Positions 1 to 64,000 of a stretch of DNA of 64,000 nucleotides are shown in pieces (the first letter of the stretch is position 1; each line of letters opens with the position of its first letter). The DNA is from Flavobacterium sp. BFFFF1. Its GTDB lineage: Bacteria > Bacteroidota > Bacteroidia > Flavobacteriales > Flavobacteriaceae. The stretch spans positions 85,735-149,734 of the forward strand of contig NZ_NKJE01000004.1 of assembly GCF_002256285.1 (NCBI RefSeq), read 5' to 3'. The notes beneath the pieces are model-generated. The model searched no databases. It had not been told where the DNA came from and was given only the letters and a program-made list of their open reading frames with translations. Made by a program: the position numbers and the translations under genes.

Positions 1-857
1 TCAACACTCAATTGATTGAGGTCGGGGCATGCCGATACATCTAAAGCCGTCAGCATGTTATACCGTACATCTACATATTTGAGCTGCGTTAATCCGGAAA
101 GGTCGAGGGTAGCGAGTTCATTGCTGTAGGCGAATAGAAACTGTAAATTGACCGCATCAGTAAGCGATAAATTGACCAGGTCATTTTCATAGGCAGTCAA
201 ATAGCCCAAACTTACCACGCCCGAAAGGTCTAAAGTACTTAATTGATTGTACTGCACGGCTAATTCATTCAAAGCCGAAAGATTTTGAACATTGAGATTC
301 TGAATGAAGTTAGCGGAACAATTCAACCTGGATAAACCTGGAGATCCGGAAACATCCAGCGCTGTCAATATGTTGCTGGAGCAGTCGAGCTCGGATAAAT
401 TTATCAATCCGGTTAAATCAAGTGAAGAAATGGAATTTTGCATCAATTGCAAAAAGTTCAGTTGTGTCAACCCGGCGACATTGACACCCGATACGTTACA
501 GGCTTCACATGATAAAAACTGCAATTGCGTCAATGATGAAAAATCCAGGTTTTGTCCGTTCAACGGATTGTTGGCGATCCTCAGGAACCTTAAATTTGAG
601 AACGAGGACAAACCGGTGAGGTCGCTGATCTGATTGTCTTCCAAAAATAATTTACGAACCAACAGCGCCTCTGAAACCTGGATCTCACCGTCAGCATTTT
701 GGTCAATAGCGATATAAGCGTCGTTTTCATCCTGAGCGATTGGATTTTCAACGCCTGAGCCCAATAGAACGGATTTGAAGTTGGCATCGACGAAATCGAT
801 ATTCTGAGATTGCGCTACCCATGAAAAGAACAAAAGCAGCAGAGTAAATTTCTTCAT
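1..857 (-). CDS. LRR surface protein, N-terminal part (cut by window edge)
   Basis: The reading frame stays open from an ATG at 857 to the left edge, giving about 285 residues without a stop. The protein starts with a signal peptide (MKKFTLLLLFFSWVAQSQ). It then has the family's VDANFKSVL motif, an acidic DQNADGEIQVSEA segment that resembles a calcium-binding loop, and successive leucine-rich repeats with cores such as LTQLQFLSCEACNVSGVNV. The same N-terminal plan occurs in the next three genes of this strand, so this is a fourth paralogue of the cluster. The C-terminal half, expected to hold the T9SS sorting domain, lies outside the window. Cell-surface placement is inferred from the family. 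The function is unknown; adhesion or protein binding is plausible. Confidence 0.85.
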   Translation of the reverse strand, partial: MKKFTLLLLFFSWVAQSQNIDFVDANFKSVLLGSGVENPIAQDENDAYIAIDQNADGEIQVSEALLVRKLFLEDNQISDLTGLSSFSNLRFLRIANNPLNGQNLDFSSLTQLQFLSCEACNVSGVNVAGLTQLNFLQLMQNSISSLDLTGLINLSELDCSSNILTALDVSGSPGLSRLNCSANFIQNLNVQNLSALNELAVQYNQLSTLDLSGVVSLGYLTAYENDLVNLSLTDAVNLQFLFAYSNELATLDLSGLTQLKYVDVRYNMLTALDVSACPDLNQLSV

Positions 858-988
858 AGTGTGTTTGTTTAATGTTTTCACTATAAAGATAGACAAATTA
901 AAAAAGGTTGCGCCGAAAAAAAGTTTTTTTTTAGATTTTAAAAAGAAGCTTTCGCTTACAAAATTACAAGTGTACAAAAAGCACCAGA

Positions 989-3184
989 TTATTCCTTTAC
1001 AAGCCGCTCGACTGCTGAACCATTGACAGTAAAAACTTTGACAAAGTAAATCCCGGAATCAAAACGGGTTAGGTCAATCGATGATGACTTATGATTTTCC
1101 ATCAGTTTCCTCCCACGAACATCAAATAATTCCACGGAAAGCACCTCTGAATCGGCTTTGATATTCACGACGCCGTTTGTTGGATTCGGGTAAATGCTGA
1201 TGCCGTTATCGAGGTTGGGACTGTCCATGCCCAGCGTGTCAAACGTCGTCATCGCCGTATTGGTTGCTACAGGAAAATTATAATCGAAAAAGATGTCGGC
1301 TTTGTTTGACACCGAATTTCCGTTAACCAACGTGTTTTTGGTCTTGATCTTAAAAGTCACGTTTCCGTGTTCAGACGCGCCAAGGTTGATATTTTCGAAA
1401 ATGAATTCCACTTTGTCATTCGTGATCCTTGTTGTTACCGGATGGGAAGCGTTTAGGATTTGAAGCGATGAGATATCATATTTCGTCAGGTCAATCATGT
1501 CTTTTACGACGATGTTCTCTGCGGCAGCAGTGCCCGTATTTTCAAAGTTGATGTTGTAGTGCAGGTATTTCCCGATTTCTGCCGGATTCACGTGTTCACC
1601 TTCGAGACAGGTGATGTCATTTGGATCGAATGAACCCGTAACGATTTGCTTCAATGAAAACGCATTGTCGTTGATCGTGACGTCGCCGGCGATGGGATTG
1701 GCCTGTACCAAGAAATTCAATTGGTCGCCGATGTTCACGGCCGGAGTTTCTGTTGGGCCGTTCACATTGAGCGTGACTTCAATGCTCCTGGATTCAAATG
1801 GATACAGGTTGAAGAAATTCCATGATAATATGCCCGAACCCTGTACCGCAGGCGCTACCGAGGCATCGGCAAAATCAGATACATTTTCCGGGTAGTTAAA
1901 ATCGATGTCGCCGTTCAACACCTGGTTGCCTTTGTTTTTGTAGATGATTTTGTAGTGCGCGTCAAAACCCGGGCGTGCTGGACCTATTGGCACAATAACG
2001 GTTTCCAGGTCGTTTTGGACGCCGTTTGCCGTGATGCAGAAATCCTGTGTGGTCAGGTTGTTGTTGTTGTTGCCGAAGACGATTGTGGCAAGCGGTGGTG
2101 TGATGGTAAACAGCGACTGGTTTTCCGCAGCAACTGAAACATTGAAGGTTCCCGTTTGTCCAAAACTGTTATAAGTCCCATCAGGCGAAGTGAACACGGC
2201 ATAATTATTGTTTCCACTGGTCAGTGTTAACTTCACGTAAGGCTGATCGGGATCGGTGCTGTCGCAGCCGTTGTTATCCGCATCGAAAGTGATGTTGCCG
2301 GTGATGGTATTGTAGTTGCCGCCGGGCTGGAAGAAGCAGTATGGGCTTACAACGGCATTGGAAGGATTAAATGAATTTTGTATAAAATTTTGTACATCAA
2401 CCAACTGGGATTCATCTGCGCATACATATTGTAAGTTATTTACATTATAAAAGTCAAAGGACTCATTCATGCCGTTTTTTGCCAGAATTACCTGTAACGT
2501 TGGCATATTCCACAGTTGAAGAGATAAATATGGTGGAAGACATTCACTCACGTCTAGCGTTTGAAGCTGTGTGCCTTGAACATGTAAAGTTCCTATCTTG
2601 GCTCCTTGTAAATTGAGTGCAACAAGGTTATTTCCACTGATATATAACTCATTTACATCTAAACCAGGCAAATCAAGGCTTGTAAATTGATTTCCACTTA
2701 GATCCAATTCGACATAGTGTTGCATATTATTTAAAATAATCGATGTAAGATTGTTGAAGCCTGCAAGGACATCGTCTGCTGGTATACCCGATAAGTCTAA
2801 AGTTGTTAATTCATTATAATGAACGGCAAGGCTTTGAAGATGATTGCAACCATTTAGGTTTAAATAGGTAAGCTCATTATAACTGGCCTTTAAAGTCTCT
2901 AGAGCAGCCATCCCTGATACATCCAAACCAGCAACGCTATTATTGCTAAAGTTCAAATAATTAAGATTCGTAAAATATTGAATCCCTTCGAGGCTTGAAA
3001 TATTAGAATTATTGACATCAAGGAATCCCACCTGTTCAGCTTCTGAAACCTGAATTTCGCCATCATTATCCAGATCCTTCCCTAGCGAAATCAACTTCGC
3101 TTTAAAATTCGCATCCGGAATATTCACAATCTGTCCCTGAGCGATGCCAGTGAAGAGAAGTAGGGAAAGTAATAGTTTTTTCAT
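989..3184 (-). CDS. LRR surface protein with T9SS sorting domain (paralogue A)
   Basis: This 731-residue secreted protein has a signal peptide at residues 1-18, then IPDANFKAKL and a DLDNDGEIQ loop at about 37-45. Leucine-rich repeats run from about 50 to 270. A module starting at FQPGGNYNTITG (about 285) holds a cysteine-containing, SdrB/CNA-B-like segment with FDADNNGC. It is followed by DUF11/DUF7619-like beta domains (KNKGNQVLNG, FENTGTAAAENI). The last 70 residues (IYPNPTNGVVNIK ... GIYFVKV) are a T9SS type A sorting domain, which predicts export and surface attachment. The start lies two bases after the stop of the upstream paralogue, so the two are probably cotranscribed. The region from about 285 to 690 is nearly identical to that paralogue, while the LRRs and the last 35 residues differ. 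The ligand is unknown. Confidence 0.93.
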   Translation of the reverse strand: MKKLLLSLLLFTGIAQGQIVNIPDANFKAKLISLGKDLDNDGEIQVSEAEQVGFLDVNNSNISSLEGIQYFTNLNYLNFSNNSVAGLDVSGMAALETLKASYNELTYLNLNGCNHLQSLAVHYNELTTLDLSGIPADDVLAGFNNLTSIILNNMQHYVELDLSGNQFTSLDLPGLDVNELYISGNNLVALNLQGAKIGTLHVQGTQLQTLDVSECLPPYLSLQLWNMPTLQVILAKNGMNESFDFYNVNNLQYVCADESQLVDVQNFIQNSFNPSNAVVSPYCFFQPGGNYNTITGNITFDADNNGCDSTDPDQPYVKLTLTSGNNNYAVFTSPDGTYNSFGQTGTFNVSVAAENQSLFTITPPLATIVFGNNNNNLTTQDFCITANGVQNDLETVIVPIGPARPGFDAHYKIIYKNKGNQVLNGDIDFNYPENVSDFADASVAPAVQGSGILSWNFFNLYPFESRSIEVTLNVNGPTETPAVNIGDQLNFLVQANPIAGDVTINDNAFSLKQIVTGSFDPNDITCLEGEHVNPAEIGKYLHYNINFENTGTAAAENIVVKDMIDLTKYDISSLQILNASHPVTTRITNDKVEFIFENINLGASEHGNVTFKIKTKNTLVNGNSVSNKADIFFDYNFPVATNTAMTTFDTLGMDSPNLDNGISIYPNPTNGVVNIKADSEVLSVELFDVRGRKLMENHKSSSIDLTRFDSGIYFVKVFTVNGSAVERLVKE

Positions 3185-3186
3185 GC

Positions 3187-5394
3187 TTATTGTTTGATTA
3201 GCTTTTGTGTTCGACTGCCCTGATCTGTGTTCACTTTTACAAAATAAATCCCTGGATTATACCCTGAAATATTTAATATATTCACGTTATTTTTCATCAT
3301 CAGTTTCCTCCCACGAACATCAAATAATTCCACGGAAAGCACCTCTGAATCGGCTTTGATATTCACGACGCCGTTTGTTGGATTCGGGTAAATGCGGATG
3401 CCGTTATCGAGGTTTTGATTGTCAATGCCCAGCGTATCAAACGTTGTCATAGCCGTATTCGTCGCTATGGGAAAATTGTAATCGAAAAAGATGTCGGCTT
3501 TGTTTGACACCGAATTTCCGGTGACCAACGTGTTTTTGGTCTTGATCTTAAAGGTCACGTTTCCGTGTGCTGACGCGCCAAGGTTGATATTTTCGAAAAT
3601 GAATTCCACTTTGTCATTCGTGATCCTTGTTGTTACCGGATGGGAAGCGTTTAGCATTTGAAGTGATGAGATGTCATATTTCGTCAGGTCAATCATGTCT
3701 TTTACGACGATGTTCTCCGCCGCAGCAGTGCCCGTGTTTTCAAAGTTGATGTTGTAGTGCAGGAACTTCCCGATTTCTGCCGGATTCACGTGTTCGCCTT
3801 CGAGACAGGTGATGTCATTTGGATCGTAGGAACCTGTAACAACCTGCTTGATTGAAAATGCATTGTCGTTGATGGTGACGTCCCCGGCGATTGGATTGGC
3901 CTGTACCGAGAAATTCAACTGGTCGCCGATGTTCACCGCCGGCGTTTCCGTTGGTCCATTTACATTTAGCGTGACTTCAATGCTCCTGGATTCAAATGGA
4001 TACAGGTTGAAGAAGTTCCACGACAATATGCCAGAACCCTGCACCGCAGGCGCTACCGTAGCATTCACAAAATCCGATACATTTTCCGGGTAGTTAAAAT
4101 CGATGTTGCCGTTCAACACCTGGTTGCCTTTGTTTTTGTAGATGATTTTGTAATGGGCATCGAAGCCGGGGCGTGCAGGCTGCAACGGAACAATGACTGT
4201 TTCGAGGTCATTTTGGATTCCGTTGGCGGTGATGCAGAAATCCTGGGTCGAGATATTGTTATTTGCATTACCAAAAAGAATCGTCGCCAGTGGTGGTGTG
4301 ATTGTAAACAGTGACATATTCTCCGCTGCAACGGAAACATTGAAAGTACCTGCCTGCCCAAAATTATTGTAAGTACCATCAGGAGAGGTAAATACCGCAT
4401 AGTTGTTATTGCCGCTGGTCAGGTTAAGTTTTACATAAGGCTGGTCGGGATCGGTGCTATCACAGCCGTTGTTATCGGCATCGAAAGTGATGTTGCCGGT
4501 GATGGTGTTGAAATTACCACCGGGCTGGAAGATACAATAGGGGCTCACTACCGCGTTGGGAATCTGGTAGATATTTAAATCCGCGTTAACATCTTGTATC
4601 TGAAATTCATCGGCACAAATGAAAACAAGGTTCAGGTCGTTCGATAGTCCTAAGAACTCTTCATTGGCACCATTCTTCGCAAAGATAGACGTGAGGTTTG
4701 GATTGTCGCTAAGATTTATGCTATTGATGCCAACCACTTTGTTCAAATTTATAGTTATGAGATTGTTGTTTTGTAACCGAATGCTATATAGCTTTGTTTC
4801 ATTTAAGCTAATTGAGGTGAGGTTGTTATACTCTAGGTGTACCCCTAAAAGACCGGTGCTAGATAGGTCGAGATTCGAAAGGTCAATACTCGTCAATTGG
4901 TTGTGATCAAGTTGAAACGACGTATATGTTCCCTGTGCGTTTAACACAATGGTTGTCAGGTTGTTAAATGATGCAACCAGATCTAAGTTCTGCATATCGG
5001 AAACGTTGAGCGTATTGATTTGATTGTGGCTGCAGTTTAAAAAATTCAGGTTAAAGCAACCTGCAAGATTTAAATCCGTCAGTGTATTGTAAGAAACATT
5101 TAGATTAAATAGGTTCGCAAGCCCAGAAACGTCAAGTAGTTGCAGGTTATTATGGTTGCAATTTAAATTTTGCAGGTTGACAAAGGCCGTGATCCCTTCA
5201 AGATTTGAAATATTGGAATTGCTGAGCGGTAAATCTGTCACCGCCTGCGCTTCGGAAAGCTGTATTTCTCCATCATTGTCCAGATCCTTGCCCAGCGAAA
5301 TTAACTTCGCCTTAAAATTCGCATCCGGAATGTTCACAATCTGTGCCTGAGCGATCGCAGTGAGGAAAAGAAGTGAAAGTAGTAGTTTCTTCAT
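3187..5394 (-). CDS. LRR surface protein with T9SS sorting domain (paralogue B)
   Basis: This 735-residue tandem paralogue lies just upstream of paralogue A. It has a signal peptide (MKKLLLSLLFLTAIAQAQ), the same IPDANFKAKL/DLDNDGEIQ N-cap, and LRRs with cores such as LDVSGLANLFNLNVSYNTLTD to about residue 275. The FQPGGNFNTITG module and DUF7619-like beta domains follow, then a T9SS type A sorting domain (IYPNPTNGVV ... GIYFVKVNT). The N-terminal 45 residues and the stretch from about 290 to 700 match paralogue A almost without change, also at DNA level. The LRR part and the final residues diverge. This mosaic suggests recombination or gene conversion. Export by T9SS is inferred from the sorting domain; the binding partner is unknown. 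Confidence 0.93.
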   Translation of the reverse strand: MKKLLLSLLFLTAIAQAQIVNIPDANFKAKLISLGKDLDNDGEIQLSEAQAVTDLPLSNSNISNLEGITAFVNLQNLNCNHNNLQLLDVSGLANLFNLNVSYNTLTDLNLAGCFNLNFLNCSHNQINTLNVSDMQNLDLVASFNNLTTIVLNAQGTYTSFQLDHNQLTSIDLSNLDLSSTGLLGVHLEYNNLTSISLNETKLYSIRLQNNNLITINLNKVVGINSINLSDNPNLTSIFAKNGANEEFLGLSNDLNLVFICADEFQIQDVNADLNIYQIPNAVVSPYCIFQPGGNFNTITGNITFDADNNGCDSTDPDQPYVKLNLTSGNNNYAVFTSPDGTYNNFGQAGTFNVSVAAENMSLFTITPPLATILFGNANNNISTQDFCITANGIQNDLETVIVPLQPARPGFDAHYKIIYKNKGNQVLNGNIDFNYPENVSDFVNATVAPAVQGSGILSWNFFNLYPFESRSIEVTLNVNGPTETPAVNIGDQLNFSVQANPIAGDVTINDNAFSIKQVVTGSYDPNDITCLEGEHVNPAEIGKFLHYNINFENTGTAAAENIVVKDMIDLTKYDISSLQMLNASHPVTTRITNDKVEFIFENINLGASAHGNVTFKIKTKNTLVTGNSVSNKADIFFDYNFPIATNTAMTTFDTLGIDNQNLDNGIRIYPNPTNGVVNIKADSEVLSVELFDVRGRKLMMKNNVNILNISGYNPGIYFVKVNTDQGSRTQKLIKQ

Positions 5395-5397
5395 GCT

Positions 5398-5589
5398 TTA
5401 ATTTCTATTTATTGACCCTAAAGTTATATTAAAAATAAAAGCAATAAAAAAAAGACAGATAAAATCCGCCTTTCTTCTATTAAAACATAACAATTGCTTA
5501 ATCTTAAACGCTTTCGTTCCCGGTTTATCCTGCGAAACAGCAGAGAGCGTAAAAAGAAATGCGCAAAACAGTAATGATTTTAGTTTCAT
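5398..5589 (-). pseudogene. Signal-peptide ORF running into a terminator (probable gene remnant)
   Basis: An ATG at 5589 opens a 63-codon frame whose first 20 residues (MKLKSLLFCAFLFTLSAVSQ) form a convincing Bacteroidota signal peptide. After DKPGTKAFKIK the frame passes straight through a strong minus-strand terminator hairpin (5446-5470) before it stops. In the +1 frame a TAA TAG pair sits just before that hairpin, where a real stop would be expected. The simplest reading is the 5' end of a secreted-protein gene that lost its body by deletion and frameshift, between LRR paralogues. A very short secreted peptide gene is the alternative. No function can be given. Confidence 0.35.
5446..5470 (-). 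terminator. Rho-independent terminator
   Basis: On the minus strand GGCGGAT, a TTT loop and ATCTGTC form a 7 bp stem with two G-T pairs, followed by eight T residues. It would end transcripts from the remnant ORF upstream of LRR paralogue B. Confidence 0.7.
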
Positions 5590-5698
5590 ACAATTGAAAA
5601 TAGCTGCAAACAAAAATGACATTTCCTTTTTTGCAAATGGCCGTAAATGAGAATTCGATGGCTTTAAACAACAATTTGAAAAAAGTACAGTTTGATTG

Positions 5699-5729
5699 CA
5701 AAAAAAGATCCACGGCGAACCATAGATCT
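5699..5729 (-). terminator. Rho-independent terminator with TTCG tetraloop
   Basis: On the minus strand AGATCTATGG, TTCG and CCGTGGATCT form a 10 bp stem with two G-T pairs and a stable tetraloop, followed by seven T residues. It lies just after the stop of the large LRR gene (5752) and separates it from the downstream paralogues. Confidence 0.85.
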
Positions 5730-5751
5730 CTTCCTGCTTAACAACAATTAT

Positions 5752-8700
5752 TTATTTTTTGATCAGTTTTTGAACTTTAGTTCCTTTGTCGGTTTTGATT
5801 TTCAGGAAGTAAATGCCGTTTGCGTGGCTGGAAATATCCATTGTAGAAATAGTTTTAGTCGCTAAAATCGTTTCTAAAATTCTGCCCTGAACGTCAAACA
5901 ATTCAATAGATCTGATGCTGAAATCACTTATGATATTGACGATTGAATTGGTAGGATTTGGATAAATTTTTATAGAATTGTCTACATCAAAATCTTGTAT
6001 GCCCAAGGTTCCAAAGGTGGTTTCGGCATCATTGAGCGTAATCGGGAGTTTATAATCAAAATAAACGCGTGCTTTTTGGATCACCGAGTCATTGTCTGAA
6101 AGCGTTTCTTTGGTTCGTATTTTGAACAAAATATCGCCGTGACCACCGACAGGCGGATTGCCCGACGGGGTTTGCAAATCGATGTTTTCAAAGATAAATT
6201 CCACTAAATTTCCGGAAACTATCGTATAAACAGGATGCGAAGCACTCAATACTTGTAGGGAACTGATGTCGTATTTTGCAGCATCCATCACGTTTTTCAA
6301 CACTACATTTTCAGCCAGATAACTTCCGGTATTTTCAAACCTAATGTTGTAGTGAAGGTAGTCGCCAATTTGAGTTGACGAAACAAAACTCCCTTCCAGA
6401 CAAGTAATAGCGTTTGATATGTAATTATCAACAACTGTTTGAGAATAAACAAATTGATTGTCAGCTGGGTTTTCATCGTTTGACAACGTATCGAAAAAGG
6501 CTGTGAAATTTAAAATACTTCCAATATTTACCGGTGGCGTTGCAGTCGATGAGTTCACGTTAAAAGTAACATAAATACTTCTGCTTTCAAATGGCAATAA
6601 GTTGTTATACGTCCAGGAAATTGTTGTCGCATTTTGATTCGCTATTGTTGTTGTTGCTGAAACAAAATCTAACAGGTCATTATTGTAAGTTAAATTTAAA
6701 AATCCTGAAGTCGTCAGATTCCCTTTGTTTTTGTAAGTAATTTTATAGGTTGCGGCAAATCCCGGTCGGGCAAAGTCAATAGGTTCTACAACAATTTCGA
6801 GATCCTGATGAATTGCATTCTGGACAATACAAAAATCCTGGCTTGAAGTATTGTTGAGATTCCCGAATGAAACTGTTGCGTTTGTTGGCGAAAAATTAAA
6901 CCAGTTTGGATTGTCGATTTCCGGAGAAATATTGAAAGTTCCGGTTTGGGTATAGAATTTATAATTGCCATTGGCATCAGTAAATGTTGCGCCATTTGTA
7001 ATTCCATCGGTAATACTTACTTTCAAATGCGCTTGTGGCACATCTGCAGTATCACAACCGTTGTTGTTTACATCCAGTTTGATTTGTCCGGTGATGGTGT
7101 TAAAACTTCCACCAGGAACGAAAGTACAATACGTATTGAACACGATGTTACCGATATTTACATTGGTGCTTTGGGTTAAGATTTGATTCAGATTAGTCAA
7201 TTCTCCTTCGTCTGCGCAAACAAATGTTAGCAATGGATTTTGACTCCATGTATAGTAAGCGTTAGTGTCTAGATTAGGATTTCCATTTTTGATATTAATG
7301 CTGTTGAGGTTATTGAATGAACAACTCAAAGCGACCAAACTCGTAGCTGTAGAAAAATCTAAACTGGTCAATAAATTGTTATCACACTGAACAACCGAAA
7401 GATTTGACAATCCTTCAAAATTGATAACTGCAAGTTGGTTATTCTGACAACTTAGATAATTCAAACCCGTAAGTGACGCTAAATTCAAACTTGTCAATTG
7501 ATTAAAAGAACAGTATAAATAAGCAAGACTATTGGCATTGGTTAAATTGATGTTGTTCAACTGATTGTAATTGAGGTTCACGGTGGTCAGAAGTGGCAAA
7601 TCAGATAAATCAACCGCAACCAAACCATTGTTGTTCGCATACAAAGTCGCCAGACTATTTAAACCCGTTACGCTCAACAAATTCAATTGATTGGAAGCGC
7701 AATCCAAATAGTTTAAGTTAGAAAATTCTGATAGATTAATATTTGTGAACGCGTTGTACTTGCAATCAAGGTATTCAAGCAAAGGTAAATTGGTAACATT
7801 CAAATTACTGAGGTAGAAGTTGAAAGAGCAATCTAGATATTTCAGTTGTGGCAAGTTGGCAAGCGTTAACGAAGTTCCGTAGTTCCAGGCATATTCAACA
7901 CGTTCCAGTGCGGAAAGATTGCTCACATTTAATGCGCTGATTTGATTATAAGAACAGATTAATTTTTTTAAACCTGCCAATTGATCAACATTTATGGTCG
8001 TAATTAAATTGGAAGTAAAATTCAATTCTTCCAGTACAGTTAAATTAGAAACATTCAACGCAGTCAACGCGTTAGCATTGCAATAAAGGTATTTTAAGTT
8101 GGACAGATTATCTAAGCTTAATGTAGTAATTTGGTTATACGAACAATCCAAAGTAACAAGGTTTGTCAAACTATTGATGTTTAAACCGGTTAAATTGTTG
8201 TTGTTGCAACGCAAAGACGTGATGTTATAAAATGCTTCAATTCCGGTCAAATTTGCAATTTGTGAATTGCTCACATCCATTTCATTGGTAAAAACGGCAG
8301 CTTCTGTCAATTGAATCTCATTATCCCCATTCGTATCAACACCCAAAGCAATCAATCTGTTTCTGAAGTTAGCATCAGGGATGTACACATTATTGACGTT
8401 GTTTACTTCGATCGTAAAATAAGTGACCGCATCGCAATTACTAGAAATTAAATTAAAAACCCTAACACCAATTGTTTGTGGATTGGTAGTATTTGTATAA
8501 AAATTTGCATTTGTTATCTCATTAATATTATTCAAAGCGTCGTTATAGCTCGGAAAATATCTGAATTGGGCATTTGAATCATTATTGATTAAAGAATTCT
8601 GACTTGTTAAATCAAAAGTTGCAAAAGAAGTATTGCTCGTTTGAGTCATATTGGGCGCAAAATTGGCGTTTATACCACTTTCTACTGTAAGAAACGTTGT

Positions 8701-9681
8701 GTAAACTGAACCACATTGGCCTAAATTAGGAGTAAATGTATAATCACCGGTGTTCTGCACTGTCGGTGACCAGGTACCTGCAATGCCATTGTCGGAAATG
8801 GTTGGTAACGCATAATTCGCACAAACCGATGGTGGAATGGTGGAAAAAGTTGGTGCCAGATTCGTTTGGTTGTTCACAGTAACCGAAAATTGATTAGAGG
8901 TACAACCGGTACCATTATCAAAAACCGCAACAGTGTAAGTTCCCGGAGTTGATGTGGAGAAACTGCTCACATTGCCTGGATCATTGGCACCAACCGGAAC
9001 TGTCCACAAATAATTCAGAGTATTACCCGAATTGACCGATGCTGTTATTAGTGCAGGATTACTATCACAAATCGATGTGCCAGTTAAAGTAATGGTTGGC
9101 AGCGGAATAAAACTGGCGTAAATGCCATAATAATTAGAAACGCAACCCAAAACATTGTCAATCACAGTCACTGTATAATAACCTTCGACAGTCGATGTAA
9201 AACTGGACACATTCCCAGGATTTACGACACCTTGTGGTGTGCTGTAAGAATAGCTGTAATCGCCGGGAGGATTTACATTCGTAACGAAAGTGATGGCATT
9301 TCCAACACAACCTGAATTACTGCTCATCGTAACAACAGGTTTTTGATTGACTACTAAACCTAAAGTTGTAAAAGAGGGGTTGCTTGAGTCTGCAACAGCC
9401 CATGCTCTGATATAAATAATTTGATTGAAGGGAATTGTATTGACAAACGGCACCAGTAAATCGATGCGATTAATATCTGCTTGTGAATCGCTTAACGTTC
9501 GATAATAAGCGACTTCTGTACCTGATTCGTTGATCAAAGTTGGCGTAACGATGTTTAGGTCAAAAGCTGCAAATCCGTCGCCGTTATCATCGCAAACCCT
9601 GTAGGGATCAGGAGTGTTTATTGAAGGTTGCGCAAAAGCAAAACCCGAGACAAAAAACAATAGCAGTAGTAGTTTTTTCAT
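5752..9681 (-). CDS. Large Ig-like/LRR surface protein with T9SS sorting domain
   Basis: The preferred start at 9681 gives MKKLLLLLFFVSGFAFAQ, a clean signal peptide. An upstream in-frame ATG at 9711 would put ten extra residues before it. The protein is about 1309 residues long. The first 430 residues hold Ig/PKD-like beta repeats with paired cysteines and recurring PGNVSSF motifs. A YIPDANFRNRL/DTNGDNEIQLTEA N-cap at about 435 starts a long LRR array to about 850. The FVPGGSFNTITG module, DUF7619-like beta domains and a T9SS type A sorting domain (IYPNPTNSIVNI ... GIYFLKIKT) follow. It is the longest member of the cluster, the only one with Ig-like repeats, and looks more AT-rich than its paralogues. 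It lies directly downstream of the response regulator, so coregulation is plausible. Its ligand is unknown. Confidence 0.93.
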   Translation of the reverse strand: MKKLLLLLFFVSGFAFAQPSINTPDPYRVCDDNGDGFAAFDLNIVTPTLINESGTEVAYYRTLSDSQADINRIDLLVPFVNTIPFNQIIYIRAWAVADSSNPSFTTLGLVVNQKPVVTMSSNSGCVGNAITFVTNVNPPGDYSYSYSTPQGVVNPGNVSSFTSTVEGYYTVTVIDNVLGCVSNYYGIYASFIPLPTITLTGTSICDSNPALITASVNSGNTLNYLWTVPVGANDPGNVSSFSTSTPGTYTVAVFDNGTGCTSNQFSVTVNNQTNLAPTFSTIPPSVCANYALPTISDNGIAGTWSPTVQNTGDYTFTPNLGQCGSVYTTFLTVESGINANFAPNMTQTSNTSFATFDLTSQNSLINNDSNAQFRYFPSYNDALNNINEITNANFYTNTTNPQTIGVRVFNLISSNCDAVTYFTIEVNNVNNVYIPDANFRNRLIALGVDTNGDNEIQLTEAAVFTNEMDVSNSQIANLTGIEAFYNITSLRCNNNNLTGLNINSLTNLVTLDCSYNQITTLSLDNLSNLKYLYCNANALTALNVSNLTVLEELNFTSNLITTINVDQLAGLKKLICSYNQISALNVSNLSALERVEYAWNYGTSLTLANLPQLKYLDCSFNFYLSNLNVTNLPLLEYLDCKYNAFTNINLSEFSNLNYLDCASNQLNLLSVTGLNSLATLYANNNGLVAVDLSDLPLLTTVNLNYNQLNNINLTNANSLAYLYCSFNQLTSLNLASLTGLNYLSCQNNQLAVINFEGLSNLSVVQCDNNLLTSLDFSTATSLVALSCSFNNLNSINIKNGNPNLDTNAYYTWSQNPLLTFVCADEGELTNLNQILTQSTNVNIGNIVFNTYCTFVPGGSFNTITGQIKLDVNNNGCDTADVPQAHLKVSITDGITNGATFTDANGNYKFYTQTGTFNISPEIDNPNWFNFSPTNATVSFGNLNNTSSQDFCIVQNAIHQDLEIVVEPIDFARPGFAATYKITYKNKGNLTTSGFLNLTYNNDLLDFVSATTTIANQNATTISWTYNNLLPFESRSIYVTFNVNSSTATPPVNIGSILNFTAFFDTLSNDENPADNQFVYSQTVVDNYISNAITCLEGSFVSSTQIGDYLHYNIRFENTGSYLAENVVLKNVMDAAKYDISSLQVLSASHPVYTIVSGNLVEFIFENIDLQTPSGNPPVGGHGDILFKIRTKETLSDNDSVIQKARVYFDYKLPITLNDAETTFGTLGIQDFDVDNSIKIYPNPTNSIVNIISDFSIRSIELFDVQGRILETILATKTISTMDISSHANGIYFLKIKTDKGTKVQKLIKK

Positions 9682-9719
9682 AATTTTGATATTTAGTATT
9701 ATTGGTGTCATTTTTGATG

Positions 9720-10481
9720 TTATAAATTTTTAATCAATTCCTGCAATTTTTCCCGTTTACTTTGCGCTATCGGTATATTGGTATTGTCTGCCATGATGAC
9801 ATAGCCGCCATCAGTTTTGATATAAGATTTCAGGAAAGAAAGATTAATTAGGTGCGATTGGTGGATCCTTTCAAAACCCTGTTCTGTCAAAAGTTCCTCA
9901 TATTCCTTCAAAGTTTTAGAAATCAGTATCGGCTTGTGATTTTTGATAAAAAACTCAGTGTAATTGCCTTTGGCTTCAAGCCTGATGATATCCGCAACTT
10001 CAAAAAGATGGATGCCTTTGCTTGTTGAAAGTGCAATACGTTTGAAATTATCTACTTTTTTCCTGATATTTTCGAGAAGCAAATCGATATGATCGAATGA
10101 ACGGACTGATGATGTAATCCCTTTTATCTTCTCAATCGTTTCCTGCAATTCTTCAGGATCTATAGGTTTCAAAATAAAATCCAGCGCGCTGAACTTAAAG
10201 GCTTTGACTGCGTATTTTTCGTGTGCAGTTATAAAAACAATATGCGATGCGATTTTGCCATTTGTCTTTTTCAAACTTTCCAAAATATCAAATCCAGTTC
10301 CGTCGCTCAAATGAATGTCTAAGAAAACAACCTGCGGCTGCCATTTTTCAATTGCAATAATGCCGGTCTTGACGCTTTCAGCTTCGCCAACAATATTAAT
10401 ATCATTTGTATAACGTGCCAAAAGAGCTTTTAATCCTTCGCGTAAATGTTTATCGTCGTCTATAAGTAGTGCTGTAATCAT
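9720..10481 (-). CDS. LytTR-family response regulator
   Basis: This 253-residue protein has an N-terminal receiver domain with acidic residues at LLIDDDKH (8-10), the phospho-acceptor Asp at about 55 in VVFLDIHLSDG, and the conserved Lys in LKPIDP. A C-terminal LytTR DNA-binding domain runs from about 150 to 250 (IIRLEAKGNYTEFFI, then FERIHQSHLIN). Such regulators bind short direct repeats in promoters. The gene follows the histidine kinase gene by 48 bases and precedes the large LRR gene by 38, which suggests a two-component pair controlling the surface-protein cluster. The target is inferred from context only. Confidence 0.94.
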   Translation of the reverse strand: MITALLIDDDKHLREGLKALLARYTNDINIVGEAESVKTGIIAIEKWQPQVVFLDIHLSDGTGFDILESLKKTNGKIASHIVFITAHEKYAVKAFKFSALDFILKPIDPEELQETIEKIKGITSSVRSFDHIDLLLENIRKKVDNFKRIALSTSKGIHLFEVADIIRLEAKGNYTEFFIKNHKPILISKTLKEYEELLTEQGFERIHQSHLINLSFLKSYIKTDGGYVIMADNTNIPIAQSKREKLQELIKNL

Positions 10482-10507
10482 TTGGGTGTGTGGGTGTGTG
10501 GTGTGGG
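10482..10507. repeat. GT-rich low-complexity tract
   Basis: A tract of TGGG/TGTG units lies directly upstream of the response-regulator start, so the mRNA leader there is made of CA and CCC units. It is a simple-sequence tract and the only such leader in the window. Its length may vary by slippage, but nothing in one sequence shows that it does. Confidence 0.6.
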
Positions 10508-10529
10508 TTTCAATTTTTGACTTTCAACT

Positions 10530-12470
10530 TTAAGAAATATACTGAATAGGCAACCTCAAAATTACTTTCGTACCGATGATTTCGTTATTTTCTATAAGTT
10601 CCTGAATGTCAATTTTAGCTGATTTTAGAGTGGTGGCTTCCATGATTTCCAGACGCTTCTTCGTAATTTCCAATGCCATTGATTTGTGTGCTGTAACCGA
10701 ATCTTCCTTCAAATGTTTCGATTTCGAAAATCCGATGCCGTCATCAGCGATACTGCAAATGAACTGGCCGTCCTGCACGTCGAAACCAACATCGATTTTT
10801 CCGTTGCCTTCCTTTGGAACCATTCCGTGAAGGATCGCGTTTTCGACGAAAGGCTGGATCAGCAAAGGTGGAATTCCCATGTTGAATTCTACCTTATCGC
10901 TCGAATGAATCGAGAATTCAAATTTACTATGGAATCGCAATTGCTCGAGTTCCAGGTAATTCTGAAGACTTTCGATTTCTTTATCAATAGGAATCAGCGA
11001 ACCTTTTGAATACTCAAGTGTCAGGCGCATTAATTTTGAGAATTTTGACAAATATTTTAAAGCGGAATCAGTTCCATTCTGCACTATAAAACTTGAAATC
11101 GATCCGAGGCAATTGAACACAAAATGTGGATTCATTTGCAAATGCAACGCCTTTTGTTCGTACTCGGCGACTTCTTTTTGCAAAGTCAGGCGACGTTTGA
11201 TTTGCCTGCGGTTGTAGGTCACAAAAATCAATCCCGCTAATAAAAACACACCAATGATTGAAAAAATTGTTAACTGATTCGCTCTTTTTGTTTCCTCAGA
11301 AAGGACAGCAGCTTTTCGTTTGTATTCCGATTCCATTTCCGACCGCAGCATTTTTTTTGTATTTTCCTGATTCGTAATGCTGTCACGGGCAACAATGTAA
11401 TTTTTGTAGTGAAAGAATGCAAGTTCAGCGTTGTTTTTTAAACTGTACAACTCACTCAGTAATTTTTCAGAATGATACGTTTGGTCCAGCACATCAATTT
11501 CTTTGGCGTAAGCTAATGATTTGCTCGCAAAAGTGATCGCTTCGTCATACTTTTTCAATTCCTGGTTGAGTAATCCAAGATTGTACAATGCCAATGATGC
11601 ACCAAATTTATTTTGGATGGCTTCATACATTGCAAACGACGCGTTGTAATATTCGAGCGCTTTTGGATAATTTTTCTCTGATTTGTAGAAATCGCCGAAG
11701 TAATTTTTCAGAAGGGCAGAACCACGGTTGTTATCAATTTTTTCAAATAGCCTTTCCGCTTTTTGATAATATTGAAATGCCTGTTTTTTATTACCACTTT
11801 CAGCATAAATCACGCCAATATTTGTAAGTGTGACAGGAGCGTTTAATTCACCTATTTCTTCCTGAATTACAAATGCTTTTTTGAAATATTCTAAAGCTTT
11901 TGCATTGTTCTGTTGCGATTTGTAAACCACACCAATGTTGTTGTAAGTTTTTGAAATATTGGTTTTCTGGCCCGTTTCAAGATAGCGTTTTAGCGCCTTC
12001 TGGTACATTTCCAAAGCCATGTAGTAATTGCTTTGCTGTGAAAAAATAACGCCCTGACTTGCGAACGATCTTCCAAGTCCGTTTTTGATGCGTTTGCGAT
12101 CAATTTCGGAATCTGAATTCAGTAACTTTTCGAAAACCGTTTGGGCTTTAACAAAGTAATCTTTCGCTTCTTTGTAATTGCCTAGAATGATGTTGCCATT
12201 GCCTGAGTTGATGTAAGATGTTGCCAATCCGAATTCGTAATTTGCTTTCCTGGATAAAGTCGCCGCTTTGAGTGCATAAACCGCTGTTGAATCCGGATAG
12301 GACTCTTTGTATTGATCCGCAATTGAATTCAAAATATTGACTTTAACCGTATCTGTTTTCGAAACTGCCAGTACGCGTTTCAGACTATCAATTGTTGTTA
12401 CTGCCGATTGTCCAAACCCGGTTAGGCTCTTAAGTAAGAAAAACAACACTATATAGTTCGTATTTTTCAC
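10530..12470 (-). CDS. TPR-containing LytS-like sensor histidine kinase
   Basis: The preferred GTG start at 12470 gives about 646 residues beginning VKNTNYIVLFFLLKSLTGFGQ, a signal-like segment. The frame also extends to a TTG at 12527, but that stretch overlaps a promoter-like box. TPR units follow to about residue 380 (for example ALEMYQKALKRYLETGQK). A coiled-coil stretch and one membrane segment (IFSIIGVFLLAGLIFVTY) come next. The His_kinase domain has the phosphorylated His in LQMNPHFVFNCL, and the ATPase has its N-box in PFVENAILHG. The TPRs would sit in the periplasm and sense a protein or envelope signal. The partner is the LytTR regulator gene that follows. Confidence 0.92.
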   Translation of the reverse strand: MKNTNYIVLFFLLKSLTGFGQSAVTTIDSLKRVLAVSKTDTVKVNILNSIADQYKESYPDSTAVYALKAATLSRKANYEFGLATSYINSGNGNIILGNYKEAKDYFVKAQTVFEKLLNSDSEIDRKRIKNGLGRSFASQGVIFSQQSNYYMALEMYQKALKRYLETGQKTNISKTYNNIGVVYKSQQNNAKALEYFKKAFVIQEEIGELNAPVTLTNIGVIYAESGNKKQAFQYYQKAERLFEKIDNNRGSALLKNYFGDFYKSEKNYPKALEYYNASFAMYEAIQNKFGASLALYNLGLLNQELKKYDEAITFASKSLAYAKEIDVLDQTYHSEKLLSELYSLKNNAELAFFHYKNYIVARDSITNQENTKKMLRSEMESEYKRKAAVLSEETKRANQLTIFSIIGVFLLAGLIFVTYNRRQIKRRLTLQKEVAEYEQKALHLQMNPHFVFNCLGSISSFIVQNGTDSALKYLSKFSKLMRLTLEYSKGSLIPIDKEIESLQNYLELEQLRFHSKFEFSIHSSDKVEFNMGIPPLLIQPFVENAILHGMVPKEGNGKIDVGFDVQDGQFICSIADDGIGFSKSKHLKEDSVTAHKSMALEITKKRLEIMEATTLKSAKIDIQELIENNEIIGTKVILRLPIQYIS

Positions 12471-12491
12471 ATTCTCTTGATTAAGTTTAAA

Positions 12492-12527
12492 CAAATATAG
12501 AAGACATCTTTGTATAAAAACACGCAA
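12492..12527 (-). promoter_or_regulatory. Candidate promoter of the kinase/regulator operon
   Basis: On the minus strand TATATTTG (12492-12499) fits the Bacteroidota -7 box TAnnTTTG, with a TTG 25 bases upstream (12525-12527). The gap is longer than the usual 17-23, so this is tentative. If it is correct, the kinase starts at the GTG at 12470. Confidence 0.4.
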
Positions 12528-12830
12528 TTGTGTGATTGGAGCATTTGAACTACTCTGAATGGGGTTTGGCTTATTATTGCAAATACTTCATTACAGCGTT
12601 GTTGACCCATAAGCTGTAAATTAAATTAATGACCGACAGATTCTAACGAAAAAAGTGGTTTTTCCGCATTGCCAATTCACAATGAAATCATATTTCGATT
12701 TAGAGGAAGGTGACAATGCACATCCCCACGAAAAAATTTACTTTTACCACACCTGTAATTCCAAATATTTTATTAATTTTTTTGTGAACCGTGCCATGCT
12801 AACCATTTTGACATTGACCTGTTTAAAAAC
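12528..12830. other. Intergenic stretch without recognised content
   Basis: About 300 bases between the kinase promoter and the eno terminator. A 90-codon plus-strand frame crosses it, but it has no family signature and runs into the terminator and the eno 3' end. No gene or further element was recognised. Confidence 0.5.
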
Positions 12831-12860
12831 AAAAACCCTTTCAATTGCTGAAAGGGTTTT
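12831..12860 (-). terminator. eno terminator
   Basis: On the minus strand AAACCCTTTCA, a short loop and TGAAAGGGTTT pair, followed by a T-rich run. It lies 20 bases after the enolase stop. Confidence 0.88.
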
Positions 12861-12879
12861 GAAGTATGTTGAAAAACAT

Positions 12880-14184
<1,305 letters not shown>

Positions 14185-14302
14185 TTAATATTTATCTCAA
14201 ATTTTTTCGAAATTACGGAATTATAATAACGCGAAAAAGGACATCATTATAAAGTTATAAACTCAAACGTTTTAGTGAAAGAAATTCCCAAAACGGCAAT
14301 TA

Positions 14303-14336
14303 AAACAAAAACCTGTAACGTAAAGCCACAGGTCTT
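14303..14336 (-). terminator. carA terminator
   Basis: On the minus strand ACCTGT and ACAGGT pair around an 11-base loop and are followed by TTTTTGTTTTA, starting 7 bases after the carA stop. Confidence 0.75.
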
Positions 14337-14342
14337 TCTAAT

Positions 14343-15443
14343 TTAGTTTTGCATCCTTTGGATGAATTCATCAAAAAGATAGGAAGAATCGTGTGGTCCC
14401 GGGCTCGCCTCCGGGTGATACTGTACGGAGAAGCAGTTTTTTGACAGCATTTTCATCCCGGCGACGGTTTGGTCGTTAATGTGAATCTGGACAATTTCAA
14501 TATCCGGATGCGCTTCAACTTCTTCCCTGTTAACAGCAAAGCCATGATTCTGCGACGAAATCTCGCCTTTACCAGTAATAAGATTTTTCACCGGGTGGTT
14601 AATGCCGCGGTGGCCGCCAAACATTTTGAAAGTGGAAATCCCATTGGCCAAACCAATAATCTGGTGACCGAGACAGATGCCAAATAAGGGCTTATCGTTT
14701 GCCAGAATTTCTTTGGCCACTTCGATTACGCCCTCAAGCGGCTCAGGATCACCGGGACCGTTTGAAAGGAAATAGCCATCAGGATTAAAAGCAGCCAGTT
14801 CTTTATACGTCGCGTTGTATGGGAAAACTTTAATATAACAATCTCTTTTCGCAAAATTGCGCAGGATATTTGATTTAATCCCGAGGTCCAAAGCGGCAAT
14901 GCGGTACGTAGCGTTTTCGTCGCCAAAAAAATAGGGTTCAGTCACAGAAACTTTGGATGCCAGTTCAAGACCTTTCATGTCCGGAACGTTGGCCAATGCC
15001 AGCTTTAGATCTTCGATTGAAGTACCATCGGTACAAATGACGGCGTTCATAGCGCCGTTATCGCGGATATAAGCGGTCAGCGCGCGGGTATCAACATCGG
15101 AGATGCCTATCAAACGTTGTTCTTTGAAATAATCTTCAAGGCTTTCGGATGCACCGACACGGGAATAATTGTAACTAAAATTGCGGCAAACGAGTCCGGC
15201 AATTTTTATGGAACCCGATTCGACTTCGTCCTCGTGTACACCATAATTCCCGATATGGGCATTTGTCGTAACCATAATTTGCCCGAAGTAAGAAGGATCG
15301 GTAAAAATTTCCTGGTATCCTGTCATTCCGGTGTTGAAGCAAAGTTCACCAAAAGTGGTTCCTGAAATCCCGACGGACTTGCCGTGGAAAACGGTGCCAT
15401 CACTTAAGAGAAGAATGGCTTTTTGTCGTGTTGTGTATTTCAT
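14343..15443 (-). CDS. carA: Carbamoyl-phosphate synthase small subunit
   Basis: This is the glutaminase subunit that supplies ammonia to the large subunit for carbamoyl phosphate, the precursor of pyrimidines and arginine. The 366 residues include the N-terminal CPSase_sm domain (LLLSDGTVFHGKSVG, FNTGMTGYQEIFTDPSYFGQ). The class I glutamine amidotransferase domain has its nucleophile Cys in FGICLGHQI and its His-Glu pair in VQYHPEASPGPHDS. carB is not adjacent. Two -7-like boxes, TAAATTTG (15484-15491) and TATATTTG (15495-15502), lie upstream, so it likely has its own promoter after the rplQ terminator. Confidence 0.97.
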   Translation of the reverse strand: MKYTTRQKAILLLSDGTVFHGKSVGISGTTFGELCFNTGMTGYQEIFTDPSYFGQIMVTTNAHIGNYGVHEDEVESGSIKIAGLVCRNFSYNYSRVGASESLEDYFKEQRLIGISDVDTRALTAYIRDNGAMNAVICTDGTSIEDLKLALANVPDMKGLELASKVSVTEPYFFGDENATYRIAALDLGIKSNILRNFAKRDCYIKVFPYNATYKELAAFNPDGYFLSNGPGDPEPLEGVIEVAKEILANDKPLFGICLGHQIIGLANGISTFKMFGGHRGINHPVKNLITGKGEISSQNHGFAVNREEVEAHPDIEIVQIHINDQTVAGMKMLSKNCFSVQYHPEASPGPHDSSYLFDEFIQRMQN

Positions 15444-15542
15444 TATTAGCAGTGAGAATTGAGTAGTTAGATGTTGTGTGCTGCAAATTTAATCCAAATA
15501 TAATCGATTGAAAAAAATAGTTATAAGCCGACTGTTCATAAT

Positions 15543-15644
15543 TAGCCCCGATGGCAGCGGCATCCTTTTTTGTTTTAAAAAAAGCGCCGTTTCATTTGGC
15601 ACGTCAAAAACAAAAAAGATAAAGCGGACAGCGGGAACAGCTCC
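15543..15644 (+). ncRNA. Intergenic hairpin element, copy 1 (candidate structured RNA)
   Basis: The left arm begins TAGCCCCGATGGCAGCGG and the right arm ends AGCGGACAGCGGGAACAGCTCC, split here because of length at GGACAGC/GGGAACAG. An ATCCTTTTTTGTTTT/AAAACAAAAAAGAT stem lies between them. Similar arms occur at 42576-42655 and, inverted, at 58948-59026. The position of the central C in CCC pairs with a G in GGG here, while the other copies have G and C. It lies between the rplQ terminator and the carA promoter. The structure is almost self-complementary, so the active strand is uncertain. It may belong to the Flavo-1 RNA family, recalled but not tested. Confidence 0.5.
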
Positions 15645-15650
15645 AAATTA

Positions 15651-15691
15651 AAAACAAAAAAAAAGGACAAACTAATAAAAGTTTATCCTTT
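15651..15691 (-). terminator. Terminator of the ribosomal protein block (after rplQ)
   Basis: On the minus strand AAAGGATAAAC and GTTTGTCCTTT form an 11 bp stem with one T-G pair, followed by a long T run. It begins 25 bases after the rplQ stop and would end the long ribosomal transcript. Confidence 0.82.
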
Positions 15692-15716
15692 GATTTTTAT
15701 GGGAAGCTGACAATCA

Positions 15717-16394
15717 TTATTCAGCGTCTTCCTTTTTTTCTGTGTCATCAGCCGGAGTTTCCTCAGCCTCAGCAGTTGGAGTTTCAGTCTCAGCTGCTGG
15801 AGCCTCTTCAGCTTCAGCGACAGGAACAGCTTCTTCTACCTGTGGTGTTTCCACTTCAGGAGCAACTGTTTCGACTACAGGAGCTTCAACAACAGCTTCA
15901 GGAGCTTCTTCTACAGGAGCCTCAGCAACCGGTGCAGCTTTAGGAGCGGCAGGAGCTGTAGTATCAGCGCCTTTAGCTTTTCCACCACGACGGCTTCTTG
16001 ATTTTTTAGCTTCTTTTTTACCTCCGTTGTATAGTTCGTTGAAATCTACCAATTCGATCATCGCCATATCAGCGTTATCTCCAAGACGGTTTCCAACTTT
16101 GATGATACGTGTATAACCACCCGGACGGTCACCTACTTTTGCGGCTACGTCACGGAACAAGTCTGTTACGGCATATTTGCTTCTTAGGTAAGCGAAAACG
16201 ATACGGCGGTTGTGCGTTGTATCTTCTTTTGATTTTGTGATAAGCGGCTCAACAAATTGTTTAAGTGCTTTGGCTTTAGCAACAGTAGTATTAATACGCT
16301 TGTGCTCGATTAGTGAGCAGGCCATATTAGCCAACATAGCTTTTCTATGTCCTGTCTGTCTGCTTAAGTGGTTGAATTTTTTTCCGTGTCTCAT
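15717..16394 (-). CDS. rplQ: 50S ribosomal protein L17 with acidic C-terminal tail
   Basis: Residues 1 to about 120 are a standard bL17 core ([20 protein letters not shown], then [20 protein letters not shown]). This protein lies on the large subunit near the exit tunnel. After a basic [13 protein letters not shown] linker come about 85 residues made almost only of Ala, Pro, Glu, Val and Thr in irregular [14 protein letters not shown] units. The total is 225 residues against about 127 in E. coli. Extended L17 tails are known in Bacteroidota; their role is not clear. It is the last gene of the block, 62 bases after rpoA. Confidence 0.97.
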
Positions 16395-16456
16395 GACGTG
16401 TTTTTTAAGTCTTCATCTTGCTGCAATCCTCTTTGGAGAGCAAAATATGAAGCTAT

Positions 16457-17449
16457 TTATTCTTTATCTAATTTGTATTTTGCCAAATCCATTCCGAAGG
16501 TTAAGTTCTTAACAGCAACCAGTTCATCCAGTTCTGTTAAAGATTTCTTTCCGAAGTTACGGAACTTCATTAGGTCATTTTTATTGAAAGATACAAGATC
16601 TCCAAGTGTTTCCACTTCAGCTGCTTTAAGGCAATTCAGTGCTCTTACGGAAAGATCCATATCGACAAGTTTGGTTTTAAGCAATTGTCTCATGTGCAAT
16701 GATTCCTCATCATAAGATTCCGTTTGCGCGATTTCGTCTGCTTCCAGGGTAATCCTTTCATCAGAGAAAAGCATAAAGTGGTGGATCAGTACTTTCGCAG
16801 CTTCAGTAAGGGCATCTTTTGGGCTGATAGATCCGTCAGTCTTGATTTCGAAGACCAATTTCTCATAATCCGTTTTTTGCTCTACACGGAAGTTCTCGAT
16901 TGCATATTTTACATTTTTTACCGGAGTAAAAATAGAGTCTGTAAAAATAGTACCGATGGCTACATTCTGCTTTTTGTTTTCTTCAGCCGGCACATAACCC
17001 CTTCCTTTTTCAATAGTAAGTTCCATATTAAGGTTTACTTTACTGTCAAGGTTGCAGATTACCAGTTCCGGGTTTAACACCTGGAAGCCGGAAATGAATT
17101 TCTGGAAATCACCGGCAGTAAGCTGGCTTTTACCTGAAACAGAAATGGTAACCGATTCGTTATCGACATCCTCGATCTGGCGTTTGAAACGTACCTGTTT
17201 TAAATTCAGGATGATTTCAGTAACGTCTTCAACAACTCCGGAAATAGTAGAAAACTCGTGGTCTACACCTTCGATTTTAACGGAAGTGATTGCATATCCT
17301 TCTAATGCGGACAGCAAAACCCTTCTGAGAGCGTTCCCCACGGTCAATCCGTAACCAGGTTCCAAAGGACGAAATTCGAATTTCCCTTCAAAATCGGTTG
17401 AATCGATCATGATCACTTTATCGGGCTTCTGAAAATTAAATATTGCCAT
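16457..17449 (-). CDS. rpoA: RNA polymerase alpha subunit
   Basis: The 330-residue subunit forms the dimer on which RNA polymerase assembles. The N-terminal domain has [30 protein letters not shown]. The C-terminal domain has the helix-hairpin-helix [18 protein letters not shown] and [18 protein letters not shown], which contacts DNA and activators. Length and order are normal. It starts 20 bases after rpsD, which matches the usual alpha-operon arrangement rpsM-rpsK-rpsD-rpoA-rplQ. Confidence 0.98.
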
Positions 17450-17469
17450 AATTTCGACTAAGTCAATTA

Positions 17470-18075
17470 TTATTTGTTGTACAATTCGACGATCAGCTGT
17501 TCTTTGATGTTTTCAGGAATCTGCAATCTTGCAGGTACTGATACGAAAACACCTTCTTTAGTATCGTTGTTCCAGGTAATCCACTCATATACATGAGAAG
17601 AGTTTGAAAGGGAACGTTCGATAGATTCCAATGATTTTGATTTTTCACGAACAGCGACTTTATCGCCAGGTTTTAAATGGTATGATGGAATGTTAACATT
17701 CTCGCCATTTACGGTAATGTGTCTGTGCGATACAATTTGACGGGCACCTCTTCTTGAAGACGCAATCCCCATTCTGTATACCACATTGTCCAATCTCGCT
17801 TCGCAAAGCTGGATCAGCACTTCACCTGTTACACCACGTGCAGCAGATGCTTTTTCAAAAAGTCCTCTGAATTGTTTTTCAAGGATTCCGTAAGTGTACT
17901 TCGCTTTTTGCTTTTCCATTAACTGAATCGCGTACTCAGATTTCTTTCCTCTTTTTTTTGCCATCCCGTGTTGTCCAGGAGGGTAATTTCTCTTTTCGAA
18001 GGCTTTGTCATCTCCGAAAATAGCTTCGCCGAACTTACGGGCGATTTTGGTTTTTGGACCAGTATATCTTGCCAT
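17470..18075 (-). CDS. rpsD: 30S ribosomal protein S4
   Basis: uS4 is a primary 16S rRNA binder, and in other bacteria it is the translational repressor of the alpha operon. The 201 residues begin [17 protein letters not shown]. The S4 RNA-binding domain ([20 protein letters not shown], then [20 protein letters not shown]) is intact. An 88-base gap separates it from rpsK, longer than most in this block, so a leader or regulatory site could lie there. No clear pseudoknot was recognised by eye. Confidence 0.98.
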
Positions 18076-18163
18076 TTTAAAAAATTTTGGGCAGCGATTA
18101 TGAATTCAGGTCAAATCCTTCGATAATCTTGAGTGCTAACCCGGTTATACTATAAATTAATAC

Positions 18164-18547
18164 TTAGACTCTTCTTCTTTTTGGAGGTCTACACCCATTA
18201 TGTGGCATTGGAGTAACGTCAATGATTTCAGTTACTTCAATACCTGAGTTATGTACTGAACGGATAGCAGACTCACGTCCGTTACCTGGTCCTTTTACAT
18301 AAACTTTTACCTTTTTAAGTCCAGCTTCCAAAGCCACTTTGCTGCAATCTTCTGCTGCCATCTGAGCTGCGTAAGGAGTGTTCTTCTTAGAACCCCTGAA
18401 GCCCATTTTACCAGCTGAAGACCACGAAATAACTTCACCCTTTTTGTTTGTCAACGAAATGATGATGTTATTGAAAGTTGCGCTGATGTGCGCTTCTCCG
18501 GTCGACTCAATAATAACTTTACGTTTTTTTGTACTTGCCTTAGCCAT
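18164..18547 (-). CDS. rpsK: 30S ribosomal protein S11
   Basis: uS11 lies on the platform of the small subunit near the E site. The 127 residues contain the family pattern [21 protein letters not shown] and end [18 protein letters not shown], which is typical. It begins 8 bases after the rpsM stop. Confidence 0.98.
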
Positions 18548-18555
18548 ACTACTTA

Positions 18556-18930
18556 TTATTTAGTTGCTTTTTTCTTGTTGGCAACAGTTTTTCTCTTACC
18601 TTTTCTTGTTCTCGAGTTATTTTTGGTACGCTGACCTCTTAAAGGAAGTCCGGCTCTGTGGCGAATACCTCTGTAACATCCGATGTCCATTAAACGTTTG
18701 ATGTTCAATGAAACTTCAGAACGAAGTTCACCTTCAATTTTGTAGTAAGATACTGCATCACGAATGGCACCGATCTGATCGTCATTCCAATCCTGAACTT
18801 TGATATCTTCACTTACATTGGCTTTTGCCAAAATCTCTGTAGCTCTGCTTCTACCAACTCCGAAGATATAGGTCAAAGCAATAACGCCTCTCTTGTTTTT
18901 CGGGATGTCTACCCCTGCTATTCTTGCCAT
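18556..18930 (-). CDS. rpsM: 30S ribosomal protein S13
   Basis: uS13 lies in the head of the small subunit and forms the intersubunit bridge with L5. The 124 residues begin [20 protein letters not shown] and include the [19 protein letters not shown] signature. The tail is lysine-rich, as is normal. It starts 2 bases after rpmJ. Confidence 0.98.
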
Positions 18931-18932
18931 AA

Positions 18933-19049
18933 TTATCCTTGTCTTTGTTTAAATCTAGGATTCTTTTTGTTGATTACGTATAATCTGCCTTTTCTGCGAA
19001 CGATAACGCATTCGGCGCTTCTTTTCTTAACTGATGCTCTTACTTTCAT
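18933..19049 (-). CDS. rpmJ: 50S ribosomal protein L36
   Basis: This gene encodes 38 residues, short enough to be missed by length filters. The protein starts [20 protein letters not shown] and ends NPRFKQRQG. Only one cysteine is visible, so the usual four-ligand zinc site of bL36 is absent; this is the zinc-free form. It fills the expected slot between infA and rpsM, with its stop 2 bases before the rpsM start. An 83-base spacer with AGCTTTC repeats precedes it. Confidence 0.96.
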
Positions 19050-19056
19050 TTTAGTT

Positions 19057-19132
19057 TCGCTTTCAGCTTCCAGCTTTCAGCTTTCAGCGGCTACCTCATG
19101 GGCTACTGCTGATGGCTAACTGCTGACAGCTA
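19057..19132. repeat. Short tandem-like repeats in the infA-rpmJ spacer
   Basis: The spacer holds near-perfect AGCTTTC units (CTTTCAGCTTCCAGCTTTCAG and more) followed by three GGCTA-C/A units with CTGCTGA-type neighbours. It lies inside an operon where most gaps are below 20 bases. No gene fits here, and no strong terminator was seen. Confidence 0.55.
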
Positions 19133-19348
19133 TTAATATCTATAAGTAATTCTTGCTTTTGACAAATCGTAAGGACTCATTTCCAGTTTTACTTTATCAC
19201 CAGGTAATAACTTGATGTAATGCATGCGCATTTTTCCGGAGATGTGTGCGATTACAATATGTCCATTTTCTAATTCCACACGGAACATTGCATTTGACAA
19301 TGCTTCAATGATTGATCCGTCTTGTTCTATTGCTGCCTGTTTAGCCAT
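19133..19348 (-). CDS. infA: Translation initiation factor IF-1
   Basis: This 71-residue OB-fold protein blocks the ribosomal A site during initiation. [21 protein letters not shown] and [25 protein letters not shown] match the family end to end. It follows secY by 6 bases. No map or adk gene is found at this position, unlike in several other phyla. Confidence 0.98.
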
Positions 19349-19354
19349 AAATTA

Positions 19355-20698
19355 TTAAGCTACTGCTTTTCTATTTTTACCGCTTTTCATTAAGCTGTCG
19401 TAGTGTCTGTTCAATATATATGAATTGATCTGCTGGATAGTATCTATCGCAACACCAACCATAATGATTAACGACGTACCTCCAAAGAACATCGCCCATT
19501 GTTGCTGTACTCCGATATTAACGATAATCGCCGGGAACACAGCAATAAGCGCAAGAAACAGAGAGCCAGGAAATGTTATTAAAGACATAATCTTATCTAA
19601 GTAATCCGCGGTTTCAACTCCTGGCCTGATGCCTGGAATAAATCCACTACTTCTTTTCAGGTCATCGGCCATCTTGTTCGTCGGCACGGTGATTGCTGTA
19701 TAGAAATAAGTGAAGATGATGATTAGGAATGCGAAGACAAAACTATACCAGAATCCAAAAGGACTGCTGAATTCACTTGCAATAGACTGAGAAACCTCAG
19801 ACTCTGACAATTTAGCCAAAGCAGCCGGTATGAACATAATGGCCTGCGCAAAGATGATTGGCATTACTCCGGCAGCGTTAAGCTTTAAAGGAATAAACTG
19901 TCGGTTTGCACCAGTAGCATCCTGCTCAAATTCACCACCAACGGTTCTTCTCGCATACTGTACCGGTATTCTTCTTACTGCCATTACCAACAATACACAC
20001 GCAATAATCACTAACAACCAGATAATTATCTCGATAACCAATAGCATCGGCCCACCGTTGTTGTTTGTAATTGTTGACGTAAATTCCTGAGCAAAAGCCA
20101 TTGGCATTCTGGCAAGGATACCCACCATAATCAATAGTGAAATACCATTACCAATTCCTTTATCGGTAATCTTCTCTCCAAGCCACATGGCAAAAATCGT
20201 ACCTGTAACCAGGATCACAACTGAAGAAAATAAGAATTCAAAAGAATCAAAACCTAAGACAAAAGCACTTTGAGGTAACGTTTTGTATAGATTATAGATA
20301 TAGCCAGGTCCTTGTACAAGTGTAATTGCAATGGTCAGCCAACGCGTAATCTGATTCAGTTTCTTTCTACCACTCTCACCATCTTTCTGTAATTTCTGCA
20401 GGTAAGGAATTGCAATTCCCATCAGCTGCACTACAATGGATGCCGAGATGTATGGCATAATACCTAATGCGAAAACAGACGCTTTTGAGAAAGCACCTCC
20501 TGTAAACATATCAAGGATTGAACCGATACCGTTTTTAGTCTGCCCTGTTAAGCCCCCTAATTGTGTCGCATCAATACCCGGCAGTGTAACGTGCGCACCA
20601 AAACGATAAACCAATAACAGACCCAGCGTAAACAGGATTCTGTTTTTTAATTCTTCGATTTTCCAGACATTGGCTAATGATTCAAAAAATTTCTTCAT
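19355..20698 (-). CDS. secY: Protein translocase channel subunit SecY
   Basis: SecY is the pore of the Sec channel in the inner membrane and works with SecE, SecG and SecA. The 447 residues carry about ten hydrophobic spans. Family segments include GIMPYISASIVVQLMGI, ITDKGIGNGISLLIMVGI, GVMPIIFAQAIMFIP and the cytoplasmic loop GFIPGIRPGVETADYL. It lies 11 bases after rplO in the usual spc-operon position. Confidence 0.98.
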   Translation of the reverse strand: MKKFFESLANVWKIEELKNRILFTLGLLLVYRFGAHVTLPGIDATQLGGLTGQTKNGIGSILDMFTGGAFSKASVFALGIMPYISASIVVQLMGIAIPYLQKLQKDGESGRKKLNQITRWLTIAITLVQGPGYIYNLYKTLPQSAFVLGFDSFEFLFSSVVILVTGTIFAMWLGEKITDKGIGNGISLLIMVGILARMPMAFAQEFTSTITNNNGGPMLLVIEIIIWLLVIIACVLLVMAVRRIPVQYARRTVGGEFEQDATGANRQFIPLKLNAAGVMPIIFAQAIMFIPAALAKLSESEVSQSIASEFSSPFGFWYSFVFAFLIIIFTYFYTAITVPTNKMADDLKRSSGFIPGIRPGVETADYLDKIMSLITFPGSLFLALIAVFPAIIVNIGVQQQWAMFFGGTSLIIMVGVAIDTIQQINSYILNRHYDSLMKSGKNRKAVA

Positions 20699-20709
20699 AC
20701 GACAGAAAA

Positions 20710-21162
20710 TTACAGGGTTACAGCTTCACCACCAGCCGCTTCAATAGCAGCTTTTGCGGTAGCCGTAAATTTGTGAGCAGTTACTTTTAGTTTCGCTTTC
20801 AATTCACCTCTTCCTAAAATCTTAACGATTTCATTTTTGGTAGCCAAACGATTCGTTACAAATACTGTCATATCAACAGTGTCTGTTACAAGTCCATTGT
20901 CAACCAACAATTGTAATGTGTCAAGATTAACACCTTCGTATTCTTTACGGTTGATGTTTTTGAAACCAAACTTAGGCACACGCCTTTGAAGTGGCATCTG
21001 ACCACCTTCAAAACCAATCTTTTTAGAGTATCCTGAACGGGATTTTGCTCCTTTGTGACCTCTTGCGGAAGTACCACCTTTACCGGAACCTTCTCCGCGA
21101 CCTACCCTCTTATTTTGATTGTGGGTTGAACCTTCAGCAGGTTGTAAGTTACTTAAATTCAT
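20710..21162 (-). CDS. rplO: 50S ribosomal protein L15
   Basis: uL15 is a large-subunit protein with a long glycine- and arginine-rich N-terminal extension that threads into 23S rRNA. The 150 residues begin MNLSNLQPAEGSTHNQNKRV, followed by GRGEGSGKGGTSARGHKG. The C-terminal part ends KFTATAKAAIEAAGGEAVTL. It starts 11 bases after rpmD. Confidence 0.98.
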   Translation of the reverse strand: MNLSNLQPAEGSTHNQNKRVGRGEGSGKGGTSARGHKGAKSRSGYSKKIGFEGGQMPLQRRVPKFGFKNINRKEYEGVNLDTLQLLVDNGLVTDTVDMTVFVTNRLATKNEIVKILGRGELKAKLKVTAHKFTATAKAAIEAAGGEAVTL

Positions 21163-21173
21163 AACTGTATTTG

Positions 21174-21356
21174 TTATTTAACTTCCTCTACGGAAACTAA
21201 GTGTTTAACTTTGTTTATCATCCCAAGGATTGCAGGATTTGACTCGTGTTCTACAACCTGGCCCATCTTACGAAGGCCCAAAGCCTCAAGTCCTCTTTTT
21301 TGTGTCAGTGGACAGTTGATTTTGCTTCTTACTTGTTTTACTAATAACTTTGCCAT
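21174..21356 (-). CDS. rpmD: 50S ribosomal protein L30
   Basis: This 60-residue uL30 has the short bacterial form. [20 protein letters not shown] and [20 protein letters not shown] match the family. It lies between rpsE and rplO with 11-base gaps on both sides. Confidence 0.97.
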
Positions 21357-21367
21357 ATTTCCTGTGA

Positions 21368-21886
21368 TTATCCTTTAAATACTTTCTCTAATGATACACC
21401 CCTTTGTCTTGCAACAGTGTGAGCGCTTCTCATTTGCAGCAAAGCATCGAAAGTTGCTTTAACCACGTTGTGAGGGTTTGATGATCCCTGTGATTTTGAC
21501 AATACATCATGAATACCTACTGATTCAAGAACCGAACGAACAGCTCCACCAGCGATAACTCCTGTACCATGCGAAGCCGGCATTAGGAATACACGTGCAC
21601 CACCAAATTTACCTTTTTGTTCGTGTGGAACTGATTGCCCGCTCAAAGGAATCCTTACCAGATTTTTCTTAGCATCTTCCACCGCTTTAGCGATTGCTTC
21701 AGAAACGTCTTTAGATTTTCCTAATCCGTGACCTACTACTCCATTTTCATCACCTACTACTACAATGGCAGAGAAACCGAATGCACGACCTCCTTTTGTA
21801 ACTTTGGTAACACGATTTACACTAACCAGACGATCTTTTAATTCAAGTCCGCTTGGTTTTACAGATTCTATATTTCTATTTTTCAT
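21368..21886 (-). CDS. rpsE: 30S ribosomal protein S5
   Basis: uS5 helps decoding accuracy and mRNA unwinding at the entry site. The 172 residues include the double-stranded RNA-binding-like N-terminal domain ([20 protein letters not shown], then [19 protein letters not shown]). The C-terminal domain has the [15 protein letters not shown] pattern. It starts 6 bases after rplR. Confidence 0.98.
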
Positions 21887-21892
21887 AATAAA

Positions 21893-22243
21893 TTAGAATT
21901 TAAGTCCAGCGGCTCTTGCGCCTTCTGCTAATGATTGAATACGACCGTGGTATAAATAACCACCCCTGTCGAATGTAACGGTTTCGATTCCGGCTTTTAA
22001 CGCCTTCTCAGCAACCAGTTTTCCAACTTCGCCTGCTGTTGCAACGTTTGTACCTTTATTTACTCCTTTTTCTCTTGAAGAGGCAGCCAGTAAAGTTACT
22101 CCATTCACATCATCAATGAGCTGTGCGTAGATTTCTTTATTGCTTCTGAATACAGAAAGTCTTGGTTTTGCAGCAGTTCCGCTTACAATCTTTCTGATTC
22201 TGAATTTGATCCTCTGTCTTCTATCGGATTTTGTTAATGACAT
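21893..22243 (-). CDS. rplR: 50S ribosomal protein L18
   Basis: uL18 binds 5S rRNA with L5 and L25. The 116 residues show [18 protein letters not shown] and the C-terminal [20 protein letters not shown], ending RAAGLKF as usual. It lies between rplF and rpsE with gaps of 14 and 6 bases. Confidence 0.98.
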
Positions 22244-22257
22244 AATCTTTAAAATTT

Positions 22258-22800
22258 TTAAGCTGATTTACCTGCTTTTCTTCTTAATACTTCACCTACG
22301 AACTTAACCCCTTTTCCTTTGTAAGGCTCAGGACGACGGAAACCACGAATTTTCGCAGCAACGGCACCCAAAAGCTGTTTGTCATGGGAAGTTAATTTTA
22401 CGATTGGGTTTTTACCTTTCTCAGAGATTGTTTCTACAACCACTTCAGGCGCCACCTCCAACACGATGTTGTGAGAGAACCCTAAAGCCAAATCCAGCTT
22501 TTGACCCTGGTTTGAAGCCCTGTATCCTACACCAACCAATTCCAGTTCTTTAGTAAAACCTTCCGATACCCCGTTAATCATGTTATTGATCAATGATCTG
22601 TACAATCCGTGTTTTGCTCTCTGGTCTTTAGTATCTGATGATCTTTCCACAAGGACCTGATCGCCATTCACTGTTATGGTCACGTCAGCATAATCCTGAG
22701 ACAGCTGACCTTTTTTTCCTTTTACGTTAACCACACCATCTTTCACTTCAACAGTGACTCCGGCAGGAATTACAACGGGATTTTTACCTATTCTTGACAT
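22258..22800 (-). CDS. rplF: 50S ribosomal protein L6
   Basis: uL6 lies near the factor-binding centre of the large subunit. The 180 residues start [19 protein letters not shown] and carry two similar alpha/beta domains. The C-terminal signature [16 protein letters not shown] is present. It follows rpsH by 18 bases. Confidence 0.98.
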
Positions 22801-22818
22801 CTTCTGATCTTTTAATAG

Positions 22819-23217
22819 TTAGTATACGTAACAGATAACTTCACCACCTACATTCAGCTGTTTCGCTTGCTTTCCCGTCATCAGACCTTTAGAAGTTGAA
22901 ACAATCGAGATGCCTAATCCGTTAAGGATCCTTGGCAACTTTCCGGCACCTGCATACTTACGTAAACCTGGTTTACTAATTCTTTGGATGTCCTTGATTA
23001 CAGGCTCTTTGGTATCTTTATCATACTTCAAAGCAATTTTGATAGAACCCTGAACGGTGTTCTCCTCAAACTTGTAGCTCAGGATGTATCCCTGATCAAA
23101 TAAGATCTTGGTAATCTCTTTTTTAAGATTAGAAGCAGGAATCTCAACGACTTTGTGGTTTGCAGCCACTGCGTTTCTAACCCTTGTCAAATAATCCGCG
23201 ATTGGATCTGTGTACAT
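22819..23217 (-). CDS. rpsH: 30S ribosomal protein S8
   Basis: uS8 binds the central domain of 16S rRNA. In E. coli it also represses the spc operon by binding a site at the start of rplE. The 132 residues begin MYTDPIADYLTRVRNAVAAN and contain the C-terminal GISIVSTSKGLMTGKQA. Here the gene is preceded by an unusual 151-base spacer with a long hairpin (23296-23349), which is a candidate place for feedback control. Confidence 0.98.
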   Translation of the reverse strand: MYTDPIADYLTRVRNAVAANHKVVEIPASNLKKEITKILFDQGYILSYKFEENTVQGSIKIALKYDKDTKEPVIKDIQRISKPGLRKYAGAGKLPRILNGLGISIVSTSKGLMTGKQAKQLNVGGEVICYVY

Positions 23218-23295
23218 ATAAATTAAATTGCGGTTTTGGTATTCATACCGGACCTTCCGGCAGAACCTGAAACCATTAAACTTTGGTAATTAATT

Positions 23296-23349
23296 AACAG
23301 ACAGTTGTAAGTTGCCCGTTAAAAGCGTGCAAACTTACAACTATCTGTT
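23296..23349 (-). promoter_or_regulatory. Long hairpin in the rpsN-rpsH spacer
   Basis: AACAGACAGTTGTAAGTT and AACTTACAACTATCTGTT form an 18 bp stem with one mismatch and an 18-base loop that itself contains GC pairs. The rest of the spacer has smaller palindromes, GGTAT/ATACC and CCGGA/TCCGG, close to the rpsH start. No T run follows on the minus strand, so it is unlikely to be a simple terminator. A regulatory leader, a processing site or the remnant of a mobile hairpin are possible. Confidence 0.6.
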
Positions 23350-23368
23350 GAAATATCAAAACTGAATT

Positions 23369-23638
23369 TTACCAGCTTGCTTTTTTCACTCCGGGAATTA
23401 GGCCATTGTTAGCCATTTCACGAAATGTTACACGTGAAATACCGAACTGACGCATATAACCTCTTGGTCTTCCAGTGAGTTTGCAACGGTTGTGCATACG
23501 AACAGGAGAAGCATTTTTTGGTAATTTCTGTAGGCCTTCATAATCTCCGGCTTCTAACAAAGCCTTCCTTTTTTCAGCATATTTCGCTACCGTTTTCTCT
23601 CTTTTCACCTCACGGGCTTTCATTGATTCTTTAGCCAT
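23369..23638 (-). CDS. rpsN: 30S ribosomal protein S14
   Basis: uS14 lies in the head of the small subunit. The 89-residue length and the presence of only one cysteine ([18 protein letters not shown]) show the longer zinc-free type. The end, [12 protein letters not shown], is the family C-terminus. It starts 3 bases after rplE. Confidence 0.98.
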
Positions 23639-23641
23639 AAC

Positions 23642-24193
23642 TTAATTCTTTTTAAAAGGTAAACCTAATTCAGCCAACAACGATTTTGCTTCTTTGTCTG
23701 TCGCAGCACTAGTCACGAAAGTAATGTCCATACCAGTGATTTTATTCACTTTATCGATATCAATTTCAGGAAAAATGATCTGCTCCAAGACACCAAGGTT
23801 GTAATTTCCTCTTCCGTCAAAACCTGTAGCTTTGATTCCGTTGAAATCACGAACACGTGGCAAAGCTGAAGTGATCAGCCTGTCAAGGAATTCATACATT
23901 CTTTCGCCACGCAAAGTAACTTTAGCACCAATCGGCATTCCTTTTCTCAATTTGAACGACGCGACGTCTTTCTTAGAGATGGTAGAAACAGCTTTTTGTC
24001 CTGTGATTTTTGTCAATTCATCTACAGCATAATCGATTAGTTTCTTGTCAGAAACCGCTGCACCAACTCCTTTACTCAAAACGATTTTTTCAAGTTTAGG
24101 AACCTGCATTACGTTTTTGTAACCGAATTCTTCTTTAAGAGCAGACACAACGCGGTCTTTATACTCTTGTTTTAGTCTTGGAATATATGCCAT
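23642..24193 (-). CDS. rplE: 50S ribosomal protein L5
   Basis: uL5 binds 5S rRNA and contacts the P-site tRNA and S13. The ATG at 24193 ([15 protein letters not shown], 183 residues) is preferred over the in-frame GTG one codon upstream, and it leaves 2 bases after the rplX stop. Family segments [33 protein letters not shown] and [16 protein letters not shown] are present. Confidence 0.97.
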
Positions 24194-24195
24194 CA

Positions 24196-24477
24196 CTATG
24201 CTTTATTAGCTTTCTTTGATTCTTTTTTCGCGCCTTTATCTGCTGCTTTGCCTTCTACTAAAGACAAGTTTGAGATATGGATAGGAGCTTCTTTCTTAAC
24301 GATACCGCCTTGTGGGTTTTTAGCGCTTGGCTTGGTATGTTTAGATACCATGTTCACCCCTTCAACGATCGCTTTGTTTTTCTCAGGATACACACGTGAA
24401 ACGGTTCCTGTCGTACCTTTGTGGTCACCAGCAATTACCTTTACAGTGTCTCCGCTTTTTATCTTTAGCTTTATCAT
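24196..24477 (-). CDS. rplX: 50S ribosomal protein L24
   Basis: uL24 starts large-subunit assembly and sits at the tunnel exit. The 93 residues contain the KOW motif at [19 protein letters not shown] and the sequence [21 protein letters not shown] Lys-rich tail ends the protein. The gap to rplN is 12 bases. Confidence 0.97.
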
Positions 24478-24489
24478 CTTGATAATAAA

Positions 24490-24858
24490 TTAAAGCACTT
24501 CAGGTGCCAATGATACAATTTTCATGAATTGTTTTTCACGAAGTTCTCTCGCAACCGGACCAAAAACACGAGTTCCTCTCATCTCACCCTGCGCATTCAA
24601 AAGAACACATGCATTGTCATCAAAACGGATATAAGAACCATCGGCTCTTCTCACTTCTTTCTTGGTACGTACAACAACTGCAGTCGAAACCGCTCCTTTT
24701 TTCACGTTTCCGTTTGGAGTGGCATCTTTAATAGAAACTACAATTTTATCTCCGACAGAGGCATAACGACGTTTCGTTCCTCCAAGCACACGGATCGTCA
24801 AAACTTCTTTTGCTCCCGTGTTATCTGCTACTTTTAATCTTGATTCCTGTTGTACCAT
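24490..24858 (-). CDS. rplN: 50S ribosomal protein L14
   Basis: uL14 contributes to intersubunit bridges and binds ribosomal silencing factor in other bacteria. The 122 residues begin [20 protein letters not shown] and include [20 protein letters not shown]. It starts 2 bases after rpsQ. Confidence 0.98.
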
Positions 24859-24860
24859 AA

Positions 24861-25121
24861 TTACTTAGCTCTTTCAATGATTTCAACCAATCTCCAACAT
24901 TTTGATTTACTCAAAGGACGCGTTTCGCTGATCCTTACCGTATCTCCAATGTTACAGTCATTTGTTTCGTCGTGTGCAACAAATTTCTTTGTTTTCAATA
25001 CGAACTTACCGTATAACGGGTGCTTTACTTTAGTTACCTGCGCAACAACAATGGACTTGTCCATTTTGTTAGAGGTTACAACACCTATTCTTTCTTTTCT
25101 TAAGTTTCTTTTATCTTCCAT
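24861..25121 (-). CDS. rpsQ: 30S ribosomal protein S17
   Basis: uS17 is an OB-fold primary binder of 16S rRNA. The 86 residues contain [19 protein letters not shown], the [20 protein letters not shown] region and [19 protein letters not shown]. The gap to rpmC is 10 bases. Confidence 0.97.
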
Positions 25122-25131
25122 TTTCGCAGAA

Positions 25132-25323
25132 TTATTGTTGCTCTCTTTTGCTCAATTCAGTAGTCAGTCTTGCGACTGTTCTTCTTACACTTCTGATTTG
25201 AAGCGGATTCTCTATAGGAGAAATAGCGTGAGCCATTTTAAGATCATTATAGGTCTTTTTAGTCTGGCTCAATTTTTCCTGCAATTCAGCAACGGAAAGA
25301 TCTTTTATCTCATTTTGTTTCAT
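25132..25323 (-). CDS. rpmC: 50S ribosomal protein L29
   Basis: This 63-residue two-helix protein lies at the tunnel exit near the trigger-factor and SRP docking site. [20 protein letters not shown] and [20 protein letters not shown] match the family. It starts 11 bases after rplP. Confidence 0.96.
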
Positions 25324-25334
25324 AATAGTATAAA

Positions 25335-25760
25335 TTATGCTTCGAAATCTCTCGCAACGACGAACTTAGTTTTCACCGGCAGTTTTTGTGCAGCAAGACG
25401 CAAAGCTTCTTTAGCTACTGACAAAGGAACACCACCAACTTCAAACATAATTCTTCCAGGTTTAACAACGGCCGCCCAATATTCAACGGCTCCTTTACCT
25501 TTACCCATACGTACCTCGAGAGGCTTCTTGGTGATCGGTTTATCCGGGAAAATCTTAATCCAAAGCTGGCCTTCCCTTTTCATGTAACGGGTTGCAGCAA
25601 TACGCGCAGCCTCGATTTGACGTGAAGTAAGGAACATTCCATCTTCGTGTACAGATTTAATTCCGAACATTCCGTTTGAAAGTTCATGCCCTCTTTGGGA
25701 ATTTCCTTTCATTTTACCTTTCTGTACCTTGCGGTATTTTGTTCTTTTAGGCTGTAACAT
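25335..25760 (-). CDS. rplP: 50S ribosomal protein L16
   Basis: uL16 helps position tRNAs between the A and P sites. The 141 residues start [19 protein letters not shown] and include [36 protein letters not shown] and the C-terminal [16 protein letters not shown]. It lies 21 bases after rpsC. Confidence 0.98.
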
Positions 25761-25781
25761 TTTTCTTTACTTTTTAAAAAA

Positions 25782-26552
25782 TTACTTTCTTTTACGGTCT
25801 CCGCCGCCACCAGGTTTTCTGTCTTTGTTGAAAGGCTTACGATCTCCCCTTGGAGCGTCACCACCTTTACCACCACCTTGGCCCGGTTGCTTCTTGTCCA
25901 TTCCGACAAGTGGAGAAAGATCTCTCTTTCCGTAAACTTCGCCTTTCATGATCCATACTTTGATACCCATACGACCATAAGTCGTGTGTGCTTCAGCCAA
26001 AGCATAATCAATATCGGCTCTGAAAGTTGATAGAGGAATACGTCCTTCTTTGAAACCTTCTGAACGCGCCATCTCAGCTCCATTCAAACGACCAGAGATT
26101 AAAACTTTGATGCCTTCAGCGTTCATACGCATTGAGGCAGCAATAGCCATTTTAATTGCTCTTCTGTAAGAAATACGGCTTTCGATCTGACGGGCAATGC
26201 TAGTCGCAACCAGATAAGCATCAAGTTCAGGTCTTTTAATTTCAAAGATGTTAATTTGAACCTCTTTGTCAGTAACTTTCTTAAGTTCTTCTTTCAACTT
26301 GTCTACCTCTTGTCCGCCTTTCCCGATAATGATACCAGGTCTTGCAGTAGTGATAGTAACGGTTACAAGTTTCAAAGTTCTCTCGATGATTACTTTTGAT
26401 ACACTAGCTTTAGATAAACGGGCGTGGATGTACTTTCTGATTTTATAATCTTCGGCGATTTTGTCACCGTAATCATTTCCACCATACCAGTTAGAATCCC
26501 AACCTCTGATGATCCCAAGTCTGTTTCCAATCGGATTTGTCTTTTGTCCCAT
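25782..26552 (-). CDS. rpsC: 30S ribosomal protein S3
   Basis: uS3 lines the mRNA entry channel. The 256 residues include the KH domain with [20 protein letters not shown] and the C-terminal domain with [20 protein letters not shown]. The tail after about 215 is unusually rich in Gly, Lys and Arg ([20 protein letters not shown], then [10 protein letters not shown]). This makes it longer than the 233 residues of E. coli and disordered in appearance. It is 1 base from rplV. Confidence 0.98.
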
Positions 26553-26553
26553 C

Positions 26554-26967
26554 TTAATTATTTGCTTGTGTGTTATCTAATTGTCCCAACACGATGGTTA
26601 CGTGGTTAGAACGTTTTCTAATTCTGTGTGCTCTTCCTTGTGGTGCAGGACGAAGTCTTTTCAGCATCATCCCACCGTCAACACGGATTTCTTTTACAAT
26701 TAAGCCTGCTTCCGCCACGTTTCCGTCTGCATTTTTCTGCTCCCAGTTGTTGATGGCAGACAATAACAGTTTTTCAAGCTTGCGTGAAGCTTCTTTAGTG
26801 CTGAACCTTAAAATGTTCAACGCTCTTTCTACCTTCTGACCCCTTACCAAGTCTGCTACTAAGCGCATTTTTCTAGGTGAAGTAGGGCAGTTATTCAACT
26901 TTGCGAAAGCAATCTGCTTGTTAGCTTCTTTGATGCCTTCGGCTCTTTCTCTTTTACGAACTCCCAT
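26554..26967 (-). CDS. rplV: 50S ribosomal protein L22
   Basis: uL22 reaches into the exit tunnel, where macrolide resistance changes occur in other species. The 137 residues include [20 protein letters not shown] and the C-terminal loop [20 protein letters not shown]. Its N-terminus is about 20 residues longer than in E. coli. It starts 6 bases after rpsS. Confidence 0.98.
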
Positions 26968-26973
26968 TGCTTC

Positions 26974-27252
26974 TTATTTTTTACCTTTATTTTTTGCTCC
27001 AGCATGACCACGGAATGATCTTGTCGGTGAAAACTCTCCTAATTTATGACCTACCATGTTTTCAGTTACGTAAACAGGTACAAACTGACGACCGTTGTGT
27101 ACAGCGATCGTTTGGCCGACGAAGTCAGGCGTAATCATAGAAGCACGAGACCATGTCTTTACTACTCCTTTATTACCTTTTTCAATATTCTCCTGTACTT
27201 TTTTATCCAGCTTATAGTGAACAAAAGGACCTTTTTTTAATGAACGTGCCAT
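26974..27252 (-). CDS. rpsS: 30S ribosomal protein S19
   Basis: uS19 is a head protein that forms a complex with S13. The 92 residues begin [19 protein letters not shown] and include [20 protein letters not shown] and [12 protein letters not shown]. The gap to rplB is 7 bases. Confidence 0.98.
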
Positions 27253-27259
27253 ATCTTAA

Positions 27260-28084
27260 TTATTTCTTTCTACGTTCTACGATATACTTATTACTCGGGT
27301 TCTGTTTAGAACGTGTCCTGTATCCTTTAGCTGGCAATCCTTTTCTTGAACGTGGATGTCCACCTGAAGAACGTCCTTCTCCACCACCCATTGGGTGATC
27401 GACAGGGTTCATTGCTACTGGTCTTGTTCTTGGCCTTCTGCCCAACCATCTTGTCCTACCGGCCTTACCGGAAACGATCAACTGGTGGTCAGAGTTGGAA
27501 ACTGCTCCAATGGTAGCCGAACAAGTCAACAAGATCAATCTTGTTTCCCCTGATGGCATTTTAATTGTAGCGTATTTTCCGTCCCTTGCCATTAATTGTG
27601 CAAATGTTCCAGCAGAACGAGCGATAACAGCTCCCTGCCCAGGACGCAATTCAATACATGAAATGACAGTTCCCAATGGAATTTTGCTCAATGGCAATGT
27701 GTTACCGATTTCAGGTTGTGCTTCAGCTCCGGAAACTAATTTCTGGCCTACCTGCAACCCGTTTTGGGCAACGATATAAGTTTTCTCACCATCAGCGTAA
27801 GCTAATAAAGCGATGAACGCAGTTCTGTTTGGATCGTACTCGATTGATTTCACTGTAGCCGGAATACCGTCTTTAGTTCTTTTAAAATCGATTACACGAT
27901 AACGCTGCTTGTGACCACCACCCGTATAACGCATGGTCATCTTTCCTTGACTATTTCTACCTCCTGAGTTTTTTATCGGCGCTAACAAAGAGCGTTCCGG
28001 CTTATCAGTTGTAATAGCGTCAAAACTATTCACAACTCTAAATCGCTGACCCGGGGTAATAGGTTTTAATTTTCTAACTGACAT
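27260..28084 (-). CDS. rplB: 50S ribosomal protein L2
   Basis: uL2 is needed for subunit joining and the peptidyl-transferase centre. The 274 residues contain the RNA-binding domains ([20 protein letters not shown]) and the family signature [20 protein letters not shown] with its conserved His. It starts 16 bases after rplW. Confidence 0.98.
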
Positions 28085-28100
28085 AGTGCTGCCTTAATGT

Positions 28101-28391
28101 TTAGATATTATTGTAAAAATCTATTGTTTCTCCTTCTTGTACTTGTACAATCGCCTTCTTGAAAGCGTTTGTCTTTCCACTGATCATACCACTTTTAGTG
28201 TATTTTGTACTTCTGTCCGGTCTAACGTTCATGGTGTTCACATTTACAATCGTTACGCCATAAGCAGCTTCAACAGCCTGCTTAATTTGTACTTTGTTTG
28301 CTTTCCTGTCAACCACAAAACCGAACTGGTTCAAAGTCTCACCTTGCTTGGTTACTTTTTCAGTTACTATAGGCTTAATTATGATGCTCAT
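28101..28391 (-). CDS. rplW: 50S ribosomal protein L23
   Basis: uL23 is the main docking site for trigger factor and SRP at the tunnel exit. The 96 residues begin MSIIIKPIVTEKVTKQGETL. The family core KVQIKQAVEAAYGVTIVNVN and TMNVRP is present. It lies 7 bases after rplD. Confidence 0.97.
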   Translation of the reverse strand: MSIIIKPIVTEKVTKQGETLNQFGFVVDRKANKVQIKQAVEAAYGVTIVNVNTMNVRPDRSTKYTKSGMISGKTNAFKKAIVQVQEGETIDFYNNI

Positions 28392-28398
28392 ATCCCTA

Positions 28399-29028
28399 TT
28401 ATTTGCTTAAATTTTCTTCAATTCCTTCTAAAGAACCTTCCAATAACACAATATTATTTGCGTTTAGAATGGCGTAAGTACTTAATTCTGAGCTACTTAC
28501 AACGCTAGAAGCTTTTAAATTGCGTGACGACAAATATACATTTTTATTTGTATCACCCAACACGAATAAAGATTTTTTGTTTTCTAACCCTAAAGCTTTC
28601 AAAACATTAATGAAATTTTTAGTGTTTGGAGTATCAAAACTGAAGTCTTCCAAAACGATCAGGTTAGCTTCTTTTGCTTTCAAAGAGAAAGCCGATTTTC
28701 TAGCCAGACGTTTCAAACTTTTGTTCAATTTGAAAGAATAACTCCTTGGTCTTGGACCAAAAACAGTACCCCCACCTTTAAACAAAGGGTTTTTAATACT
28801 TCCTGCACGGGCTGTACCGGTACCTTTTTGTTTCTTGATCTTACGAGTAGACCCGGTAACTTCAGCACGCTCTTTTGCTTTGTGCGTTCCTTGTCTTTGG
28901 TTCGCCAGATACTGTTTTACATCTAAGTAAACTGCATGCTTGTTTGGCTCGATTCCAAAAACGTCATCAGAAAGCTGTACTTTTCTTCCAGTTTCTTTTC
29001 CGCTGATATTTAAAACATTTACTTCCAT
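28399..29028 (-). CDS. rplD: 50S ribosomal protein L4
   Basis: uL4 has a loop lining the exit tunnel. In E. coli it also represses the S10 operon by acting on the mRNA leader. The 209 residues contain TRKIKKQKGTGTARAGSIKN, FGPRPRSYSFKLNKSLKRLA and the C-terminal domain with VLEDFSFDTPNTKNFINVLK. Its start codon overlaps the rplC stop by one base (TAATG), which suggests coupled translation. Confidence 0.98.
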   Translation of the reverse strand: MEVNVLNISGKETGRKVQLSDDVFGIEPNKHAVYLDVKQYLANQRQGTHKAKERAEVTGSTRKIKKQKGTGTARAGSIKNPLFKGGGTVFGPRPRSYSFKLNKSLKRLARKSAFSLKAKEANLIVLEDFSFDTPNTKNFINVLKALGLENKKSLFVLGDTNKNVYLSSRNLKASSVVSSSELSTYAILNANNIVLLEGSLEGIEENLSK

Positions 29029-29645
29029 TACTTCTGAATGATTACATAAGAGTTATTGTGTCCAGGAACTGCACCTTTAACCAAAATAAGGTTTTTCTCT
29101 GCAATTACTTTTAACACTCTCAGGTTTTGAACTTTAACATTGTCTCCACCCATTCTTCCAGCCATACGCATTCCTTTGAATACGCGTGATGGATAAGATG
29201 AAGCTCCCACAGATCCAGGTGCTCTCAAACGGTTGTGCTGACCGTGAGTCGCCTGACCCACACCACCAAAACCATGACGCTTTACAACACCCTGAAAACC
29301 TTTACCTTTGCTAACGCCTTGAACGTCCACAAATTCCCCTTCTTCAAAAACGGTCACGTTAATAACGTCACCTAATTTTTGCTCTGTTGCGAAATCCTGG
29401 AATTCAACGACTTTTTTCTTAGCTACAGTTCCCGCTTTTTTAAAGTGGCCAACAGCCGCTTTTGTGGAATGTTTCTCGTTTTTGTCATCGAAACCAAGCT
29501 GCAACGCTTCATACCCGTCAACACCTTTGGTTCTGACTTGGGTAACAACACATGGTCCAGCTTCAATTACGGTACAAGGAATGTTTTTCCCGTTCTCGTC
29601 GAAGATGCTGGTCATGCCGATTTTTCTACCAATTAACCCAGACAT
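29028..29645 (-). CDS. rplC: 50S ribosomal protein L3
   Basis: uL3 starts large-subunit assembly and extends to the peptidyl-transferase centre. The 205 residues begin [20 protein letters not shown] and include [20 protein letters not shown], with the conserved Gln that is methylated in other bacteria. The upstream 139-base spacer with a perfect hairpin sets it apart from rpsJ. Confidence 0.98.
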
Positions 29646-29732
29646 AAAATATAATTAATAATTAATAATTGATAATTGACAATGATTGCCAATCAGTTTA
29701 AATTCTTTTACTTGTATTAAGACATTAGAAAT

Positions 29733-29760
29733 GAGTATTGAGACGAAAATCTCAATACTC
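29733..29760 (-). promoter_or_regulatory. Perfect 11 bp hairpin in the rpsJ-rplC spacer
   Basis: GAGTATTGAGA and TCTCAATACTC pair perfectly around the loop CGAAAA. No T run follows on the minus strand. AT-rich units (AATTAATAATTAATAATTG) fill the rest of the spacer up to rplC. A leader element for L3/L4 control, an mRNA processing site or an inserted palindrome could explain it. Confidence 0.55.
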
Positions 29761-29784
29761 AATCCAAAAATCTATATACTTTTA

Positions 29785-30090
29785 TCAGACTTTGATCTCT
29801 ACTTCAACACCACTAGGCAACTCTAATTTCATTAGCGCATCAATGGTTTTTGAAGAGGAAGAATAGATGTCGATAAGTCTTTTGTATGACATTACTTCGA
29901 ATTGCTCTCTCGCTTTTTTGTTTACGTGCGGAGAACGAAGTACTGTAAAAAGCTTTTTGTGTGTTGGCAACGGAATTGGTCCGGTTACTACAGCGCCAGT
30001 ACTTTTTACTGTTTTTACGATCTTCTCAGAAGATTTGTCAACCAACATGTGATCGTAAGATTTCAATTTTATTCTGATTTTTTGACTCAT
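29785..30090 (-). CDS. rpsJ: 30S ribosomal protein S10 (NusE)
   Basis: uS10 is a head protein that also couples transcription and translation by binding NusG and NusB. The 101 residues include [40 protein letters not shown] and the C-terminal [13 protein letters not shown]. It starts 11 bases after fusA, so the str and S10 clusters form one unit here without a tuf gene between them. Confidence 0.98.
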
Positions 30091-30101
30091 TTTCTTAAGA
30101 A

Positions 30102-32258
30102 TTAAGCGTTACCTTTTGCTTTTTTGATTACAGCTTCCGAAATGTTAGCCGGTGTTTCAGCGTAGTGTGAAAACTCCATAGTAGAAGTCGCACGACCTGA
30201 AGACAACGTCCTCAATGTAGTGACATAACCGAACATTTCAGACAATGGCACATCAGCCTTGATTGTCTTAGCGCCATTTCTGTCACCCATATCATTCACC
30301 TGGCCACGACGACGGTTGATATCACCTACGATATCTCCCATGTTTTCTTCCGGTGTAATTACTTCCATTTTCATGATTGGCTCAAGGATGATTGCTCCTG
30401 CAGCTTTCGCCACTTCTTTATATCCAAGTTTTGCAGCCAATTCGAAAGAAAGTGCATCAGAATCCACAGGGTGGAAAGATCCGTCCAAAAGGGTTACTTT
30501 CAAACTATCTACCTGATAACCTGCCAAAGGACCTGTTTTCATCGCCTCACGGAAACCTTTCTCTACAGAAGGGATATATTCCTTAGGAACGTTACCACCT
30601 TTAACGGCATTCACGAACTGCAATCCTACAGGCACTTTACCGTCCACTTCATCTGCTGGCTCAAGGATAAATACGATATCACCGAATTTACCACGACCAC
30701 CCGATTGTTTCTTGTAGGTTTCCCTGTGTTGCGCCGATTTTGTAAACGCTTCCTTATATTCAACCTGAGGCTCGCCCTGGTTTACTTCTACTTTAAACTC
30801 ACGTTTCATACGATCCACAAGGATGTCAAGGTGAAGCTCACCCATACCTGAAATGATTGTTTGACCAGAAGCTTCGTCTGTACGTACTGTAAACGTTGGA
30901 TCCTCTTCAGCCAATTTAGCCAAAGCCATACCCATCTTATCCACGTCAGCTTTGGTTTTTGGCTCGATAGCGATACCAATTACCGGCGCAGGGAATTTCA
31001 TAGATTCCAGGATGATCGGGTTTTTCTCGTCACACATCGTGTCACCAGTCTTGATATCCTTAAATCCAACTGCTGCTCCAATATCACCCGCCTCGATATA
31101 ATCAATTGGGTTTTGTTTGTTGGCGTGCATTTGGTAAATCCTTGAAATACGCTCTTTGTTACCTGAACGTGTGTTCAAAATGTACGAACCTGCATCAAGA
31201 CGTCCTGAATAAGCACGAAAGAAAGCCAGACGGCCTACGAATGGATCAGTAGCAATCTTAAATGCCAAAGCAGCGAACGGCTCTTTTACATCCGGACGAC
31301 GTAAGATTTTGGTTTGGTCTTCTTCCAACAAATCAGCATCATCAGGGTGAATCCCTTCGATACCCTCTTTATCCAATGGAGAAGGCAAATATTTACAAAC
31401 TGCATCCAGCATGAACTGAACTCCTTTGTTTTTGAAAGAAGAACCGGCAATCATCGGGATGATGGCCATGTCCATAGTCGCAGCACGTAACGCATTGTTG
31501 ATCTCTTCTTCAGTAATCGAATCCGGATCTTCCATGTATTTATCAAGCAGGTTCTCATCATAATCAGCAACCGCTTCGATAAGGATATCCCTATATTCTT
31601 TCACTTCATCCACCATATCAGCAGGAATATCAACGATATCGAAAGTAGCACCTAAAGTCTCATCATGCCATACGATAGCCTGATTTTTTACCAAGTCAAC
31701 TACACCTTTAAAGTCTAATTCTTCCCCGATTGGAAGTGTGATCGCTACCGCGTTTGATTTCAACATATCACGAACTTGTTGACAAACTCCAAGGAAGTTT
31801 GACCCCTGACGGTCCATTTTATTTACGAATCCCATACGTGGCACACGGTACTGGTCAGCAAGCCTCCAGTTGGTTTCTGATTGTGGCTCAACACCATCAA
31901 CAGCAGAAAAAAGGAAAACAAGACCATCCAATACACGAAGCGAACGGTTTACCTCTACGGTAAAATCCACGTGTCCCGGAGTATCGATGATGTTAAAGTG
32001 ATAAGGTAAAGAGCTCGGGATTAATTTACCCTGCTCTGTTGGGAAATTCCACTCACAGGTTGTCGCAGCTGAAGTAATTGTGATACCACGCTCCTGCTCC
32101 TGCGCCATCCAGTCCATTGTTGCAGCACCATCGTGTACTTCACCAATTTTGTGTGATTTACCAGTATAAAAAAGGATACGCTCAGTGGTTGTCGTTTTAC
32201 CAGCATCAATGTGAGCAGCAATTCCAATGTTTCTTGTATATTTTAAATCTCTTGCCAT
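30102..32258 (-). CDS. fusA: Elongation factor G
   Basis: EF-G is the GTPase that drives translocation and, with RRF, ribosome recycling. The 718 residues have the G1 motif [20 protein letters not shown], switch and G3 motifs ([26 protein letters not shown]) and G4 NKMD. Domains II to V follow, ending KKAKGNA. Length and order are normal. It lies between rpsG and rpsJ with gaps of 9 and 11 bases; no tuf gene is adjacent. Confidence 0.98.
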
Positions 32259-32267
32259 TTCTTATGA

Positions 32268-32744
32268 TTAAAATCTAAAGTGAGAGAATGCTTTATTTGC
32301 TTCAGCCATTTTGTGAGTATCCATTCTCTTTTTAACAGCAGCACCTTCTTCTTTAGCCGCAGCTAAAACTTCAGAAGCCAACTTTTGAGCCATCGATTTC
32401 TCATTTCTTCTACGGGCGTAAAGGATCATCCATTTCATCGCCATAGAGATTTTACGGTCTGGTCTGATTTGCATTGGGATTTGGAAGGTAGCCCCACCCA
32501 CACGACGTGAACGTACTTCTACGTGCGGCATCACATTGGTTAAAGCATCTTTCCAGATTTCAAGTGCTGATTTTTCAGCGTCTTGCTTTTTTGTCTCTAC
32601 GATATCAATCGCATCATAGAATACTTTAAAAGCAGTTGATTTTTTACCGTCCCACATTAAGTTGTTTACAAAACGTGTCACCAATTGGTCGTTAAACCTT
32701 GGATCCGGCAAAAGAGGTCTTTTCTTGGCCTGTCTTTTTCTCAT
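32268..32744 (-). CDS. rpsG: 30S ribosomal protein S7
   Basis: uS7 starts assembly of the head and contacts the E-site tRNA. The 158 residues include the family signature [20 protein letters not shown] and [20 protein letters not shown]. It starts 26 bases after rpsL. Confidence 0.98.
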
Positions 32745-32770
32745 TTCTTTTCTTTACTTTAAAAGTTAAA

Positions 32771-33154
32771 TTACTTTTTAGCTTCTTTAGGGCGTTTTGC
32801 TCCGTATTTAGATCTTCTTTGCGTTCTTCCTGCTACACCTGATGTATCAAGCGCACCACGAACGATGTGATACCTAACTCCCGGCAAATCTTTTACCCTT
32901 CCACCCCTAACTAATACTATCGAGTGCTCTTGTAGATTGTGTCCTTCACCAGGGATGTAAGCATTCACTTCATTTCCATTTGTCAAACGTACACGCGCTA
33001 CTTTACGCATTGCGGAGTTTGGTTTTTTTGGAGTTGTAGTGTAAACACGCGTACAAACACCTCTTCTCTGAGGACAAGAATCTAAAGCAACCGATTTACT
33101 CTTCTTAGTTATCTGGGTTCTTCCAGTTCTTACTAATTGTTGAATTGTTGGCAT
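32771..33154 (-). CDS. rpsL: 30S ribosomal protein S12
   Basis: uS12 lies at the decoding centre; streptomycin resistance changes map to it in other bacteria. The 127 residues begin [20 protein letters not shown] and contain [20 protein letters not shown], whose Lys is the usual resistance position and is wild type. [16 protein letters not shown] follows. It is the first gene of the ribosomal block and has the block's promoter about 60 bases upstream. Confidence 0.98.
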
Positions 33155-33209
33155 AATTAAATACTAAAAATTTCTTATGTTTATAAAATTCCCGCTTTTT
33201 ACGGGGTTG

Positions 33210-33240
33210 CAAATGTAGTAATATTTTTTAATGAAACAAA
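33210..33240 (-). promoter_or_regulatory. Promoter of the str-S10-spc-alpha block
   Basis: On the minus strand TTTG (33237-33240), a 19-base gap and TACATTTG (33210-33217) match the Bacteroidota sigma-A promoter closely. The start would fall near 33203, leaving a leader of about 50 bases that includes a small CCCG/CGGG hairpin before rpsL. Confidence 0.82.
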
Positions 33241-33338
33241 TCATAATTCATTAATTTTCAAGCATATTATTCAACACTGGAATTTTTATAACAAATGAGT
33301 CTTTTTTTGCGTTATTTTTATCCAAAATTCACAACCCC

Positions 33339-34997
33339 TTGAAACTTTCACCGTTTATTTTTTGCTTTTTTTTCGCATTCACTGCTGCCAGTTCACAGCA
33401 ACTGACGTTAAAAATTTCAGGCAAAACAGGCCGCGAAAACAAGGTGATCGATTCCATTTCATACAAAAAGGCACATCCCGACCTCAAGTCATTGAAAACG
33501 GAGATGACGGTGTTCCATGAAAATATGGTGAGGGCAGGATACATCGAATGCGAAATAGGTTCTCCAGAAAAAATAAACGATACGGTTTATCGCTACAATA
33601 CAAGTTTAGGCAACCGTACAAAATCAATTGTCGTTTACACCAACGCGGCATGGAGAAAACAGATCCCGGAGTTTAAGGAAGACGCTGCGGAGATCAACTT
33701 TAATACTATAGAGGCCTTCCTTAAAAAGACCGTCAGCTTTTTTGAGCGCCAGGGCTATGCTTTAGCCAAAGTAAAACTGGTACATTTTGAAAAAAAAGGC
33801 GATGCACTTTACGCGGAACTCATCGCCGATTTGGGTAAAAAAAGAGAACTGAATGACATCGTCATTAAAGGGTACGAAAAGTTCCCACAAGGACATCTCT
33901 TAAACATCAAAAAACTGTACCGGAAGAAAACCTTCAATCAGGAAAACCTGAAAAATATTTATGGCGATTTTGAAAAATTCCGCTTTGTTAAGCAGACCAA
34001 ATATCCGGAAATACTCTTTACCAAAGACACAACCAAGGTATACGTGTATCTTGAAAAAGCCACGCCCAATAAATTCGAGGGCTTTATCGGATTTTCGAAT
34101 GACGAAAAGAGCAACGTGAAACTGAATGGCTATCTGGATTTACAACTGGTTAATATCCTGAATTCCGGTGAAGAATTCTCACTTTACTGGAAGAGCGATG
34201 GCGAGGACCAAAAGACATTTAACCTGGGCCTGGAACTGCCTTATATTTTTAAATCGAAACTCGGACTCAAAACATACCTGAACATCTTCAAGCAGGACAG
34301 CACTTTTCAGAATACACGTACTGCTATTGATCTAGGCTACCTTTTTAACTACAACACCAGGACCTATATCGGGTACCAGTCTTCCGAATCCAGCGATATC
34401 CAGAATCAAAATAACGCTTCCATAAGCGATTATAAAAACGCCTTTATCACAGCAGATTTTGAATATGTGGATTTTAAATCCGACCAATTCCTCTTTCCTG
34501 AAAACACCAGGCTGACCGTTAAAATTGGAAAGGGCTCGCGCACCTCAAAACTGGAGAACAACAGCCAGTACTTCATCAACGCTGATATCATGCATAATTT
34601 CTACCTGGACAAAAATAACAGTATTAGTTTACGAAGCCAGGACTATTACCTCAAAAGTAAAAATTATATTATCAATGAGTTGTACCGATTTGGCGGTATC
34701 AATTCCGTTCGGGGATTTAATGAAAATAGCCTCCAGGCAAATTTATTTGCCTCGATACTCACGGAATACCGTTACCAACTCGCGTCCAACCTTTACGCAC
34801 ACTCCATCATTGATTACGGCCATTTTGACGACAGTACTTCAGGAAACAAAGGAAGCTTACTTGGTTTGGGCTTTGGATTCGGATTATTGACTAAAAATGG
34901 GCTGTTACACCTCGTATACGCCAATGGAAGTGCTAACCATCAGGAAATCAAACTCTCCAACTCCATCATCCACATTAGTTTTAAGACGAATTTTTAA
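33339..34997 (+). CDS. Omp85-family outer-membrane barrel protein (BamA/TamA-like)
   Basis: This 552-residue protein opens with a signal peptide (KLSPFIFCFFFAFTAASSQ). Residues to about 250 hold POTRA-like alpha/beta units (IETIEAF-type pattern; ELNDIVIKGYEKFPQGHLLN). The rest is an outer-membrane beta barrel with many alternating strands and the Omp85 motif GGINSVRGFNE, ending IHISFKTNF with the terminal aromatic residue. The only usable start is TTG; no in-frame ATG precedes the signal peptide. It is much shorter than BamA, so it is probably a TamA- or lipid-transport-type member. It lies divergent from the ribosomal block and upstream of susC. Confidence 0.85.
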   Translation: MKLSPFIFCFFFAFTAASSQQLTLKISGKTGRENKVIDSISYKKAHPDLKSLKTEMTVFHENMVRAGYIECEIGSPEKINDTVYRYNTSLGNRTKSIVVYTNAAWRKQIPEFKEDAAEINFNTIEAFLKKTVSFFERQGYALAKVKLVHFEKKGDALYAELIADLGKKRELNDIVIKGYEKFPQGHLLNIKKLYRKKTFNQENLKNIYGDFEKFRFVKQTKYPEILFTKDTTKVYVYLEKATPNKFEGFIGFSNDEKSNVKLNGYLDLQLVNILNSGEEFSLYWKSDGEDQKTFNLGLELPYIFKSKLGLKTYLNIFKQDSTFQNTRTAIDLGYLFNYNTRTYIGYQSSESSDIQNQNNASISDYKNAFITADFEYVDFKSDQFLFPENTRLTVKIGKGSRTSKLENNSQYFINADIMHNFYLDKNNSISLRSQDYYLKSKNYIINELYRFGGINSVRGFNENSLQANLFASILTEYRYQLASNLYAHSIIDYGHFDDSTSGNKGSLLGLGFGFGLLTKNGLLHLVYANGSANHQEIKLSNSIIHISFKTNF

Positions 34998-35092
34998 AGA
35001 TTGTTGTTAAAACGTGCACTTCTTTCAATGTTTGTTTGGATTGTTAACAAATATTTAAGACATTTGGTTATAACTAAATCAAATTAATAAAT

Positions 35093-38000
35093 ATGAAACC
35101 TAGATTAACAAATTACTTTGCAGTACTATTTGTGCTGTTTGTGCAATTCGCTTTTGCACAGGAAAGGACGGTTAGCGGGACAGTTTCTGACAATAACGGC
35201 CTTCCGCTTCCAGGCGTTGGCATTGTCATAAAGGGTACGCAGACCGGAACACAAACCGATTTTGACGGAAAGTACTCGATTAAGGCAACGCCTACGACGG
35301 TACTTGTTTTTAGCTTTATCGGGATGAAGACGCAGGAAGTTGTCGCGTCTTCTACATCGCTTAACGTAAAGATGGTCGACAATGCCATTGAACTGGAAGG
35401 TGTTGTAGTAACCGCTTTCGGAATCAAAAGAAATCCCAAAGATCTTGGGTACTCCGTAAGCACTGTCAAGGCAGGAGACCTGACCGAAAATTCAGAACCG
35501 GATCTTATCCGATCACTTAATGGAAAAGTTCCTGGTGTCAACGTAAATGTTTCAAGCGGTGTTGCTGGAGCTTCAAACCAAATTACGATAAGGGGTATTT
35601 CTACTTTTGGAAACAGTCAGCCATTGATTGTAGTGGATGGTGTAACCTATAGCAACAATGAGATTACCACTTCAAGTCAGGTTACTGGAGGCGGAGGTTA
35701 TGAGTCAGCCTTATCCAGCCTGGATCCCAATGATATCGCGTCAGTAAACGTTCTTAAGAGTGCGGCCGCATCTGCTTTATATGGATCCAGAGCTTCGAAT
35801 GGTGTAATTGTGATCACCACTAAATCAGGATCTCCAAAATCGAAAATGGATAAAAAGCTAAGCATTAATGTCGGTACGGGAACGTATTTTGAAAACATCG
35901 CGAATCTTCCTGAATACCAGAACAAATATGGCGCCGGTTCGAACTTTAATTATGGTGCAGCATCCAACGGTTCATGGGGACCGAGCTTTGATTCGCTTAC
36001 GACCATACCAACGTGGGCACCACTTTTGGCTGCCTTTCCTGAATTAGGGCCAACACAGCCCTACGTTGCGCATCCAAACAACGTTAAAGATTTATTTAGA
36101 ACAGGAACAGTTATTGAGAATACGCTTGGCTTTAACTATTCTGGCCAGGAAGGAAGTTTTAATCTTACGATTTCTGATTTAAACCAGGATGGATACATTC
36201 CTTATAACACCTACGACAGGACTTCCATTTCTACAGGAGGTAATTTTAAACTCCCAAATGGCATTACCATCGGTGGAAATATGAGCTATTCCAAAACGCA
36301 ACAAGTCGGTGGTTTTTTTGGAGAAAACCAGTTTGACGGATCTTCTTCGTCATTCGCCAGAACTTTATATTTAGCGAGGAACTGGGATTTCAACCTTCCG
36401 TATGAAGATCCGGTAACAGGTCAGTCTGTTATTCCTAATGCCGGTTACGACCATCCATTGTGGTCATGGAAACATGATAAAATTATCACCAACACGAACA
36501 GGATTGTAATTGGCGGTAATATGTCTTATAATTTCAATGACCATATTTCTGTTTCCTACCGTCTTGGTTACAATAAATACGATCTTGACCGACTTGAAAT
36601 AAGGGATAAATATTCAAGAGCCGATGGGGGTGTTGGTACGTTGCTTTCCGATCGTTTCACAAATACCGATATTGAATCTACGTTATTGTTTAATTTTAAC
36701 TACAAACTAAGTGCCGATTTCGGACTTGAGGCTATCGTTGGAAGTAATTTATTGGATACTGAATCCTCAAGACAATCATTTCAGGGAAAAGAATTGATTC
36801 TTCCAAATATTTATAACCTGAAAAATACAAAAAGTATTGCCGACCTTCTGGATGAAGGAAATAGGAAACGCAACGCCGGGGTATTTGCAGACGTCACTTT
36901 CTCATTTAGGGATTATCTGTTTCTAAATGCTACTGGCAGAAACGAATGGAGTTCTGTGCTACCAAAAGATAACAATTCTTATTTTTATCCTTCAGTAAGT
37001 ACTTCATTAGTTCTGACAGACGCCTTTAAAATGAATAGCAAGGTTTTAACTTTTGCGAAACTTAGGGCTGCGTATGCCAAAGTGGCGAAGGATACAGACC
37101 CAGAGTTTTTAAATATCTTTTATTCATTAGGTCAGGCTTACAATGGTCAATCGGTAATTAGTAACAATACGCAACTGGGTGATCAACAAATCACGCCAGA
37201 GTTCTCTAATGAATTCGAAGTCGGGACCGACCTGGAGTTTTTTAATAGGAGAATTGCGTTGGATTTAAGTGTGTACAGTAAAAAAACAACGGACTTGATC
37301 AATGATGTAAATGTTCCCATAACCAGTGGTTATCAAACATACACTACCAACGCCGGCGACATGACAAATAAAGGCGTTGAGATTGGGTTGACAGTTGTTC
37401 CAGTGCAGACGAAGAACTTCAAATGGTCACTTTTAACCAATTTCACAAAAAACAAAAACGAAGTAACCAAGATTTTTGCAGGTATCAGTAAATTACAATT
37501 AGACCCTAATGAGATTGGCTATGCCATAGTGGGTGAGCCGTTCGGTGTGTTTTACGGCACGAGATTCGCTCGTGATGCAAACGGAAATTACCTTATAGAC
37601 CCTTCTACGGGAGGAATTCTTGCAGATCCGGAACTGGGCATTATCGGTGACCCAACCCCTGATTTCAAAATGAATTTCATCAACACATTTAGCTACAAGG
37701 GATTTACATTAAAAGCACAGGTTGACTGGAGACAGGGAGGCGACATCAGTTCTACAACCATACAATCTTTGCTTGGCCGTGGTGTGACGAGAGATACGGA
37801 AGACAGGGAACATACTTTTATCATTCCAGGTTTTTATGGTAACGCTGATGGGACACCAATGCTTGACGGAAATTTAAATCAAATTCCAAACACCTCACAG
37901 CTTACAATGAATGAGCTTTATTTTTCACCGGGAAGCAGTAACACGTTTGCTATAAATAGTGTTGATGAGGCAGATATTTATGATGGAACTGTGTTCAGGC

Positions 38001-38239
38001 TAAGGGAAATAAGCCTGACTTACGATGTACCTAAAAAATTACTCGAAAAAACGCCTTTTGGAAATATCAGTTTTAGTGTAATGGGCAGCAATTTATGGTA
38101 TCTCGCACCAAACGTACCAAAATATACAAATTACGACCCGGAAACAACCAGTTACGGATCTTCAAGGCTTCAGGGAATCGAAGTTACTGCCGCACCGACA
38201 GCAAAACGCTATGGCTTTAAACTTAATTTAACTTTCTAA
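35093..38239 (+). CDS. SusC/RagA-family TonB-dependent outer-membrane transporter
   Basis: The 1048 residues begin with a signal peptide ending VQFAFAQ. A carboxypeptidase-regulatory-like domain at 24-100 (VSGTVSDNNGLPLPGVGIVI, TDFDGKYSI) is followed by a plug domain (LIRSLNGKVPGVNV, QITIRGISTFGNSQPLIVVDGV). A 22-strand-type barrel ends YGFKLNLTF. SusC proteins import large ligands through the outer membrane with a SusD lid, powered by TonB. The cognate SusD follows after 10 bases. No degradative enzyme is nearby, so the substrate is unknown. Confidence 0.96.
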   Translation: MKPRLTNYFAVLFVLFVQFAFAQERTVSGTVSDNNGLPLPGVGIVIKGTQTGTQTDFDGKYSIKATPTTVLVFSFIGMKTQEVVASSTSLNVKMVDNAIELEGVVVTAFGIKRNPKDLGYSVSTVKAGDLTENSEPDLIRSLNGKVPGVNVNVSSGVAGASNQITIRGISTFGNSQPLIVVDGVTYSNNEITTSSQVTGGGGYESALSSLDPNDIASVNVLKSAAASALYGSRASNGVIVITTKSGSPKSKMDKKLSINVGTGTYFENIANLPEYQNKYGAGSNFNYGAASNGSWGPSFDSLTTIPTWAPLLAAFPELGPTQPYVAHPNNVKDLFRTGTVIENTLGFNYSGQEGSFNLTISDLNQDGYIPYNTYDRTSISTGGNFKLPNGITIGGNMSYSKTQQVGGFFGENQFDGSSSSFARTLYLARNWDFNLPYEDPVTGQSVIPNAGYDHPLWSWKHDKIITNTNRIVIGGNMSYNFNDHISVSYRLGYNKYDLDRLEIRDKYSRADGGVGTLLSDRFTNTDIESTLLFNFNYKLSADFGLEAIVGSNLLDTESSRQSFQGKELILPNIYNLKNTKSIADLLDEGNRKRNAGVFADVTFSFRDYLFLNATGRNEWSSVLPKDNNSYFYPSVSTSLVLTDAFKMNSKVLTFAKLRAAYAKVAKDTDPEFLNIFYSLGQAYNGQSVISNNTQLGDQQITPEFSNEFEVGTDLEFFNRRIALDLSVYSKKTTDLINDVNVPITSGYQTYTTNAGDMTNKGVEIGLTVVPVQTKNFKWSLLTNFTKNKNEVTKIFAGISKLQLDPNEIGYAIVGEPFGVFYGTRFARDANGNYLIDPSTGGILADPELGIIGDPTPDFKMNFINTFSYKGFTLKAQVDWRQGGDISSTTIQSLLGRGVTRDTEDREHTFIIPGFYGNADGTPMLDGNLNQIPNTSQLTMNELYFSPGSSNTFAINSVDEADIYDGTVFRLREISLTYDVPKKLLEKTPFGNISFSVMGSNLWYLAPNVPKYTNYDPETTSYGSSRLQGIEVTAAPTAKRYGFKLNLTF

Positions 38240-38249
38240 AAAAAAATAT

Positions 38250-39986
38250 ATGAAAATTTCAAAAAAAATATACCGCAACAAAAGCAAGATTTTCTTGTTG
38301 GCTGGCACGCTGGCTTTTTTGAGTTGCCAGGATTATCTTGATGTGGACACTGATAAGGATAATTCAACGAATGCTCCGTTAAATCTGTTATTAACAAGCA
38401 TTGAAGTGAACGTCGACAACACCACCGACTTTTTAAATTATACCGGCGACATTCTCCAGGTGTATACCCATCAGATGGTGGTAAGGGAAGAACAGGACCA
38501 GTATGGTACAAAAGTGAATAATATTAATGTACTAAACGAATGGAACAATACCTATCTGACGCTTACAAACATTGAAACCCTGATCAAACAAGGAACTGAA
38601 TCAGGCGATATGGTATATGTAGGGCTTGCGCAATTGCAAAAAGCTTATTTGATGTCTGTTGCTGTGGATTTATTTGGAGATGTTCCTTACACTGAAGCAG
38701 GCCAATTGGCTTCAGGCGGTATCATTAGCCCAAAATTCGACAATCAGGCTGAAATATACGCCGCTATCATGGATCTAATTGAGACCGGCAAGGCCAATGT
38801 GGCCTCTGATGCAGGAATTCAAAAGCCCGCTGCAGACGATTTATTTTATGGTGGTGACACTGAAAAATGGATCAAATTTGCCAATACGTTTAAGTTGAAG
38901 TTATACAATCAGACACGGTTGTCTCCAAACTTTGACCAGGCAGGTTTTGATGCTTTAATCGCAGAGAATAATTTCTTCGACTCCAATGACGATGATTTCC
39001 AATTCAATCACCAAAACACATTATCTCCTTCTGATGAAAGAAATAAATTCTTTCTTGAATCATACAATAGTACACAATTCACTACTTACATGAGTCCCTG
39101 GTTTTATGAAATCCTTAAAGGCATGAATCCAAACATTCACACAGGGAATGAAGATCCGAGAATTCCTTACTACTTTTTTAACCAGCTTGAAGACGGACAA
39201 CTTCCTCCTGATCTAGGGGATCCTGCAACCGGAAATCCGAAAGCTGATTACTGGGATTCATCTACGGGATTTTTTACAATCCGATTCGGAAGTATCGGAC
39301 CATATCGCGATTTTAGTACTGAGAATTCATATACTTATCCAGGGATTTTCCCAGCAGGCGGGCGATATGATGACAATCAGGGAGGCAATGTAAACGACAT
39401 GATGAACAATGACCCCGATGCTCCTGCGCCGCCGACTGGCATAGCACCGCACAGGATTCTTACTTACGCTGAATTCCTTTATATCCAGGCTGAATTAATT
39501 CATGTCGGTAAACTTACAGGAAATGAAGGCGCAAAACTGCAGGCAGCAATGGAAGCTAGTTTTGCTAAAGTGGACGAAGTAGTTGATAACAACCAGGCAC
39601 CACAAACCATTCCAAACTTGGTAGGAAGCGCTGCTGTAACCACGTTTATTGGTAATGTGATGGCCGAGTTCAATGCGGCTTCAGCGGATAAGAAGCTGGA
39701 AATAATGATGACTCAGAAATGGGTAGCTACTTTCGGAGATCCATTTGATCAGTACAATGACTATAGGAGAACCGGATATCCAATACTTGCAAACCCAAAC
39801 AGTACCTCTCCGGAATATCAGCTTGACAATGGTGACGGATTCCCTTTAGAAGATTCTCAAACTGTCCTGAACAACCCATTCCCGCTGTCTTTCTACTGGC
39901 CACAAAGTGAATTGGAGGTCAATGCCAATGCTCCGATTCAAAAAGTAGGCCTTGGCGATTACAGAATATTCTGGGATATCAATTAA
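38250..39986 (+). CDS. SusD/RagB-family surface lipoprotein
   Basis: The 578 residues begin with a lipoprotein signal (FLLAGTLAFLSCQDYLDVDT) whose lipidated Cys is followed by the usual QDYLDV. It resembles the SusD-like_2 group: a helical TPR-like core with LQKAYLMSVAVDLFGDVPYT and LTYAEFLYIQAELIHVGKL, and the C-terminal PLSFYWPQSELEVNANAP. It acts as the lid that captures ligand for the SusC encoded directly upstream. The substrate is unknown. Confidence 0.95.
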   Translation: MKISKKIYRNKSKIFLLAGTLAFLSCQDYLDVDTDKDNSTNAPLNLLLTSIEVNVDNTTDFLNYTGDILQVYTHQMVVREEQDQYGTKVNNINVLNEWNNTYLTLTNIETLIKQGTESGDMVYVGLAQLQKAYLMSVAVDLFGDVPYTEAGQLASGGIISPKFDNQAEIYAAIMDLIETGKANVASDAGIQKPAADDLFYGGDTEKWIKFANTFKLKLYNQTRLSPNFDQAGFDALIAENNFFDSNDDDFQFNHQNTLSPSDERNKFFLESYNSTQFTTYMSPWFYEILKGMNPNIHTGNEDPRIPYYFFNQLEDGQLPPDLGDPATGNPKADYWDSSTGFFTIRFGSIGPYRDFSTENSYTYPGIFPAGGRYDDNQGGNVNDMMNNDPDAPAPPTGIAPHRILTYAEFLYIQAELIHVGKLTGNEGAKLQAAMEASFAKVDEVVDNNQAPQTIPNLVGSAAVTTFIGNVMAEFNAASADKKLEIMMTQKWVATFGDPFDQYNDYRRTGYPILANPNSTSPEYQLDNGDGFPLEDSQTVLNNPFPLSFYWPQSELEVNANAPIQKVGLGDYRIFWDIN

Positions 39987-39999
39987 AAAATAAATTATT

Positions 40000-40914
40000 A
40001 TGAAAAATATAAAATTAATATTCACCTTACTCGCAATCGTATTGCTGGTTCCATCTTGTGAGAATGATGGCGGTGATTCAAAAATAGACACTCAGAACGG
40101 TGCCGTGCCTAATGTACAAAAGGTTGAAGATTCGGAAGCTTTTGTAAATCTGGTAGCTGTAAACAATGGCGACCCAATTAATTTACAGTTTACCATCGGT
40201 GTTGGAGAAGGGGAAGAATTGGTCCAGTCAATGGATGTCCTTCTTTTCTATTATAAAACTGACGGAAGTGTATACAAGGGCACCCTTGATAATGATGTGA
40301 CATCTTTTCCTAAGACTTACAGCATTTCACAGGCAGATTTATTTGACGTATTTGATGAATTGAATTCGGCAGCAGATATTGAAGTTGGCGATCAATTGCT
40401 TGTAACCACAAATGTCACGTTAAAAGACGGAACGAACATTCAAATGGTTAATGATGATGGATCCAATAACTTTTCACCGAATATTGCGAATTCTTCATTT
40501 TATGACGTTATACAAACGTATAATGTAGCGTGTGAATCGGATCTGGGAGGAACTTATAACTACACAACAACCAACGCAAGTGCTCCAACGGGAGAGTTTG
40601 CTGCTGGTCCTTTAACCGGAACTACTACGTTAACTGACAATGGTGGTGGCGTCTATTCAATAGATGATGCGTCGTTTGGCGGCTGGATTGGGCTATATGG
40701 ACCGGGTAATGTTGCTACAGGAGTAACGTTTACAGATGTTTGTGGCCAGCTTTCGTACACCGATGCTGACCAATTTGGTGAAATTTTTACGCTAAGCAAT
40801 CTCGTTGTAAATGGCAGTGAACTCTCCTTCCATTGGGAGAACGATTATGGTGAATTTGGTGACACAACGCTAACCAGGACCGATGGTACTGATTGGCCTC
40901 CTTTGCACTTATAA
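40000..40914 (+). CDS. SusCD-associated lipoprotein, function unknown
   Basis: This 304-residue protein has the lipobox VLLVPSCENDG. The first half is a beta-rich region (QLLVTTNVTLKDGTNIQMVN). Then VACESDLGGTYNYTTTN opens a second beta domain that contains a further Cys in FTDVCGQLSY. The two-cysteine plan recalls the lipoproteins of the second SusCD operon at 48.4-50.1 kb. Its place as third gene of the SusCD operon, 13 bases downstream, suggests a surface-exposed binding partner. A strong terminator follows. Confidence 0.85.
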   Translation: MKNIKLIFTLLAIVLLVPSCENDGGDSKIDTQNGAVPNVQKVEDSEAFVNLVAVNNGDPINLQFTIGVGEGEELVQSMDVLLFYYKTDGSVYKGTLDNDVTSFPKTYSISQADLFDVFDELNSAADIEVGDQLLVTTNVTLKDGTNIQMVNDDGSNNFSPNIANSSFYDVIQTYNVACESDLGGTYNYTTTNASAPTGEFAAGPLTGTTTLTDNGGGVYSIDDASFGGWIGLYGPGNVATGVTFTDVCGQLSYTDADQFGEIFTLSNLVVNGSELSFHWENDYGEFGDTTLTRTDGTDWPPLHL

Positions 40915-40936
40915 TCGCAATAAAACATTCTTGAAA

Positions 40937-40967
40937 AAGGGTTGGTCAATGGCCAACCCTTTTTTTA
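40937..40967 (+). terminator. Terminator of the first SusCD operon
   Basis: GGGTTGGTC, a short loop and GGCCAACCC form a 9 bp stem with one T-G pair, followed by seven T residues. Its tail merges with the rlmB promoter. Confidence 0.88.
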
Positions 40968-40975
40968 TATCTTTG
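40942..40975 (+). promoter_or_regulatory. rlmB promoter overlapping a terminator
   Basis: TATCTTTG (40968-40975) lies 4 bases before the rlmB ATG, with TTG at 40942-40944, a gap of 23. The -33 part lies inside the terminator stem. The predicted start is at or next to the ATG, giving a leaderless or nearly leaderless mRNA. Confidence 0.6.
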
Positions 40976-40979
40976 CCGC

Positions 40980-41714
40980 ATGGAAAAAGAACATTTAATT
41001 TTTGGGATCAGAGCAATTATTGAGGCGATAACCGCAAAAAAAGAAGTAGATAAAGTATTTCTACAGAAAGATATTTCGGGAGAGCTGATGAAAGACTTGA
41101 TGAAAGTCCTGAAAAGAAATAACATCAACTTCTCCTACGTTCCTGTTGAAAAACTCAACCGATTAACGGTAAACAACCACCAGGGTGCTGTAGCATCGAT
41201 ATCTCCCGTGAGTTTTCACGATCTTGAAACGCTCACTGAAAAAATTCTTGCTACCGGTAAGAACCCGTTGTTTCTAATCCTCGATCAAATTTCAGATGCC
41301 CGAAATTTTGGAGCAATTATCCGTACCGCGGAATGTACAGGCGTCGACGCCATCATTGTCCAGAAAGCAGGTTCTGCCCCCGTGAATGGCGATACGGTAA
41401 AAACATCAGCTGGCGCCGTATTTAATGTGCCTATTTGTAAAGTTGAACACATCAAAGATGCCATTTTCTATCTTCAGGGCTCGGGATTTCGCACGATTGC
41501 CGCCACCGAAAAAACCGATCAGAATGTTTATGATGTGGCGTTAAGTGGACCCATTGCAATCATTATGGGTTCAGAAGACCGTGGAATAAATCCGTCGGTT
41601 TTGAAAATCGTAGACGACAAAGCCAAGTTACCCATGTTCGGCAGTATCGGTTCGTTGAATGTTTCCGTCGCCTGCGGCGCATTCCTTTATGAAGCGCTTC
41701 GTCAGCGCAGTTAA
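40980..41714 (+). CDS. rlmB: 23S rRNA 2'-O-methyltransferase, TrmH/SpoU family (RlmB-like)
   Basis: The 244 residues comprise an N-terminal SpoU substrate-binding domain (HLIFGIRAIIEAITAKKEVD) and a SPOUT catalytic domain with motif 1 LDQISDARNFGAIIRTAEC, motif 2 IIMGSEDRGINPSVLKI and motif 3 IGSLNVSVACGAFLYE. RlmB methylates G2251 in E. coli 23S rRNA using S-adenosylmethionine. The exact target here is inferred. Its stop overlaps that of the convergent rhomboid gene. Confidence 0.92.
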   Translation: MEKEHLIFGIRAIIEAITAKKEVDKVFLQKDISGELMKDLMKVLKRNNINFSYVPVEKLNRLTVNNHQGAVASISPVSFHDLETLTEKILATGKNPLFLILDQISDARNFGAIIRTAECTGVDAIIVQKAGSAPVNGDTVKTSAGAVFNVPICKVEHIKDAIFYLQGSGFRTIAATEKTDQNVYDVALSGPIAIIMGSEDRGINPSVLKIVDDKAKLPMFGSIGSLNVSVACGAFLYEALRQRS

Positions 41715-42481
41715 TCAGCATCAGGATCTTCTTCTTTTCTGGAAGGAATAAATTGATATACATATTTTATCTCCGGAATGTCAGTAGAAGTTCCTTCTCT
41801 CTCAGGCTCTGGTGGCGGGAGGTTCACAAAATTTCCGTTTTCATCAAATCGCTGCATAAATTTGTCGTGCTGCGGGTTATAATCCGGCTTTTCCCATTCG
41901 TACCTGATTAACTTCTGATAGTCCGGGGTCTTGTAAAGAAATGCAAATACAAAACCTGTGATCAAGCCTCCCAAATGGCCTTCCCACGAAATCTTCTCAT
42001 CCACTCCCGGAAAGATATACCACACCAAACCGCCATAAATCAAAGTAACCATCAGCGACAATGCCACCAATCGGTAGTAGCGGGTAAGAATGCCTTTTAA
42101 AAAAATGAACGCCACCAGGACGTAGATCAATGCACTTGCGCCGATATGAAATGAATCGCGTCCGATAGCCCAGGTAATTAGTCCGGAAAACAGTACGCCA
42201 AATATCAAAACCCGAAACGTCAACTCGCGGTAGAAATAGCGCAAAGCTGCCAATAAAATGAAAAGCGGCACTGAATTATTGAATAAATGATTGAGGTCGC
42301 CGTGTATGAAAGGGCTAAAAAGAACACCGCGCAATCCCTGGAATGTCCGCGGGTAAATGCCATAATCAGCCAATTGCAGCCCAAATTTTAAATTAGCCCA
42401 AAAGACAACCCACAATGCCAATACCGAAAACACAGGCAATGCCACTACGGAAGGTGAAAATTTAAAATGATTTTCGTTCAT
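41711..42481 (-). CDS. Rhomboid-family intramembrane serine protease
   Basis: The preferred ATG at 42481 gives about 256 residues (MNENHFKFSPSVVALPVFSV); the upstream extension to 42526 lacks family similarity. Six hydrophobic spans are visible. The HLFNNSVPLF segment, the catalytic Ser in HIGASALIYV and the His in GHLGGLITGF keep the rhomboid dyad. The usual GxSG reads GASA here, a small change next to the nucleophile. A hydrophilic, acidic tail of about 70 residues faces the cytoplasm or periplasm. The substrate is unknown. The stop overlaps the rlmB stop by 4 bases, convergent. Confidence 0.9.
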   Translation of the reverse strand: MNENHFKFSPSVVALPVFSVLALWVVFWANLKFGLQLADYGIYPRTFQGLRGVLFSPFIHGDLNHLFNNSVPLFILLAALRYFYRELTFRVLIFGVLFSGLITWAIGRDSFHIGASALIYVLVAFIFLKGILTRYYRLVALSLMVTLIYGGLVWYIFPGVDEKISWEGHLGGLITGFVFAFLYKTPDYQKLIRYEWEKPDYNPQHDKFMQRFDENGNFVNLPPPEPEREGTSTDIPEIKYVYQFIPSRKEEDPDAD

Positions 42482-42575
42482 TGCTATTGGTTTTGGTTGC
42501 CGTACGCATAACAAACTATCGCCCAAACGAATTTTCGTGCAATTTTGTCAGTTGCGAACCGCTGGTTGATGCGCC

Positions 42576-42655
42576 TAGCCCGGATGGCAATGGAAATCCT
42601 TTGTTTTGCGCTTTTCAGCAAAACAAAGATTGCAATGTACAGCCGGATCAGCTCC
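42576..42655 (+). ncRNA. Intergenic hairpin element, copy 2 (candidate structured RNA)
   Basis: The left arm TAGCCCGGATGGCAATGG and the right arm with CAATGTACAGCCGGATCAGC plus TCC flank an ATCCTTTGTTTTGC/GCAAAACAAAGAT stem. Compared with the other copies, AGCG is changed to AATG in both arms together. It lies in the divergent space between the rhomboid gene and rarA, ending 30 bases before the rarA -7 box, so that promoter would not transcribe it. Confidence 0.5.
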
Positions 42656-42684
42656 AAAAAAAGAAATCGCATCTTAAAAAGATG

Positions 42685-42692
42685 TAATTTTG
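42685..42692 (+). promoter_or_regulatory. rarA -7 box
   Basis: TAATTTTG lies 4 bases before the rarA ATG, as in many Bacteroidota genes with very short leaders. No TTG is found at the right distance upstream. Confidence 0.45.
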
Positions 42693-42696
42693 CAGC

Positions 42697-43974
42697 ATGG
42701 AAGTACCCTTAGCAGAACGGATTCGCCCTAAAAACCTTGCGGAGTATGTCAGCCAGGAACACCTGGTGGGTCCGAAAGGATCGCTCACTTTACAAATAGA
42801 AAAAGGGATCATTCCTTCGCTTATTTTGTGGGGTCCTCCGGGTACCGGGAAGACAACGCTTGCCGAGATTATTGCGGAAGAATCCAAGCGCCCGTTTTAC
42901 ATCCTGAGCGCGATCAATTCGGGCGTGAAAGATATTCGTGAAGTCATTGACAAGGCAAAACAAAGTGGCGGGTTATTTACTGCAAGAAACCCCATACTTT
43001 TCATTGACGAGATTCACCGTTTCAGCAAATCGCAGCAGGATTCGTTGCTGGCGGCAGTTGAAAAAGGTTGGGTTACACTTATAGGTGCCACCACTGAGAA
43101 CCCGAGTTTTGAAGTCATTCCGGCGTTACTGTCGAGATGTCAGGTTTATATCCTGAACGCATTCTCGAGAGAGGATCTGGAGAAGCTTTTACGACGCGCC
43201 ATTGAAAAAGATGTGTTGCTTCAGAAAAAAAAAATTGAGCTAAAAGAGACAGAAGCATTGCTGCGGCTGTCCGGTGGCGACGGGAGAAAGCTGCTTAATA
43301 TTTTTGAATTGGTTGTCAATGCCTCTCCAAAAGATAAAATAACCATCACCAATCAGGAAGTGCTGCGGCTGGCACAGCAGAATACGGTGCTGTATGATAA
43401 ATCCGGAGAGCAGCATTACGACATTATTTCGGCTTTTATCAAATCCATTCGGGGTAGTGATCCCAACGGTGCGGTGTATTGGCTTGCGCGAATGATTGAA
43501 GGTGGCGAGGATGTCAAGTTTATCGCGAGGCGGATGTTGATTTTGGCGAGTGAAGATATCGGAAATGCCAATCCTACCGCATTGATTATGGCCAACAATA
43601 CGTTCCAGGCGGTTACTGCCATCGGTTATCCTGAAAGCAGGATTATATTGAGCCAATGCGCAGTATATCTGGCTACTTCCCCGAAAAGCAATGCGAGTTA
43701 TATGGCCATTGGCAAAGCGCAACAAATCGTAAAACAAACGGGCGATTTACCGGTACCGTTACATTTGCGGAATGCACCTACAAAACTGATGAAGGAATTG
43801 GGATATGGTGACGATTACAAGTACGCGCACGATTTTACCAATAATTTCGTGGACCAGGATTTTTTACCCGATGCAATTGCCAGTACAAAAATTTATGATC
43901 CAGGGAATAATTCACGTGAAAATGCGACACGCGACTTCCTCAAAAACCGTTGGAAAGACAAATATGGGTATTAA
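42697..43974 (+). CDS. rarA: Replication-associated recombination protein A (AAA+ ATPase)
   Basis: RarA (MgsA) acts at stalled replication forks with SSB. The 425 residues contain Walker [16 protein letters not shown], Walker [11 protein letters not shown], sensor 1 [12 protein letters not shown] and the C-terminal tetramerisation region ([40 protein letters not shown]). Length is normal. The stop abuts that of the convergent downstream gene without a gap or terminator. Confidence 0.96.
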
Positions 43975-44715
43975 TCAGAGTTTGAGATTGGTTTGTTCTG
44001 ACACCAGTTTATCATCCTGATAAAATTCAAAAAACCAATCGCTTCCTTTTTTTAACAGTACCCCTTGCCTACCTTGGGATGATGCCATGAAGACCTCCGG
44101 ATTTGAGGTGCGTGACAGCCTAAATTTCACTGTTGAAGTATTTTCGTCAATGACGATATAGCCATTCGCTGTTGCATCGACAGATTGTTGGCTCTTAACA
44201 GCCGTGACGGTATGCTTATCAACCACAACTTCGGGCGGAGTATTTTGCTTGATTTCCGACTTCTTTTCTACAACAACGTCCATTGGCTCTGAAAAATGGT
44301 AATTCAGCGTTAGAAGCGACTTAAATGCGGTTTCAAGCGCTTCCTGGTACGCTTCGTCAAAATCTTTCTTTTTGCTTGAACCCGGACTGCTTTTCAATAT
44401 GACATTGTTTTGGCAATCGCTGAAAGAGATGATGAGTTTTGTCGCTAAAAATGAGTTGGCTCTTTCAATGTCAACATAGACCTTGTTACAACGATCGGAA
44501 GCGATTTCCTGAGGCAGAATTTCGTTATCGTAAAACACGACAAAACCCATTTCCTTCAATTTCATTTTGGTAATGGTACTCATCCTGTACTGGTTGTCTT
44601 TTGACATCCAGCTAAACTTAACGGGCACAATGGCATATTGATAATTATTAATAGTTTTCTGTGCCGATGTGAAAAAACCAATAAAGAAAAATAAAGTCAA
44701 CAGGTATTTTTTCAT
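43975..44715 (-). CDS. Secreted protein of unknown function
   Basis: The 246 residues start with the signal peptide MKKYLLTLFFFIGFFTSAQ. An alpha/beta part follows (YQYAIVPVKFSWMSKDNQYR, KLKEMGFVVFYDNEI), then a linker rich in Val, Glu and Lys, and a C-terminal beta part with NGYIVIDENTSTVKFRLSRT. No known family was recognised with confidence. It is the gene after the HAD phosphatase, 2 bases downstream, and probably shares its mRNA. It is likely periplasmic or on the inner face of the outer membrane. Confidence 0.85.
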   Translation of the reverse strand: MKKYLLTLFFFIGFFTSAQKTINNYQYAIVPVKFSWMSKDNQYRMSTITKMKLKEMGFVVFYDNEILPQEIASDRCNKVYVDIERANSFLATKLIISFSDCQNNVILKSSPGSSKKKDFDEAYQEALETAFKSLLTLNYHFSEPMDVVVEKKSEIKQNTPPEVVVDKHTVTAVKSQQSVDATANGYIVIDENTSTVKFRLSRTSNPEVFMASSQGRQGVLLKKGSDWFFEFYQDDKLVSEQTNLKL

Positions 44716-44717
44716 TT

Positions 44718-45404
44718 TTATAAGTATTCTTTTAGGTGTAACAAATGTTTTATGGACTTTACGTTGTCGAATGTTTCCGTGTCGTGAACATTAAAAAAAA
44801 TCGCGTCGAAACCACAATTTATGGCCCCCATAACGTCGGCTTCGAGGCTGTCTCCAATCATTAAGGAACATTCCTTTGACGCGTTTGCCTGATTTAATGC
44901 GTACTCAAATATTTTTGGATTCGGCTTTTTCACCCCGGCAGTTTCAGAATTCGTCACAGTCTGGAAATACTGTTGGATATTGGCATTCCGAAGCTTATTC
45001 CCCTGTACTTCCTGAAATCCATTCGTAATGATGTGCAGGCGGTATTTTTTACTTAAGTACTCCAGAATTTCAGTAGTGCCTTCAAAAAGATGGTTAAATT
45101 GAGGCAGGTAATTAATGTAGTCTACTGAAATCAACTCAATCGTTTCATCATTGATTGTATAGTTCATCAGGTCGAATGCTTCTTTCAGCCTGCCGTACCG
45201 CAATTCCTGCTGCGTTACTTTGTCGTATTGATACAGCTGCCAGTATTTAAGGTTAATGGGGATGTAATGAACGAGGAAATTGTCGAGCGTAACGTCGATT
45301 TGATGTTTAGAGAACACTGTTTCAAACGCGAGCGCGGAATTTTTTTCAAAATCCCAAAGTGTATGGTCAAGATCAAAAAAAATGTCAGATATTTTGCGTT
45401 CCAT
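44718..45404 (-). CDS. HAD-superfamily phosphatase (YjjG-like)
   Basis: The ATG at 45404 gives MERKISDIFFDLDHTLWDFE, which places HAD motif I (FDLDHT) at the usual distance from the start; an ATG at 45419 would add 5 residues. Motif II (IITNGF), the Lys of motif III in AGVKKPNPKIFEYA, and motif IV (MIGDSLEADVMGA) are intact. YjjG-type enzymes hydrolyse (non-canonical) pyrimidine nucleotides; the substrate here is inferred from similarity only. It lies 66 bases downstream of radC on the same strand. Confidence 0.92.
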   Translation of the reverse strand: MERKISDIFFDLDHTLWDFEKNSALAFETVFSKHQIDVTLDNFLVHYIPINLKYWQLYQYDKVTQQELRYGRLKEAFDLMNYTINDETIELISVDYINYLPQFNHLFEGTTEILEYLSKKYRLHIITNGFQEVQGNKLRNANIQQYFQTVTNSETAGVKKPNPKIFEYALNQANASKECSLMIGDSLEADVMGAINCGFDAIFFNVHDTETFDNVKSIKHLLHLKEYL

Positions 45405-45470
45405 TGTGACGTTTATCATTGCAAATGTCGGGAAGTTTTAGTCAACTTTAGAATAATAATAGTGTGCAAT

Positions 45471-46166
45471 TTACAAAATTCCCTCATCGGCAAAACTGTA
45501 GTAATTTTCATCAGTGATGATGACGTGATCCAACACCCTGATATCGAGGTTCTCGCCCGCTGCGACAAGCTTTCGCGTGATGGCCTTATCAGAATCACTT
45601 GCTATGAGCGTGCCGGAAGGATGATTATGGCACAGTATAACAGCAGTAGCGCCCAGCTCCAACGCCGACTTGAAGACGAGCCTGACGTCGACAAGCGTTC
45701 CGGTTATACCACCTTTGCTTAGCTGTAATTTTGTAAGGACCCTGTTGGCGTTGTTGAGATAAATCACCCAAAATTCTTCATGAGGCAATGCACCGATGAT
45801 GGGCAGCATCACGTCAAAAATCGTTTGGCTGGAACGAATCTTTTCCGGTTCCATAAGTTCAGAGGCTTTTCTTCTTGCCGACAGTTCGAGGGCTGCAACA
45901 ATAGCGATCGCTTTTGCTTCGCCTATGCCTTTAAAGCCCATAAACTGCTTTAATGACATTTTGTAAAGTGAATTAAGGTTGTTTCCGGCGCTTGAGAGGA
46001 TTCTTTTACTTAGGGAAACTGCAGTTTCGTTTTTGCTTCCCGATCCAATCAGTATGGCAAGAAGCTCGGCATCGCTTAAAGCATTTTTACCTTTAAGCAT
46101 TAATTTTTCGCGTGGTTTATCATCTTCTGACCAACTGCGGATTGGGAAGTTGCTATTTTCAGACAT
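45471..46166 (-). CDS. radC: RadC/JAB-domain protein
   Basis: The 231 residues have an N-terminal helix-hairpin-helix (LKQFMGFKGIGEAKAIAIVA) and a C-terminal MPN/JAB domain with the metal motif VILCHNHPSGTLIASDSD and the Glu in HEEFWVIYLN. RadC was named for DNA repair, but its true role remains disputed; the JAB fold suggests a metal-dependent hydrolase. The mpl terminator lies upstream, so it should have its own promoter. Confidence 0.95.
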   Translation of the reverse strand: MSENSNFPIRSWSEDDKPREKLMLKGKNALSDAELLAILIGSGSKNETAVSLSKRILSSAGNNLNSLYKMSLKQFMGFKGIGEAKAIAIVAALELSARRKASELMEPEKIRSSQTIFDVMLPIIGALPHEEFWVIYLNNANRVLTKLQLSKGGITGTLVDVRLVFKSALELGATAVILCHNHPSGTLIASDSDKAITRKLVAAGENLDIRVLDHVIITDENYYSFADEGIL

Positions 46167-46206
46167 TTTGTATGGCGTTTATGTTTGCAATTTACAAACT
46201 CCGAAC

Positions 46207-46227
46207 AAAAAAACCGCCGAAGCGGTT
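46207..46227 (-). terminator. mpl terminator with TTCG tetraloop
   Basis: On the minus strand AACCGC, TTCG and GCGGTT pair and are followed by TTTTTG, starting 5 bases after the mpl stop. Confidence 0.82.
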
Positions 46228-46231
46228 CATT

Positions 46232-47590
46232 TTATATCAGCTGCCTGATGTCGTCAAAATTGAGCCCACCATAATTACCGGAGCTCATCAGCAAAAGAGC
46301 TATTTTCTCAGTATCGAATTTCAGGTGAAAAAGGTATTCCTTAAACGCTTCCGGATTTGTGTAAATAATCAAATCGTTTCTTTTAAAAGCGTTCGCAATC
46401 TGCTCTGAGGTGATAACGTCAAGCTGTTTAATCTTCAACGCATCTGGTGAATAGAAAACTACGGCAACATCGGCTGCATCAAGTGCCCCCTCATATTCCT
46501 TCAGAAATTCAGGATTAAGGCTGCTGTAGGTATGTAACTCCAGACAGGCAATAAGGGTCCTTTCCGGGTACTGTTCTTTTACCGCGCGGGTTGTCGCAGA
46601 AACCTTACTCGGTGAATGTGCAAAATCCTTGTAGGCGACGTTCCTTGAATTTTCGGCTATTTTCTCGAGCCTTTTAGAGGCGCCTTTAAAACTGGCGATG
46701 GCTTCATAAAAGTCTGACTCGTCAATGCCCATATTTTGGCAAATCCATTTTGCACCGGCAAGATTATTCAGATTGTGCGCGCCGAAAACCTCAATAGGCA
46801 TGTGTCCTTCTTTGGTTTCGATGTAGGTGACACCCTCTTTTACAAAGTAATTGGGTGTGTGGTAAGGAATTTTCCTGATGGGATTAATTGCAGCTTCTGC
46901 AACCTTCTTCACTTCTGCATCATTTTCGTTATACACAAAAATTCCGCCATTTGTGATATGACTAACAAATATCTCGAATTGTTCTACGTAATTTTCATAA
47001 GTAGGAAAAACATTAATATGGTCCCAAGCTATTCCTGATATCAATGCAATATTTGGTTGGTACAAATGAAACTTGGGTCTTCGATCGATGGGTGACGATA
47101 AATATTCATCCCCTTCCAACACAATAAAGTCGTTATACGGGGTGAGGTGTACCATCGTATCAAACCCATCTAATTGTGCGCCCACCATATAGTCCACATC
47201 TACATTGTGATAATGCATCACATGCAAAATCATGGAAGTAATTGTTGTTTTCCCGTGCGACCCCCCTATAACGACGCGGGTTTTGTCTCTTGATTGTTCG
47301 TAAAGAAATTCGGGGTACGAATAAATCCTTAGTCCCAATTCCTCAGCGCGGATTAACTCCGGGTTATCCGCTTTAGCGTGCATTCCCAAAATTACCGCGT
47401 CAATATCCGGAGTGATTTTCGCAGGAAACCAACCAAGTTGATCGGGCAGCAACCCTTTATTTCTCAACCGTGAATTGGACGGTTCAAATATTGCGTCATC
47501 GCTTCCAGTGACATGATATCCTTTATTGTGCAACGCAAGAGCCAGGTTGTGCATGGCACTTCCTCCAATGGCTATAAAATGTGTACGCAT
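46232..47590 (-). CDS. mpl: Mpl-like murein tripeptide ligase (Mur ligase family)
   Basis: The 452 residues start MRTHFIAIGGSAMHNLALAL. They include the ATP loop VVIGGSHGKTTITSMILHVM, the ligase segment VLEGDEYLSSPIDRRPKFHL, and the C-terminal domain with YKDFAHSPSKVSATTRAVKE. Mpl joins recycled L-Ala-D-Glu-meso-DAP to UDP-N-acetylmuramate in peptidoglycan recycling. MurC is the nearest alternative, but the HAKADNPEL and DEYLSS patterns favour Mpl. It overlaps the stop of the upstream TPR gene by one base (TAATG). Confidence 0.9.
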   Translation of the reverse strand: MRTHFIAIGGSAMHNLALALHNKGYHVTGSDDAIFEPSNSRLRNKGLLPDQLGWFPAKITPDIDAVILGMHAKADNPELIRAEELGLRIYSYPEFLYEQSRDKTRVVIGGSHGKTTITSMILHVMHYHNVDVDYMVGAQLDGFDTMVHLTPYNDFIVLEGDEYLSSPIDRRPKFHLYQPNIALISGIAWDHINVFPTYENYVEQFEIFVSHITNGGIFVYNENDAEVKKVAEAAINPIRKIPYHTPNYFVKEGVTYIETKEGHMPIEVFGAHNLNNLAGAKWICQNMGIDESDFYEAIASFKGASKRLEKIAENSRNVAYKDFAHSPSKVSATTRAVKEQYPERTLIACLELHTYSSLNPEFLKEYEGALDAADVAVVFYSPDALKIKQLDVITSEQIANAFKRNDLIIYTNPEAFKEYLFHLKFDTEKIALLLMSSGNYGGLNFDDIRQLI

Positions 47591-48288
47591 TAAGATTTAT
47601 TTTTTTCGTTGAATTCTGCTAAAGTCTTTTTCGCTTTTTCCGGTTGATCCATCTTGTTTTTATACAAATCCGCTAACTTTTGGTAACAAACTTTCGAACT
47701 CCCCAATTCAATTGCCTTCTTGTACTCTCTTTCCGCCTCGGCATAGCGTTCAAAATACTCGTGAATATGCCCTTTGGACAGATGCCCGTCAACAGGAGAA
47801 AGCTTCAACAGCTGATCGGCATAAACGAGCGCCTTTTTCTCACTTCCACCTAAAATACCCGGAAGCTGAAGATACAATTCAATCAATGCCCAACGGGCTT
47901 CGATATGTTTGGGATCAAGCTTAATCGCTTTTTCAAAGCTACTCTTTACCTCCCCTATCATTCCTAGTGCCTTGAATTTATTTGACTCTTTGGCAATCAT
48001 CCCAAGCACTCCGCCATACTTGTAAATGTACTCCGCATTGTTTGGCTGTAACGTTTTGAGCTTTTTATAATAGGCAAGTGCATTCTGCCATTTTTTCTGC
48101 GCTCCCTGAATATCGCCAAGATACTCCATGACCTTAAAATTAACGGGCTCTGCACGTAAAATTCGCTCAAACTTTTGCTGCGCCTGAGCGTACTTTTGCT
48201 GGCGAAACAAAACTTCTGCTTTCTCGAAATCGCTTTGCGAAAACGAAAGGATTGGAATAAAAAACAGCAATGATAATAGGTACCTCAT
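47590..48288 (-). CDS. Secreted TPR-repeat protein
   Basis: The 232 residues open with a signal peptide (MRYLLSLLFFIPILSFSQ). They then hold about five tetratricopeptide repeats, for example KYAQAQQKFERILRAEPVNF, ALAYYKKLKTLQPNNAEYIY and ERYAEAEREYKKAIELGSSK. It is probably a periplasmic scaffold. Translational overlap with mpl suggests a link to the envelope or cell-wall recycling, which is inference from context. A clear promoter lies just upstream. Confidence 0.9.
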   Translation of the reverse strand: MRYLLSLLFFIPILSFSQSDFEKAEVLFRQQKYAQAQQKFERILRAEPVNFKVMEYLGDIQGAQKKWQNALAYYKKLKTLQPNNAEYIYKYGGVLGMIAKESNKFKALGMIGEVKSSFEKAIKLDPKHIEARWALIELYLQLPGILGGSEKKALVYADQLLKLSPVDGHLSKGHIHEYFERYAEAEREYKKAIELGSSKVCYQKLADLYKNKMDQPEKAKKTLAEFNEKNKS

Positions 48289-48307
48289 AAAAATTTTGTA
48301 GCAGTCC

Positions 48308-48335
48308 CAAAAATAAATAAAAATAACTTCAACAA
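48308..48335 (-). promoter_or_regulatory. Promoter of the TPR-mpl operon
   Basis: On the minus strand TTG (48333-48335), a 17-base gap and TATTTTTG (48308-48315) fit the Bacteroidota promoter pattern. The ATG lies 20 bases downstream of the -7 box. Confidence 0.65.
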
Positions 48336-48349
48336 TTGAATTTAAACAT

Positions 48350-48376
48350 AAAAAAAGCCCGCTTAAAGCGGGCTTT
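48350..48376 (-). terminator. Terminator of the second SusCD operon
   Basis: AAAGCCCGC and GCGGGCTTT pair perfectly and are followed by a T run on the minus strand, 19 bases after the last lipoprotein gene. The stem is symmetric, but only the minus strand has a good T run. Confidence 0.9.
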
Positions 48377-48394
48377 GAATTTTATAAAGAAATG

Positions 48395-49243
48395 TTAATT
48401 CCCTACGGGAGAATAAATAACATTAACTGTAAAAGGATTTGTGAAAATACCTTGTCTCAAAACAAGATCGAAAGTATCCGAACAAGGATCGTACGTACCC
48501 TCGCCACCAAGGTATCTGTTAGGAAAAGCAGCCGAATTAATACCTACAACAGTCACAGAATAATCATCATTGACAGTAATAGTAGCCGGATAATCCCTGA
48601 TGGCCGCAGCATTGCCAGTAATCGCAGGAACAAATCCTACGCCCCATGCAGAGGCCGTTGTAAACTGCCTTGGATTCCCAGCCACAGGAACTAGCGTTTG
48701 AGTAAATGCAGGACCAACAAAACCGGTAGAAGCTTCTGCAGTTCCGGCATATGTAGTACCAATGTTAACCGGACAAATTTTAACTCTAACGACAGTTGGA
48801 CGAGAGTTATCTGGCAAACCAATTTGGACACTAGACTTGCTTGTAGAAGTCAGCGTAACATCAAACTCAGTAGACGCAGTCAAAGCAGCTTCAGCAATAT
48901 TGATCATCAAATTACCGTTACGGGTAGCTTCACCAAACTGATCTTTGTAGATTTGAGCAACTCCACTCCTTTCAGGAATAATTCCCACGGAACTTCCCGA
49001 AACATCGGTAATAGTATAATTCACATCAATGCCATCCGCATTTACCGGTGCATTAAGCACTATAGGCAAACTAATTACGGACGCGCCCTCATAGACGAAC
49101 TCCTTGGCAGAGCCGTCAACAAACTGAACCCAACCGCTAGAAGGATCTGCGTCGTCAAACCGACCCGTGTTCTTATCATTTTCATTACAAGAACTTAGGG
49201 CAAGAGCCGCACCAAAGAACAATATATAAATGGACTTTTTCAT
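48395..49243 (-). CDS. SusCD-associated lipoprotein, Calx-beta-like
   Basis: The 282 residues have the lipobox AALALSSCNENDKN. A Calx-beta-like domain with EGASVISLPIVLNAPVNADG and TSTEFDVTLTSTSKSSVQIG covers the first half. A second region follows VKICPVNIGTTYAGTAEAST and has another Cys in YDPCSDTFDLVLRQG. It is the last gene of the susC-susD-lipoprotein-lipoprotein operon, 10 bases after its neighbour. It is probably surface exposed and may help bind the ligand; the function is not known. Confidence 0.87.
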   Translation of the reverse strand: MKKSIYILFFGAALALSSCNENDKNTGRFDDADPSSGWVQFVDGSAKEFVYEGASVISLPIVLNAPVNADGIDVNYTITDVSGSSVGIIPERSGVAQIYKDQFGEATRNGNLMINIAEAALTASTEFDVTLTSTSKSSVQIGLPDNSRPTVVRVKICPVNIGTTYAGTAEASTGFVGPAFTQTLVPVAGNPRQFTTASAWGVGFVPAITGNAAAIRDYPATITVNDDYSVTVVGINSAAFPNRYLGGEGTYDPCSDTFDLVLRQGIFTNPFTVNVIYSPVGN

Positions 49244-49253
49244 TTTAATTATT

Positions 49254-50063
49254 TTATTGTTTAGTTAAAACTACTTTACTGGCGTCAAAACTTCCAGCTG
49301 CAACAGTAACCCTAAAATTAAGAGTAATTACATTAGTACAAGCATCAACACTACTAGGATCCAACGCAGCATCTCTGACGTCAACATAGGCATTACCGTA
49401 AGTTGCGTTAACGTAAAGGAAGTTATCCAAATACGGCGGAAAAGTGATCACAGTGTTATTTGGATCTTCACTAACGAAGACCGAAGTTCTTGAATTAGGA
49501 TCAACATCCCAAATATTCCTGAAAACCAATTCGTTCGGAGCATCACCAGCCTCAGCAATCACAGTATAATTGTAAGGCCCTGGAGTTTCAACCGCGGCAT
49601 AGGTACCAAGTAAGCTATCTCTATCGACCGGACAAACCTGCGTTACATTAATTATTGCTTTGTTGGCGTCGAACACCTGCCCATCAGCATTAGTGGCAAA
49701 CGAAATTGTCAAAACTTTAGGATCCTCTAACCCCACATCCATGCCATGGACAACAAGTACCCCTTTATTTGAATTTGCAGGAATCGTGACAGTCGAAGGC
49801 ACTGAATAGGTTGCCGGATCAGCACTACTTTCTTCCGAAATAACACTAATATTGAATACACGATCAACATTAGACACTGTGCTCGAGTTCAAGGTTACTT
49901 CTAATTCCCCGGTAGCATTCACGAGAACTGGTAACGTATAAACCGCATTAGAAAAAGAAAGGAGGGTCTGGCTATCAGACGTACCGTCATACACCGCAGT
50001 ATCAGCTTCTCCGCAAGAAGCGAAGAAAACAGATGCAATCAGTAATTTAAAGATTGTTTTCAT
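49254..50063 (-). CDS. SusCD-associated lipoprotein, Calx-beta-like
   Basis: The 269 residues begin MKTIFKLLIASVFFASCGEA with the lipidated Cys at 17. A beta-sandwich domain follows (VLVNATGELEVTLNSSTVSN, STVTIPANSNKGVLVVHGMD). A second domain starts at QVCPVDRDSLLGTYAAVETP and has a Cys in VDACTNVITLNFRVTVA. Both features match the next gene in the operon and, more weakly, the lipoprotein at 40.0-40.9 kb. It starts 14 bases after susD. Confidence 0.87.
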   Translation of the reverse strand: MKTIFKLLIASVFFASCGEADTAVYDGTSDSQTLLSFSNAVYTLPVLVNATGELEVTLNSSTVSNVDRVFNISVISEESSADPATYSVPSTVTIPANSNKGVLVVHGMDVGLEDPKVLTISFATNADGQVFDANKAIINVTQVCPVDRDSLLGTYAAVETPGPYNYTVIAEAGDAPNELVFRNIWDVDPNSRTSVFVSEDPNNTVITFPPYLDNFLYVNATYGNAYVDVRDAALDPSSVDACTNVITLNFRVTVAAGSFDASKVVLTKQ

Positions 50064-50077
50064 AGAAATTTATTTAT

Positions 50078-51604
50078 TTAATTAACGGGATAACCCGGAT
50101 TTTGTGTAATTATACTATTCGCATTCAATTCACTTTGAGGAATTGGCAACGTGAAGCGGTAATCATTTGCTGCCAAATCTGTTGGAGCAGCAAAAGTAGC
50201 AGCATCAGACGCAAGTCTACTGATACCAATACCAAGTTCACCTCCAAGCCTCTTCAGATCCAAATACCGGTGACCTTCAAAAGCAAGCTCTTTACGGCGC
50301 TCCAAAAGCACATCAGTAAGAGCTGCATTGACGCTGGCGTAGGCAGGTGTTGCAGTCGGATCATTTCTCTTTGTTCTTAATGCTGCAATCGATGAAGCAG
50401 CTCCAGCTAAATTATTATTTCTAGCTTGTGCTTCAGCTAAAATTAACTGTATCTCAGAATAACGAAAAATCTTCACATCATTAACCAGAAAATCAGCAGC
50501 AGCACCAGGATACTTACCAATCAGTATAATCCCATTGTAAGCGGGTGCAGGAGCATTCGGAGCGGAACCTTCTGGATCCCCCACAGCCACAAATGTGACC
50601 GCTTTACGAACATCAGCATCATCAAAAAGATTGTACAGTTGTTTTGACGCTTCCAACACTGGACTACCAGTTCTTCTAACCCTGTTTGCATACCAGTTAC
50701 CCGCAATACCATTGTCTCCAGTATTTGGGTTACGCGCTAATGAGAAAATAATTTCTCCCTGTGCTGTATCAGTAAACATATCCTGGTAAGCAGCAGCGTC
50801 GGCCAAAGAACCTGTAGACATCAAGTCTGTCGCTATCGTTTCAGCTAAAACATAATTCTCTGTATCCAATGCCAATCTCGCCTGCATCGCCTTTACCGCA
50901 TTTACACTCATATAATGCCATGAATTAAATGCCGCTCCAACAGTAAAACCGTCCAACAACGTTGCTGCCTGATCCATATCATCATTAATAAAAGCAACAA
51001 TCTCCGAAACAGTGTTACGCTCAAATGTATCAGTCACTTCAGGAACGAAATCCATTTTGATTACCGACAACCCCGCTGCATTAGCATAATCAGGAGTAAA
51101 ATATTCGAACAAGTCAAGATGACAAAGTGCCCTAATAGCCAATAGCTGCCCCTTAATTTTGTCAGCAGCAAATTGATCTTCGTTTGTGGCAGCTACATCT
51201 CCCGCAGGCAACGTAGGATAAATTCTTTCAAACGCCCTTAGGACCCTGTTGGCACGGTTAATTGTACCATAACGATTAGCCCAGATGCTTTCGGGAGTCG
51301 AAGTGCTTGGTTGTAAAATAAAACTATATTCACTAGAACCTTGACCACTACTAACTAATCCTTTCTTAATATTATCGGTGAAAAGATCATTGAAGAAAAT
51401 GGCATCACCGTTTCCATTACTACCAGCGTCAGGACTATAAGCAGAATAAACACCATTAAGACCGGAATTTAAGTCAGCAACCGTCTGAAATGCAGCTGTT
51501 TCATCCAATTCAGACTCCTGAATGATATCGGTCGCATCGTTACACGCCCCGACGGTAAATAGCAAAGCAAATAAACCTAATTTAAATATGTTTTTCATTT
51601 TCAT
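50078..51604 (-). CDS. SusD/RagB-family surface lipoprotein
   Basis: Starting at the ATG at 51604 (MKMKNIFKLGLFALLFTVGA), with the lipidated Cys next, the protein has about 508 residues. The frame extends upstream to 51697, but that part overlaps the 3' end of susC and lacks a signal peptide; a second ATG lies at 51598. The SusD core is clear: KGQLLAIRALCHLDLFEYFT, IFRYSEIQLILAEAQARNNN, ALTDVLLERRKELAFEGHRY and a C-terminal FTLPIPQSELNANS. It pairs with the SusC encoded upstream as the ligand lid. Confidence 0.95.
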   Translation of the reverse strand: MKMKNIFKLGLFALLFTVGACNDATDIIQESELDETAAFQTVADLNSGLNGVYSAYSPDAGSNGNGDAIFFNDLFTDNIKKGLVSSGQGSSEYSFILQPSTSTPESIWANRYGTINRANRVLRAFERIYPTLPAGDVAATNEDQFAADKIKGQLLAIRALCHLDLFEYFTPDYANAAGLSVIKMDFVPEVTDTFERNTVSEIVAFINDDMDQAATLLDGFTVGAAFNSWHYMSVNAVKAMQARLALDTENYVLAETIATDLMSTGSLADAAAYQDMFTDTAQGEIIFSLARNPNTGDNGIAGNWYANRVRRTGSPVLEASKQLYNLFDDADVRKAVTFVAVGDPEGSAPNAPAPAYNGIILIGKYPGAAADFLVNDVKIFRYSEIQLILAEAQARNNNLAGAASSIAALRTKRNDPTATPAYASVNAALTDVLLERRKELAFEGHRYLDLKRLGGELGIGISRLASDAATFAAPTDLAANDYRFTLPIPQSELNANSIITQNPGYPVN

Positions 51605-51611
51605 TTTTTTT

Positions 51612-54600
51612 TTAAAAATTAATTGTAGCACCAAAGGTGTAAATCTTCGGAGTTGGGTAATTACCTCTGTCTGTTGAGCGGAAACCAGCTTCAGCATCCC
51701 AACCTCTATATGAACTAAAAGTAACTATGTTCTCAGCCTGAACAAAGAATTTAACACCAGAGAACGGCGTTTTCTCCAACGATTTGCTACCAAAAGTATA
51801 GCCTAAAGAAACATTTCTCAATCGTAAGAAAGAAGCATCCTCAAGATATCTGTCTGTTCCGTTGATATAATCAATACTATTGAGGGGATTGCCTACTCTT
51901 GGAATTGTTGTAATATCCCCAGGATTCTGCCATGCATTAAGTACTGTCGTCGACCTATTACCACCATCAATAACTGTATTTGTCTCCTCTACAGTACCCA
52001 AATCTAAATTGTTTCTCCAAAGTTTGGCCATCCAACTCCACTGCGATGCCAGTTCAAAACCTTTGTAAGAAATATTAGTTCCGAAACCACCTTGCCAAAC
52101 GGGATAGATCGATTTTCCAGTAGACACTCTACTCGCATCCGATATCTGTTCAGTAAGATTACCCTCGGCATCAAGAAATAACGCATTTCCATTCGCAGGA
52201 TTAACACCTGCATAGCGCTGAATATAAAATACGTCAACAGGCTCGCCTTCTATAAGTGCTGATGCACCTCCTTGGAATTGAATTCCTTCAAAACTATCGG
52301 CCAATTCCAAAATTTTATTCTTATTGTAAGAAGCATTGGCATTTACACCAATATTCCAACCGTTCTTGTCATACACAACGTATTTCAATTCAGCTTCAAT
52401 ACCACGATTCTCCAAAGAACCTATATTGGCCCTAAGTATGCTGGTTCCAGTTATTGGAGACACAGGACGATCCTGGAACAATTGCTCAGTTGTTTTTACG
52501 TATACGTCAAAGCTACCTGATAATTTATTCTTCCATATTCCAAAATCCAAACCAATATTACTTTGCTTTAATTCCTCCCACTGCAAATCTACGTTTCCTA
52601 TTTGTGTTGCGAAAGTAGCATTACCGCTATCATATCCGCCTCCCTGTCCATAAAGACTACGAGTTAAATTCAAACCTGAATATTGTGCGTTGATAATCCT
52701 CTGGTTACCTGAAGTTCCATAAGAAGCCCTCAGTTTAAGTAAGTTTAAAGCAGTCTTGTCTTTCATGAAACTTTCCTGATCGATACTCCAAGCACCACCA
52801 ACGGACCAAAAAGTACCCCATTTATTATCATCCACAAAGCGGAAAGAAGCATCTCTTCTAAGCGTACCTGACAAAACATACTTGTTATCATATTCGTATT
52901 GCATATTTCCGAAGTACGAAAACAAACCTTCCTGAAGTTTGAAAGAACCAATTGTCGGGGTATAAATCTCACCGCCAAGTTCAATCGTATTAAAATCAAC
53001 AAAAGCCGCACCTGTTCCCAATAACCTTGCATCAAGGCCTCTTACCTGGAAGTTAATTCCGTCGTAATGTGCTTTGTTATATTCAGTATATGCAGTAACA
53101 TCAATCGAATGTTTACCGAAAGTATTGTTATAATTTAAGTTTGCAGTAGTATTAAACCTAAAGTCACGTGTCGAACCTTCACTCTGAATACCACCAAAAG
53201 TCGCCGCCTGACTTACCTGAAATGGACCAAGAATACTTCTTGGATCAAGAACCTCTTTCGTAGTGAATGTTGAATAATCGATACCGATCTGTATTCCAGC
53301 GGTAAGATTTTTTGCAAAATTATACGTAGCATTTAATGCCGAAACCATCTTAAACTCATCCTCAACATCGGTATTCATCATAGCAGAATTCAACAAGACA
53401 TATGGTATTGCGTTTGCAGTAACCGCACTCGCATCACCAGGAGCAATTCCCCCATCTCTTGTGATAGAACCATCCGCATCATAAGGAGACAAATAAGGAA
53501 GCCCACGCAGAGCAGCAGAAAATGGCGCAAAGAAAATAGCGTTAGTTCCTGCACCGTCGATACCGTTAGACCTTGAAAAGTTAGCAGAAAAATTGAAAGA
53601 ATAGTTAAATTTATTGTTTTCTGAACGTCCTGTGAAATTATTTCTCACACTGAAACGTTTGAAGTTTGTATTAATAAAAATACCCTCCTGATCAAAATAA
53701 CTTAAAGATGTAAAGTTTGAGGTTTTTTCAGACCCTGAAGTAATCGAAAGGTCATGCGTCTGTGTTGTACCTTTTCTAAAAAAGATATCAGCCCAATTTG
53801 TGTTTGCTTGCTTAGCTCTAACATCTATTTCAGCATCACTCAAACCACCTCCAAGACCACCACCATACTGCTGCTCAAGCTTAAGCATCTGACGCGAATT
53901 CATCAATTCTATGTTTAATCCTTGCAGCTCATTAATTCCGTATTGCGAAGAGTATCTGAACTTCATCTTCTCATTCAATTTACCTCTTTTTGTAGTAATA
54001 ACGATAACACCGTTACCTCCTCTATTACCGTAAATAGAGGTCGCAGAGGCATCTTTAAGCACACTAATAGTAGCAATATCATTCTGGTTGATACTTCTAA
54101 AACCATCTTCATCCACTGGACTTCCGTCAACAATAAATAATGGTTCAATATTACCATTAATAGACCCTACACCACGAAGGATAATTGTACTATCCGAACC
54201 CGGCTGACCACTTCCTGTCGCCACGTTAAGACCTGCGATTTGGCCTTGAAGGTTTTGGATAACCGATGCATTTGCCCTGTCTTCAATTGATTCAATTGAA
54301 ATTGTAGCAATCGCAGAAGGATTATCTCTCTTGGTAAAAGATTTATAACCGGTATTAATAACGACAGTTTCCAATTGAGTTTCTGATAACGTTACATCAA
54401 TTTTGGAAGTTGCACCCACCACAATTGTCTGACTAACATAACCTGTATAAGAAAAAACCAACGATTCTCCCTGACTAACCTTAATAGAATAGTTTCCATC
54501 AAAATCAGTTTGAGTTGCCCTGGTAGTGCCTTTAACAATAACGTTAGCTGCTGGCAACGACATTCCGTCAGAACCTTTAACCGTACCCGTTACAGTTTTT

Positions 54601-54671
54601 TCCTGCGCAAACGTAAACTGCACTGAAAATGCAAGTAAAAGCGCAAAAATCCATTTGAATTTCGATCTCAT
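51612..54671 (-). CDS. SusC/RagA-family TonB-dependent outer-membrane transporter
   Basis: The 1019 residues start with a signal peptide ending SVQFTFAQ. A regulatory-like domain (VTGTVKGSDGMSLPAANVIV, TQTDFDGNYSIKV) precedes the plug (VIQNLQGQIAGLNVATGSGQ, IILRGVGSINGNIEPLFIVD). A large barrel ends KIYTFGATINF. Length and domain order are typical of SusC. It leads the operon with susD and two lipoprotein genes. A possible -7 box TAATTTTG lies at 54752-54759, about 80 bases upstream. No enzyme genes accompany it, so the substrate is unknown. Confidence 0.96.
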   Translation of the reverse strand: MRSKFKWIFALLLAFSVQFTFAQEKTVTGTVKGSDGMSLPAANVIVKGTTRATQTDFDGNYSIKVSQGESLVFSYTGYVSQTIVVGATSKIDVTLSETQLETVVINTGYKSFTKRDNPSAIATISIESIEDRANASVIQNLQGQIAGLNVATGSGQPGSDSTIILRGVGSINGNIEPLFIVDGSPVDEDGFRSINQNDIATISVLKDASATSIYGNRGGNGVIVITTKRGKLNEKMKFRYSSQYGINELQGLNIELMNSRQMLKLEQQYGGGLGGGLSDAEIDVRAKQANTNWADIFFRKGTTQTHDLSITSGSEKTSNFTSLSYFDQEGIFINTNFKRFSVRNNFTGRSENNKFNYSFNFSANFSRSNGIDGAGTNAIFFAPFSAALRGLPYLSPYDADGSITRDGGIAPGDASAVTANAIPYVLLNSAMMNTDVEDEFKMVSALNATYNFAKNLTAGIQIGIDYSTFTTKEVLDPRSILGPFQVSQAATFGGIQSEGSTRDFRFNTTANLNYNNTFGKHSIDVTAYTEYNKAHYDGINFQVRGLDARLLGTGAAFVDFNTIELGGEIYTPTIGSFKLQEGLFSYFGNMQYEYDNKYVLSGTLRRDASFRFVDDNKWGTFWSVGGAWSIDQESFMKDKTALNLLKLRASYGTSGNQRIINAQYSGLNLTRSLYGQGGGYDSGNATFATQIGNVDLQWEELKQSNIGLDFGIWKNKLSGSFDVYVKTTEQLFQDRPVSPITGTSILRANIGSLENRGIEAELKYVVYDKNGWNIGVNANASYNKNKILELADSFEGIQFQGGASALIEGEPVDVFYIQRYAGVNPANGNALFLDAEGNLTEQISDASRVSTGKSIYPVWQGGFGTNISYKGFELASQWSWMAKLWRNNLDLGTVEETNTVIDGGNRSTTVLNAWQNPGDITTIPRVGNPLNSIDYINGTDRYLEDASFLRLRNVSLGYTFGSKSLEKTPFSGVKFFVQAENIVTFSSYRGWDAEAGFRSTDRGNYPTPKIYTFGATINF

Positions 54672-55000
54672 AATTAAATTTAATTTGAATTAGTTATTCC
54701 GCAAACTTCTTAATAATTTCTTAATTAAACAAATAAATACATTTAATATTCCAAAATTAACTTTTGCAGACAGCACAATTCTTTACAAATACTTTATTGT
54801 ATTTATTCAAGAGATAACATTAATGTAAAATGGTTGCGTAAAAATGATTTTTTTTAACTTTATTGCAATCTCAGCCTCTGGATGCAGGAAGCAAACAGAA
54901 AAACAATACGTGAATAAAATGTTAAAATCATAGCTATTTTTTGATATTTTATTTCATCCTATTTTCTATTATTATAAAACATTATTTTTGACACACAATT
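54672..55000. other. Divergent intergenic region of susC and rnhB
   Basis: This AT-rich stretch holds a likely susC -7 box on the minus strand (TAATTTTG, 54752-54759, TTG 16 bases upstream) and a likely rnhB -7 box on the plus strand (TATTTTTG, 54983-54990). No gene, repeat or strong hairpin was recognised in the rest. Confidence 0.45.
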
Positions 55001-55621
55001 ATGCAATCAATGCTTTTATCTAATTTTTCTACATTTGTGCTGGAATCCGGAACTGATGAAGCCGGTCGCGGATGCCTGGCCGGGCCGGTTACCGCTGCAG
55101 CCGTATTATTGCCCCCGGATTTCCGACATCCTCTCCTTAATGATTCAAAACAACTTTCGGAAAAACAGCGTATGCATCTACGCCCAATAATTGAACAGCA
55201 TGCTATCAGTTTCGCAGTAACGCATCTCGAACCAATAGTGATTGACGAAATAAACATACTGAATGCGTCAATAAAAGCAATGCAGGAATCCATCCTGAAA
55301 TTAAACCCCTTACCTTTATATATAATAGTAGACGGAAATCGATTTAAACCACTTCCAAATATTCCGCATAGCTGCATCATCAAAGGCGATTCAAAATACT
55401 TAAGTATCGCTGCTGCTGCAATTCTTGCAAAAACCTATAGAGACGAATATATGGATGCACTACATGAAGAATTCCCAATGTACAATTGGAAACAAAATAA
55501 AGGCTATCCGACCCTGGAACACCGTGAAGCAATAAGGAAACACGGTCCAACCAGACACCACCGCATGTCTTTCAGGCTACTGCCTGAGGAGCAACTTGCA
55601 CTGGATTTAAATCAATCGTAG
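55001..55621 (+). CDS. rnhB: Ribonuclease HII
   Basis: RNase HII cuts RNA in RNA-DNA hybrids and single ribonucleotides in DNA. The 206 residues carry the acidic active site: [20 protein letters not shown] (Asp and Glu), the Asp in YIIVDGNRF and [20 protein letters not shown]. An in-frame ATG three codons downstream is a possible alternative start. The stop is 1 base from the convergent lipB stop. Confidence 0.96.
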
Positions 55622-55622
55622 T

Positions 55623-56324
55623 CTAAATGAAATTGGCACCAAATAAGTCGGTGAAATGTTTTTTGATTTTTCGCCTGACCTCTTCTTCATCGACTCTGGG
55701 TACACCGAGCTCAACATGTAGCGAAGTAACCGATTTGCCACGAATACCACAGGGAATGATGTTGTCAAAATAACCCAGGTCTGCATTGACATTCAATGCA
55801 AAACCGTGCATGGTAACCCAGCGTGACGCCCTGACACCCATCGCACAGATCTTGCGCGCAAAAGGAGTCCCAACATCAAGCCATACGCCAGTTTCTCCAT
55901 CACTCCTGCTGCATTGTAATCCATATTCCGACAATGTCAGTATCACTACCTCCTCGAGAAATCGGAGGTATTTATGAATGTCAGTAAAGAAATTTTCGAG
56001 GTCCAGAATGGGATACCCTACAATCTGGCCGGGACCATGATAAGTGATGTCGCCGCCACGGTTGATTCTGTAAAAAGTGGCGCCCTTTTCCTTTAGCTGG
56101 GATTCGCTGAGCAACAGATTTCCATCATCTCCGCTTTTGCCAAGCGTATAAACGTGTGGATGCTCCACAAAAAGAAAATAATTCGGCGTCTCCAACTGCG
56201 TTTCGTCCCTGCGGTTTCTGATTTTTAAATCAACAATCTGCTGAAAAAGGACTTCCTGATAGTCCCAGGTCTCTTTGTAATCCTTAAAACCCAGATCCTG
56301 CAAGCCTACATTTTTATTTTTCAT
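55623..56324 (-). CDS. lipB: Octanoyltransferase LipB
   Basis: LipB moves octanoyl groups from acyl carrier protein to lipoyl domains of enzymes such as pyruvate dehydrogenase. The 233 residues include YRINRGGDITYHGPGQIVGY, the catalytic Cys in FDNIIPCGIRGKSVTSL, and the Lys in GTPFARKICAMGVRASRWVT. Length is normal. It lies 5 bases after an unrelated-looking lipoprotein gene on the same strand. Confidence 0.96.
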   Translation of the reverse strand: MKNKNVGLQDLGFKDYKETWDYQEVLFQQIVDLKIRNRRDETQLETPNYFLFVEHPHVYTLGKSGDDGNLLLSESQLKEKGATFYRINRGGDITYHGPGQIVGYPILDLENFFTDIHKYLRFLEEVVILTLSEYGLQCSRSDGETGVWLDVGTPFARKICAMGVRASRWVTMHGFALNVNADLGYFDNIIPCGIRGKSVTSLHVELGVPRVDEEEVRRKIKKHFTDLFGANFI

Positions 56325-56329
56325 ACAAT

Positions 56330-57073
56330 CTACTCGAACTCCACTTCAAAATTTAGTTTCTCAGGTTCTTTCATATAATCCATGAATGGAAACTCAATCG
56401 TCACACTTTTTTTATCATCACTGATTACCGCACCGGCAGCACTGACTTTTTTAATTTTCTTTGGAAAGTGATACTTTACTGTATAAGTCGAGGATTCATA
56501 GATCATATTGTATGCTTCGCCCAACGAATCGTTCTCGACGTCCTTTTTTGGAAGCAAAATTGCCTTTCTCGAAAACTTCCTTCCGTTATAACTGTACTTT
56601 AGCTTGGAATTATTATTGGGCAAACCACCCGCTTTTGCTAATGGATTTGATTGATCAATCCCGTTTGTGGAGGTAATATTGCTCATCGAGGACATAGCAT
56701 CCTCAATCTCAGTGACATTTTTAAAGTCTGCAGCCATAGTAAACAACATCTGCCCTTCCTTAGCATTCATTTTCATACTCATCGTGTAGTTTTCAAGTTT
56801 TTTCAAACGCTCCTGCTCTTCTTTTGGCAACTTGGAAATACTGTCTTTTTTCGTAGCTAAAAGCGTCTTGAAACTAAAGGTTGAGTCAATCACTTTATTC
56901 GCTTCTGGATTTTTTTCCACCTCTTTTCCCGCCATAGCCATCAGCGAGGAAGCGTCCATTGCAACCGAAAATTTGCCGGTTCCATCGTTATTAATGTACA
57001 TGTCTTCTGTAAAGTTGCAGCTCGAGAATACGGAAACTGCAACAAGGCCCACTAGAAATTTGAATGACTTCAT
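56330..57073 (-). CDS. Lipoprotein of unknown function
   Basis: The ATG at 57073 gives MKSFKFLVGLVAVSVFSSCN with a good lipobox; an ATG 16 codons upstream (57121) would hide it. The 247 residues contain FTEDMYINNDGTGKFSVAMD, a helical middle part with KLPKEEQERLKKLENYTMSM, and a C-terminal beta part ending EKLNFEVEFE. The NNDGTGKF... opening is seen in Bacteroidota envelope lipoproteins of unknown role. It is probably cotranscribed with lipB. Confidence 0.87.
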   Translation of the reverse strand: MKSFKFLVGLVAVSVFSSCNFTEDMYINNDGTGKFSVAMDASSLMAMAGKEVEKNPEANKVIDSTFSFKTLLATKKDSISKLPKEEQERLKKLENYTMSMKMNAKEGQMLFTMAADFKNVTEIEDAMSSMSNITSTNGIDQSNPLAKAGGLPNNNSKLKYSYNGRKFSRKAILLPKKDVENDSLGEAYNMIYESSTYTVKYHFPKKIKKVSAAGAVISDDKKSVTIEFPFMDYMKEPEKLNFEVEFE

Positions 57074-57170
57074 AATTGTAAGGATAAGTTTCGGTTTAGG
57101 CCACAAAGATACATAATCCAAAATAAGTTTAATGTTCTTTGAACCAACTCAAATCATTAGTTTCATAAAA

Positions 57171-57200
57171 TTGTCCAATTTTAATTATTAATTATCTTTG
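57171..57200 (+). promoter_or_regulatory. lysS promoter
   Basis: TTG (57171-57173), a 19-base gap and TATCTTTG (57193-57200) match the Bacteroidota promoter. The ATG lies 19 bases after the -7 box. Confidence 0.75.
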
Positions 57201-57219
57201 CAGTCTTAAAAGCAAAAAA

Positions 57220-58929
57220 ATGGCATTATCCGAACAGGAAATACTACGCAGGGAAGCACTTGCAGAATTACGCAGCCTGGGCATTGACCCCTACCCTGCA
57301 AACGAATTCACCACCACCGCCTACTCAACGCAGATTCTTAGCGACTTCGAAAAATTCGAAGGCAAAGAGGTTGTATTGGCAGGAAGACTGATGGGGAAAC
57401 GAAAGATGGGAAAAGCGTCATTCGCAGAACTGAAGGATTCCGAAGGCCGCATCCAGATTTACGTTTCCCGCGATGATATTTCCAATGATGCCGAAAATAC
57501 CATGTACACCACGGTCTTCCTGCGCCTACTTGATATTGGCGATTTTATCGGAATCCGCGGTACCGTTTTTAAGACAAAAGTGGGCGAGATATCGATCCAC
57601 GTAAACGAACTCACGGTTTTAGCCAAAGCCCTGAAACCACTGCCCGTTGTAAAGACCGACGCAGATGGGGTCGTTCACGACGCTTTCGCAGATGCCGAGC
57701 AAAGGTACCGAAGACGTTACGTCGATCTTACCGTAAACGATCACGTAAAGGAAACCTTCATCAAAAGGACAAAACTCTTTAATGCGATGCGCAGTTTCTT
57801 CAACAATAAAGGGTACCTCGAAGTTGAAACGCCCGTCTTACAACCCATCCCGGGCGGCGCCGCCGCAAGGCCGTTCGTCACCCACCACAATGCGCTTGAC
57901 GTTGCGCTTTACATGAGGATTGCCAACGAATTATACCTAAAAAGGCTAATCGTCGGAGGATTCGAAGGGGTTTACGAATTTTCCAAAAACTTCCGCAATG
58001 AAGGGATGGACCGTACACACAATCCCGAGTTTACAGCGATGGAAATTTACGTGGCCTACAAGGATTACAACTGGATGATGAAGTTTACCGAAAACCTCCT
58101 CGAGCACTGCGCTACAGAAGTAAACGGAACTACCGAAGCCACTTTCGGCGAACATACCGTGAATTTTAAAGCACCGTACGCCCGTGTTACCATGACCGAC
58201 GCTATAAAACAATACACCGGTTTCGACATTTCCGGCAAAAGCGAAGCCGAGTTGTTCGAAGCTGCCAAATCGATGGGAATCGAAGTCGACGCGACCATGG
58301 GCAAAGGAAAACTTATCGACGAAATCTTTGGCGCGAAATGCGAAGGGAATTTCATCCAGCCCACATTCATCACCGACTACCCAAAAGAAATGAGCCCGTT
58401 GTGCAAACAACACCGCGACAATCCGGAACTTACCGAACGTTTCGAGTTGATGGTCTGCGGGAAAGAAGTGGCAAACGCCTATTCTGAACTGAACGATCCA
58501 ATTGACCAGGCAGCACGTTTCGAGCACCAGCTGCTGTTGTCTGAGAAAGGCGATGACGAGGCTACACAATTTATCGACTACGACTTTCTGCGTGCTTTAG
58601 AATACGGCATGCCGCCTACATCCGGGCTTGGCATCGGGATGGACAGGCTGATCATGTTCCTCACCAACAATGCGTCCATCCAGGAAGTGTTGTTCTTTCC
58701 GCAAATGCGCCCTGAGAAAAAACAGGTTCAGATTGAGCTTTCTGAAGAAGAGAAACTCATTGTCTCCCTGTTAAAAGCCAATGAAGGCAAAATGGATCTG
58801 GGGACTTTGAAGGTCACAGCAGCACTCAGCGGAAAAAAATGGGATGCCGCCACCAAAAACCTTTCAAAACATGGCCTCATTAAAGTGGCCGTTGAAGGCG
58901 ATTTTAAAACCATGGAGCTGATTTCATAA
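57220..58929 (+). CDS. lysS: Lysyl-tRNA synthetase, class II, with C-terminal extension
   Basis: The enzyme charges tRNA-Lys. The 569 residues have the N-terminal OB fold (VVLAGRLMGKRKMGKASFAE), motif 2 (FSKNFRNEGMDRTHNPEFTA), and motif 3 (GLGIGMDRLIMFL) at about 470-480. About 80 residues continue past the usual C-terminus: an EEEKLIVSLLKANEGKMDLG segment, then SGKKWDAATKNLSKHGLIKV, which looks like a small winged-helix. E. coli LysS has 505 residues. Its own promoter lies just upstream. Confidence 0.97.
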   Translation: MALSEQEILRREALAELRSLGIDPYPANEFTTTAYSTQILSDFEKFEGKEVVLAGRLMGKRKMGKASFAELKDSEGRIQIYVSRDDISNDAENTMYTTVFLRLLDIGDFIGIRGTVFKTKVGEISIHVNELTVLAKALKPLPVVKTDADGVVHDAFADAEQRYRRRYVDLTVNDHVKETFIKRTKLFNAMRSFFNNKGYLEVETPVLQPIPGGAAARPFVTHHNALDVALYMRIANELYLKRLIVGGFEGVYEFSKNFRNEGMDRTHNPEFTAMEIYVAYKDYNWMMKFTENLLEHCATEVNGTTEATFGEHTVNFKAPYARVTMTDAIKQYTGFDISGKSEAELFEAAKSMGIEVDATMGKGKLIDEIFGAKCEGNFIQPTFITDYPKEMSPLCKQHRDNPELTERFELMVCGKEVANAYSELNDPIDQAARFEHQLLLSEKGDDEATQFIDYDFLRALEYGMPPTSGLGIGMDRLIMFLTNNASIQEVLFFPQMRPEKKQVQIELSEEEKLIVSLLKANEGKMDLGTLKVTAALSGKKWDAATKNLSKHGLIKVAVEGDFKTMELIS

Positions 58930-58947
58930 ATCGCATTTTTTCTATCA

Positions 58948-59026
58948 GGAGCTTTTCCGGCTGTACGCTTGTATCTTTCTTCAGCTAAAGAAGCTGAAAG
59001 AAAGGATACCGCTTCCATCCGGGCTA
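58948..59026 (-). ncRNA. Intergenic hairpin element, copy 3 (candidate structured RNA)
   Basis: Read on the minus strand it starts TAGCCCGGATGGAAGCGG and ends with AAGCGTACAGCCGGAAAAGC plus TCC. ATCCTTTCTTTCAGC/GCTGAAGAAAGAT forms the inner stem. The arms match copies 1 and 2, while the stem tip differs. It lies 19 bases after lysS, with no other terminator seen for that gene. Confidence 0.5.
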
Positions 59027-59166
59027 GTCCTCGTTTATGGACGCCGATGGTCTTCATCTCGTTTTTTTCAGTGTTTAAATTGTTAAAGGCACCACAAATT
59101 ACGTGAAGCCATTAAACCTAAAAGGATGCACTGCGTCTTATGGCACGTAACTTAAATTTTTAAACA

Positions 59167-59622
59167 ATGAAAAAAATGATCGCAATGGCAATTTTGATGA
59201 CCGGAATGGTATCATTTGCACAACAAAAACCGGCAACCCTAAGAAATGAAAGACCTCCCGTAGAAAAACTGACGCCGGAACAACGCAAAGAACTGCGTCT
59301 TAAGCAACTCACTTTGAAGCTTGACCTGAACGCGTCACAACAGAAAGAAATGGCTACCGTAATCGCTGAGATGGATGCCAAACGAGACGCCGCCCGCGAG
59401 AATTTTAAAAAGCAAAAGGATTCGGGCAAAAAATTAACCGCTGATGAACGCTACGCTCTGAAAAACAAAATGCTTGATGAACAGATTGCCTTGAAAGCCC
59501 GATTGAAAAAGTTCCTGAACGAAGAACAAATGAAAAAATGGGAAAAAATAAAAGACGACAGAAAGCAAAATTTTAAGAAAAGGGCTCACAATCGTCCAGA
59601 AAAGAAAGAGCCGCGCAACTAA
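59167..59622 (+). CDS. Spy/CpxP-like small periplasmic protein
   Basis: The 151 residues have a signal peptide (MKKMIAMAILMTGMVSFAQ) followed by a charged helical protein. KLTPEQRKELRLKQLTLKLD and a second LTADERYALKNKMLDEQIAL keep the LTxxQ-like spacing of Spy/CpxP proteins, and FLNEEQMKKWEKIKDDRKQN gives the typical C-terminal helix. Such proteins act as ATP-independent chaperones or stress sensors in the periplasm. The tail is strongly basic. The assignment rests on pattern, not on a search. Confidence 0.8.
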   Translation: MKKMIAMAILMTGMVSFAQQKPATLRNERPPVEKLTPEQRKELRLKQLTLKLDLNASQQKEMATVIAEMDAKRDAARENFKKQKDSGKKLTADERYALKNKMLDEQIALKARLKKFLNEEQMKKWEKIKDDRKQNFKKRAHNRPEKKEPRN

Positions 59623-59694
59623 TCCACAAAATAATTTTTAATTGTATTCAAAAAATAATTAGATTTGGCATACTAAATTTTATTTACCAACACT

Positions 59695-60063
59695 ATGAAA
59701 AATTTGATTATAGCTTTTTCCCTACTTTTTGCAGTCGGAGTGAGTGCACAAAGTAAAACTACAATTATCCCAAACAGTGCTGCCGGAAAAACGACCGTTG
59801 CCGCTCCTAAGTCAAATGTGGAGAAAGCAAAACAAAATACCGCGGATTTAAATGCTTTCACGCCATTGTCAACAGAAAAACAAGCCATTTTTACGGAACT
59901 TTTTACAACGAAATACAGAATGATGACTGATGCGGGCGATTCTGCCGAAAGAAAGCAGATTGTGTCCGGAATTATTGCAAAAAAACTGGAAGCTACATTG
60001 GATGGACCCACCTTCGAAAAGGTAAAAAATAATACGGCGTTGTTCCAGAAACTTATAAATTAA
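59695..60063 (+). CDS. Small secreted protein of unknown function
   Basis: The 122 residues begin with the signal peptide MKNLIIAFSLLFAVGVSAQ. The mature part is helical with FTPLSTEKQAIFTELFTTKY and SAERKQIVSGIIAKKLEATL. A -7-like box TAGATTTG lies at 59660-59667. A shared terminator follows. No family was recognised; the helices and size are loosely like the Spy-like neighbour upstream. Confidence 0.75.
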   Translation: MKNLIIAFSLLFAVGVSAQSKTTIIPNSAAGKTTVAAPKSNVEKAKQNTADLNAFTPLSTEKQAIFTELFTTKYRMMTDAGDSAERKQIVSGIIAKKLEATLDGPTFEKVKNNTALFQKLIN

Positions 60064-60085
60064 GAAATACGCTTTTCTTTAAAAA

Positions 60086-60112
60086 AAAACGTCCCTGACC
60101 AGGGACGTTTTT
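60086..60112. terminator. Bidirectional terminator
   Basis: AAAACGTCCCTG and CAGGGACGTTTT pair perfectly around a tiny loop, with T runs on both strands. It separates the convergent small secreted gene and hemL, and the hemL stop lies 5 bases away. Confidence 0.9.
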
Positions 60113-60116
60113 CTTT

Positions 60117-61403
60117 TTAGAACAATTTCGATACCCTGTCTATTGCAGCGATCGTAAAATCTAAATCTTCGTAGCTCAGCGCGTCAGTGATAAACCAGGT
60201 TTCATATGCCGATGGCGCAATATAAATCCCCTCCTCTAAAAGTCCGTGAAAAAACTTCCTGAACGTATCATTGTCACCCCTTCCAGCCGACGCAAAATCA
60301 GTAACGGGATTGGCGTCAAAATGAACAGAGATCATTGAACCAACCCTATTTACAGTAAAAACGACCTTATTATTTGTCAAAACCTTCCTGATTCCCTGCT
60401 CCAGATAAGCCGTTTTTTCATCAAGTCTTCTAAATATTTCAACGTCGTTATTCAAATGTTGCAGCATCGTCAACCCTGCGGCCATAGCAAGCGGGTTACC
60501 CGATAAAGTACCCGCCTGATAAACCGGGCCTAATGGCGCAAGGTAATTCATGATCTCAGCACGCGCTGCAAACGCACCTACTGGCAATCCTCCACCGATC
60601 ACTTTACCAAACGCCACAATATCCGCGGTAATACCATAAAGTTCCTGCGCCCCACCTTTAGCAAGCCGGAAACCAGTCATCACTTCATCAAAAATCAATA
60701 GAATCGCATTGGCATCACAAAGTTCACGAAGGCCTTGGAGGAAACCTTCTGCGGGAGGGATACAACCCATGTTTCCCGCAACAGGCTCTATTATTACCGC
60801 CGCTATCTCACCTGGATTGGCACCAATCAACGCCCGGACATTTTCGAGGTCGTTATAGGTTGCCAATAAGGTGTCTTTTGCCGTTCCTGCGGTTACTCCC
60901 GGACTGTTTGGCGAACCAAACGTTACGGCGCCGCTTCCGGCCTGAATTAAAAATGAATCCGAATGTCCATGGTAACAACCAGCAAACTTGATGATTTTAT
61001 CCCTTTTGGTGAAGCCACGTGCCAGCCGAATCGCACTCATACAGGCTTCTGTCCCTGAATTTACGAATCGAATCTTATCAATTCCTGCAACCATTTCGAC
61101 CGCAAGCTTTGCAATCTCTGTTTCCAGTTGCGTAGGCATACCGAACGAAGTTCCGAGTTTCGCCTTCTCTGTAATAGATTCCACCACCGGATCAAACGCG
61201 TGCCCTAAAATCATCGGGCCCCAGGAATTGATGTAATCGATCAGCCGGTTTCCATCCTCATCATAAAGGTACGCTCCTTTGGCGCTTTTGACAAAAATGG
61301 GCGTTCCGCCTACCGCTTTAAAAGCACGGACAGGCGAATTTACGCCGCCGGGAATAACTTTTTCTGCATCAGCAAAAAGCTGGCTGCTTCTTTGATATAA
61401 CAT
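60117..61403 (-). CDS. hemL: Glutamate-1-semialdehyde 2,1-aminomutase
   Basis: HemL makes 5-aminolevulinate from glutamate-1-semialdehyde, an early step of haem synthesis. The 428 residues show [60 protein letters not shown], and the PLP-binding Lys in [16 protein letters not shown]. Length is normal. It is 18 bases after the glucosaminidase gene and may share its transcript. Confidence 0.97.
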
Positions 61404-61421
61404 GATAAAATGAAGTTTAAA

Positions 61422-62309
61422 TTATTGAACGATCAGCTTTTGCCCTATTGAAAGGGAATTGTCGGCAAGGTTATTTTTCTGCCTGAGCTGGTCTACGGTT
61501 ATATTGAATTTTTTTGATATGGAATAAAGGGTATCCCCTTTCTGCACTTCATAGGTCCCGGCATTTGCTCCCGAGTTAGAGACGGCGACCGGCTGTCCTT
61601 CAAAAGGCACATACTCTGTCCCCAATACCTGTGAATCGTATTGGTGCAGGTTATACCTTTCAATATAACCAATCAGTTTTTCCGGATATTTTGGATCGGT
61701 AGCATATCCTGCGGCCCGCAATCCCCTTGCCCATGCTTCATAATCGCCTTTTGGCAATTTAAATAAAGCAGAATACCTTGTTCTCGTCGTCAGGAATAAC
61801 GCATGATCACGGTAAGATTCCGAAGGATCCTTGTACTTTCTGAAACATTCCTGGTCCGAATCATCATCGTGCCGTACCGTCTCTCCTGTCCAGTCGTTGT
61901 GGCATTTAATTCCGAAGTGATTGTTTGCACTTAACGCCAAATCTCCCTTCCCAGCACCTGATTCAAGAATGCCCTGCGCGAGAATAATACTCGCCGGAAT
62001 GCCGTAGGTCTTCATATTTCCCATTGCAATATCCTTAAATTGAGACACATATCCATTCACTACCTCCGTATACACTACGGTTTTGGAAGTCGATTCGATT
62101 ACCTCCGATTTTCGCGTTGGCGTCTGCTGCGAAGATTTCGGGGCTTGGGCCGACGTGACCTGCTTATTATGATTCGTTTTTTTTGTGGTTCTTGATGCTG
62201 TCCTGGTTGTTTTCGGGGGCATTTTCTTAGTCGTTCGCACTACTGTCTGCGTGGTGTGGCAGGCTGAAAATAAAATTAAAACCAGTAAAAAAGATGCTTT
62301 TCTAAACAT
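61422..62309 (-). CDS. Glucosaminidase-domain peptidoglycan hydrolase with LysM
   Basis: The 295 residues have a lipoprotein signal (FLLVLILFSACHTTQT), then a low-complexity Lys/Thr/Ser-rich linker. A GH73-type glucosaminidase domain holds the catalytic Glu in LAQGILESGAGKGDLALSAN and the NHFGIKCHNDW motif. One LysM repeat closes the protein (YEVQKGDTLYSISKKFNITV ... LSIGQKLIVQ). It would cut peptidoglycan glycan strands in the periplasm. The start lies inside the 3' end of the upstream gene (8-base overlap). Confidence 0.93.
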   Translation of the reverse strand: MFRKASFLLVLILFSACHTTQTVVRTTKKMPPKTTRTASRTTKKTNHNKQVTSAQAPKSSQQTPTRKSEVIESTSKTVVYTEVVNGYVSQFKDIAMGNMKTYGIPASIILAQGILESGAGKGDLALSANNHFGIKCHNDWTGETVRHDDDSDQECFRKYKDPSESYRDHALFLTTRTRYSALFKLPKGDYEAWARGLRAAGYATDPKYPEKLIGYIERYNLHQYDSQVLGTEYVPFEGQPVAVSNSGANAGTYEVQKGDTLYSISKKFNITVDQLRQKNNLADNSLSIGQKLIVQ

Positions 62310-63207
62310 GCGTATTGATGATTGGTAGTTTTCTATGCTGTAAACTAATGTTCATTCCTTCTATTCCCTGCAATCCGCCGGTATGAATTAACAGGATTTT
62401 CGAACCTTCTGGGAAATAACCGTTCTGGATCATATCCCTAACGCCAAAAACCATCTTTCCCGTATATATAGGATCAAGCAGGACTTTGTTTTTTTGGGAG
62501 AAACCATTCAAAAAAGAAACCAATGTTTCATCTACTTTACCGTACCCTCCAAAATGATAGCCACCGATTAGATCCCAGTTTTCATTGGTAGCAAAAATAC
62601 GAATTTCATCCTTCAGAAAGTCGCCTTTTAATGCGGGAAATCCTAAAATTTTTTGATGCGGAAGCGCACTATTGATTATTCCGGAGATCGTGCCGCCAGT
62701 ACCCACCGCACAACAGATAAAGTCGAAATGACTGTCAGCTTGGTTTAACATTTCGGCACATCCCTTTACAGCCAGAGCATTGGTCCCTCCTTCGGGAAGA
62801 AGATAGAAATCCCCAAATTTCTTTTTAAGGTTATCTAAAAATGAAACCTCCTGTTTCTGACGGTAAATGTCTCTTGTTACAAAGTGTAATTTCATCCCGC
62901 AGGAAGTTGCGAATCTTAACGTTGGATTTTCGTCTGATGTATGTTCCAGTTCTTCCCCGCGAATGATTCCGATCGTTTTCAAACCCGCTTCCTTACCGGC
63001 AAACGCTGTTGCGGCAATATGGTTTGAGAAAGCACCACCAAAAGTCAGTATAGTATCCTGTCCATCAGCATCTACCTGAAGGAGATTGTATTTTAACTTC
63101 CTGAACTTATTCCCCGAAATAAAGGGATGTATTTCATCTTCCCTTTTCAGGAAGACACTCACACTAGTATCGGTTTCGAAAAATATCTGTTGATTTCTAA
63201 TCGTCAT
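62302..63207 (-). CDS. ACC deaminase/D-cysteine desulfhydrase-family PLP enzyme
   Basis: The 301 residues match fold-type II PLP enzymes. The PLP lysine is in FISGNKFRKLKYNLLQ, and LTFGGAFSNHIAATAFAGKE, VGTGGTISGIINSAL and ILLIHTGGLQGIEGMN are family segments. Members degrade 1-aminocyclopropane-1-carboxylate or D-cysteine. Which substrate is used cannot be read from the sequence alone; D-cysteine desulfhydrase is common in Bacteroidota lacking plant hosts. It overlaps the glucosaminidase gene by 8 bases. Confidence 0.9.
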   Translation of the reverse strand: MTIRNQQIFFETDTSVSVFLKREDEIHPFISGNKFRKLKYNLLQVDADGQDTILTFGGAFSNHIAATAFAGKEAGLKTIGIIRGEELEHTSDENPTLRFATSCGMKLHFVTRDIYRQKQEVSFLDNLKKKFGDFYLLPEGGTNALAVKGCAEMLNQADSHFDFICCAVGTGGTISGIINSALPHQKILGFPALKGDFLKDEIRIFATNENWDLIGGYHFGGYGKVDETLVSFLNGFSQKNKVLLDPIYTGKMVFGVRDMIQNGYFPEGSKILLIHTGGLQGIEGMNISLQHRKLPIINTHV

Positions 63208-63272
63208 TCCCTTTATAAAAATTAATATTCCCGGCTGCGATATCGATTGCTTTGAAAATCTTAAATTTGTAG

Positions 63273-63461
<189 letters not shown>

Positions 63462-63524
63462 ATAATTAGAAAATGCATCTGCAATGTTTAAATTTTTCAA
63501 TCTTTAAATCTTTTAATTAAAAAC

Positions 63525-64000
63525 ATGACTTTCAAAGAACAAATAAGACAGGGAATCCCAACCGTTTTACCACAACCGAGACCATACGAAACCGACATTA
63601 ACCATGCGCCGAAAAGAAAGGAAATCCTTTCTGCTGACGAAAAAAAACTCGCCATTCGCAACGCATTACGCTATTTCGATCCGAAAGACCATCCAGTGCT
63701 TGCAAAGGAGTTTTTAAACGAACTCAACACCTACGGACGCATTTACATGTACCGATTACGGCCTGATTATCAGATGTACGCCCGCCCCATTGATGAATAT
63801 CCGGGTAAATGTGAGCAGGCAAAGGCCATCATGCTGATGATCCAGAACAACCTGGATTATGCCGTTGCGCAACATCCGCATGAACTGATTACGTACGGCG
63901 GGAACGGCGCCGTATTCCAAAACTGGGCGCAGTACCTGCTGACCATGAAATACCTATCCGAAATGACGGAAGAGCAAACGCTTGCCGTATATTCCGGCCA
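63525..64000 (+). CDS. hutU: Urocanate hydratase, N-terminal part (cut by window edge)
   Basis: Urocanase performs the second step of histidine degradation, turning urocanate to imidazolonepropionate with NAD+. From the ATG at 63525 the frame stays open to the window end, 158 codons, starting MTFKEQIRQGIPTVLP. INHAPKRKEILSADEKKLAI, YGRIYMYRLRPDYQMYARPI and LITYGGNGAVFQNWAQYLLT are urocanase-specific. About three quarters of the protein lies outside the window. Confidence 0.95.
   Translation, partial: MTFKEQIRQGIPTVLPQPRPYETDINHAPKRKEILSADEKKLAIRNALRYFDPKDHPVLAKEFLNELNTYGRIYMYRLRPDYQMYARPIDEYPGKCEQAKAIMLMIQNNLDYAVAQHPHELITYGGNGAVFQNWAQYLLTMKYLSEMTEEQTLAVYSG

Follow-up and report, generated by a model that had tools for sequence, protein, structure and literature searches.

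Does an intergenic element that recurs with shared arms and unrelated hairpin tips act as folded RNA or as folded DNA? The question is raised by three copies in the window analysed here (the whole stretch of 64,000 nucleotides from Flavobacterium sp. BFFFF1): copy 1 (15543..15644, plus strand; 5′ arm 15543-15565, tip 15566-15617, 3′ arm 15618-15644), copy 2 (42576..42655, plus strand; 5′ arm 42576-42599, tip 42600-42627, 3′ arm 42628-42655), and copy 3 (58948..59026, minus strand; 5′ arm 59026-59004, tip 59003-58976, 3′ arm 58975-58948).

An initial annotation, made from the letters alone, had described these copies, and direct reading of the sequence recovered all three at these positions and strands, together with the base changes claimed for them. 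The central pair is CCC-C-GAT/AGC-G-GG in copy 1 and CCC-G-GAT/AGC-C-GG in copies 2 and 3, and the GC/GC of copies 1 and 3 (AGCGG/AGCG) becomes AT/AT in both arms of copy 2 (AATGG/AATG). The tips of copies 1, 2, and 3 (52, 28, and 28 bases) are unrelated in sequence, and each is self-complementary.

Family identity and copy number

Membership in the Rfam family Flavo-1 (RF01705), at first only guessed, was borne out by cmscan: copies 2, 1, and 3 match at 42573-42653, 15540-15642, and 58950-59029 with 75.1, 71.8, and 64.8 bits, all above the gathering cut-off of 42 bits, and a laxer search of the window returned the same three Flavo-1 matches. Sequence and fold of the family are shared by all three copies; beyond the Rfam entry, we find additional AGC/GCT pairs in the fold (copies 1 and 2), an A-rich 3′ flank, and variants with side hairpins. 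The window also contains an S4-Flavobacteria ribosomal protein leader (RF03141, 50.1 bits; 18096-18128, minus strand), directly upstream of a 201-aa gene (17470-18075) in a ribosomal cluster.

Flavo-1 has been known since 2010 and is without an assigned function. It was described by Weinberg et al. 2010 (PMC2864571, cited here in part) and is typed ‘Gene; sRNA’ in Rfam; a review (PMC9029176) places it in its section on the most abundant small RNAs. In the literature searched, which lay mostly outside subscription journals, we found no tip exchange and no DNA role for Flavo-1.

The suggestion that such elements are common in flavobacterial genomes proved sound. A search of the whole source genome (3.77 Mb, 68 contigs) for further copies gave 106 matches at E≤0.001, 87 of them above the cut-off; 102 were called intergenic, and four overlap a called gene. 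Among 24 genomes of the same genus, counts range from 0 (as in G018 and G020) to at least 88 (best 89 candidates per genome scored), and an order-wide draw (best 22 candidates per genome scored, under stricter filters than the within-genus count) places Flavo-1 in at least 58 of 196 genomes and at least 17 of 72 genera. Exact matches to the 5′ arm number at least 119, and the 80 listed are mostly from Flavobacterium, with some from Chryseobacterium; the others listed are one record of Epilithonimonas and several MAGs that are either unclassified or from elsewhere in the Bacteroidota.

Fold and covariation

Folded as DNA, copies 2, 1, and 3 have z-scores of −3.65, −1.63, and −5.23, copy 1 on its own being unremarkable; folded as RNA, the scores are −2.78, −1.19, and −4.56. 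A covariance model built from 31 aligned short-tip copies with a specified structure gave 110 matches in 76 genome stretches. In their alignment, which is fitted to the structure and retains three rows that are reverse-strand matches over true copies, 95.7% of 2183 cells of the base hairpin pair. Both-sided changes occupy 473 cells, where shuffling gives 122 ± 9 and sliding 57-104; 19 of 21 pairs show them, and the observed value was not equalled by any of 500 shuffles or by any slide in any of the five measures. The covariation first noticed in three copies is thus real.

The initial annotation went on to read this covariation as selection on a fold, and that step holds in part. Selection is indicated because a 13-base test stretch remains non-complementary in 190 of the 191 copies that could be parsed, out of 225 in three genomes. 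The covariation itself carries less than was claimed, since template switching can yield both-sided changes, and an RNA fold is doubtful. According to the part of PMC8794818 used here, a switch between the arms makes both-sided changes in one event.

Several features bear on the folding molecule and strand. At internal loop 1, GNA faces GNA in 59 of the 82 copies that could be parsed (24 of 106 could not). GNA loops favour DNA; a literature search found no paper on GNA loops in DNA. G.T cells (51) outnumber A.C cells (22) in the Flavo-1 alignment, and the top-strand DNA fold is more stable than the bottom-strand fold in 70 of 87 copies, which together make the top strand the likelier one to fold. 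Tip loops include one GNRA and no UUCG (45 parsed of 106 tips). The low G.U content and the loop types are compatible with RNA too.

Across three genomes, at least eight of the nine outer tip pairs form in 161 of the 189 copies that parsed (36 of 225 did not), with a mean tip pairing of 0.93, in register. The tip can be almost any self-pairing sequence, and the base is the conserved part. Irrespective of the direction of the following gene, the 3′ flank is rich in A (A 0.59 and 0.55, T 0.14 and 0.20; 87 copies), and A stands at 0.28 in the 5′ flank of the same number of copies. Inspection by eye of the copies displayed also showed variants that carry an additional side hairpin, either 5′ or 3′. 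A general outer GGAG/CTCC stem was considered and rejected, GGAG occurring in only 6 of 57 parsed copies.

Position relative to genes, promoters, and terminators

Copy 1 lies between rplQ and carA, antisense to each. A terminator-like hairpin (15662..15691, minus strand; one found, 0.3 expected) separates it from rplQ, and two boxes of the form TAnnTTTG, which we take to be the Bacteroidetes −7 promoter box (15484-15491 and 15495-15502, minus strand), separate it from the carA start at 15443. Copy 2 is upstream of an AAA ATPase gene (42697..43974, plus strand) whose family matches fall below curated cut-offs and which we presume to be rarA; its −7-type box TAATTTTG (42685..42692, plus strand) stands between copy 2 and the start at 42697. 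Copy 3 lies about 20 bp 3′ of the stop codon of lysS (57220..58929, plus strand; lysine--tRNA ligase, TIGR00499, 612.9 bits) and is antisense to it. Near copy 3 we found no terminator-like site, no sigma-70-type promoter, and no TAnnTTTG box, so this copy may be present, as antisense, in the lysS 3′ end.

Gene directions around the copies of the source genome were taken from our own gene caller. Ninety-seven intergenic copies are flanked by genes on both sides: 33 are tandem antisense, 27 divergent, 24 tandem sense, and 13 convergent. At the same loci, spacers (the copies’ own included) comprise 172 tandem, 83 divergent, and 31 convergent, so that copy orientation is about neutral and close to the spacer-type proportions.

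Gene starts facing away from a copy number 117, and 92 of these have a gap of 30-300 bp. TAnnTTTG occurs within that gap in 42 of the 92 (139 of 359 background starts have it) and in the 150 bp beyond the copy in 10 of 92, against about 7.7 expected from density. Copies thus often stand upstream of the promoter boxes of their neighbours. Where the gap is shorter than 30 bp, the box lies beyond the copy in 7 of 18 cases, which makes it probable that some copies are transcribed. An own promoter is not indicated: the 80 bp 5′ of the copy contain TAnnTTTG in 6 of 106 copies against 4.7 expected, which is not above chance. On the reverse side, the box is present within 80 bp in 11 of 106, against the same expectation of 4.7.

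Of the 90 gene ends that face a copy, 42 are no more than 25 bp away and are not separated from it by a terminator; in three of these 42, a terminator follows the copy. Many copies may therefore be in mRNA 3′ ends, copy 3 being an example. Gene ends at least 60 bp from a copy have their own terminator before it in 17 of 29 cases. Overall, a terminator stands between gene end and copy in 20 of 90, compared with 69 of 196 in the background. The reading of Flavo-1 as an intrinsic terminator was rejected: there is no T run (T 0.14-0.20), and terminator frequency is not above background.

No clear replication-strand bias was seen in one complete genome (G010), where the strands of 55 listed copies relative to replication divide 33 to 22, in a tally made by hand with approximate replication ends; a second genome (G088) has no clear GC skew.

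A transcriptome study of F. psychrophilum (PMC9723704, consulted in part) states that Flavo-1 occurs sense or antisense with no preference and that many matches lie outside transcribed regions; it also reports several 5′ transcribed regions that overlap Flavo-1 matches.

Inheritance in place

Three sites were compared across genomes, each by its best 30 loci (of 121, 61, and 61 genomes for rarA, lysS, and rplQ-carA). Upstream of rarA, the model finds Flavo-1 in 12 of 30 loci (our own included) at a like position and in rarA orientation, with weaker scores in L058, L062, and L070; one further locus (L073) has it by eye alone and is outside the 12, and those without the element include L053, the locus of highest identity. 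TAATTTT(A/G), counted by eye, stands immediately 5′ of the rarA start in 21 of 30 loci. The source genome lacks a copy upstream of lysS; one is present there in 16 of 29 other loci (counting the weak matches in L198 and L201), each oriented like lysS and each upstream of a TAnnTTTG-like box. Between rplQ and carA, 8 of 30 loci (our own included) have a copy, always antisense, and in all eight it lies beyond terminator-like sequence following rplQ. With a single orientation at each of the three sites, Flavo-1 is thus inherited in place there; the genes at the rarA and lysS loci compared are about 69-78% identical in DNA.

Longer forms occur at two of these sites. Upstream of rarA they were seen in L058, L062, and L070, the last truncated by a contig end; the additional domain in L058 and L062 (GAGCGACC..GGAAGCTCC plus GCGAGGACTTG) is at the orthologous site. 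Upstream of lysS, several orthologs (L192, L197, L204, L212, L213, and L217) show by eye a locus-specific 3′ extension, located between GGACA and CTGCTCC or CTTC, that holds a further small hairpin.

Tip replacement in orthologous copies of two species

For a comparison of individual copies between two species, we used 54 from G068 and 65 from G123, a few listed matches being omitted. Requiring the same orientation, we paired 41 copies by their flanks, 34 by both and seven by one, which leaves 13 unpaired in G068 and 24 in G123. Inverted pairs were sought separately, which yielded one match by one flank (L305 with the second copy in L355) besides short repeat matches.

In orthologous copies, the arms are kept and the tip hairpin is usually replaced. 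Among 37 pairs parsed roughly, flanks are 87.4% identical and arms 0.87, and tip identity is below 0.6 in 22, between 0.6 and 0.85 in 11, and higher in four. Under a strict definition (both flanks at least 200 bp and at least 80% identical; 23 pairs, 19 parsed), the medians are 88.5% for flanks, 0.91 for arms, and 0.61 for tips, and tip identity is below 0.6 in nine, between 0.6 and 0.85 in seven, and higher in three. In the 12 cleanly parsed strict pairs, none of 200 permutations reached the similarity of the arms and 30 of 200 reached that of the tips. In L267/L276 and L279/L264, the tips differ between partners whose arms are identical.

Tip kinds, scored with crude patterns, differ between the two species: CTCG..CGAG occurs in 10 of 54 copies in G068 and in none of 65 in G123, and for the GGGTT loop the counts are 10 of 54 and 30 of 65. 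The two variable base pairs, followed through the 12 cleanly parsed strict pairs, changed on both sides in 3 of 24 cases and on one side in none of 24; two of the three both-sided changes come from L286/L262, where the whole element may be replaced.

Gain or loss of copies, and probable traces of template switching

The same site can be occupied by a Flavo-1 copy in one species and vacant in another. Two of the unpaired copies were traced further. At the site of L280, a copy of G123, G068 is cleanly empty: the flanks are adjacent there and about 94 bp are missing, an arrangement that fits either gain or loss; the right flank of the empty site is A-rich too. A target-site duplication there was considered and not adopted, the site being ambiguous at this divergence. 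The two flanks of the other unpaired copy, L271 (G068 C1:442467), lie on different contigs of G123, which points to a rearrangement breakpoint at or near the copy.

In L297, the 13-base test stretch of the 3′ arm is the exact reverse complement of the 5′ arm, and its ortholog L329 is ordinary; the arm of L297 is likely a template-switching footprint. The lysS copy of G051 (L214) is by eye a near-perfect palindrome, and the model matches both its strands. Both L297 and L214 are thus perfect or near-perfect palindromes, probably produced via template switching.

Mobility and comparison with known systems

No Flavo-1 match at E≤1 was found near Y1 transposases at the 16 loci scanned of 20, and high-copy genomes without Y1 occur (e.g. 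G004, with 88 Flavo-1 copies and 0 Y1 matches). The RAYT-like Y1 transposase gene of the source genome (L046 1140-2035, G000 C8) is flanked by a repeat of its own, GCGGATTTGCAATCCGTGCC, direct and inverted and unrelated to Flavo-1. Mobilisation by RAYTs was rejected on these two grounds, namely the 16 Y1 loci without adjacent Flavo-1 and the different repeat of the RAYT-like gene. One 5′-arm pattern had no exact match in the viral_contigs set, and blastn found no match of copy 2 in phages and none of copy 3 in plasmids; carriage by phages or plasmids was rejected on the basis of this one pattern and these two single-copy queries. Our searches found no partner protein or transposase for Flavo-1.

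Other hairpin repeats are concentrated within Flavo-1 copies, as counts in the source genome show (G000, loci L081-L158, 76 of 78 scanned), where copies make up about 2% of bases. TCCCGA..TCGGGA modules occur eight times inside and nine times outside; the corresponding counts are 6 and 2 for GACTGCGCTCnGG, 8 and 1 for the GCAGCGnAGCGnAG type, but 2 and 7 for CTCGATACG.

Integron attC sites have a conserved hairpin base, unpaired bases, and a variable terminal structure, and they work as folded single-stranded DNA. Flavo-1 resembles them in its conserved base with unpaired bases and its variable terminal structure, but its copies are single and dispersed, and no cassette arrays were seen.

Like the REP/BIME repeats that accompany RAYTs (PMC2817692, PMC3733652; both drawn on in part), Flavo-1 is dispersed, intergenic, high in copy number, and an imperfect hairpin. 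Unlike them, it is about 76-120 bp long rather than 20-40, its tip is swapped between orthologs, and it has no general GTAG foot and no RAYT seen alongside: GTAG stands at the hairpin foot in 2 of 225 copies, with 141 having another NTAGCCC, 24 another AGCCC, and 58 no AGCCC (variants). We regard Flavo-1 as REP-like in life style, yet not a REP, since it shows neither the GTAG tag as a rule nor, at the Y1 loci scanned, the association with a transposase. The lack of a dedicated transposase is shared by the CGTC repeats, as described in part of PMC3733652, and the table of a 2025 REP survey, in the portion used (PMC12306157), includes two Flavobacterium species. Flavo-1 is also like quasipalindromes under template switching (PMC8794818 and PMC7202029, each in part) in the homogenisation of arms, as in L297, and unlike them in that it retains mismatched loops and exchanges whole tips.

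Discussion

Two of the rival explanations, which are not all mutually exclusive, involve transcripts. Flavo-1 could be a structured RNA, either the product of an sRNA gene or a cis-acting segment within mRNAs, made from neighbouring or cryptic promoters and with the covariation reflecting an RNA fold. The strong covariation, the excess of G.T over A.C, the RNA fold scores of copies 2 and 3 (−2.78 and −4.56, though −1.19 for copy 1), and the transcribed 5′ regions that several matches overlap in F. psychrophilum (PMC9723704, in part) agree with this reading; it is at odds with an own promoter box not above chance, with directions relative to genes that are alike, with boxes located between copy and gene, with the rplQ-carA copies past terminator-like sequence in 8 of 8 loci, and with a 3′ flank rich in A and not in T. 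We consider it improbable. Indeed, an RNA fold is doubtful because of the positions of promoters and terminators and the statement on F. psychrophilum in the part of PMC9723704 available here, and many copies probably lie outside transcripts. Still less probable, in our estimate, is an element of the 3′ end that acts after the stop codon in either direction to end transcription or to protect the end of the mRNA. It would suit the 42 of 90 facing gene ends that are within 25 bp, with no intrinsic terminator between and three with one after, but 27 of 97 copies have a gene start on either side, the gene's own terminator precedes the copy in 17 of the 29 cases where the gene ends at least 60 bp away, and the overall frequency is 20 of 90 against 69 of 196.

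The other two rivals concern DNA. The covariation might be a mutational product of template switching that copies one arm to the other, a reading compatible with the one we prefer and, as a full account, unlikely. The contrast of L297 with L329, the near-palindrome of L214, and the general mechanism (PMC8794818, in part) speak for it, whereas the test stretch that is non-complementary in 190 of 191 copies and the GNA/GNA loop 1 in 59 of 82 count against template switching alone, since repeated switching would erase such loops. The strongest rival, to which we give a minor though appreciable chance, takes Flavo-1 for a non-autonomous mobile DNA (REP- or MITE-like) that is purely selfish, has no host role, and is moved by a putative transposase acting on folded single strands. 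Conservation in place would then be slow decay, tips would come from other inserted repeats, and the account overlaps with our own. Copy numbers from 0 to at least about 100 within the genus, the clean empty site, and the 8 of 17 TCCCGA..TCGGGA modules inside copies that occupy 2% of bases are in its favour; the viral_contigs pattern search and the blastn searches of phages and plasmids that gave no match, the 16 of 20 Y1 loci without Flavo-1, and the copies that 12 of 30 and 16 of 29 loci still have at the same site, with genes about 69-78% identical in DNA, weigh on the other side.

On balance, we lean towards Flavo-1 acting as a folded intergenic DNA hairpin rather than as RNA. The top strand would fold, as single-stranded DNA or as a cruciform, and copies would swap tips through template switching or through short conversion events, with the arms supplying the homology. 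Persistence of the mismatched stretch in 190 of 191 copies suggests that it is being maintained; the base with its G.A loops may be recognised by a protein of the host or of a mobile element, and such recognition would explain the kept mismatches. More tentatively, and as a possibility on which we would not insist, Flavo-1 may represent a new class of DNA hairpin with a protein-recognised tandem-G.A base, tips traded genome-wide by template switching at replication forks, and species-own sets of tips at inherited sites.

Although Flavo-1 is filed as an sRNA, its behaviour here is that of a DNA repeat whose tips can be exchanged. Should it be a DNA element, sRNA counts and annotations would be misleading across Flavobacterium and related genera, and the family would serve as a warning that covariation by itself is no proof of a functional RNA. 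Replacement of tips at fixed sites would, moreover, amount to a natural, genome-wide record of bacterial template switching.
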